DNA of 42,003 nucleotides from Burkholderiaceae bacterium (lineage in GTDB: Bacteria > Pseudomonadota > Gammaproteobacteria > Burkholderiales > Burkholderiaceae_D), in the NCBI GenBank assembly GCA_018262475.1, contig JAGSYW010000003.1, forward strand, positions 1-42,003, read 5' to 3'. Shown in pieces: positions 1 to 42,003 of this stretch. The position numbers and the translations under genes were made by a program. Each line of letters begins with the position of its first letter. Position 1 is the first letter of the stretch. The notes beneath the pieces are model-generated. The model worked only from the letters and a program-made list of their open reading frames with translations, was not told where the DNA came from and did no database searches.

Positions 1-1
1 A

Positions 2-184
2 GCAAACGTCAAAAACAGCATTGAACTGCTGGAAGAAGTACAAAAGCTCCTGCTTGATCTGAAAAGTGCATGGGATTCGATTGCAGAAAACGGTGCACAA
101 CCGCAGGCTGCGCCAATGGCAGAGAAGGCTCCCGTATACGATATGCTGTCGCCGCGCGCTGTGTCCAGCTTGGCGAGGGCTTGA
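2..184 (+). CDS. fliS: Flagellar export chaperone FliS, C-terminal part (5' truncated by window)
   Basis: Open frame from base 2 translates ANVKNSIELLEEVQKLLLDLKSAWDSI...ARA*, resembling the FliS C-terminus, and lies directly upstream of fliT. Confidence 0.7.
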   Translation, partial: ANVKNSIELLEEVQKLLLDLKSAWDSIAENGAQPQAAPMAEKAPVYDMLSPRAVSSLARA

Positions 185-532
185 ATGATGATGAATAATA
201 CGCAAATCATTGACCTGTATGAACAGGTGGCGGAAATCACTGAACAAATGCTGGCGGCGGCCCGTGTCGGCGACTGGGATTCGCTGGTGGCGCTGGAATC
301 GCGCTGCGCTGCCCGTGTCGATACGCTCAAGGGCGGCGTTGATTCCAACGCATCGCTAACGCCGGTTGCGCGCGAGAAAAAAATCAGCATCATCAAGAAA
401 ATTCTGGATGATGATCGGGAAATCCGCGCGATCACCCAGCCACGCCTGGCGCAATTGTCCGCGCTCATTGGCACGTCTCAAAACGAACGCCAGCTCCGTC
501 AGGCTTACGGCGCGAATAACGCAACCGGCTGA
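185..532 (+). CDS. fliT: Flagellar protein FliT-like
   Basis: 115 aa helical protein directly after the fliS end; position and length typical of FliT. Confidence 0.7.
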   Translation: MMMNNTQIIDLYEQVAEITEQMLAAARVGDWDSLVALESRCAARVDTLKGGVDSNASLTPVAREKKISIIKKILDDDREIRAITQPRLAQLSALIGTSQNERQLRQAYGANNATG

Positions 533-537
533 CCGCC

Positions 538-1725
538 ATGATGCTGCGGTCCGATGCAACCGGCATCCGGCCGGTCATCCTGACTGAGCATCCTGGCTCG
601 GTCAGTGCTGCAACCAGCCCGAGCCAAGATGCGTTCAACCGCCTGATGCAGGTTTCCATCGGAAAGCAGTTTCAGGCGGAAGTGATGTTGCGGCAGAACG
701 ATGGTTCCTATCTCGTCCGTCTGGCAGACACAACTGCCAGAATGCTTCTGCCGGAGGGAACCCAGACTGGCGACACGGTTTCCATGACGCTGCTTACCGC
801 CAGCCCGCGCCCCACTTTTCTATTGGGCGAAACGACAGTCAGCGCCCTTCCATTGCCGAATCAGCAGGCCGCCCTGAAAGGTTTGCTAATTGACAATATG
901 GCGCAAGAAGCAGCACAAGGAAGTGCTGGCGCCAACCAGGTCGGAAAATCCACCTCAATCGAGGCTACTACTGCCGCTCAAACCAGGTCATCTGCCGGGC
1001 AGGCTGACGGCAGCACGATGACCACGTTGAGTTCAACTGGGAAACTGATTGATTCCCTGCTGCATGCCAGCGAACAGGGCAACATGCCGGCTGCCATCAC
1101 TGGCAAGGAGGCGATTGTTCCTTCGCCAGATGTGGCACCGACCAAACTGGCCGAAGCAATGCACAAAACGCTTGAATTCAGCGGCCTGTTTTACGAGTCG
1201 CATGTTGAGGAGTGGGCGAATGGCCAGCGTGCTGCAGAGGCGCTGGCGAGGGAGCCTCAGGCACAATTGTCGGCAGAACAAACATCCGTTGCCAGCCAGC
1301 AGGCAGCAGCCAGTTCGGCTCAAGATATAGATGGATTAACGCAGGCTGCCTTGCTCAACAGCGATGCCGCGCATCTGCTCCGGATGCAGTTAAACACGCT
1401 GGAGAACCGCCACGTTGTCTGGCAGGGCGAGTTATGGCCCGGCCAGCGTTTCGAGTGGGAGGTTAGCGATGAAACGCCGCAGCGACAGGAGGCGGCAGAA
1501 GCGGTACCCACATGGCGCAGCCAGATGCGGTTTGAGTTGCCCGCCCTTGGCACCATCACCGCTTCGCTCGTGCTTTCCGGCAGCCATGTCCAGGTGCAGT
1601 TGCGCACCGCGACCGAAGAAGCGGCTGCGACCATCCGCCCATATGCGGGCGACCTGGCGAACGCGCTGGACGCTGCAGGTTCTCCGCTTGATTTGCTGAC
1701 GGTGAAAAAAGATGGAACAGCCTAA
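538..1725 (+). CDS. FliK-like flagellar hook-length control family protein (C-terminal Flg_hook-like domain)
   Basis: 395 aa; C-terminus QGELWPGQRFEWEVSDE...MRFELPALGTITASLVLSGSHVQVQLRTATEE resembles FliK C-terminal domains; flagellar context. Confidence 0.65.
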   Translation: MMLRSDATGIRPVILTEHPGSVSAATSPSQDAFNRLMQVSIGKQFQAEVMLRQNDGSYLVRLADTTARMLLPEGTQTGDTVSMTLLTASPRPTFLLGETTVSALPLPNQQAALKGLLIDNMAQEAAQGSAGANQVGKSTSIEATTAAQTRSSAGQADGSTMTTLSSTGKLIDSLLHASEQGNMPAAITGKEAIVPSPDVAPTKLAEAMHKTLEFSGLFYESHVEEWANGQRAAEALAREPQAQLSAEQTSVASQQAAASSAQDIDGLTQAALLNSDAAHLLRMQLNTLENRHVVWQGELWPGQRFEWEVSDETPQRQEAAEAVPTWRSQMRFELPALGTITASLVLSGSHVQVQLRTATEEAAATIRPYAGDLANALDAAGSPLDLLTVKKDGTA

Positions 1726-2020
1726 ACCGCCGGTCAATGCCGTTGCGCTGGCCTACCATGCCGGCGATCTGGCGCCCAAGGTGGTCGCGAAAGGTCGCGG
1801 CCTGATCGCAGATGAAATCATCCGGCGTGCACGCGAGCATGGCATCCATGTGCATGAGTCGAGGGAACTGGTGGCACTTCTGATGCAAGTCGATCTCGAT
1901 AAAAATATCCCGCCCGCACTGTATCGCGCAGTAGCGGAACTGCTGGCATGGCTATATCATATCGAATCCGAGCAACATGGCACCAAAAAACCCATTGCGC
2001 CACCGACTGCTGCTGGCTAG
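1712..2020 (+). CDS. Orphan FlhB cytoplasmic C-terminal domain protein (EscU/YscU/HrcU family, FhlB/FlhX-like)
   Basis: NAVALAYHAGDLAPKVVAKGRGLIADEIIRRAREHGIHVHESRELVALLMQVDLDKNIPPALYRAVAELLAWLY matches the FlhB region after the NPTH site; overlaps the upstream gene by 14 bp. Confidence 0.85.
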   Translation: MEQPKPPVNAVALAYHAGDLAPKVVAKGRGLIADEIIRRAREHGIHVHESRELVALLMQVDLDKNIPPALYRAVAELLAWLYHIESEQHGTKKPIAPPTAAG

Positions 2021-2046
2021 GCTTGCTATCGTTTCATTTGAAAAAC

Positions 2047-2793
2047 ATGAATTATCTCCGCTCCATCGGCATTGAAGATCTTGGCCCCTATCAGGTGCAT
2101 TCTCGCCGGGAAATCATCATGCTGCTGCAAGGCATCATGGAATCGAAACAGCTCGTCAGGATGGCTTTCAACAAAGGTTCGGAAGCCATCGTGACCACCA
2201 TCCTGGAAGTCGATGATGAATCCGATCGGGTGGTCATCGATTGCGGCCCTGACCGCACACAGAACCAGCGCATCGTCGATAGCGACAATGTTTCGTTTGA
2301 CACCAGCCTTGACCGAATTCGCATTGTGTTTTTCACCACCAGCCTTGACGTCTGTCTGCATGATGGCAAGCCTGCATTTTGTTTTTCTATGCCGGCCAAC
2401 CTGATCCGCCTGCAACGGCGCGAAACCTATCGCATTCGAACGCCGCGTAGCACGGTTGAGCTGTTTCTTGAGACCGAGGAAGATGGCAAGCAGAGATTTA
2501 CCGCTTATCTGCACGACATCAGCGCCGGCGGCGTTGGCCTGCTCGACGAACAGATGCTGCTTGACGACAGCTTCGGCTGCCGGTATACCAATTGCCGCAT
2601 CATGCTGTCCGACAAGAGCGTAATCATTGCCGATTTGCAGGTGAGAAATTCCCAGGAAATCTCCCTGGCGAACGGAAAAAAAATCCGCCGCATTGGCTGC
2701 CAGTTCACGCAGATGCCTAACCGGACGATGGTTGAAGTTCAGCGCTACATCACGAAAATCGAACGCGAACAGAACGCGCGCACCAACTCTTAA
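2047..2793 (+). CDS. ycgR: Flagellar brake protein YcgR (PilZ domain)
   Basis: MNYLRSIGIEDLGPYQVHSRREIIMLLQGIMESKQLVRM... with RRETYRI and DISAGGVGL PilZ-type motifs; internal ATG at 2047 preferred over the ORF start at 1948. Confidence 0.85.
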   Translation: MNYLRSIGIEDLGPYQVHSRREIIMLLQGIMESKQLVRMAFNKGSEAIVTTILEVDDESDRVVIDCGPDRTQNQRIVDSDNVSFDTSLDRIRIVFFTTSLDVCLHDGKPAFCFSMPANLIRLQRRETYRIRTPRSTVELFLETEEDGKQRFTAYLHDISAGGVGLLDEQMLLDDSFGCRYTNCRIMLSDKSVIIADLQVRNSQEISLANGKKIRRIGCQFTQMPNRTMVEVQRYITKIEREQNARTNS

Positions 2794-2913
2794 GCAGCGC
2801 TGCCATGACGCAACCGCTGGCACCGTTCATTAGGATGAACGCCTGCCCCCCACATGGTTGAATGGCATGTGCCTGCTGCCAACGCCTTGCGACTTGGTCG
2901 TAAAGCTTGAAAT

Positions 2914-2943
2914 AACTGACCGGAATGGCGGTTTCGGTCAGTT
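2914..2943. repeat. Hairpin AACTGACCGGAA...TTTCGGTCAGTT preceding element A
   Basis: 12-bp stem with one G.T wobble; counterpart of the hairpin at 28967-28994. Confidence 0.75.
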
Positions 2944-2950
2944 AGGCAAA

Positions 2951-3030
2951 AATACATACTCCCCGCAGTATTTTAAAATCGCCAGAAAAATGGTGACCCA
3001 ACCCTTCATTTTTACAACATACCCCAATCC
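2951..3030 (+). repeat. Copy A of dispersed intergenic element
   Basis: ACATACTCCCCGCAGTATTTTAAAATCGCCAGAAAAATGGTGACCCAACCCTTCATTTTTACAACATACCCCAATC. Confidence 0.65.
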
Positions 3031-3045
3031 CTTTACATCACGGAA

Positions 3046-3384
3046 TCAGACGTTCATGTTCATGATGTCGTGATAGGCGGTCACCAGCTTGTTTCGTGCC
3101 TGCACCGTCGCCTGGAACGAAATGTTGGCCTTCTGGATTGAGATCATCACGTCCGACAGGTTTACGCTATCATCACCGGCAACAAATTGCTGCCCCAACT
3201 GTTCCGCCCTCACCTGCGCATTGTTGACCTGATCCAGCGAGGTTTTCAGTACGCTGGCAAAATCCGTCTTGTCGGTGGTGGTCTTTTCCCCCTGAAGCGG
3301 GGAAATCTTTCCCTGCGCGGTGGCGGCGGCTGCCCGCAACTGCGCCACCATCGCGTCTATCCTGCTGGCATCGATCGCATTCAT
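3046..3384 (-). CDS. fliE: Flagellar hook-basal body complex protein FliE
   Basis: 112 aa; ...VNLSDVMISIQKANISFQATVQARNKLVTAYHDIMNMNV is the FliE C-terminal signature; divergent from fliF. Confidence 0.95.
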   Translation of the reverse strand: MNAIDASRIDAMVAQLRAAAATAQGKISPLQGEKTTTDKTDFASVLKTSLDQVNNAQVRAEQLGQQFVAGDDSVNLSDVMISIQKANISFQATVQARNKLVTAYHDIMNMNV

Positions 3385-3627
3385 CGCAACTCCCTGTTAT
3401 TCGTCTGCTTTCGTGCACACTCCTGACTTTTTTTCAAAAGCAGGAGCGGCAATTCCCACGGCAAGAAGTTATCATGTACGCTTGACAGCAGCCCGCCGAG
3501 GAGGCGGCAAAACATCGTTCTGTTCGTCCGATTGAAATTTACGACAGCGAAGAAAATAGCTATCACGGCGAAATCCCGACAGGGCACATAATCATCGCAA
3601 CCGAACAGAAGCACGCGGAGAAGAAAC

Positions 3628-5376
3628 ATGGCGACAGCAGGCGAACAGGCAACCGCACCGGCTTTGATACCTGAGACAGAAACAGGTGGACAACAAACCG
3701 CAATACAGCGGTTTATTGCGTATGCCCGCTCCGAAGGGGTGCGCACCTATTTCCTGATTCTTGGCATCGCGGCAGTGATCGGCATCATGGCTGCCATCTG
3801 GCTGTGGAGCCAGAAAACGGAATACAAGGTGCTGTTTTCCAACTATTCCGACAAGGATGGCGGCGCAATCGTCACGGCCTTGCAGCAGATGAACGTGCCA
3901 TACAAGATTGCAGATACTGGCAATGCGATTCTGGTGCCGGATAAGCAGGTGCATGACGTGCGCCTGAGGCTGGCATCCCAGGGCTTGCCCAAAGGCGGCG
4001 GCATCGGCTTCGAATTGATGGAAAACCAGAAGCTGGGGATTTCCCAATTTCTGGAACAGGTAAATTTCCAGCGCGCGCTCGAAGGCGAGATGGCGCGCTC
4101 GATCCAATCCATCGGCGCCGTGCAGTCCGCGCGAGTCCATCTGGCGCTGCACAAGGCATCGGTTTTTGTGCGCGAACAGCAGAAACCGACCGCTTCGGTC
4201 ATGCTGAACCTGCATCCCGGCCGCTCGATCGACCAGAATCAGGTCAACGCGATTGTTCATCTGGTTGCCAGCAGCGTACCCAGCCTGGTGGCATCAAACG
4301 TGACAGTAGTCGATCAAAACGGCAACCTGCTCTCGGGCCCGGAAAAACCAAAGGACAACAAAACGCTTGATCCGTCGCAAATCCAGTATGTGCAGGAGTT
4401 GCAGCGCAACATTATCAAGCGGGTCGAATCCATCCTGACCCCTATCGTTGGTGAAAACAATGTGCGCGCGGAAGCAACCGCCGAAGTGGATTTCTCGACC
4501 AGCGAACAGGCCGCCGAAACTTACAAGCCGAACCAGCCGCCGAAAAACGATCCTGCCATCCGCAGCCAGCAAAGCTCGGAATCGCAAACCGTGGTCGGAA
4601 ATGCCGCCGCCGGTGTTCCTGGCGCGTTGACGAACCAGCCGCCGGCGCCAGCAACCGCGCCAATTACCCAGCAAGCAGCCAGAGGTGCGCCTGCAGCGAC
4701 TGCGCCCGGCGCACGGCCGGGCACTGCAACCACCCAGCAGATACCGATCAAGTCGCAAAAGGATGCCACCGTCAATTACGAAGTCGACAAGACCATCCGT
4801 TATACCCAGCAGCCAATGGGCGGGCTCAAGCGACTGACGGTGGCTGTGGTCGTCAATTACAAGAAACAGACCGACAGCGAAGGCAAAGTTGCTCTGGTGC
4901 CGTTGACCGATGCGGAAAAGGCGCAGGTAACCGACTTGGTCAAGGAAGCGATGGGCTTTAACAAGGAGCGCGGCGACTCGCTCAATGTGGTTAACAGCCC
5001 GTTTGCCGCCAAGGAGGCCGCGCCGCAACCGCCTTTGTGGAAGCGCCCGGAAATGCTGGCACTGGCACAGGAAGTCGGCAAATACATCCTGATCGGGGCA
5101 ATTTTGCTTTACCTCTTTTTCGCTTTCCTCAGGCCGATGCTGAGAAAATTGTTGCCGCAACCGCCCAAACCTGAGCCAACCTCTGCTGAAGGAGAAGAAG
5201 GAGAAGAAGGTGAAGAAGGCGAAGAAGGCGATGAAGATGCCATTGTCAGCCTGAGCGAAAAAGGCCAACGTCAAGGGCAACGCAGATATGAAGACAATCT
5301 CAGCGCTGCCAAGCAACTGGCCAAACAGGATCCGAAAGTCGTTGCCAATATTATCAAGAACTGGGTGGAAGAATGA
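3628..5376 (+). CDS. fliF: Flagellar M-ring protein FliF
   Basis: 582 aa; VLFSNYSDKDGGAIVTALQQMNVPYKI, ALEGEMARSIQSIGAVQSARVHLA, C-terminal AKQDPKVVANIIKNWV. Confidence 0.97.
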   Translation: MATAGEQATAPALIPETETGGQQTAIQRFIAYARSEGVRTYFLILGIAAVIGIMAAIWLWSQKTEYKVLFSNYSDKDGGAIVTALQQMNVPYKIADTGNAILVPDKQVHDVRLRLASQGLPKGGGIGFELMENQKLGISQFLEQVNFQRALEGEMARSIQSIGAVQSARVHLALHKASVFVREQQKPTASVMLNLHPGRSIDQNQVNAIVHLVASSVPSLVASNVTVVDQNGNLLSGPEKPKDNKTLDPSQIQYVQELQRNIIKRVESILTPIVGENNVRAEATAEVDFSTSEQAAETYKPNQPPKNDPAIRSQQSSESQTVVGNAAAGVPGALTNQPPAPATAPITQQAARGAPAATAPGARPGTATTQQIPIKSQKDATVNYEVDKTIRYTQQPMGGLKRLTVAVVVNYKKQTDSEGKVALVPLTDAEKAQVTDLVKEAMGFNKERGDSLNVVNSPFAAKEAAPQPPLWKRPEMLALAQEVGKYILIGAILLYLFFAFLRPMLRKLLPQPPKPEPTSAEGEEGEEGEEGEEGDEDAIVSLSEKGQRQGQRRYEDNLSAAKQLAKQDPKVVANIIKNWVEE

Positions 5377-6368
5377 GTGATGCCGGCGTACAAAGAGCGG
5401 CGATTATGATGCTTGCACTGGGCGCCGACGAAGCCGCCGAGGTGATGAAATATCTCGGCCCGCGCGAAGTGCAAAAACTGGGCGCGGCCATGTCGTCGAT
5501 GAAGGCCGTGCAAAGCGAGGAACTGGAAGCCGTGCTGGAAAAATTCACGGTGGAAACGGAGCAAAATACGTCGTTCGGCCTCGATTCCGACGAATACATC
5601 CGGGACGTGCTGACCAAGGCACTGGGGGATGACAAGGCGACCTCGCTGATCAACCGCATCCTCGGCACGCGCGACGCCAGTGGCATCGAGAGCTTGAAGT
5701 GGATGGATTCGCAATCGGTGGCTGATTTGATCCGCAACGAACATCCGCAAATTATTGCCACTATTCTTGTTCACCTCGAACGCTACCATGCATGCGAAGT
5801 ACTGAACCATTTCACCGAACGGCTACGCAATGATGTGGTGCTGCGCATTGCCACGCTCGATGGTGTTCAGCCAGCCGCGCTGCGCGAGCTGAACGAGGTG
5901 CTGACCAAACTGCTGACCGGCAACGAAAACGTGAAGAAAAAACCGATGGGCGGCGTACGTACTGCGGCAGAAATCCTCAACTTCATGGGCGGCGAAAACG
6001 AATCTTCAGTCATGGATAACCTGAAACGTCATGACTCTGACATGGCGCAGAAAATCATGGACGAGATGTTCGTGTTCGAGAACATTCTGGACATCGAAGA
6101 TCGCGGCATCCAGACGATGCTTCGCGAAGTGCAATCCGAAACCCTCATCGTCGCACTCAAGGGCGCAAGTCAGGAATTGCGAGACAAGATCTTCAAGAAC
6201 ATGTCGCAGCGTGCAGCCGAAATGATGCGCGACGACCTCGAATCGAAAGGCCCGGTCCGACTGTCGGAAGTTGAAGCACAGCAAAAGGAAATCCTTCAGG
6301 TCGTCCGCCGTCTGGCAGACGAAGGTCAGATCGTGCTAGGCGGCAAAGGAGAAGACACGTATGTCTAA
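5373..6368 (+). CDS. fliG: Flagellar motor switch protein FliG
   Basis: 331 aa; RAAIMMLALGADEAAEVMKYLGPREVQ, EHPQIIATILVHLE, MFVFENILDIEDRGIQTMLREV. Confidence 0.97.
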   Translation: MSDAGVQRAAIMMLALGADEAAEVMKYLGPREVQKLGAAMSSMKAVQSEELEAVLEKFTVETEQNTSFGLDSDEYIRDVLTKALGDDKATSLINRILGTRDASGIESLKWMDSQSVADLIRNEHPQIIATILVHLERYHACEVLNHFTERLRNDVVLRIATLDGVQPAALRELNEVLTKLLTGNENVKKKPMGGVRTAAEILNFMGGENESSVMDNLKRHDSDMAQKIMDEMFVFENILDIEDRGIQTMLREVQSETLIVALKGASQELRDKIFKNMSQRAAEMMRDDLESKGPVRLSEVEAQQKEILQVVRRLADEGQIVLGGKGEDTYV

Positions 6369-7080
6369 CGCACTGCCCAAGGAAAAGCAGACTGCGTATC
6401 AACGGTGGGAGATGGCGTCGTTCGACACCCCTCAGCCTCCTCCGCCCCCCTCGCCTCAGCAACGCCAAGCCGCAGAAAAGGCCGATGCGTCGGCCAGAGT
6501 GAAGGAGCAGCTTGCATCAGTGCTGGAGCAAGCACGAACAGAAGGCTTTGCGTCCGGCCTCGAGGAAGGGCGCATAACAGGCCTTGATGAAGGACGAGCA
6601 ACTGGTCTGGAAGAAGGACGGAACCAGGGACTGGCTGAGGGGCGTGCCATTGCAGCCAAGGAAGCACAAACGCTGCAAAGGCTGACCCAATCCTTCCAGG
6701 AAGAAATATCCAAAGCAAATGAATTGATTGCGCAGGACATGCTTGATCTGGCACTCGATATTGCAAAGGCAATGCTGCATTCTGCACTCAAAATCCGGCC
6801 CGAAATCGTTCTGCCTGTTATCAGTGAAGCTATACGTTACCTGCCATCTATACAGCAACCAGCTCAGCTTTTTCTGAATCACGATGATGCGCCAGTTGTC
6901 AGGCAATATTTAGGTGAAGATTTGACCAAAGCTGGCTGGCAAATACTGGAAGATCCGCATGTTGAACGTGGCGGTTGTCGCGTGGATACAGCCAGCAACC
7001 AGATCGATGCCACATCATCTACCCGCTGGCATCGTATCGTTACCGCACTTGACAAGGATAATGAATGGCTAGCACCGTAA
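6361..7080 (+). CDS. fliH: Flagellar assembly protein FliH
   Basis: 239 aa between fliG and fliI; GLEEGRxTGLDEGR GxxxG-type repeat and conserved C-terminal half. Confidence 0.92.
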
Positions 7081-8480
7081 CTGACGACACCGTTGGCAGT
7101 ACCCGCTGGCGCTCATATCTCCGAGATTGCCGCGAACTGCTTGAAATTGTCGAACCAATGCAGGTTTCCGGGCGTGTTACCCGTGTGACTGGTTTGGTAA
7201 TGGAGGTTGTCGGACTCAAATTGGCCATTGGCGGTGGTGCTTACGTACCATTATCGAATGGCTCACGCATCGAGGCGGAAGTGGTTGGTTTTGAAAATAA
7301 CAAACTATTTCTCATGCCCCAAAGCGATGTCGAAGGGATAGTACCTGGCACACGGGTATTTCCCATGGAGGTTGTACAAAGCCTCCCTCGCCCAGGCTCG
7401 GTCAACCATCCACGACGCCGACCTGATGACCGCAGCAAGCATATGCCCGTTGGCGATGAATTGCTTGGCCGCGTCCTTGACGGCCTTGGCCGTCCACTAG
7501 ACAATCTTGGCCCGCTCAACACACAGCATGCTGCACCACTGAATGCGCGCACCATCAATCCGCTGGCACGCGCCCCTATCCACGATATTCTCGATGTCGG
7601 CGTACGTGCGATCAACAGCATGCTGACCGTTGGACGTGGCCAGCGGATGGGATTGTTTGCAGGTTCGGGCGTTGGTAAAAGTGTGCTGCTGGGCATGATG
7701 GCCCGATATACGGATGCCGATGTCAACGTAGTCGGCCTGATCGGCGAACGCGGACGCGAAGTCAAGGAATTCATAGAGGAAAACCTAGGCCCTGACGGTT
7801 TGGCGCGCTCGGTAGTTGTCGCCGCACCCGCTGACGCACCTCCGCTTATCCGCTTGCAAGGTGCCGCCTATGCCACCACAATTGCCGAATATTTTCGCGA
7901 TCAGGGGAAGAATGTCTTGCTGATCATGGATTCACTCACCCGCTACGCAATGGCGCAACGTGAAATTGCCTTGGCTGTTGGCGAACCACCGGCCACCAAG
8001 GGTTATCCCCCCTCCGTTTTTGCCAAATTGCCGGCGCTGGTCGAACGTGCAGGAAATGGCAAGGACGGCGGCGGTTCGATCACCGCGTTCTACACCGTAT
8101 TGACCGAAGGCGACGATCAGCAAGATCCAATTGCAGATTCTGCGCGCGCCATTCTCGACGGCCACATCGTGCTGAACCGTTCACTGGCAGACAGCGGTCA
8201 TTACCCTGCCATTGACATCGAGCAATCGATCAGTCGCGTAATGCAAAACATTACGACACCCGAACACCAGAAACTGATGCGCCGTCTAAAACAACTCAAT
8301 TCACGTTATCAGCGCAGCCGGGATTTGATTGCGGTTGGTGCCTACAGTGCCGGTACCGATCCGGTACTGGATGAAGCGATTTCCCGCCACGAACGAATCG
8401 ACACGTTCCTCCAGCAAGGAATCAATGAACGTGCTAATGTGACTGAGAGTTTGGGGCAACTTGCCTCGCTATTCGAATGA
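7065..8480 (+). CDS. fliI: Flagellum-specific ATPase FliI
   Basis: 471 aa; Walker [65 protein letters not shown]. Confidence 0.97.
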
Positions 8481-8512
8481 TTGAATTACGTTCCGCCCGC
8501 CTATAATTTTCA

Positions 8513-8956
8513 ATGAGCATATCGTCTGCGCTCGCCACGCTTATCGAATTAGCAACAAAGGATTGCGATCATGCTGCCCAGGAACTGGGGAAAGCGATAC
8601 GTGTGGCTGATGAATCCGAAAAGAAGCTCGCTTTGCTGTTGCAATACCGGGAAGATTATTCAGCCCGGTTTCAGGCCAGCCAGGCTGAGGGCTTGACGAT
8701 TGCCGGCTATCGCAATTTCCAGCTTTTCATGGACAAGCTGGATCAAGCCATCGACGGGCAACAGCGTGTTGTGAGTGATGCGAAAAAACGCATCGAGGAA
8801 CACCGGACGATGTGGCAGGCAGCAGAAAAGAAAAGAGTGTCTTACGATACGCTCGCAGATAGGGAACGCAAAAAAGCGCAGTTAAAAGAAGCAAGACGTG
8901 ACCAGAAACAAATGGATGAGTTTGCGAACAGAAAATCCCATCAGAAACAAAAATGA
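8513..8956 (+). CDS. fliJ: Flagellar export protein FliJ
   Basis: 147 aa charged coiled-coil protein immediately after fliI. Confidence 0.88.
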   Translation: MSISSALATLIELATKDCDHAAQELGKAIRVADESEKKLALLLQYREDYSARFQASQAEGLTIAGYRNFQLFMDKLDQAIDGQQRVVSDAKKRIEEHRTMWQAAEKKRVSYDTLADRERKKAQLKEARRDQKQMDEFANRKSHQKQK

Positions 8957-8974
8957 CATTCCGCAGGAGCGCTC

Positions 8975-10240
8975 ATGAATACGGCCACCATCAAGACCCC
9001 CATTGTTGCCATGACTGGCAATACAGCGAAATCTCCTGCTTCTGCGACTAACTCTGTTGCGCCCGATGAGTCGTTCAATCAGGTACTGTCAAAGGAAATG
9101 AGCGACCGCAGTTCGGCTGCCCGCTCCGGTAACGCTCAAGCGACGGAGAAATCTACGACATCGCGGCAACCTACAAAATCAGCCGAGAAAACTGCATCAA
9201 ATTCATCTGATGACTCTGATGAAGCAACACAAACTGATGCCAGCAACACGGATACAACTCATTTACTGGTGCTTGTTGCCGAATTAAGCGCTGTCGCAGA
9301 AAGCCCATCCCAACAAACCGCTTCTAGCACTGAATCATCTACAGAGGCCGCAGCTTTAATGTTATCGCAGAATACAGAGGCCGCAGCTTTAATGCTATCG
9401 CAGAATCCTGCATCACAAGCTGTTGCGCAAACCAGCCAACCGCTGGAAACCAAAACTGGCGAAATCGTAGCCGATGGTGTTATTCAAGCGCCAGACAATG
9501 CGTCCGATCGCGCAATCACATTCGATGCTCAAAGAACGGAACAAACTACTAATTTGGCTGCCACTATTAAGACAACCGATAACGCACAAGCCCTTAATCA
9601 GCCCGTGGGGGATTTTCATGAAACTATTTCATCTGCACTGACACAGACACAGACACAACCCGCGACAACCGAGCCTGTTGCTGCAGCAATCGAAAACAAC
9701 CTCTCAACCGTTAGCGGCGAATCGCACACGCCAAATGCAATAGCATTGGCTCCAATGCATCAGGTTTCTACAGCACTTGTGCAAACCGCAGCGAACATTA
9801 CCGAGAAATTAACGCCTCGCGTTGGCACTTCCGACTGGAACCAGGCGCTGGGCCAGAAAGTGGTCTGGATGGTCAACAGCGATGTGCAAAGCGCATCGAT
9901 GACATTGAACCCGCCTGATCTTGGTCCACTGCAAGTGGTGTTGAGCGTTTCGAATAATCAGGCCAGCGCCAATTTCGTTGCAGCCCAGCCGGAAGTTCGT
10001 CAGGCGCTGGAAGCCGCACTCCCGAGATTGCGCGAGATGCTGGGCGATGCGGGCATCCAGTTGGGCCATGCCAATGTGAGCGCAGGAACCCAGCAGCAGC
10101 AACACTCTAACCAAGGACAGCAGCAAATGCATGCAAGCTCGGCTCGAGGCAGCGGCAATGAGGGTATCTTTGTTTCGCAAACAGACAGCGTTGTCACACC
10201 CCGCTCAAGTCGCCAGGGAATGGTGGATACCTTTGCATGA
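8975..10240 (+). CDS. fliK: Flagellar hook-length control protein FliK
   Basis: 421 aa; low-complexity N-terminal half, C-terminal ASMTLNPPDLGPLQVVLSVSNNQASANFVAAQPEVRQALEAALPRLREMLGDAGIQLGHANVS. Confidence 0.93.
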   Translation: MNTATIKTPIVAMTGNTAKSPASATNSVAPDESFNQVLSKEMSDRSSAARSGNAQATEKSTTSRQPTKSAEKTASNSSDDSDEATQTDASNTDTTHLLVLVAELSAVAESPSQQTASSTESSTEAAALMLSQNTEAAALMLSQNPASQAVAQTSQPLETKTGEIVADGVIQAPDNASDRAITFDAQRTEQTTNLAATIKTTDNAQALNQPVGDFHETISSALTQTQTQPATTEPVAAAIENNLSTVSGESHTPNAIALAPMHQVSTALVQTAANITEKLTPRVGTSDWNQALGQKVVWMVNSDVQSASMTLNPPDLGPLQVVLSVSNNQASANFVAAQPEVRQALEAALPRLREMLGDAGIQLGHANVSAGTQQQQHSNQGQQQMHASSARGSGNEGIFVSQTDSVVTPRSSRQGMVDTFA

Positions 10241-10254
10241 TGTTTTTATGCACA

Positions 10255-10290
10255 AGGCCGGTTCCTGTTTTCGTTCCGGCCTCTGTTTTC
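10255..10290 (+). terminator. Possible intrinsic terminator after fliK
   Basis: AGGCCGG (10255-10261) / CCGGCCT (10276-10282) followed by CTGTTTTC. Confidence 0.4.
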
Positions 10291-10448
10291 CAGAAAATGA
10301 ATGGGGTAAGATCATGGTATCTCACCAAGATACGACTGGTGAAGCATCCGGCAGATATACGCAGCATTGTTCCTTCTTTTCAATGCATTCGGCTGCGTGA
10401 TTATTGTCGATAATGAATCAAACCTGACGCCAGACCAGAGGAAACCAG

Positions 10449-10970
10449 ATGGCAACACAAAAACCAGTTTCAAAATCAAAAGGCGACGCGAGCAACGGTG
10501 AGGCTGCGCCGAAGAAATCCAAGATGAAACTGTTGATCATTGCGCTACTTGCCGTCGTGCTGCTGGGCGCTGGCGGTGGCGGTGCGTGGTATTTCTTCAA
10601 GATGCGCGGTGCCAGCAATACAGCTGAAGCTGCCCCCCCCCCTAAACCTTCGGCTGCCCCGATTTTCGTGCCACTGGAACCTTTTACGGTCAATCTGCAG
10701 CCGGAAAATGGTGAACATTATCTGCAAACGTCGATCACGCTGCAGACCAACTTCAAAGAAGAAGGGGATCTGTTCAAGCTGTATACGCCTCAGGTTCGCA
10801 ACCGTATTCTGCTGTTGCTTTCGAGCAAAAAACCATCGGAAATTACCACTGTTGAAGGCAAGAAAAAGCTGGCGGAGGAAATTGTCACCGCGGTTAACCT
10901 GCCTTTCCAGCAAGGCGGAAGGCCACAAAACGTCAACAGTGTATTGTTCGTTTCATTCATCATCCAGTAA
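10449..10970 (+). CDS. fliL: Flagellar basal body-associated protein FliL
   Basis: 173 aa; single TM segment and VPLEPFTVNLQPENGEHYLQTSITLQ. Confidence 0.93.
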   Translation: MATQKPVSKSKGDASNGEAAPKKSKMKLLIIALLAVVLLGAGGGGAWYFFKMRGASNTAEAAPPPKPSAAPIFVPLEPFTVNLQPENGEHYLQTSITLQTNFKEEGDLFKLYTPQVRNRILLLLSSKKPSEITTVEGKKKLAEEIVTAVNLPFQQGGRPQNVNSVLFVSFIIQ

Positions 10971-10978
10971 ACGATAAC

Positions 10979-11977
10979 ATGGCTGAAACTTTTCTTTCCC
11001 AGGAAGAAGTTGACGCCCTCCTCCGAGGGGTCACCGGCGAACAGGATGAAGACCTGTCGCAAGGGGACAACTCGGGCGTTCGCCCCTACAACCTAGCCAC
11101 ACAAGAACGCATCGTCCGCGGCAGGATGCCGACGCTGGAAATTATCAACGAGCGTTTTGCGCGTCTGTTGCGCATTGGCCTGTTCAACTTTTTGCGGCGC
11201 ACCTCGGAAGTATCCGTCGGGCCGGTTCGCGTTTCAAAGTACAGCGAATTCATCCGCAATCTGGTCGTACCAACCAACCTCAACTTGGTACACATGAAGC
11301 CTTTGCGTGGTACCGCACTAATGGTGCTCGATCCGAATCTGGTATTCCTTATTGTGGACAACCTTTTCGGAGGCGACGGCCGGTTTCATACCCGCGTCGA
11401 GGGGCGAGATTTTACACAAACCGAACAGCGCATCATCCAGCGTGTTCTGGAAATTATTTTCGAAAACTACGCCAAGTCATGGGAGCCGGTATATCCGCTG
11501 GAGTTCGAATACATCCGCTCCGAGATGAATACCCAGTTTGCCAATATTGCCACACCAAATGAGGTTGTGGTGGCTACCACGTTCACGATTGAACTTGGTC
11601 AGGTCAGCGGCGAAATGCATTTTTGTACGCCGTACTCAATGATTGAACCAGTGCGTGACGTTCTCACCAGCAGCCTTCAAGGTGAAACGCTGGAGGTGGA
11701 CAAGCGTTGGATTCGCCTGATGACCCAGCAAATTCAGACGGCAGAAGTGCAAATCATTGCCGATTTGGGAACAATCAAATCGACGGTGGGTGACATTCTG
11801 AACATGAAGGCGGGCGACATCCTTCCGATAGCGATCCCGGAAACCGTGGAAGCAAAAGTCGATGGCGTTCCCATCATGGAATGCACATACGGCAAATTCA
11901 ACGGCCAGTACGCATTACGAGTCGAAAAACTGATGCACAGCATGACAGATACAGCACAGGGAGATGAGCATGGCTGA
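10979..11977 (+). CDS. fliM: Flagellar motor switch protein FliM
   Basis: 332 aa; N-terminal LSQEEVDALLRGVTGE, PLRGTALMVLDPNLVFLIVDNLFGGDGRFHTRVEGRDFTQTEQRII. Confidence 0.97.
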   Translation: MAETFLSQEEVDALLRGVTGEQDEDLSQGDNSGVRPYNLATQERIVRGRMPTLEIINERFARLLRIGLFNFLRRTSEVSVGPVRVSKYSEFIRNLVVPTNLNLVHMKPLRGTALMVLDPNLVFLIVDNLFGGDGRFHTRVEGRDFTQTEQRIIQRVLEIIFENYAKSWEPVYPLEFEYIRSEMNTQFANIATPNEVVVATTFTIELGQVSGEMHFCTPYSMIEPVRDVLTSSLQGETLEVDKRWIRLMTQQIQTAEVQIIADLGTIKSTVGDILNMKAGDILPIAIPETVEAKVDGVPIMECTYGKFNGQYALRVEKLMHSMTDTAQGDEHG

Positions 11978-12470
11978 CGAAACCAACTCGCAGACAACCA
12001 TTGAAGATGACTGGGGTGCCGCAATGGCCGAACAGTCCGCGACGGAGTCGGCAACTGATTCCATGGATGACTGGGGCGCTGCAATGGCCGAGCAGGCCAA
12101 GGCTGATGCTACAGCCGACACGCCCAACGATTCTTCCGCACTGAAGCCGCAATCTGCCACTGCCACGGTCTTCAAGGATTTCTCGGCTTCCACGCAGGGC
12201 AGCACACATAATGATATCGACTTCATCCTCGACATCCCGGTGCAACTCACGGTCGAACTTGGCCGAGCAAAAATCGCCATCAAAAATTTGCTGCAACTGG
12301 CACAGGGTTCCGTAGTAGAGCTTGACGGTCTGGCCGGCGAACCAATGGATGTCCTGGTCAACGGCTGCCTGATTGCGCAAGGGGAAGTGGTCGTGGTCAA
12401 TGACAAGTTCGGCATCCGGCTTACTGACGTAATATCTCCGGCGGAACGCATCCGGAAATTGAATCGATGA
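11964..12470 (+). CDS. fliN: Flagellar motor switch protein FliN
   Basis: 168 aa; C-terminal DIPVQLTVELGRAKIAIKNLLQLAQGSVVELDGLAGEPMDVLVNGCLIAQGEVVVVNDKFGIRLTDVIS; start may be 11970. Confidence 0.96.
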   Translation: MSMADETNSQTTIEDDWGAAMAEQSATESATDSMDDWGAAMAEQAKADATADTPNDSSALKPQSATATVFKDFSASTQGSTHNDIDFILDIPVQLTVELGRAKIAIKNLLQLAQGSVVELDGLAGEPMDVLVNGCLIAQGEVVVVNDKFGIRLTDVISPAERIRKLNR

Positions 12471-12883
12471 AGCATCTGACGGAAGCTGCCCTGCTGTTCG
12501 CCACAACCGGCATGGTATTCGCAGCAGAACCTGCGACACCGCCGCCGGCTTCAGGCGGGTTGTTTCAGGTGCTGCTTGGCCTGATTGTTGTTCTCGGCCT
12601 GATGGCTGGCGCAGCCTGGCTGCTGAAACGCTTCGGCGCGCCAAGAATGGCTTCAGGCACTGTTATCAAGGTCATTGGTGGCATCGCTGTTGGCAACCGC
12701 GAACGCATCATGGTGATCGAAGTGGCCGATCAGTGGATTGTCGTCGGCATCACCTCGAATCAGATCAACACCCTGTCAACGATGCCCAAACAGGAACTTC
12801 CGCCCCTTCCAGAAGGCGGCACACCTGGCAGCCAGTTCTCCGACTGGTTGCAGCAATTCATGGACAAACGCAATGGAAAATAA
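12467..12883 (+). CDS. fliO: Flagellar biosynthetic protein FliO
   Basis: 138 aa; signal or TM segment followed by [29 protein letters not shown]; position between fliN and fliP. Confidence 0.9.
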
Positions 12884-12884
12884 C

Positions 12885-13643
12885 ATGCAGCGCGCCAAAT
12901 TGTTTCAACCTCCCTGGCTGCGCCTGATGCCCATGCTTCTGTTAGCGTTTCCGTTAATCGCCGGCGCGCAAGGCTTGCCGGTTCTCAATAGCACACCGGC
13001 AGCAGGCGGCGGACAAAATTACACACTCAGCCTGCAAACCCTGCTGCTCCTCACCAGCTTGTCCTTCCTTCCAGCTGCGCTGCTGATGATGACCAGCTTC
13101 ACGCGCATCATCATCGTGCTATCGATGCTGCGACAGGCGCTGGGAACACAAAGCGCACCACCCAATCAGGTCATTCTCGGACTTTCGCTGTTTCTGACAT
13201 TTTTTGTCATGAGTCCCGTATTCGACAAGGCTTATACAGACGCATACCAACCGCTGTCCGAAAACAAGATCACGATGACTCAGGCGCTGGAAAAAGGCGC
13301 TGCGCCGTTCAAAAGTTTCATGCTAAAACAAACGCGCGAAGCGGATCTGGCATTGTATGTGAAGCTGTCAAATACACCGCAGCTGCAAGGGCCTGAAGAT
13401 GTGCCAATGCGCGTGCTAATTCCCGCTTTCGTCACCAGTGAACTGAAAACGGCGTTTCAGATAGGCTTTGCCATTTTTATTCCATTCCTGATCATCGACA
13501 TGGTCGTTGCGAGCGTGCTGATGTCGATGGGCATGATGATGGTTTCACCTGCAATTGTGTCCCTGCCCTTCAAGCTGATGCTGTTCGTGCTGGTTGATGG
13601 CTGGCATCTGCTAATCGGCTCACTGGCGCAGAGTTTCTTTTAA
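12885..13643 (+). CDS. fliP: Flagellar biosynthetic protein FliP
   Basis: [66 protein letters not shown] at 12885 (or 12873) preferred over the ORF start 12738, which lies inside fliO. Confidence 0.96.
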
Positions 13644-13654
13644 GGATTTCCGCC

Positions 13655-13924
13655 ATGACTCCGGAAAGTGTAATGTCCATTGGACGACATGCGATTGAAA
13701 TTACCCTGATGATTTCTGCCCCGATGCTGCTGATGGCATTGGCCATCGGGCTGGTCGTCAGCATCTTCCAGGCTGCGACGCAAATCAATGAAATGACGTT
13801 GTCGTTCATTCCGAAGCTGGTCGGGGTCTGCATCGCACTGCTGATAGCCGGGCCATGGATGCTGACGATCATGCTGGATTACATGCGCCATGTTTTCAGC
13901 AGCATTCCAAACATGGTCGGCTGA
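13655..13924 (+). CDS. fliQ: Flagellar biosynthetic protein FliQ
   Basis: 89 aa; MTPESVMSIGRHAIEITLMISAPMLLMALAIGLVVSIFQAATQINEMTLSFIPKL. Confidence 0.97.
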   Translation: MTPESVMSIGRHAIEITLMISAPMLLMALAIGLVVSIFQAATQINEMTLSFIPKLVGVCIALLIAGPWMLTIMLDYMRHVFSSIPNMVG

Positions 13925-13957
13925 CGGGAACTCGCTACCCGTTCATCCACGACCAGC

Positions 13958-14752
13958 ATGATTACCGTCACCAGCGCCCAGTTGCAGACCTGGATCGCGT
14001 CCTTTCTGTGGCCGCTAACGCGCGTACTCGGACTGATCGCCGTCGCACCACTGTTTGGCAATATCAGCATTCCTGCCAGAATCAAGGTCACACTCGGCAT
14101 CATGATCTCGCTGGTCATCGCGCCATCGGTTCCGCCTCTGGCTGCAACCGACCCAATGTCGCTTCAGGGGTTACTGATTCTGGCACAGCAATTTGTCATC
14201 GGCGCCGCAATGGGCTTTACGATACGCATCGTATTTGCTGCTGTTGAAATGGCTGGCGAGGTTACCGGCATGACAATGGGACTGGGATTCGCCACGTTTT
14301 ACGATCCGATGTCACAAGGACGATCTTCTGCGATCAGCCAGTTCTTTGCTTTGCTGATGCTGATGATCTACCTGTCAACCAACCTGCATCTGGCGCTGCT
14401 GGCGACACTTTCGGACAGCTTCACCACCATCCCAATATCTGCCACACCCGCCGGCGGAAAAATGTTCCTACAATTGACTGAATGGGGCGGACGCATCTTC
14501 AGCGCCGGCGTTCAACTGGCATTGCCACTAATCGCTGCTCTGCTGATAACGAACATGTCACTTGCCATCCTGACGCGCGCAGCGCCTCAGCTTAACCTGT
14601 TTGGCATTGGATTCCCGGTTACTATCGGCGTCGGGTTTCTGGTAATCGGACTGGTTCTGCCCTATCTCGTTGCGCCGCTCGATAGCCTGTTTCACCAAGG
14701 CTTCGGTGCATTGCAGCAGATAACGTCAGCAACAGCCTCTGCATCACCGTAA
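13958..14752 (+). CDS. fliR: Flagellar biosynthetic protein FliR
   Basis: 264 aa membrane protein after fliQ; FVIGAAMGFTIRIVFAAVEMAGEVTGMTMGLGFATFYDP. Confidence 0.96.
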   Translation: MITVTSAQLQTWIASFLWPLTRVLGLIAVAPLFGNISIPARIKVTLGIMISLVIAPSVPPLAATDPMSLQGLLILAQQFVIGAAMGFTIRIVFAAVEMAGEVTGMTMGLGFATFYDPMSQGRSSAISQFFALLMLMIYLSTNLHLALLATLSDSFTTIPISATPAGGKMFLQLTEWGGRIFSAGVQLALPLIAALLITNMSLAILTRAAPQLNLFGIGFPVTIGVGFLVIGLVLPYLVAPLDSLFHQGFGALQQITSATASASP

Positions 14753-14761
14753 GCAGCCTCT

Positions 14762-17014
14762 TCACTGGCGCTTCGCCTCAATCACCCCTTTTACTTCGCC
14801 AATGATCGCCAGCGCCTTTTGCAACTGCTCGGTGGCGCCAATTTCTGCGGTAAACGACATCCTCGCCTGGCCTTTCGCGCTATGCGTGTTAACGCCGATC
14901 ACATTGATTTTCTCGCGCGAGAAAATTTCGGAAATATCGCGCAGCAAACCCTGGCGGTCAGCTGCCAGCACGAAGATATCGACAGGATAAACTGTATCCG
15001 GCGCTGATTTTCCCCATGCCGTTTGAATCACGCGCTCTGGAGTACGTTCCTGCATTTCGAAAAAATTCTTGCAGTCTGTCCGATGAATCGACACCCCCTT
15101 GCCCCGAGTAACAAAACCGACGATATCATCCGGCGGCGCTGGTTTGCAGCATTTAGCCAGTTGCGTCATCAAGCCGTCTGTGCCCACCACCAGCACCCCC
15201 GATTTCGCCCCCTGTGCGACGCTGGAAGCGCGGCTCTTGCGCGCCACAACTACATCTTCCGCCCCGGCATCCTTCACTGCAATCTCGCCGTGCAGCGCTA
15301 TCTCGACACTGCGCAGACTGAATGTTTCCTTGCCTACCGCATGGAAAAACTCTTCCAGCTTCGCGAATCCGAGCTTGTGTGCCAGTTCCTCAAGATTGAC
15401 CGCCGTTTTGCCCTCGCGCTGCAGGGTCTTTTCGACCATGCTACGTCCGGTTGCCAATGTTTCCTGAAAATCGATGGCGTTAAACCATGCGCGAATTTTG
15501 GAGCGTGTACGCGGACTCGCGGCATAACTTGGGCTGAGCCAGTCACGCGAAGGCCCAACCGCGGCATTTGCACCTTTGGCGGTAATGATTTCCACCGTTT
15601 GTGCATTCTTCAGTGGCGTATTCAGCGGCACCATGACGCCATCAATTTTTGCGCCTCTGCACCTATGTCCGACATCACTGTGCAGATGATAGGCAAAATC
15701 GATCGGTGTGGCCCCACTTGGTAGTTCGATCACGCGCGCATGGGGCGTCAGCACATAAATGCGCTCGTCCAGCCCCGCAGATTTGAGCTGATCTCCCCAC
15801 TCCAGATGAGCCTTGTCTGGCCCCGCAACAACGTCCGCCACGTCGGTCTGCCACGCCAGCAATTGTCGCAGCCAGGCGATCTTCTCATCGTACTCCTGCT
15901 CATCCGACGCGTTCGAACCGCCAGATTCCTTGTAGCGCCAATGGGCTGCAACCCCGTATTCGGCGAAATGATGCATTTCAGCGGTACGAATCTGGACTTC
16001 CAGCGGCAAGCCTTCTTCTGAAACGACAATCGTGTGCAGCGACCTGTAGCCATTGGCCTTGGGGCGCGAAATATAATCATCGAACTCGTTCAGGATCGGT
16101 GCCCAGATGGCATGGACGATGCCCAGCACTTCATAACATGTTTTGACATCATCGACGATGACCCTAAAGGCTCGCACATCGTGCAAGTCGGCAAAATTGA
16201 GCGACTTGCCCCGCAGCTTGTTCCAGATGCTGTAAATATGCTTTGGCCGCCCTGACACATCTCCCTTGATGCCCGCTGCCGCCAACTCCTCTTTCAGCCG
16301 GACAATCGCCCTTACGATGAAATCCTCGCGCTCAACGCGCTTCTCTTCAAGCATCTTGGCAATATTGCGATAGGCATCGGGTTCCAGAAAACGGAATGAG
16401 AAATCTTCCAATTCCCACTTCAGCTGCCAAATGCCAAGCCGGTTCGCCAGCGGCGCATACAAATCCAGCGTTTCGCGTGCATATTCATGCACCATTTCAT
16501 TTTGCAATTTTTGCTCAGCGAAATAGCGCAAGGTTGTCAACCGTGAAGCCAGTCGAACCATCACCACACGAATATCGGACGCCATGGCCAGTAGCATCTT
16601 GCGCAAGGTTTCAACCTGCGCAACAGCCTGCTGCGCCGCATTCTTGCCACGCAAGACTTCCTGCGCCCCAGCGGTCAGCCCACGCAAGCGCAAAAGTTGG
16701 CGAATGCTGTTCAAAAGCACGGCTACATTCTTGCCGAAATGCGCTTCAACCCCTTCCGCCGCCTTCTGATTAATGCCGGGCAACTCGGTCAGCACGCCGG
16801 CAATGCGGGTATCTGCATCGCTGTTGAGCGATGCCAGTATCGTAACCACGCCAGTCGCATATTCCAGCATGTTCTGCCCGGTATGCAATGTCATTGCGGA
16901 GTACAGTGGTCTTACATAGGCCAGTGCATCATCAACGCGAGCAGCATCTTCCGGCGATAGCCCAATCCCGTACTGCACCTGTTGTGCACTATGCAAAGCT
17001 GCTCTAGAGACCAT
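14762..17014 (-). CDS. relA: GTP pyrophosphokinase RelA
   Basis: RelA/SpoT synthetase, TGS and ACT domain sequence: YSIWNKLRGKSLNFADLHDVRAFRVIVDDV, DFAYHLHSDVGHRCRGAKIDG, MSFTAEIG; degenerate HD region fits RelA; start placed at internal ATG (residue 21 of the ORF). Confidence 0.93.
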   Translation of the reverse strand: MVSRAALHSAQQVQYGIGLSPEDAARVDDALAYVRPLYSAMTLHTGQNMLEYATGVVTILASLNSDADTRIAGVLTELPGINQKAAEGVEAHFGKNVAVLLNSIRQLLRLRGLTAGAQEVLRGKNAAQQAVAQVETLRKMLLAMASDIRVVMVRLASRLTTLRYFAEQKLQNEMVHEYARETLDLYAPLANRLGIWQLKWELEDFSFRFLEPDAYRNIAKMLEEKRVEREDFIVRAIVRLKEELAAAGIKGDVSGRPKHIYSIWNKLRGKSLNFADLHDVRAFRVIVDDVKTCYEVLGIVHAIWAPILNEFDDYISRPKANGYRSLHTIVVSEEGLPLEVQIRTAEMHHFAEYGVAAHWRYKESGGSNASDEQEYDEKIAWLRQLLAWQTDVADVVAGPDKAHLEWGDQLKSAGLDERIYVLTPHARVIELPSGATPIDFAYHLHSDVGHRCRGAKIDGVMVPLNTPLKNAQTVEIITAKGANAAVGPSRDWLSPSYAASPRTRSKIRAWFNAIDFQETLATGRSMVEKTLQREGKTAVNLEELAHKLGFAKLEEFFHAVGKETFSLRSVEIALHGEIAVKDAGAEDVVVARKSRASSVAQGAKSGVLVVGTDGLMTQLAKCCKPAPPDDIVGFVTRGKGVSIHRTDCKNFFEMQERTPERVIQTAWGKSAPDTVYPVDIFVLAADRQGLLRDISEIFSREKINVIGVNTHSAKGQARMSFTAEIGATEQLQKALAIIGEVKGVIEAKRQ

Positions 17015-17066
17015 AAATACTTTCGTTGTCCTGTTTCTATAATTCGTTACCACCCATTGCCATGTT

Positions 17067-18023
17067 TTATCCAAGCCAGACGGCTATCGACAATAACAGC
17101 AACATCAGCATCCACAACAGCAAAGCGCGCCACACCAAACCAACCGTGCTTTGCAATGCACGAACGGAAGGTTCTTCCCCCGGCAACATTTCAGCCTCAC
17201 CGGCTATCATGTCAAGCATTGATACCTCAACCGAAGGCATGTTGACCGCTTTTTCTGCCGAATTACCGAGGCGAACACCCATTGCGCCCCCGCCCGTTGA
17301 TAGAATGACACCCGCCGTTTCATCCTGCCACCGGTCGGCAAAATTGCGCCACGCATAAACCGCATCCTCGAAATTGCCAACAATGGCAAACGCAATTGCT
17401 GTCAGCCTAGCAGGGATCCAGTCGATCCAGTAAAACGCCTTGGCAGCAAAATTCCCGAACGCCTCATTACGCATATGATCCGGCTCGTTCCAAGCACGCG
17501 CAAGATATTCTGCCACGCGATACAGCACCGCGCCAGCAGGGCCAAACGGCAGCAGGAACCAAAAAAATACGCCAAACACATTGCGATGTGATGCCAGCAA
17601 CGCTGTTTCAACTGCCACACGCACAATTTCTGGCGCTTCCATGCCGACCGTATCCTGTTTGGTCCATTCAGCCAGACGCGCGCGCGCCGTCGTTTCATCA
17701 CCGGCCAGCAATGCAATCTGTATCGAAGTGAAATAATGGCTGTAACGTCTGAAACCGAGCGTCAGATAAACAATAAGGATATTCCACAGCAATTCCGCCA
17801 GCGGGTTGAAACGTGCTAGAAACCAGTTGATCGCAAAGGTTGGAACCAGCAACAGCCCCATGATGACCAACCAGCCGAAGCGTCCATGGCGAGGATGGCC
17901 TGCATTGCACCAAGCTTCTATGCGTGACGCCAGCGACTTGACTTCAGCATATACCGGATTGTTTGCGCGCATCGGTTTGAACTGTTCGATCAGGAGCGCG
18001 CAGAGGATGGAAAGAAACGTCAT
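17067..18023 (-). CDS. CobD/CbiB family membrane protein
   Basis: 318 aa; LCALLIEQFKP...NPLAELLWNILIVYLTLGFRRYSHYF and C-terminal TM segment typical of CbiB/CobD-like proteins. Confidence 0.75.
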   Translation of the reverse strand: MTFLSILCALLIEQFKPMRANNPVYAEVKSLASRIEAWCNAGHPRHGRFGWLVIMGLLLVPTFAINWFLARFNPLAELLWNILIVYLTLGFRRYSHYFTSIQIALLAGDETTARARLAEWTKQDTVGMEAPEIVRVAVETALLASHRNVFGVFFWFLLPFGPAGAVLYRVAEYLARAWNEPDHMRNEAFGNFAAKAFYWIDWIPARLTAIAFAIVGNFEDAVYAWRNFADRWQDETAGVILSTGGGAMGVRLGNSAEKAVNMPSVEVSMLDMIAGEAEMLPGEEPSVRALQSTVGLVWRALLLWMLMLLLLSIAVWLG

Positions 18024-18103
18024 TATGGTTCCTTAATCAGCTATCCGCTACGATAACCCAGCATGCCGACAGAATCAAACCCGTTTCCCTGCATTGCCAA
18101 TGC

Positions 18104-18751
18104 TCAGGCACGCAAAAAATGGAACAGATTGCGCAACATGGCTGCAGTCGCCCCCCAGATGAAGTACTGTTCGTACGGAATTGCATAAAACGAACGCCGC
18201 CCCCACCCGCGTGGAAAGTCCGCCTGTAGCCGCTGATAATTCATTCCCGACATCAGGAAAGATAGCGGCACCTCGAACACTTCCGCCACTTCGAATGAAT
18301 CCGGCTTTAGCCCGAATGGTGGCTGAATGATGGAAACCACCGGCGTTACGCGATAGCCGCTGGCAGTAATATAATCCGGCAGCGCACCGATCACATCGAC
18401 GTGCCGGCGATGCAGGCCAATTTCCTCTTCCGTTTCGCGCAGTGCAGTTTCGATGGACGAAGCATCGCTCTCCTCCGTTCTTCCACCGGGAAAACTGACC
18501 TGTCCAGGATGATCGTGCAAATGGTCGGTGCGGCGCGTCATCAGCATCACCGCTCCCTGCTCTCGCGCCACGATTGGAATCAGCACCGATGCCGGCGTTG
18601 GTTCCTCAGTTGCAAGCGAGGCAGGCAGACGACTGTCAGAACGTACTTCTGGCTGCCACTCTGGCGGATTGGCGAAGCGCGAACGTATCCAGTTTATTTC
18701 CAGTCTCTCTGGCGGAAGTGCTTTTTCCCTGCCAGTGTATTCAAGAATCAT
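18104..18751 (-). CDS. Nudix hydrolase (CoA pyrophosphatase-like)
   Basis: Nudix box GGRTEESDASSIETALRETEEEIGL; ORF start 18967 overlaps rplS and its terminator, so the internal ATG 18751 is preferred. Confidence 0.88.
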   Translation of the reverse strand: MILEYTGREKALPPERLEINWIRSRFANPPEWQPEVRSDSRLPASLATEEPTPASVLIPIVAREQGAVMLMTRRTDHLHDHPGQVSFPGGRTEESDASSIETALRETEEEIGLHRRHVDVIGALPDYITASGYRVTPVVSIIQPPFGLKPDSFEVAEVFEVPLSFLMSGMNYQRLQADFPRGWGRRSFYAIPYEQYFIWGATAAMLRNLFHFLRA

Positions 18752-18800
18752 ACTGGCAGGATCAAACGGCAATTTGGCCAAAATTTTCCCCAGACATAAT

Positions 18801-18826
18801 AAAAAAGGCGCCCGCAGGCGCCCTTT
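18801..18826 (-). terminator. Intrinsic terminator of the rpsP-rimM-trmD-rplS operon
   Basis: Minus strand AAAGGGCGCC TGCG GGCGCCTTTTTT. Confidence 0.85.
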
Positions 18827-18851
18827 GTCATGCAACACATTGCATGCCTGC

Positions 18852-19238
18852 TTATTCCTCGCCTTGGCTTGCAGCCGAACGACGGCTTGGCAATTTTTCC
18901 TTGATGCGTGCAGACTTGCCAGAACGCTCGCGCAGGTAGTACAGCTTGGCGCGGCGTACATCGCCACGGCGCTTGACTTCGATCGAAGCGATCAGCGGCG
19001 AGTACAACTGAAACGTACGTTCCACGCCTTCGCCGGAAGAAATTTTGCGCACGATGAAGTTAGAGTTCAGGCCGCGATTGCGACGCGAAATCACCACACC
19101 TTCATACGCCTGTGCACGCTTGCGCGTACCTTCGACGACGTTAACGCTCACCACCACCGTATCGCCTGGAGCGAAATCGGGAATGTTCTTGCCCAAACGG
19201 GCGATTTCTTCTTGTTCGAGTTGCTGAATCAGATTCAT
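18852..19238 (-). CDS. rplS: 50S ribosomal protein L19
   Basis: [76 protein letters not shown]. Confidence 0.98.
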
Positions 19239-19395
19239 GGTTGACTCCAGAAACCATCTTGCCGACGCTTTGTTGATTCGTGCACTGCACTTGCCCGGTA
19301 GAGGATGGGGTTAAACACGCGGACATATCCGCTCTCTTGCATTCGCATTGTCTTGCTTTGCACAAGTCGCAGCGAAACGCGAATTTTACTGCAAA

Positions 19396-20148
19396 TTACG
19401 TTTTCAGGCTAGCCAGGAACCGTTCGTCTGCCGTTGTCAGCAACCCAGCTTCTCTCGTCAGAGCAATCAAATCGGGGCGTTTGACCACGGTTGCGCGCAA
19501 CAACTGCTCGCGCCTCCATTTCTCGATTTCGGCATGATTCCCACCCAGCAGCACCGACGGCACAGATTCCCCTTGGTACTCTTCCGGCCGCGTATAGTGC
19601 GGACAGTCGAGCAAGCCATCTGCAAAGCTGTCGTTCTGCGCCGATTCCGCGTCGTTCAACACCCCCGGCAACATCCTGATGACCGCATCCATCAGCGCCA
19701 TTGCCGGTATTTCGCCACCCGAGAGCACGAAATCACCGATGCTAATTTCTTCATCCACGCAGCGGTCAAGCAAACGCTGATCGACCGCCTCGTAGCGGCC
19801 ACACAGCAATACCAAACCAGGATCAGCCGCAAGCCGGATGACGCGTTCGTGCGTCAGCGTCTTACCCTGGGGTGACAGGTAAATCACCCTCGGCACCGGC
19901 AAACCCAGTTCCGTTTGCCGCATTTTTGCCGCGACTATTGCATCCTCCAGCGGCTTGGCCATCATCACCATGCCCGGGCCACCGCCATAAGGCCGGTCAT
20001 CCACGGTACGATGCCTGTCTTGCGTGAAATCGCGCGGATTCCACAAGGACAAATGACTGCGATTCTGCTCGAAAGCGCGACGTGTGACTCCTGACTGGGT
20101 CAGCGCCGAAAACATTTCCGGAAACAGCGTGATTACATCGAATTGCAT
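19396..20148 (-). CDS. trmD: tRNA (guanine-N1)-methyltransferase TrmD
   Basis: [74 protein letters not shown]. Confidence 0.98.
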
Positions 20149-20186
20149 CGCGTTGGCTCCCGCGCCCGGCGGACGCCATGCTGCAG

Positions 20187-20741
20187 TCAGAAATCCCGCT
20201 GCCAGTCCACCTGAATGACCTTGCCGGCCTGATCGACCTTTTTGATGAATTGATCCACGAATGGGATCAACATCTCTCGCTGCCGTTTTTCAACGCCAGA
20301 CACATCGGACAGATCAACCCGCAATATCGGATGAGCACCACTTTCAATCAAACCGCTGACGGTACCGAGCGACTCACCCTGCAAGTTGACAACAGCTAGG
20401 CCAATCAGATCGACCCAGTAAAATTCGTTGTCATCCGTCGCAGGGAAATGGCGGCGTGAAATCTGCACCACAGCGCCCTTGAGCGTCTCGGCCAGATCAC
20501 GACCGGCAATCCCGACCAGTTGCGCAACAACCTCCTCGCCATGCCTTCTGGCTTGAAGGACATCGACATCACGCAACTCCGGCTTATCCAACCACCACCG
20601 CCTGGCATGCAGCAGAGCCCCCGCATCCGCCGAATACGGCTTGATGCGCACCCATCCCTGAACGCCAAAAGCACCGGTAACATGCCCCACCGGCACCAGA
20701 TCATCCGGGATCTTGACCCCGTATGCGCCTGACTGCAGCAA
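20187..20741 (-). CDS. rimM: Ribosome maturation factor RimM
   Basis: [46 protein letters not shown]; operon context. Confidence 0.97.
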
Positions 20742-20752
20742 ATCCGGCCGAA

Positions 20753-20995
20753 TTACTTGCCTGCGGGGCTGACCAGACGCGCAACTGCCGGCGACAGCTG
20801 TGCACCGACGCCTTGCCAGTACGTCAGACGATCCTGAGCAATGCGAACCGGCTCTTCTGCACCAGCTGCGATCGGGTTGTAGAAACCGATGCGCTCGATG
20901 AATCGGCCATCGCGACGGCTACGGGAATCTGCTGCAACGATGCTGTAAAACGGGCGCTTCTTGGAGCCACCACGAGATAAACGAATAACGACCAT
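20753..20995 (-). CDS. rpsP: 30S ribosomal protein S16
   Basis: [41 protein letters not shown]. Confidence 0.98.
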
Positions 20996-21023
20996 ATTAT
21001 TTCCAAAAAAAGTCGGACAAGAA

Positions 21024-21067
21024 AAAAGTCCGGGATTATAGCGTGAAAAGTCCGCGATTATAGCGTG
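21024..21067 (-). promoter_or_regulatory. Tandem duplicated promoter-like units upstream of rpsP
   Basis: Two 22-bp direct repeats AAAAGTCCG(G/C)GATTATAGCGTG; on the minus strand each contains TATAAT. Confidence 0.6.
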
Positions 21068-21092
21068 TTTTACCGGGAAACGGAACCTTCTG

Positions 21093-22967
21093 TTATTTTT
21101 TCAGTTGTCCCAGATCACGTACGGCACCGCGGTCGGCAGACGCTGCCAGCAATCCGTATGCCTGCAATGCCTGCGACACGACGCGCTGACGGCTCACAGG
21201 CTTCCATGCTGCATCCCCCTTGGCTTCCATCACCTTGCGCCGGTTTGCCAGTTCGACATCGCCAACCCGCAAATTGATGGTACGACCAGGAATATCGATG
21301 TCAATCATGTCGCCCTCTTCGACCAAGCCGATCGCACCACCCGAAGCCGCTTCCGGCGACGCATGGCCGATAACCAGGCCCGACGAACCACCTGAAAAAC
21401 GCCCGTCGGTAAACAAAGCACAAGTCTTGCCCAGTCCTTTGGACTTCAGGTATGAAGTCGGATACAGCATCTCCTGCATGCCAGGCCCGCCTTTTGGCCC
21501 TTCGTAGCGGATGATGACGACGTCGCCATCAACAATCTTGTCACCCAAAATCGCATCAACCGCATCTTCCTGGCTCTCGAATACGCGCGCGCGGCCACTG
21601 AATTTCAGGATGCTTTCGTCAACACCAGCCGTTTTCACGATACAGCCGTTTTGCGCAATGTTGCCATAAAGCACCGCCAGCCCGCCGTCCTGTGAAAACG
21701 CATGCGCCTTGTCGCGAATGCAACCCGCCACGCGATCGGTATCGAGTTGCTCATAGCGCCTGTTCTGCGAAAACGCGACCATGCTTGGCACACCACCAGG
21801 CGCAGCCTTGTAGAACTGCTGCACAGCCGGATCCTGCGCGGTAATAATGTCGTTGGCGGCAATCGCTTCGCCCAGCGTTTTGCTGTGTACGGTCGGAACG
21901 CTGGTATCGAGCAGACCCGCACGCACCAGTTCGCCCAGAATTGCATAAATGCCACCTGCACGATGAACGTCTTCGATATGGTAATCCTGCGTCATCGGCG
22001 CAACCTTGCACAGACACGGCACCTTGCGCGAAATACGGTCGATGTCAGCCATGGTGAAATCCACCCCTGCTTCCTGCGCAATCGCCAGCAGGTGCAGCAC
22101 GGTATTGGTCGAACCGCCCATCGATACATCGAGCGCCATCGCGTTTTGAAATACAGCCTTGGTCACGACGCTGCGCGGCAGCACTGAAGCATCATCATTT
22201 TCATAATAGCGCTTGGCCATTTCGACAATCATGCGACCAGCCCGCAGGAACAGTTCCTTGCGATCGGCATGCGTTGCCAGCAGCGTGCCGTTGCCCGGCA
22301 AGCCCAAGCCAAGCGCTTCCGTCAGGCAGTTCATCGAGTTCGCGGTAAACATGCCTGCGCACGAACCGCAGGTTGGGCAGGCAGAGCGCTCGAACGACAT
22401 CACCTCGTCATCTGTCACACCAGGATCGCCTGCCTGAATCATCGCATCGATCAGGTCAATTTTGATGACCTTCTGCGAACCTTGCTCGCGACCACGCAGC
22501 GCTTCTTTCGTTTTGCCCGCTTCCATTGGGCCGCCTGAAACAAAAATCGTGGGGATATTCAGGCGCATTGACGCCATCATCATGCCCGGGGTGATCTTGT
22601 CGCAGTTGGTGATACAAATTATTGCATCCGCGCAATGCGCGTTGACCATGTATTCGACCGAATCTGCAATCAGCTCGCGCGACGGCAGCGAATACAACAT
22701 GCCCCCGTGCCCCATAGCGATACCATCGCAGATCGCGATGGTGTTGAATTCCCTCGCCACGCCGCCGGCCGCCTCGATTTCGCGCGCAACCATTTGCCCC
22801 AGATCCTTCAGGTGAACATGCCCTGGAACAAATTGCGTGAACGAGTTGACCACGGCGATGATCGGCTTATTGAAATCGCCATCCTTCGAACCGCAAGCGC
22901 GCCACAGTGAGCGCGCGCCGGCCATGTTGCGGCCGTGGGTCGAAGTATGTGAACGGTATTGCGGCAT
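21093..22967 (-). CDS. ilvD: Dihydroxy-acid dehydratase
   Basis: 624 aa; [79 protein letters not shown]. Confidence 0.98.
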
Positions 22968-23180
22968 TGTTTAGTTCTCCATGAAGTTGGGGCCATTTCC
23001 ATCAATGGACGCTTCCTGACGATTGGAACGCCAGCCAGCGGAATCATGATAATCCGGAAATGAAATTGCAGCACAAGAGTGTTAGATTGCCTTGCGTTTG
23101 CCTGCATGTCAAATATATGATGCGGCGCGAGAAGCGGGAATTTCATGGCTTCTTCTTGCGGCGATGTGCTGAATCAGCAA

Positions 23181-23265
23181 GAAAATCCGGGGGTATATTT
23201 CGAAAATCACCGGATCGGCCTAATATTCTACGACTGTTTAAAAATACCCCATGGAGTATTTTCAT
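23181..23265 (-). repeat. Copy B of dispersed intergenic element
   Basis: Reverse complement GAAAATACTCCATGGGGTATTTTTAAA...AGAATATTAGGCC...GATTTTCGAAATATACCCCCGGATTTTC aligns with the other copies. Confidence 0.65.
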
Positions 23266-23331
23266 GCTTCGTTTAACCACCTCAGTCCACCTGACCACCA
23301 ACACGTCCGGCAGCCATGCGAAGGAACCGGC

Positions 23332-24138
23332 ATGCTGATTCACCCGATGCCCGATCCGGTCCTGCTCAAGCTTGGCCCGCTGTCGATCCACTGGTACGGC
23401 GTAATGTACCTGCTGGCATTCGCACAATTCATCCTGTTGGGCCGGCAACGAATTCGCCAGCCGCATATCGCTGCCGCAGGATGGGAGAATAAGGATCTGG
23501 ACGACATGCTGTTTTACGGCGTGCTGGGCGTGGTTCTCGGCGGCCGCCTGGGCGAAGTGCTGTTTTACCACCCGGGCTACTATCTTTCTCATCCGCTTGA
23601 AATTTTCGCTGTATGGAAAGGCGGAATGTCATTTCACGGCGGCTTCATCGGCGTTGTGATCGGCATGTGGCTATGGAGCCGCAAATCAGGCCGCCATAAC
23701 CTGCTCGACACACTGGATTTCATCGGCCCGATGGTGCCGTTGGGCTACGCGGCAGGCCGCCTCGGCAATTTCATCAACGCGGAACTGCCCGGCCGCATCG
23801 CAGATGCCTCGCTTCCTTGGGCCATGATCTGGCCGAACGTGGATCGGATGCCGCGCCATCCATCGCCGATATATCAGGCGCTGGTAGATGGATTGCTGCT
23901 GTTCATCATCCTGTGGCTGTTCGCGCGCAAGCCGCGCCCGCGAATGGCTGTGTGCGGCCTGGGCGTCATGCTGTACGGCTGCGCGCGCTTCTTTACCGAA
24001 TACTTCCGCACACCGGACTATGAAGTCGCTTTCGCCGGCTTGAGGATTTCTGCCGGACAAATGCTGTCGCTGCCGATGGTCGCCGGCGGCGCCATGCTGC
24101 TCTGGCTGGCATACCGCAAACAAATAACGGATGAGTAA
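23332..24138 (+). CDS. lgt: Prolipoprotein diacylglyceryl transferase
   Basis: [65 protein letters not shown] 23332 preferred because the ORF start 23251 lies inside a repeat element. Confidence 0.96.
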
Positions 24139-24912
24139 ATGGGCAAGCTCACACTGCAACGGGAAGACAATATCGCGACGGTCACGCTGTCGAACCCTGG
24201 AAAGCTGAACGCGCTGGACATAGCGATGTGGCGCGAGTTGACGACCACGTTCCAAACGCTATCGCAGGATGAATCGCTGCGCTGCGTAATCATCCGCGGC
24301 AAAAATGGAAATTTCGCTGCCGGGGCTGACATTGCCGAATTTAAGGCGCAACGCGCAGACGCTGTGCAGGGCATCACCTACCACGTTGACATCATCGCAC
24401 CGGCTCTCGATGCCATCGGCAACAGCCTGCACCCGACGATCGCCGCAATCGAAGGCGTCTGCGTCGGTGGCGGGCTGGAAATCGCTTGCGCTTGTGATTT
24501 GAGAATCGCAGCGCCAGACTCGCGCTTCGGCATTCCGATCAAGCGGCTCGGCTTTGCTCTGGCTCCGACGGAAATGCAGGATCTGCTGCAACTGGCCGGA
24601 CTGGCGACAACACTGGAAATCCTGCTGGAAGGACGGGTATTCAATGCCGACGAAGCAATGCGCAAAGGATTGCTGCACCGCATCGCTGGCGATGTCCACG
24701 CAGAAGCAAGACAGGCAGCCAAACGCATTGCCGAAGGCGCCCCGCAAGCTGCGCGGATGAACAAAAAACTAGCGCGGCGCTTGAGTCCGCGCCCGAATGC
24801 GCTGACCAGACAGGAATTGCTGGATGCGTATGCACTGCTCGATTCGCAGGATTACCACGAAGGCGTGGATGCATTCATCCACAATCGCCCCCCCGTCTTC
24901 GCCGGCAAATAA
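24139..24912 (+). CDS. Enoyl-CoA hydratase/isomerase family protein
   Basis: 257 aa crotonase fold: NPGKLNALDIAMWREL, GNFAAGADIAEF, GVCVGGGLEIACACDLRIAAPDSRFGIPIKRLG. Confidence 0.9.
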   Translation: MGKLTLQREDNIATVTLSNPGKLNALDIAMWRELTTTFQTLSQDESLRCVIIRGKNGNFAAGADIAEFKAQRADAVQGITYHVDIIAPALDAIGNSLHPTIAAIEGVCVGGGLEIACACDLRIAAPDSRFGIPIKRLGFALAPTEMQDLLQLAGLATTLEILLEGRVFNADEAMRKGLLHRIAGDVHAEARQAAKRIAEGAPQAARMNKKLARRLSPRPNALTRQELLDAYALLDSQDYHEGVDAFIHNRPPVFAGK

Positions 24913-24972
24913 CCACAATCGATACTGATTCGTGAATACCCAATCGCTGGAATCATGCCGACTGACCGTCGA

Positions 24973-25428
24973 TCACTCGCCGGCGTCTGCAACTGCCCGC
25001 AGCGCGGCCTGAATCGCTCGATGCGAAAAACCTCGCTGCTGCAAAAAACGCATCTGTTTCGCGCGCTCGGTCGCATCGGAGGGCAAACGATCGAATTTCT
25101 TGCGCCACACTTCTACCGCGCGTGCGGCTTCATCCTGATCCAGCCCAACCCTGACGCCGGCCAGCGCATCGCCATCGATGCCGTGCTGCTGTAATTCGCG
25201 CAGAATGCGGCTGTTGCCAAAACGCGTAGCGCGGCGATGCACCAGCGATTCGGCAAACCTTTCTTCCGACAGGAATTTCGCTGCTTCCAGTTCAGCCAGC
25301 AAGGCATCGACATCCTCGCCTTCTTGCGCATAACGCGCAAGCTTTTTCGCCAATTCGGCACGACTATGCTCGCGCGCTGACAGATAGCGTAGCGCGCGTG
25401 CTTTCAGACTAACGGCTGGTTTCTGCAC
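24973..25428 (-). CDS. recX: Recombination regulator RecX
   Basis: [28 protein letters not shown]...[28 protein letters not shown]; immediately downstream of recA; GTG at 25428 preferred because the ORF start lies inside a hairpin. Confidence 0.88.
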
Positions 25429-25457
25429 GGCATTCTGGCCCGGATTTCCTGACAGAA

Positions 25458-25483
25458 GGAACAAGGGCGAGCGCCCTTGTTCC
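25458..25483 (-). terminator. Attenuator-like hairpin between recA and recX
   Basis: Perfect inverted repeat GGAACAAGGGCG-AG-CGCCCTTGTTCC between the recA stop and recX. Confidence 0.65.
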
Positions 25484-25488
25484 AACGA

Positions 25489-26562
25489 TTATTTATCCTT
25501 CGCCTTGCCGTCCTTGCCCTCTTTGCCTTCACCCGGCAACGGCGGCAATTCGCGCACACCGAGCGAAGCGCGCACCTTGTTTTCGATTTCATGCGCCAAT
25601 TCCGGCCGTTCTTTCAGGTAGTTGCGTGCGTTATCCTTGCCCTGGCCGATTTTTTCGCCGTTGTAGCTGTACCAGGAACCCGATTTCTCGACCACTTTCG
25701 CATCCGCGCCGAGATCGAGAATCTCGCCTTCGCGCGATGTGCCTTCTCCATAAAGGATGTCGAAATGCGCTTCCTTGAACGGCGGCGCGACCTTGTTCTT
25801 CACCACCTTCACCCGCGTTTCGCTGCCGATAACTTCGTCGCCCGACTTGATTGATCCGGTGCGGCGAATGTCGAGCCGTACCGACGAATAGAATTTCAGC
25901 GCATTGCCGCCGGTGGTCGTTTCCGGGTTGCCGAACATCACGCCAATTTTCATCCGGATCTGGTTGATGAAAATCACCGTGGTATTAGTGCGGTTGATGC
26001 TGGCAGTCAGCTTGCGCAGCGCCTGCGACATCAGGCGTGCCTGCAGGCCGGGCAATGAATCACCCATGTCGCCTTCGATTTCTGCCTTCGGCGTCAGCGC
26101 GGCAACCGAGTCAATGACGATCAGATCGACTCCGCCGGAACGCACCAGCGCATCGGTAATTTCCAGCGCCTGCTCGCCGGTATCCGGCTGAGAAATCAGC
26201 AGTTCATGCAGGTTGACGCCCAGTTTTTGCGCATAGCTGACATCGAGCGCATGTTCCGCGTCGATGAAAGCGCAGGTGCCGCCCTGCTTCTGCATTTCGG
26301 CAATAACCTGCAATGTCAACGTGGTCTTGCCGGACGATTCAGGCCCGTAGATTTCGACCACACGACCGCGCGGCAAGCCGCCAACGCCAAGCGCGATATC
26401 CAGCCCGAGCGAACCGGTCGACACCACCGGCACTTCCTCGGCCACGGCGCCGGCATCCATCCGCATCACCGAGCCTTTGCCATATTGTTTTTCAATTTGC
26501 GCCAGTGCAGCGGCGAGCGCCTTGCTTTTTTCGGCATTGCCTGCGATTTTCTTGTCGTCCAT
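25489..26562 (-). CDS. recA: Recombinase A
   Basis: 357 aa; [69 protein letters not shown]. Confidence 0.99.
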
Positions 26563-26610
26563 GATGTTCTTTCGCCTGAAGTGATGCTGTTGATATACCA
26601 GTTTTCATTA

Positions 26611-26626
26611 CTGTATAAAAAAACAG
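26611..26626 (-). promoter_or_regulatory. LexA (SOS) box upstream of recA
   Basis: CTGTATAAAAAAACAG = CTGT-N8-ACAG, 48 bp upstream of the recA ATG. Confidence 0.85.
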
Positions 26627-26793
26627 TACCCAATGCAAGCGCAATTTTTCCGGATGCATTTTTGCAACATCACATTTCGTTTGCACGCACCGCCGCCGTA
26701 ACCATCCGGCAGTCACATTTGGGGTGCGTATGCTAAAATTTTTACTTGTCCCATCGCTGCGTGGCGGCCAATGCCGTCACCCGAAATGCCGTC

Positions 26794-27342
26794 ATGCCGC
26801 TGCCACCTGCCACCGGGCGCAAGCTCAAGCACACCCGTTCCGTCAACATCGAAATCTACAGCCGCGAAGATGAGCTTTGGGATATCGACGCCAGACTGGT
26901 CGACACCAAGACTCATGACGTCAAACTCACTATCGGCAAGCTGCCGGCCAACCAGCCGATTCACGACCTGTGGCTGCGCCTGATCGTCGATCGCCATGCG
27001 AACATCGTCGATGTCGAAACCGCGATGGATTCCGTTCCGTTTACCGGCTATTGCGACGTTATCGCTCCGGCTTATAAAAAACTGATCGGCCTAAATGTGC
27101 TCAAGGGATTCCGGCAAGGGGTGCGCGAACGGTTTTCCGAAACCGATGGCTGTTCCCACCTGAACGAACTGTCGATAATTCTGCCGACTGCGGCCATCCA
27201 GGTTTTCGCTTTCGAAAAACGTCACGAATCCGCCGGTCAGCCGCAAGAGCAAAAACCGTTCGAACTCGATCACTGCCATGCGCTACGCTGCGATGGCCCG
27301 GCGGTAGCGGTGTTCTATCCTCGCTGGGCTAACAGCAAATAA
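26794..27342 (+). CDS. DUF2889 domain protein
   Basis: RKLKHTRSVNIEIYSREDELWDIDARLVDTK...GYCDVIAPAYKKLIGLNVLKGFRQGVRERFSETDGCSHLNEL fits the DUF2889 family; start ATG 26794 inferred. Confidence 0.75.
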   Translation: MPLPPATGRKLKHTRSVNIEIYSREDELWDIDARLVDTKTHDVKLTIGKLPANQPIHDLWLRLIVDRHANIVDVETAMDSVPFTGYCDVIAPAYKKLIGLNVLKGFRQGVRERFSETDGCSHLNELSIILPTAAIQVFAFEKRHESAGQPQEQKPFELDHCHALRCDGPAVAVFYPRWANSK

Positions 27343-27518
27343 GCGGTCAATACCGACAGAAGCTGCCACATTCGTGATTCTGCAACAGTATGTGCAGATG
27401 GTGATGGTGGTATTCACGGGCTCTCTGCTATATTACAAATTGCGTACCGGGAAACATTTCCGGCAGAAACAATTCTGGCGCAGCCAGACTAGATGATAGT
27501 CACACGGGGAGACAAAGC

Positions 27519-28136
27519 ATGGGTATCGCAAAGATCGTCGTCTCGATCGATGGCACGGTTACACAGGAAGTAGCGTTGTCAAAGGATCGCATTACCATTG
27601 GCCGACGGCCGTACAACGATGTGGTGCTCGACAATCCTGCCATCAGCGGCGAACATGCGGTCATCGTCAAATCATTTGGCGACTGTATCCTCGAAGACCT
27701 TGGCAGCACCAATGGCACCTATGTCAACGGTCAACCGGTAAAGAAGCATTTCCTGCAAAACAAAGATGTGATTGAACTGATGAAATACCGCATTCAGTTC
27801 ATTGACGCCAAACATGCCGACATGCCACACGATGCCCCCGCTGACAACACCGCTGAAGCCGCATCGCCCGAAGCGCGCCCGGCAGTACTTAAGGTGCAGA
27901 ACGGCAGCAGCGCCGGCACAGAACTTGCGCTCGCCAGGGACATCACCACGCTGGGGCGCGCCGGCATACAGCTAGCGGCAGTTGTGCGCAAGCCAGACGG
28001 TTATTTTATCCAGCACATTGAAGGCGAAAACAGCCCGCTGGTCAATGATCATCCGATAGGCACCGAACTGTTCCCGCTGATGGATGGCGATGTGGTCAAC
28101 CTGTCGGGCACGCATGTCCTGTTTTCGCTGCTCTGA
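27519..28136 (+). CDS. FHA domain protein (canonical plus degenerate FHA)
   Basis: [25 protein letters not shown]...[14 protein letters not shown] is a canonical FHA core; a second FHA-like half follows. Confidence 0.88.
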
Positions 28137-28216
28137 ACGTTCGCGCGCGATGTAATTCGCAGACGGACCGCCACTTTCGGCTACAATGGCGCCCCAAACT
28201 TTCCAGCATACAAGCC

Positions 28217-28894
28217 ATGACCCAAGACGAACTCAAGCACGCCGTTGCGGTTTCCGCGATTGATTACGTGATCGGCGGCGAAATCATCGGCGTCGGCACC
28301 GGCTCGACAGCCAACTTCTTCATCGACGAACTCGGGAAAATCAAGCACCTGATCAAGGGAGCGGTCGCTTCGTCCGAAGCAACTGCCGCGCGCCTGAAAT
28401 CGCACGGAATCGAGGTACTCGACCTGAACCAAGTCACATCGATTCCGGTATATGTCGATGGGGCTGATGAAATCACGCCGCAGGGCGCGATGATCAAGGG
28501 CGGTGGCGGCGCGCTGACGCGCGAAAAAATCATCGCCTCAGCGGCGAAACGCTTCATCTGCATTGCCGACGAATCGAAACTGGTCAACACGCTCGGCGCC
28601 TACCCACTGCCGGTCGAAGTCATCCCGATGGCGCATGCAGTGGTTGCCCGCAAGCTGGCTACGTTTGGCGGGCAGCCAAAGTTGCGACTCAAAGACGGAC
28701 AGCCATTCGTTACCGACAATGGCAATTTCATCCTCGACATTTCGGGCATGAAAATCGTTAACCCGGCTGAAATCGAGCAGACTATCAACAACATCACCGG
28801 TGTCGTCACTGTCGGCCTGTTCGCCCAGCAAGGTGCAAGTGTCTGCCTTCTGGGTACGGCCAAAGGCACCCGCATGCTTGACTTTACCCCCTGA
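28217..28894 (+). CDS. rpiA: Ribose-5-phosphate isomerase A
   Basis: [42 protein letters not shown]. Confidence 0.97.
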
Positions 28895-28966
28895 CCCGCG
28901 TTTTCCGCGGGAATACCGGATTCAGGGAAGCGTCTGGCTTGGATCAGGCCACGCAAGCCAAAAATA

Positions 28967-28994
28967 ACTGACCGAAAATGACTTTTCGGTCAGT
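28967..28994. repeat. Perfect 12-bp stem hairpin ACTGACCGAAAA-TGAC-TTTTCGGTCAGT preceding element C
   Basis: Direct inspection; near-identical hairpin at 2914-2943 preceding element A. Confidence 0.85.
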
Positions 28995-29003
28995 AAGCTC
29001 CAC

Positions 29004-29083
29004 ACATATACTCCACTCAGTATCCGGAAACCACCAGAAAATATGTGGCCCATCCTGATATTTTTGGGATATACCCCCGCCAT
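29004..29083 (+). repeat. Copy C of dispersed intergenic element
   Basis: ACATATACTCCACTCAGTATCCGGAAACCACCAGAAAATATGTGGCCCATCCTGATATTTTTGGGATATACCCCCGCC. Confidence 0.7.
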
Positions 29084-29239
29084 TTATTGACAGACGCTTG
29101 GGGTTCGGCCGGGCGGCTGACGCCCGCACTGAGGATGCGTCGTATTTGTAATAATCCTTGACTCGGCGCAAACACCTTACGTAAACTCATTCGATTATTA
29201 TCAAGCGGGCTGTTGGCTGCGCCACGGCCAGAAAGTACG

Positions 29240-30784
29240 ATGATGCAACATAAAACCATCAAGACACTGCTCGTGGCTGCCCTGTTCTGCGGCAGCTTTC
29301 CCGCCCTCACCCACGCCAACGACCTGTCGCTGCACCCTTCCGGCAAGGATTTCCAGCTAGCTTCGCTTAGCCCGTCGGTATCCCCAAGCGGCATGAGCAA
29401 CCTTGGCGCGCAAAATGAAATCGACCCGGACGACATTTCAATCACCGAAACCGACGTCTGGGAACGCATCCGCCAGGGTTTCGGCATTCCCGACCTGAAC
29501 AACCAGCAGGTCGCAAACCAACTCGACTGGTACAGCGCCCGGCCGGATTACATCGGCCGCACCACTGACCGCGCATCGCGCTATCTGTTCCACATCGTGC
29601 AGGAACTCGAAGCGCGCGGCATGCCGACTGAACTGGCGCTGCTGCCGTTCATCGAGTCCGCATTCAATCCGCATGCTGTTTCGACCGCGAAAGCGGCCGG
29701 CATGTGGCAATTCATCCCGTCGACCGGGCGCGATTTCAACCTGAAACAAAGTTCCTTCCAGGATGACCGCCGCAGCGTGCTGGCTTCGACCGATGCCGCG
29801 CTGACCTATCTGCAAAAGCTGTACAACATGTTCGGCGACTGGCAGTTGGCGCTGGCCGCATATAACTGGGGCGAAGGCTCGGTGCTGAAAGCAGTCAAGC
29901 GAAACCAGGCTGCCGGATTGCCCATCGATTTCAACAGCCTGTCAGCACGGATGCCAGCAGAAACCCGCAACTACGTGCCAAAGCTGCAAGCGGTCAAGCA
30001 AATCATCGCCAACCCGGCCAAATACGGCATCACGCTGCCAAAAATCGACAACCAGCCTTACTTCGTCACCATTGGCAAAACGCGCGACATGGACGTAAAA
30101 ATCGCGGCACAATTGGCCGAACTGCCACTGGATGAGTTCCGCGCACTGAATCCGCAATTTGGCAGATACGTGATCGCCGGCGGCAACCGCACCAGGCTGC
30201 TGCTGCCGCATGAAAACGCAGACAAGTTCAAGGCCAATCTGGCGAAATGGGACAAGGACAAGCCGCTGTGTTCATGGACCGCCTACAAGGTAACCGATCC
30301 GCGCGAACATATCGAAGCGATTGCCGAAAAGTTTGGCACAACACCGGACGTCATCCGCGATGCGAACCGAATCGCGCCCAAGATGCTGGTAAAAGCCGGC
30401 TCGACCATTCTGGTGCCGAAACCAGCCAGCCTGACCGACAAGGATATCTCGCCGGAAATCGCAGAAAACGCCCGGATTGCGGTCGAACGCGAAGCGCCGC
30501 CACTCAGGCGCGTCGCGGTCAAGGTCGGCAAGAAAGACAGCTTGGCCTCGATCGCAAAAAGGCATCGCGTCAGTATCGCGCAAATCAAATCTTGGAACAA
30601 GCTGAAAAACGACAAGGTTGCGGCCGGCACCGTGCTGGAACTGCAACTGCCGCAAAAACTGGCCTCGCCCCATAAAGGCAACCGCAAACAGGTAGCCCAC
30701 AGCACCAGACATTCCGGCAGCAAGAAAAAAACCGTGGTGGCGCAAGCCAGGTCTGGCGGGAAATCTGGCAAAAAACGCACTTAA
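29240..30784 (+). CDS. mltD: Membrane-bound lytic murein transglycosylase D-like (SLT plus LysM domains)
   Basis: LALLPFIESAFNPHAVSTAKAAGMWQFIPSTGRDFNL, LQKLYNMFGDWQLALAAYNWGEGSV; C-terminal LysM-like repeats. Confidence 0.92.
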   Translation: MMQHKTIKTLLVAALFCGSFPALTHANDLSLHPSGKDFQLASLSPSVSPSGMSNLGAQNEIDPDDISITETDVWERIRQGFGIPDLNNQQVANQLDWYSARPDYIGRTTDRASRYLFHIVQELEARGMPTELALLPFIESAFNPHAVSTAKAAGMWQFIPSTGRDFNLKQSSFQDDRRSVLASTDAALTYLQKLYNMFGDWQLALAAYNWGEGSVLKAVKRNQAAGLPIDFNSLSARMPAETRNYVPKLQAVKQIIANPAKYGITLPKIDNQPYFVTIGKTRDMDVKIAAQLAELPLDEFRALNPQFGRYVIAGGNRTRLLLPHENADKFKANLAKWDKDKPLCSWTAYKVTDPREHIEAIAEKFGTTPDVIRDANRIAPKMLVKAGSTILVPKPASLTDKDISPEIAENARIAVEREAPPLRRVAVKVGKKDSLASIAKRHRVSIAQIKSWNKLKNDKVAAGTVLELQLPQKLASPHKGNRKQVAHSTRHSGSKKKTVVAQARSGGKSGKKRT

Positions 30785-30818
30785 TGTTTGAAATAAGCAT
30801 GAGCGCGGCAACGAAAAG

Positions 30819-30847
30819 TTGCCGCCGCAACGAGTACGGCCTACAAT
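30819..30847 (+). promoter_or_regulatory. Putative sigma70 promoter of fabI
   Basis: TTGCCG-N17-TACAAT. Confidence 0.45.
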
Positions 30848-30973
30848 CTTGACTCGACGATGCCGACTGCAATCGACATCGTCGTCTGTAATCAATCTTT
30901 CAAGCAATCCGCCTTCGACGCCAAGCGCAAACGCCTGGCCGAAAGCGTTTTTGCATCAAATCTGGAGTCACGC

Positions 30974-31786
30974 ATGGCATTTTTGCAAGGCAAGAAAATT
31001 CTTATCACTGGATTGCTATCCAACAAATCCATCGCCTACGGCATCGCCCAGGCGTGCAAGCGTGAAGGCGCGGAACTGGCCTTCACCTATGTTGGCGAGC
31101 GTTTCAAGGGAAGGATCACCGATTTTGCAAAAGAATTCGGCAGCGACCTGATTTACGAATGCGATGTCACCAGCGATGAGCAGATCAATGCGCTGTTCGC
31201 CGACCTCGGCAAATCCTGGGACTCGCTCGATGGTCTGGTGCACTCGATCGGCTTTGCGCCACGCGAAGCGATTGCCGGCGATTTCTTCGATGGTCTGTCA
31301 CGCGATGGGTTCAAAATCGCACATGACATTTCCGCCTACAGCTTCCCGGCAATGATCAAGGCAGCCTTACCGCTGCTGAAGCCCGGTTCTTCGTGTCTGA
31401 CGCTGACCTATCTCGGCTCTGAGCGCGCCATTCCATACTACAACACGATGGGGCTGGCGAAGGCATCGCTCGAAGCCAGCGTCCGCTACTCGGCTGAATC
31501 TCTCGGAAAGAAAGGCATCCGCGTCAATGGCGTGTCTGCCGGCCCTATCCGCACGCTGGCTGCCAGCGGCATCAAGGATTTCAGCACTCTGCTGAACTTC
31601 GTCGCCGCGCACGCGCCACTGCGCCGCAACATCACCATCGAGGAAGTCGGCAACACCGCCGCTTTCCTGCTGTCGGAACTGTCATCCGGCATCACCGGCG
31701 ACATTGTTTACGTCGATGGCGGCTTCTCACATGTAATGGGACTGAACCCTGATCAGGAATTTGTCGTTAAGCGCGGCGGAAACTAA
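30974..31786 (+). CDS. fabI: Enoyl-[acyl-carrier-protein] reductase (NADH)
   Basis: [94 protein letters not shown]. Confidence 0.97.
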
Positions 31787-31815
31787 TAAGCATCGCGCTT
31801 ATCCGAAAAAACCGT

Positions 31816-31821
31816 TATAAT
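31816..31821 (+). promoter_or_regulatory. Putative -10 (TATAAT) for the DEAD-box helicase gene
   Basis: GTTATAATCGCGG, immediately upstream of a perfect inverted repeat; no good -35 seen. Confidence 0.45.
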
Positions 31822-31827
31822 CGCGGC

Positions 31828-31853
31828 CCGGACGTCACCAAGGTGACGTCCGG
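31828..31853 (+). repeat. Perfect inverted repeat CCGGACGTCACC-AA-GGTGACGTCCGG
   Basis: Direct inspection. Confidence 0.85.
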
Positions 31854-32136
31854 AAAGTAGTTTGGCAGCATCGCAAGCCTTCGCGCGCCCTGATGGGTGA
31901 CGCAGAAAATAAAGCCCCCCCGCCTCTTGCGCCCCCGTTGGCGCTGTTCCGGCGCAAAGCTTTTGTGCCGAAATTTCCTTGCATTCCAAAGTCATTTCGT
32001 CCGGTTGGCGTTGCTTTTTTACGGCGCACATTGAACGTGCGCATACCAACGCGTGCCGGAAACGGTTGCATGCATGACCTGTGTCGTGCTGCATCTGTCC
32101 TTCCTGCCCGTGCTGGACATTATCTTTAGGAACACA

Positions 32137-33552
32137 ATGAATTTTGAAGCACTCGGCCTGCATCCGGCCATCGTCAAAGCCGTTACCGATGCCGGCTATA
32201 CCGCCCCCACCCCAGTACAGCAACAAGCAATTCCGGCCGCTTTGAATGGCGCCGACCTGCTGGTTTCATCGCAAACCGGTTCCGGCAAGACTGCCGCCTT
32301 CATGCTGCCTGCGCTGCACCGGTTCGCATCCGAACCGCAAGCAAGCGGCGGCAAAACACCAAACCAGGAACGCCAATCCGCACGTTCTCGCGGCGAGCGC
32401 GTCCGCTACAAACCGGCGCAACCGAAAATGCTGGTGCTGACGCCTACGCGCGAACTCGCGCTGCAGGTCACCACCGCCACCGAACAATACGGTGCTCACA
32501 TGCGGCGAGTGAAAGCCGTGTCGATCCTCGGCGGCATGCCATATCCGAAACAGATGCAATTGCTGGCCCGCAATCCGGAAATCCTGGTCGCAACCCCAGG
32601 CCGCCTGATCGACCACATGCAATCCGGCAAGATCGATTTCTCGCAACTGGAAATGCTGGTGCTGGACGAAGCCGACCGGATGCTCGACATGGGCTTCATC
32701 GACGATATCGACACCATTGTCGCCGCCACACCGGAATCTCGCCAGACGATGCTGTTTTCCGCCACGCTCGACGGCGTTGTCGGCAACATGGCGCGCCGCA
32801 TCACGCGCACCCCGGTCGAAATCCGCATTGCCAGCGCGGCGACCAAACATGAAAACATCGTGCAATGCGTGCATTTCGCTGATGATCTGGCGCACAAGAA
32901 CCGGTTGCTCGACCACGTGCTGCGCGATGCCAGCATCAACCAGGCGGTGGTGTTCACCGCCACCAAGCGCGATGCCGACATGCTGGCCGACCGCCTGAAC
33001 ATCGCCGGCTTTGCCGCCGCCGCGCTGCATGGCGACATGCCACAAGGCGCGCGCAACCGCACGCTGAATGGCATGCGTCGCGGCCACCTGAAAGTCCTGG
33101 TGGCGACCGACGTGGCCGCGCGCGGCATCGATGTGCCGACGATCACCCACGTGGTCAATTACGATCTGCCGAAATTCGCCGAGGATTACGTCCACCGCAT
33201 CGGCCGCACCGGCCGCGCCGGCCGCAGCGGACTGGCGATTTCTCTGGTCAATCACGCTGAAATGATACACATCAAGCGCATCGAACGTTTCACCAAGCAA
33301 TCGATTCCGGTTAATGAAATTGAAGGTCTGGAGCCTCAAAAGGCACCGACCTCACCGCGCGCCGCACGCAAGCCTAACGGCTGGAAACCGGGCGACAAAC
33401 GCCGCGCCGCACACAAACCCGGCCAGCGTTCATTTGCGCAACCGAATGGCGGCCACGGAAAAGGCGCACCAGGAAAAAGTTCTCACGGCAAAGGCGGACA
33501 AAAACATGCGCGCAATACCGAAAGCAGCCGTCGCGCATTTGACGAACGCTAA
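32137..33552 (+). CDS. DEAD-box RNA helicase (RhlE-like)
   Basis: [58 protein letters not shown]; basic C-terminal tail; ATG 32137 ([12 protein letters not shown]) preferred over 32053. Confidence 0.95.
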
Positions 33553-33580
33553 ACCGCCATTTTCCGGCACAGGCGACCAG

Positions 33581-33660
33581 AAATATACTCCCACCGTGTA
33601 TTTTTGAGCCCCGCCGCAATATGTGGCAGAACGGCAGTATTTTCCGCAATACTCCCGTTT
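33581..33660 (+). repeat. Copy D of dispersed intergenic element
   Basis: AAATATACTCCCACCGTGTATTTTTGAGCCCCGCCGCAATATGTGGCAGAACGGCAGTATTTTCCGCAATACTCCCG. Confidence 0.65.
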
Positions 33661-33671
33661 TTCTGAAAAAG

Positions 33672-33699
33672 ACGGCGCAGGCGACTGCGCCGTTTATAA
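33672..33699 (+). terminator. Intrinsic-terminator-like hairpin after the helicase gene, overlapping a TATAAT box
   Basis: ACGGCGCAG-GCGA-CTGCGCCGT followed by TTATAATTT. Confidence 0.6.
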
Positions 33700-33729
33700 T
33701 TTATGCGTCCCATTCCACTGGCTCGAAAG

Positions 33730-34791
33730 ATGACCTCATCCGAACAACCCAAAATCCGGCTCACTTCGTTTTCACACGGCGGCGGCTGTGGCTGTAAAAT
33801 CGCGCCCGGCGTGCTGTCCGATATACTGAAGAAATCCGGCGGCGGTTTTCCTTTGCCAAAGGAACTACTAGTCGGCATCGAAACCTCGGACGATGCTGCG
33901 GTATACAAACTGAATGATGAGCAGGCGCTGATTGCGACCACTGATTTTTTCATGCCGATCGTCGATGATCCTTTCGATTTCGGCCGCATTGCCGCCACCA
34001 ATGCGATTTCGGACGTGTACGCGATGGGCGGCACGCCGATCATGGCGCTGGCGCTGGTCGGAATGCCTATCGACAAACTGCCGCTGGACGTGATTGGCGA
34101 AGTCTTGCGCGGCGGCGAATCGGTCTGCGCGCAAGCCGGCATTCCGATTGCCGGCGGCCACACAATCGATTCGATCGAACCGATTTACGGCCTGGTAGCA
34201 CTCGGCCTGGTGCATCCGGATCAGGTGAAAAAAAACGCCGGCGCGAAAGCGGGCGACAAGCTAATCCTCGGCAAGCCGCTTGGCGTTGGCATCCTGTCGG
34301 CAGCGCTAAAAAAGAATGCGCTCGATGCCGATGGCTATGCGGCGATGATCGCCAACACCACTAAGCTGAATACGCCGGGCAAAACGCTGGCCGCCATGGC
34401 CGGCGTACATGCGATGACAGATGTCACCGGCTTCGGCCTTTTGGGCCACACGCTGGAAATGGCTCGCGGCTCGAAGCTAACAGCGAAAATCGACATGACC
34501 AAGGTGCCGCTCCTGCCTGAGGTCGAACAACTGATTGGCTTTGGCTGCCAGACTGGCGCATCCGGCCGCAACTGGGCCGGATACGGCCATGAGGTTGAAC
34601 TGTCCGATGCGCTGACGCTCACGCAACGCACGCTGCTGACCGATCCGCAAACCTCCGGCGGCCTGTTGGTTGCTTGCGCGCCGGAAGCGGTCGATGCAGT
34701 GCTGGCATTGTTTGCACGCGAAGGTTTCGAACGCGCCACCGTAATCGGCGAATTGGCCGAGGGTGCTGCAAAAGTCGAAGTCGCGGCCTGA
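33730..34791 (+). CDS. selD: Selenide, water dikinase (Cys form)
   Basis: LTSFSHGGGCGCKIAPGVL, NAISDVYAMGGTPIMALALVGMP, GGHTIDSIEPIYGLVALG, DPQTSGGLL; start could be 33703. Confidence 0.95.
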   Translation: MTSSEQPKIRLTSFSHGGGCGCKIAPGVLSDILKKSGGGFPLPKELLVGIETSDDAAVYKLNDEQALIATTDFFMPIVDDPFDFGRIAATNAISDVYAMGGTPIMALALVGMPIDKLPLDVIGEVLRGGESVCAQAGIPIAGGHTIDSIEPIYGLVALGLVHPDQVKKNAGAKAGDKLILGKPLGVGILSAALKKNALDADGYAAMIANTTKLNTPGKTLAAMAGVHAMTDVTGFGLLGHTLEMARGSKLTAKIDMTKVPLLPEVEQLIGFGCQTGASGRNWAGYGHEVELSDALTLTQRTLLTDPQTSGGLLVACAPEAVDAVLALFAREGFERATVIGELAEGAAKVEVAA

Positions 34792-34947
34792 ATGGTCAGC
34801 CATCCGGTACGAGAGCCGCGCCGAATGCCCGGCTCTCGCCAAAAAACCACAATGGCTGCCGGACACAGCCAAAAAACGCTAAAATTCATGGTTTAAGAAT
34901 CACCGCTGCCCGGAGCAATTCGGCCGCCAGCAGCAAGGAACAATCAT

Positions 34948-35859
34948 ATGATGACCTTTCAGCAAATCATCCTGAAACTGCAGAATTACTGGGATTCCCA
35001 TGGCTGCGCGATATTGCAGCCGTACGACATGGAAGTCGGGGCCGGTACTTCGCACACCGCAACTTTTCTGCGCGCGATCGGCCCGGAACCCTGGCGCGCC
35101 GGCTACGTGCAGCCTTCCCGCCGTCCGAAGGATGGCCGCTACGGAGAAAACCCGAACCGGCTGCAGCATTATTACCAGTTTCAGGTAGTGCTGAAACCAT
35201 CGCCGGAAAACATCCTCGAACTGTATCTCGGTTCGCTGGAGGCACTCGGACTGGACCTGAAGCAGAACGACGTGCGTTTCGTCGAAGACGACTGGGAAAA
35301 TCCGACGCTCGGCGCCTGGGGCCTAGGCTGGGAAGTCTGGCTCAACGGCATGGAAGTGACGCAGTTCACCTATTTCCAGCAGGTCGGCGGCATCGATTGC
35401 AACCCGATCCTGGGTGAAATCACCTATGGCCTGGAGCGTCTGGCGATGTATCTGCAAGGCGTTGAAAATGTGTATGATCTGGTGTGGACCGAATGGAACG
35501 ACCGCGGCGTGAAGAAATCGCTGTCGTATGGCGACGTATTCCACCAGAACGAAGTCGAACAGTCCGCCTACAATTTCGAGGGCGCCAACACCAAGTTCCT
35601 GTTCTCTCTGTTCTCGAACTACGAATCCGAAGCGAAACGGCTGATGGAGATGGAACTGACGATTCCTGCCTACGAAATGATCCTGAAGGCGGCGCACACG
35701 TTCAATCTACTCGATGCGCGCGGCGCGATTTCGGTTACCGAACGTGCTGCCTATATCGGCCGCATCCGCAACCTGTCGCGTGCAGTCGCGCAGGGGTATC
35801 TCGAATCGCGCAAAAAACTCGGCTTTCCGATGCTGGGCGATACGCGCAAGGTCGCGTGA
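34948..35859 (+). CDS. glyQ: Glycyl-tRNA synthetase alpha subunit
   Basis: [48 protein letters not shown]. Confidence 0.98.
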
Positions 35860-35914
35860 CGCAGCGAAAACCACATAACCAATAACACTCAGCATCCCGC
35901 CTGCGCGGGATGAA

Positions 35915-38005
35915 TTGCTCATGAATCAAACACTGTTAGTCGAACTGCTGACCGAAGAATTGCCGCCAAAGGCGCTCACCCGCCTGGCCGATGCATTTTC
36001 CGCCACCATTTTTGACGGCCTGAAATCTCGCGATTTCCTATCGGCCGATTCGAAGCTGACTTCCTTTGCCACCCCGCGCCGATTGGCGCTGACGATCACT
36101 GGCGTGCTGCCGACATCGCCCGACAAGCAGATCCGCGTCAAGGTACTGCCGGTATCGGTTGCGCTCGATGCGAATGGTCAGCCGACGGCGCCGCTGAAGA
36201 AAAAGCTGGCCACGCTCGGCTTCCCGGACGTAACGGTAGCAGACATGACGATCGCTGCCGACGGCAAGACTGAAACCTACTACTATACCCACACTGCGCC
36301 CGGCTCGACCATTGCCGCCGGCCTGCAGGCGGCGCTGGAAGAAGCGGTTGGTAAGCTGCCGGTACCGAAGCAGATGACTTACCAGCGGCCAGATGGCGTC
36401 ACGGTCGAATTCGTGCGTCCGGCACACAAGCTGGTCGCCCTGCTTGGCAAGGAAGTCGTGCCGTTATCGATCCTCGGCCTGTCCGCCGGACGCACCACCG
36501 ATGGCCACCGTTTCCTGTCGCAAGGGGAAATTGCGTTCACCGATGCTGCTTCCTACGCCGCCACACTCGAATCGCAAGGCAAGGTGATTGCCAGCGTTGC
36601 ATCGCGCAAGGAACGGATTCGCGCAATGCTGCAATCGAAAGCACAAAACGATCGCGTACTGATGCCGGAATCTCTGCTGGATGAAGTCGCCGCGCTGGTC
36701 GAATGGCCGGTGATTTACGAATGCCATTTCGAAAATGAATTCCTCGAAGTGCCGCAGGAGTGCCTAATCCTGACGATGCAGACCAACCAGAAATATTTCG
36801 CGCTGACCGATGCATCCGGCAAGCTGCGCTCGCGTTTCCTAATCGTGTCTAACATGGAAACCTCGACCCCGCAGCGCATCATCAGCGGCAACGAGCGCGT
36901 GATCCGTCCGCGCCTGTCTGATGCCCGCTTCTTCTTCGAGCAAGACAAGAAAAAGAAACTGGAAGACCGCATCCCCGGGCTGGCGAACGTCGTCTATCAC
37001 AATAAGCTCGGCACGCTGGCGCAGCGAATGGCGCGCGTGCGCATCCTAGCGGTCGAAATCGCCGGCATGATCGGCATCGATCAAGCGCTGGTCGAACGCG
37101 CCGCGCGGCTGGCCAAGGCCGACCTGCTGACCGACATGGTGGGCGAATTTCCCGAACTGCAAGGCATCATGGGCACCTACTATGCGCGCCATGACGGCGA
37201 ACATGAAGAAATCGCGATGGCCGCGACCGAACATTACATGCCGCGCTTCGCCGGCGATGCCCTGCCGACGACGCAGACCGGCACCGTGCTGGCGCTGGCA
37301 GACAAACTTGAGGCGCTGGCAGGCATCTGGGGCATCGGCCTGCAACCGACCGGCGATCGCGACCCGTTCGCGCTACGTCGCCATGCGCTCGGCATTTTGC
37401 GCATCCTGATTGAAAAGCGTCTGCCGCTGTCGCTGCGCGCGATGCTGTCGTCGATCATCCGTGTGCTGGCAGCCAATGCCAGCTTCAAGGATTCGACCGC
37501 AGGTGTACTGGGGTTCATGATGGATCGTCTGCGCGGCCTGCTGCGCGACCGCGGCTTTGCCGCGGATGAAATCGAAGCGATTCTGGCGCAAAATCCGGAT
37601 CGTTTTGACGACATCCTAGAGCGCCTGAACGCCGTCAAGGCTTTCGCCGCGTTGCCGGAAGCGGATGCGCTTGCCGCCGCGAACAAGCGCATCGGCAACA
37701 TCCTGAAAAAAGCGAACATCACCGCCGGCAACGTGCAGGAATCCTTGTTGCAGGACGAACCGGAACGGAAGCTGCATTCGGCCATGCTCGATCTGAAACC
37801 GCAAGTCGACCAGATGGTCGTGCAAGGAAATTATGCCGGCGCACTGACTGCGATGGCACAACTGCGCAATGCAGTAGATTCGTTTTTCGACACCGTGATG
37901 GTGATGGCCGACGACATCGACCTGCGCAACAACCGTGTCGCGCTGCTGTCCGATCTGCACACGATGATGAACCGCGTGGCCGACATTTCCCGTCTGGCAA
38001 GCTAA
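35915..38005 (+). CDS. glyS: Glycyl-tRNA synthetase beta subunit
   Basis: [63 protein letters not shown]. Confidence 0.98.
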
Positions 38006-38024
38006 AGGCGGAAAAGGAGCTCGA

Positions 38025-38588
38025 ATGCCGACGAAACTGATCATTCTCGACCGCGATGGCGTCATCAATTTCGATCAGGAATCGTTCATCAAATCGCCTG
38101 CAGAGTGGGTACCGATTCCCGGTTCGCTGGAGGCGATCGCACGACTGAACCAGGCCGATTACCGGGTGGTGGTCGCGACCAACCAATCCGGCATCGCCCG
38201 CGGACTGTATGATTTAACGACGTTAAATGCGATCCACCAGAAAATGCACGCAGCTGCGCTGGCTGTCGGCGCAGAAATCGACGCCATTTTTTTCTGCCCG
38301 CATGGCGCAAGCGATGATTGCGATTGCCGCAAGCCAAAATCCGGCATGCTCGAAGCGATCGCGCGTCGTTACGACATCAAGCTCAAGGGCGTCCCCTCAA
38401 TTGGCGATTCGCTGCGCGATCTGCAGGCTGCATTCCTTGCCGGCTGCACGCCCTATCTGGTGCTGACTGGCAAGGGCAAGGGAACATTGTCAAGCGGCGG
38501 ACTACCGCCTGGCACCACAACCTACGCGGATCTGGCGGCCGCAGTCGATTTCATACTTGGCACTGAAGACGGTGCCGGTATTGAGTAA
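38025..38588 (+). CDS. gmhB: D-glycero-beta-D-manno-heptose-1,7-bisphosphate 7-phosphatase
   Basis: LIILDRDGVINFDQESFIKSPAEWVPIPGSLEAIARLNQADYRVVVATNQSGIARG; CPH...CDCRKPKSGM zinc loop. Confidence 0.93.
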   Translation: MPTKLIILDRDGVINFDQESFIKSPAEWVPIPGSLEAIARLNQADYRVVVATNQSGIARGLYDLTTLNAIHQKMHAAALAVGAEIDAIFFCPHGASDDCDCRKPKSGMLEAIARRYDIKLKGVPSIGDSLRDLQAAFLAGCTPYLVLTGKGKGTLSSGGLPPGTTTYADLAAAVDFILGTEDGAGIE

Positions 38589-38620
38589 GTTTAAACTCAT
38601 GTGCTTCAGGAGAAGCCATC

Positions 38621-39376
38621 TTGCGTAGATTCACCCTGTTTTTGCGTTCACTGTCGTTCTTTTTGGCAATGCTGGTGTTCACTCCAGTCTGGACGCTCGC
38701 CTGCTTTTTGGCTGCGCCACTGCCGTACCACCAGCGCTACTACATCACTTCGCGCTGGAATGCGACCGTCATCTGGCTGGCGAAAGTCATATGCGGCATC
38801 CGCTACCAAATCAAGGGAGCGGAAAACTTTCCGGACTCGCCTGCCATCGTGCTATCGAAACACCAGTCCGCATGGGAAACAATATTCCTGCTTTACCAAC
38901 TGCCGCGCCCACTGGTGTTCGTGTTCAAGAAGGAGCTGCTTTCGATCCCGTTCTTCGGCTGGGCGTTGGGACTGCTGAAGATGATCCCGATCGATCGCAG
39001 CCTCGGAGTGCGCGCATTCCGCCACGTCATCACCGAAGGCAAGAAACGACTGAACGACGGTCTGTGGATCATCATGTTCCCAGAAGGCACGCGCACGGCT
39101 GTCGGCCAACAGGGGGAATACAAGGGCGGCGGCACGCGGCTGGCGCACGCAACCAATACAGTCATCGTGCCCATCGCCGTCAACTCGGGCGAATGCTGGC
39201 CGAAGGATTCCTTCATCAAGAAGCCGGGGCTAATCACTGTATCCGTCGGTCCGCCAATTGCGCCACAGGGACGCACTCACGAAGAACTGATGACGCTGGT
39301 TGAAAACTGGATTGAAGGCGAAATGCGGCTCATCTCGCCACATGCGTATCCGCCCGCTCCGGAAGCAAGCCGCTGA
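38621..39376 (+). CDS. plsC: 1-acyl-sn-glycerol-3-phosphate acyltransferase
   Basis: VLSKHQSAWETIF (H-X4-D/E type), FPEGTRTAVGQQGEYKGGGTRLA. Confidence 0.9.
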   Translation: MRRFTLFLRSLSFFLAMLVFTPVWTLACFLAAPLPYHQRYYITSRWNATVIWLAKVICGIRYQIKGAENFPDSPAIVLSKHQSAWETIFLLYQLPRPLVFVFKKELLSIPFFGWALGLLKMIPIDRSLGVRAFRHVITEGKKRLNDGLWIIMFPEGTRTAVGQQGEYKGGGTRLAHATNTVIVPIAVNSGECWPKDSFIKKPGLITVSVGPPIAPQGRTHEELMTLVENWIEGEMRLISPHAYPPAPEASR

Positions 39377-39382
39377 AAGCCG

Positions 39383-40183
39383 ATGGCAAACCTGACGCCT
39401 TCCGTCATGCAGCTTGATCTGTTCGGTTTCGATGGCAAACCGCCAGCCGTTCCAGACACCCCTAACCGCCGCATCCTGCTGGGCAATCAGGTCATCAGCT
39501 ATGCGCTGCGCCGCTCGAAACGCCGCTCCATCGGTTTTTCCATCGACCGCAACGGCTTGCGCATCACCGCGCCGCGCTGGGTAACACTAGCCGACATTGA
39601 TCAGGCAATCCTCGGCAAGCAACGCTGGGTCATCGACAAATTGCGCGAATGCCAAAATGCCACAGCACAACGACAGGCGCAGCAAATCACCTGGCGTGAC
39701 GGCGCAACGCTGCCCTATCTCGGCGCCCCGATCACGCTGCGCCTGCGCCGCGCTTCCTGTACCGCAATAGAGTTCGATGCAGCCAGCCGCGAACTGTCGC
39801 TGCTCCTGACGGGCGATGCGACCGAAACGCAACTCAGAAACCGCACGCTGAAATGGCTGCAACAGCAGGCTGCCAGCGTGTTTGCCGCCCGACTACCTGT
39901 TTACGCTAACCGACTCGATGTCCACTACCGGACAATGAGGCTATCTTCGGCCACCACGCGCTGGGGTTCTTGCAGTTCGCGCGGCACGATTTGCCTCAAC
40001 TGGCGGCTGATCCACCTACCAGAAACGCTGATCGATTACGTAGTGGCACACGAACTGTCGCACTTGCGCGAAATGAACCACAGCGAGCGCTTCTGGGCCG
40101 CGGTAGAATCCGTCTATCCGGACTATCGCGCCGCCCGGCAGGCGCTGCGCAAACAAGCGCTGAATGTGCTGCCGGTTATCTGA
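39383..40183 (+). CDS. YgjP/DUF45-like metal-dependent hydrolase
   Basis: VVAHELSHLREMNHSERFWAAVE (HExxH) and TRWGSCSSRGTICLNWRLIHLP. Confidence 0.9.
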   Translation: MANLTPSVMQLDLFGFDGKPPAVPDTPNRRILLGNQVISYALRRSKRRSIGFSIDRNGLRITAPRWVTLADIDQAILGKQRWVIDKLRECQNATAQRQAQQITWRDGATLPYLGAPITLRLRRASCTAIEFDAASRELSLLLTGDATETQLRNRTLKWLQQQAASVFAARLPVYANRLDVHYRTMRLSSATTRWGSCSSRGTICLNWRLIHLPETLIDYVVAHELSHLREMNHSERFWAAVESVYPDYRAARQALRKQALNVLPVI

Positions 40184-40189
40184 TTTTGA

Positions 40190-40251
40190 CAGGTATATCC
40201 ATTTTCGCCATATTTTTCTTGGCCAATCAAAAATACACCACCCAGTATAAG
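40190..40251 (-). repeat. Copy E (shorter) of dispersed intergenic element
   Basis: Reverse complement CTTATACTGGGTGGTGTATTTTTGATTGGCCAAGAAAAATATGGCGAAAATGGATATACCTG aligns to copies A-D with a short gap. Confidence 0.5.
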
Positions 40252-40262
40252 ATGGAGGACAT

Positions 40263-40652
40263 ATGCGTATTCTGCACACCATGCTGCGCGTCGGCGACTT
40301 GCCGCGCTCAATCGATTTTTACACCCGCGTGCTTGGGATGAAACTGCTGCGCACGAAAGACAACCCGGAGTACAAATACACGCTGGCGTATCTCGGCTTT
40401 TCCAGCAATCCGGAACAAGCCGAGTTGGAGCTGACCTACAACTACGGCGTGGAAAAATACGAACTCGGCACCGCCTACGGCCACCTGGCGCTTGAAGTCG
40501 CCGATGCCTACCAGGCGTGTGAAGCGGTCAAGGCACAAGGCGGCAATGTCACGCGCGAAGCCGGCCCGGTAAAAGGCGGCACAACCGTGATTGCATTCGT
40601 AAAAGATCCAGACGGCTACATGGTCGAACTGATCCAGTCCGGCACCGCCTGA
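40263..40652 (+). CDS. gloA: Lactoylglutathione lyase (glyoxalase I)
   Basis: [46 protein letters not shown]. Confidence 0.97.
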
Positions 40653-40903
40653 ACCGCTGCGACAAAAACAACATGGCTATTGGGTTTGTTCGTAGACAAA
40701 TCAACGTACTGCTCCCAATTCCCAGAAAATAGGTTATGATTCGTGCGAAATCATCTTCTGCCGCCAATCTGGCGACGAAAACGACCAGACATCACGCCCC
40801 TGCCGCAAGGCTAGAACCTGAAGGCAACCACGGCACCCACCGGCAGTAAGGCGCTTCCGTCCGAATACACGTTTTATCTTTTTTCCTTCCATTCGAGGAA
40901 ACC

Positions 40904-41230
40904 ATGAGCGAAAACATCAAGAACATTACCGATGCCTCCTTTGAAGCGGACGTGCTGAAATCCGATCGCCCAGTGCTGGTCGATTTCTGGGCTGAATGGT
41001 GCGGCCCATGTAAAATGATCGCGCCGACGCTGGAAGAAATCGCCAAGGAATACGGCGGCAAGATTCTGGTCGCGAAACTCGACGTCGATTCAAACCAGGC
41101 TGTTCCGGCGAAATTCGGCATCCGCGGCATCCCGACGCTGATTCTTTTCAAGAACGGTGTACCGGCAGCGCAGAAAGTTGGCGCCGTCGCCAAAGGCCAG
41201 TTGACCGCTTTCATCGACAGCAACATCTGA
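40904..41230 (+). CDS. trxA: Thioredoxin
   Basis: 108 aa; [43 protein letters not shown]. Confidence 0.98.
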
Positions 41231-41354
41231 CAAACTTCCGCTACGGCCATGCCCGCATGGCTGTAGCACGCAGTAACCACAACAAGCAACAACACCACGT
41301 TATTCCCTCCCCCACCTTTTTGATTCCCGACACGGGATACGCACAGATACAGAT

Positions 41355-42003
41355 ATGCATTTATCCGAATTGAAGGCCATGCATGTTTCGGCCTTGCTGG
41401 ACATGGCCAGCAGCCTAGACATTGACAATGCCGCCCGCCTGCGCAAGCAGGAACTGATGTTCGCCATTCTGAAAAAACGCGCAAAAGCCGGCGAACAGAT
41501 TTATGGCGACGGCGCACTGGAAGTCCTGCCGGACGGCTTCGGCTTCCTGCGATCGCCAGATGCCAGCTACATGGCATCGACCGACGACATCTACATTTCG
41601 CCGTCGCAAATCCGGCGCTTCAACCTGCACACCGGCGATTCGATCGAAGGCGAAGTGCGCACCCCGAAAGACGGCGAACGTTATTTCGCGCTGGTCAAGG
41701 TAGATAAGGTCAACGGCGAACCGCCGGAAGCATCAAAACATCGCATCCTGTTCGAAAACCTGACACCGCTGCATCCAGACAGGGCGTTGAAACTAGAACG
41801 CGACATTAACGGCAACGAAAACATCACCGGCCGCATCATCGACATGATCGCGCCCATCGGCAAAGGCCAGCGCGGCCTCTTGGTGGCATCGCCGAAATCC
41901 GGCAAGACGGTGATGCTGCAACACATCGCGCACGCCATCACCTCGAATCACCCGGATGTCACGCTGTTCGTGCTGCTGATCGACGAACGGCCGGAAGAAG
42001 TGA
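41355..42003 (+). CDS. rho: Transcription termination factor Rho (3' truncated by window)
   Basis: [67 protein letters not shown]...; runs off the window end. Confidence 0.97.

Follow-up and report, generated by a model that had tools for sequence, protein, structure and literature searches.

Five intergenic segments (A to E) in the window, by which we mean the whole 42,003-nucleotide stretch of DNA analyzed, are members of a single dispersed family. An initial observation of these segments was right and undersized. The hosts are a soil bacterium and its sister species, in which roughly a hundred copies per million bases lie at the downstream ends of genes. The family has defined boundaries and a fixed internal spacing, and its copies stay in place, are conserved where they stand, and favor gene 3' ends without regard to strand. 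We assign a probability of about one half to the reading in which each copy is a cis element maintained by the host, passed on vertically, and acting as double-stranded DNA, putatively as a protein-binding site, in a BIME-like manner. The copies are probably working parts of the chromosome, not junk or recently jumping DNA, because they have kept their places and key letters while the surrounding DNA changed almost beyond recognition. Among the readings first offered for these segments, protein binding is favored here, in preference to a REP-, ERIC-, or MITE-like mobile repeat or a structured RNA.

Members and anatomy of the family

A short-form profile was trained on 65 short-form copies from a sister genome (G002, the MAG 'Burkholderiaceae bacterium CTSoil_111') and then run on the window, where it recovered all of A to E at E values from 1e-14 to 3.5e-6 (Table 1). 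The reversed window produced no match below E=0.4, which upholds the relatedness of the five segments. Further copies are found far beyond chance. The pattern ATATACYCC-N30..60-ATATACCCC has 39 exact matches in the window's own genome (G000, 2.18 Mb in 160 contigs), and the reversed pattern has 0. Long and short profiles combined identify 173 copies in the 1.52 Mb of G002 (83 long and 90 others), or one copy per 8.6 kb. With the long-form profile, nothing fell below E=0.01 in reversed G002 or in the 1.2 Mb of a third congeneric species (G001). The family was initially described as an unnamed one, and this description stands: a search of the window against Rfam yielded nothing at gathering score, five related loci had no Rfam match over an element at E<=0.1, and no paper describing the element was found in the literature searched.

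Table 1. Copies of the element in the window, parts of copy C, and orthologous positions on contig C6 of the sister genome G002
Feature	Position in window	Strand	E value	Remarks	Ortholog (G002 C6)
Copy A, long form	2910..3025	+	1.2e-24	Long profile	22271-22386(+)
Copy A, short-profile match	2956-3025	+	5.2e-12		
Copy B, short form	23190..23262	-	1e-14		42875-42948(-)
Copy C, long form	28962..29077	+	9.9e-27	Clearest in window; left palindromic module plus core	47972-48086(+)
Copy C, short-profile match	29006-29077	+	8.7e-13		
Left palindromic module of C, ~AATAACTGACCGAAAATGACTTTTCGGTCAGT	28964..28995	+		Long form only; 83/173 copies in G002	
Core dyad of C, ATATACTCC-N4-AGTAT (ATACT-N6-AGTAT)	29006..29023	+		Conserved alignment columns	
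Distal half-site of C, ATATACCCC	29069..29077	+		Its ATACC starts exactly 63 bp after ATACT	
Copy D, short form	33581..33655	+	7.2e-11		52740-52813(+)
Copy E, degenerate short form	40204..40249	-	3.5e-6		59375-59416(-)

The layout ATATACTCC-N-AGTAT(TT)...ATATACCCC is present in the sequence as originally reported. The extents of the copies hold in part: B, D, and E are short, and A and C begin about 42 bp further left than had been proposed. This reflects the existence of two forms, a short form of about 75 bp (B, D, and E) and a long form of about 117 bp (A and C). The latter adds a left module, AAATAACTGACC-hairpin-GGTCAGTAAGGCC, that was clipped in the preliminary description. When 30 copies are aligned with their flanks, this module reads in full AAATAACTGACC-n-AAA-N6-TTT-n-GGTCAGTAAGGCC-AAAAA, preceding ATATACTCC. 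A second class in G002 matches only positions ~38-117 of the long-form profile, and the search for solo left modules found none, returning one insignificant match. Copy E is weak, covering only model positions 5-50 of 75, with its ATATACC about 14 bp too close.

Information content rises sharply at (GGC)CAAAATAAC and drops after ATATACCCC, which is followed by a tail of about 8 bp that is weakly T-rich. The near-invariant parts are the dyad ATACT-N6-AGTAT and the distal ATATACC. ATATACTCC and AGTAT belonged to the search pattern used for one alignment (A2), and the dyad is also conserved in the profile-selected set. Counted from ATACT, ATACC comes exactly 63 bp later in 142 of 163 G002 copies (79/82 long and 63/81 short). 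A protein-coding reading was considered and rejected: in some copies the reading frame stays open through the 72-bp core, but an in-frame TAG and variants of 70, 71, and 73 bp occur. Shortly 3' of copy D, at positions 33667-33700 of the window, is a strong GC-rich hairpin, AAAAAGACGGCGCAGGCGACTGCGCCGTTTATAAT, that resembles an ordinary intrinsic terminator.

Conservation in place and position relative to genes

Contig C6 of G002 is collinear with the 42-kb window at positions 19294-61169 and carries exactly five elements there, which match A to E in position, form, and orientation. The ortholog of copy D was missed by the profile in the first flank mapping and was recovered with the short-form profile. 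Wherever both flanks of a copy in the window's own genome could be mapped, G002 has an element at the corresponding site. Across 106.7 kb of collinear DNA, where orthology is based on draft assemblies, 31 pairs were matched and the orientation is identical in all 31, leaving two copies found only in the window's genome and one only in G002. One of these two is counted as shared because an element is listed at the expected place in G002 (C35:26311-26426), giving 32 shared and 1+1 unmatched copies. Mixed orientation had been taken as a sign of mobility, but the copies are static, both in the window (5/5) and over these 107 kb.

Conservation of individual letters follows a similar course. Across 24 pairs of orthologous long copies, identity is 95% in conserved columns and 49% in variable ones, as against 35% agreement at variable columns among non-orthologous copies; the 30 loci from the window's genome that lie outside the window were selected for intact motifs, and the window comparison is free of that selection. 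Flanks of orthologs are about 68-72% identical in gapped alignment, compared with about 60-63% for unrelated flanks. Element length differs by only 0-1 bp in 23 of the 24 ortholog pairs, and unaligned flank lengths differ by at least 2 bp in 20 of 21 cases. Because conserved columns and element length are kept while variable columns and flanks change, purifying selection acting on every copy at its own site is the simplest explanation.

The copies are also distributed unevenly with respect to genes. Among G002 intergenic regions of at least 80 bp, 60% of convergent, 24% of tandem, and 8% of divergent regions carry a copy (Fisher P 2e-8 and 3e-7), as judged from gene calls by a simple codon-usage script that is adequate for orientation statistics and unfit for exact starts. 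In tandem regions, 45 copies are sense and 51 antisense, amounting to no strand bias. Spacing between copies is more even than under random placement matched for gene-orientation context (CV 0.76 versus a median of 0.89, P 0.01), with 22 gaps under 3 kb observed in G002 versus 40 expected. With regard to replication orientation, the copies have a weak link to local GC skew (Fisher P 0.047).

Location, spacing, and strand neutrality form an indirect basis for a BIME-like role in DNA topology, which we consider the likeliest of several candidate jobs that include insulation and nucleoid organization. The element could serve as a rigid platform composed of the dyad ATACT-N6-AGTAT, a middle block TTTAAA..GCC..AAAATATGTGGCC, and the distal half-site ATATACC, with the half-site placed exactly six helical turns from the dyad and on the same face (63 = 6 x 10.5 bp). 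In the long form, the palindrome CTGACC..GGTCAG would be an optional upstream addition. We infer that a DNA-binding protein or complex occupies this platform by reading the dyad and the half-site six turns away. Once bound, it would act where transcription units end, chiefly between converging genes, as has been proposed for the BIMEs of E. coli. BIME/REP elements of enterobacteria are bound by IHF and Pol I. Several observations weigh against such a host role. The 10.5-bp A/T phasing that a wrapped gyrase-type site might show is absent inside the element, the variable columns are more diverged between orthologs than fourfold coding sites (49% versus 73% identical), the long form often resembles a terminator (see below), and the element is missing from G001, a congeneric species.

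A further reading, which we hold tentatively and at less than even odds, is that the family constitutes a previously undescribed chromosome-wide boundary element, with some 113 sites per Mb marking transcription-unit ends in a Burkholderiales lineage. If so, a protein or complex would recognize the dyad and the half-site across six turns, and purifying selection would preserve the exact 63-bp spacing as well as the map of sites from species to species. This would set the family apart from REP families, for which RAYT-driven replication is the usual view. The host function of dispersed bacterial intergenic repeats is an old question, and most families have been explained as slow replicators. 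The one-to-one retention of sites, orientation, letters, and 63-bp spacing between two species with strongly diverged intergenic DNA, in which no cognate transposase is seen, provides unusually direct comparative evidence for a working part. Moreover, a defined sequence is now available for fishing out the binding protein in a culturable relative (Undibacterium).

RNA-level, conversion-driven, and mobile alternatives

The preliminary description raised the possibility of a structured RNA with mutually exclusive folds. The sequence does contain an inner stem, GCCA/TGGC, and the ATACT/AGTAT pairing, but covariation beyond shuffles is absent: 4 double-change pairs were counted versus 3.9 in shuffles, and the covariation score is 0.087 versus 0.084, a null result that applies within the window's genus. 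No convincing helix was found by RNAalifold (invariant ATACT/AGTAT pairs only), mutual information, pair counts, or a short-form scan. Because the pairings do not covary, alternative folds are unsupported as RNA, and a structured RNA in general fits poorly with the lack of sense or antisense bias in tandem genes.

A more specific proposal is that the element is a transcription terminator or another 3'-end RNA element, whose stem-loops halt or protect the transcripts of both neighboring genes. Copies do sit at gene 3' ends, and long copies carry a terminator-like hairpin and T run more often than shuffles, on the reverse strand (63% versus 21%) and on the forward strand (28% versus 6%). Due to this frequency, the left module may act at the RNA level. 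As an account of the family, a terminator is nevertheless quite unlikely in our judgment, given the lack of both covariation and strand bias and the little terminator likeness of short copies. Nor do gene ends beside elements lack terminators of their own (convergent gene ends, 12% versus 16 +/- 3% at matched lengths), and a fixed 63-bp spacing is unexpected for terminators. Concerted evolution of an old functionless repeat, in which conversion among copies would maintain the consensus and no selection on individual sites would be needed, is less probable still, even though orthologous copies (median identity 78%) are hardly more alike than non-orthologous copies across both genomes (74%) and identity within G002 (79%) slightly exceeds that between genomes (75%). 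Conversion would homogenize the variable columns, yet these are near-random (35%) beside near-invariant columns, and by itself it leaves the 63-bp constraint and the avoidance of divergent regions unexplained. Some gene conversion may occur among copies of a host-maintained element, because variable columns are more diverged than fourfold sites and orthologs are barely more alike than paralogs. For the variable columns of alignment A2 (the loops and the 6-8 bp before GTTTT), candidate reasons for the high divergence are gene conversion, hot spots, and codon bias at the reference sites.

G000 and G002 each encode one Y1/REP-type tyrosine transposase; that of the window's genome matches Pfam Y1_Tnp and scores 77.1 bits against NCBIfam REP_Tyr_transpos, just below the cut-off of 80. 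In G000 the gene lies between hsp20 and a glutamate-synthase-like gene (contig C136, locus L098 1471-2193). It has the same neighbors in G001 and G002 and is thus vertically inherited. In both element-bearing genomes, GGGGTCGGAGT-type inverted repeats (also written as GGGGTCRGAGTC-type or GGGGTCAGAGTC repeats) and not the element flank this gene on both sides, and AGGGTCAGAGTC does so for its ortholog in element-free G001. Homologs were found in 12 of 13 genomes searched, G001 included. The nearest element is 0.8 kb away, beyond hsp20, which is unremarkable at such density. Because the gene is bracketed by GGGGTCRGAGTC-type repeats and is common to element-free genomes, it was ruled out as a cognate REP-associated transposase. 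G001 possesses an abundant intergenic repeat of its own, (A)ATTCGGGGTCAGAGTC/ACTCTGACCCCG (loci L100 and L108-L161), a close form of which brackets its REP-type transposase. This repeat occupies some intergenic regions where G000 and G002 carry the element, and G001 intergenic DNA is too diverged for alignment at candidate empty sites. The form abundant in the G001 genome, GGGGTCAG, fits GGGGWSAS, a motif of TIR-flanked transposases (PMC3733652).

Marks of mobility were sought in the element itself. Neither a GTAG nor a CGTC tag occurs in its consensus, a unit of 75 or 117 bp, when both strands are read. Terminal inverted repeats are lacking too, since the consensus ends match at just 10 of 25 positions in inverted comparison. 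No k-mer of 3-8 bp is shared between the flanks of 79 long copies above the level of shuffled pairs, as target-site duplication would require. The element has no match in plasmids, phages, or viral contigs, and near-identical recent copies were not seen. A mobile repeat is thus a poor description of its present state, with no recent copies, target duplications, terminal inverted repeats, or cognate transposase.

Comparison with known families leads to a similar view. The BIME/REP elements of enterobacteria, reported to be DNA gyrase targets (PMC3733652), likewise number in the hundreds outside genes, sit at gene 3' ends and in convergent regions, are rare in divergent regions, and have a plausible DNA-level role. 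Unlike them, our element is not built of 20-40 bp palindromes with a GTAG tag. It is an asymmetric unit of 75 or 117 bp with a fixed 63-bp spacing and no cognate REP-associated transposase. REPINs and RAYT-mobilized GTAG REPs (PMC3116915, PMC8049555) resemble it as a vertically inherited population of related elements in a genome that encodes a REP-type tyrosine transposase, but here the transposase is bracketed by other repeats, the element is not two inverted REPs, and there is no sign of copying. CGTC-tagged REPs (PMC3733652) are also abundant short intergenic repeats without a dedicated transposase, whereas our element has no CGTC tag and is not a single simple palindrome. MITEs (ERIC, NEMIS/Correia, and RUP) share its length of about 100 bp, intergenic and non-coding character, and family-wide consensus, but not its lack of terminal inverted repeats and target-site duplications. 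As far as tested, the element resembles the REP, REPIN, and MITE families in working but fails their defining features, and it would seem to belong with interspersed extragenic repeats that have a host role.

The strongest rival, though an unlikely one, is a REPIN-like replicator: a non-autonomous element of IS200/IS605 or REP descent, kept alike by slow transposition together with selection or conversion. AGTAT would act as a guide that pairs with ATACT and ATACC cleavage sites on either side of a hairpin. AGTAT is indeed complementary to both flanking ATAC motifs, and the order is that of cleavage site, guide, hairpin, and cleavage site. Furthermore, the central stem in Undibacterium takes different paired forms (GTCCAG/CTGGAC, GTCCA/TGGAC, CCCC/GGGG, and CCTT/AAGG), the distribution across Undibacterium species is patchy, and a REP-type tyrosine transposase is present in the genome. 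Against this stand the repeats that bracket the transposase and its occurrence in element-free genomes, the missing tags and target duplications, the lack of near-identical recent copies, and a comparison over 107 kb in which no gain or loss is clear. Descent from such a replicator would be consistent with an element that is domesticated today. Another candidate is a signal for DNA uptake or recombination, built up by molecular drive in the manner of the neisserial DUS. Such a signal would share the even spacing, intergenic 3' placement, and patchy genus-level distribution of the element. We regard this as highly improbable, as the element is far longer than known uptake sequences, occurs just once per 8.6 kb, and has a multi-block structure with fixed spacing.

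Occurrence in related genera

Within the window's genus, the dyad pattern ATATACTCC-N2..6-AGTAT has 68 and 77 matches in the two genomes that bear the element and 0 in G001. In members of genus g33 (Undibacterium, to judge from named records) the count reaches 112, many species of that genus are without the pattern, and most other genera in the family have about 0-1 matches. Undibacterium carries a diverged, patchy version of the element. Several of its copies keep the end motifs at 62-63 bp, and their middle is quite different, with varied perfect stems. At Undibacterium loci L246 and L247, two copies are followed by an inverted motif, GGGGGGAGTAT, in place of the direct ATATACCCC, and many dyad matches in this genus are near-perfect palindromes (e.g., ATATACTCCCCCGGAGTAT). 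The inverted motif and palindromic dyads suggest a second architecture. In several genomes of genus g19, a palindrome, ATATACTCCAATTGGAGTAT, usually occurs as one copy per genome and recurs in many species; it is probably an unrelated operator.
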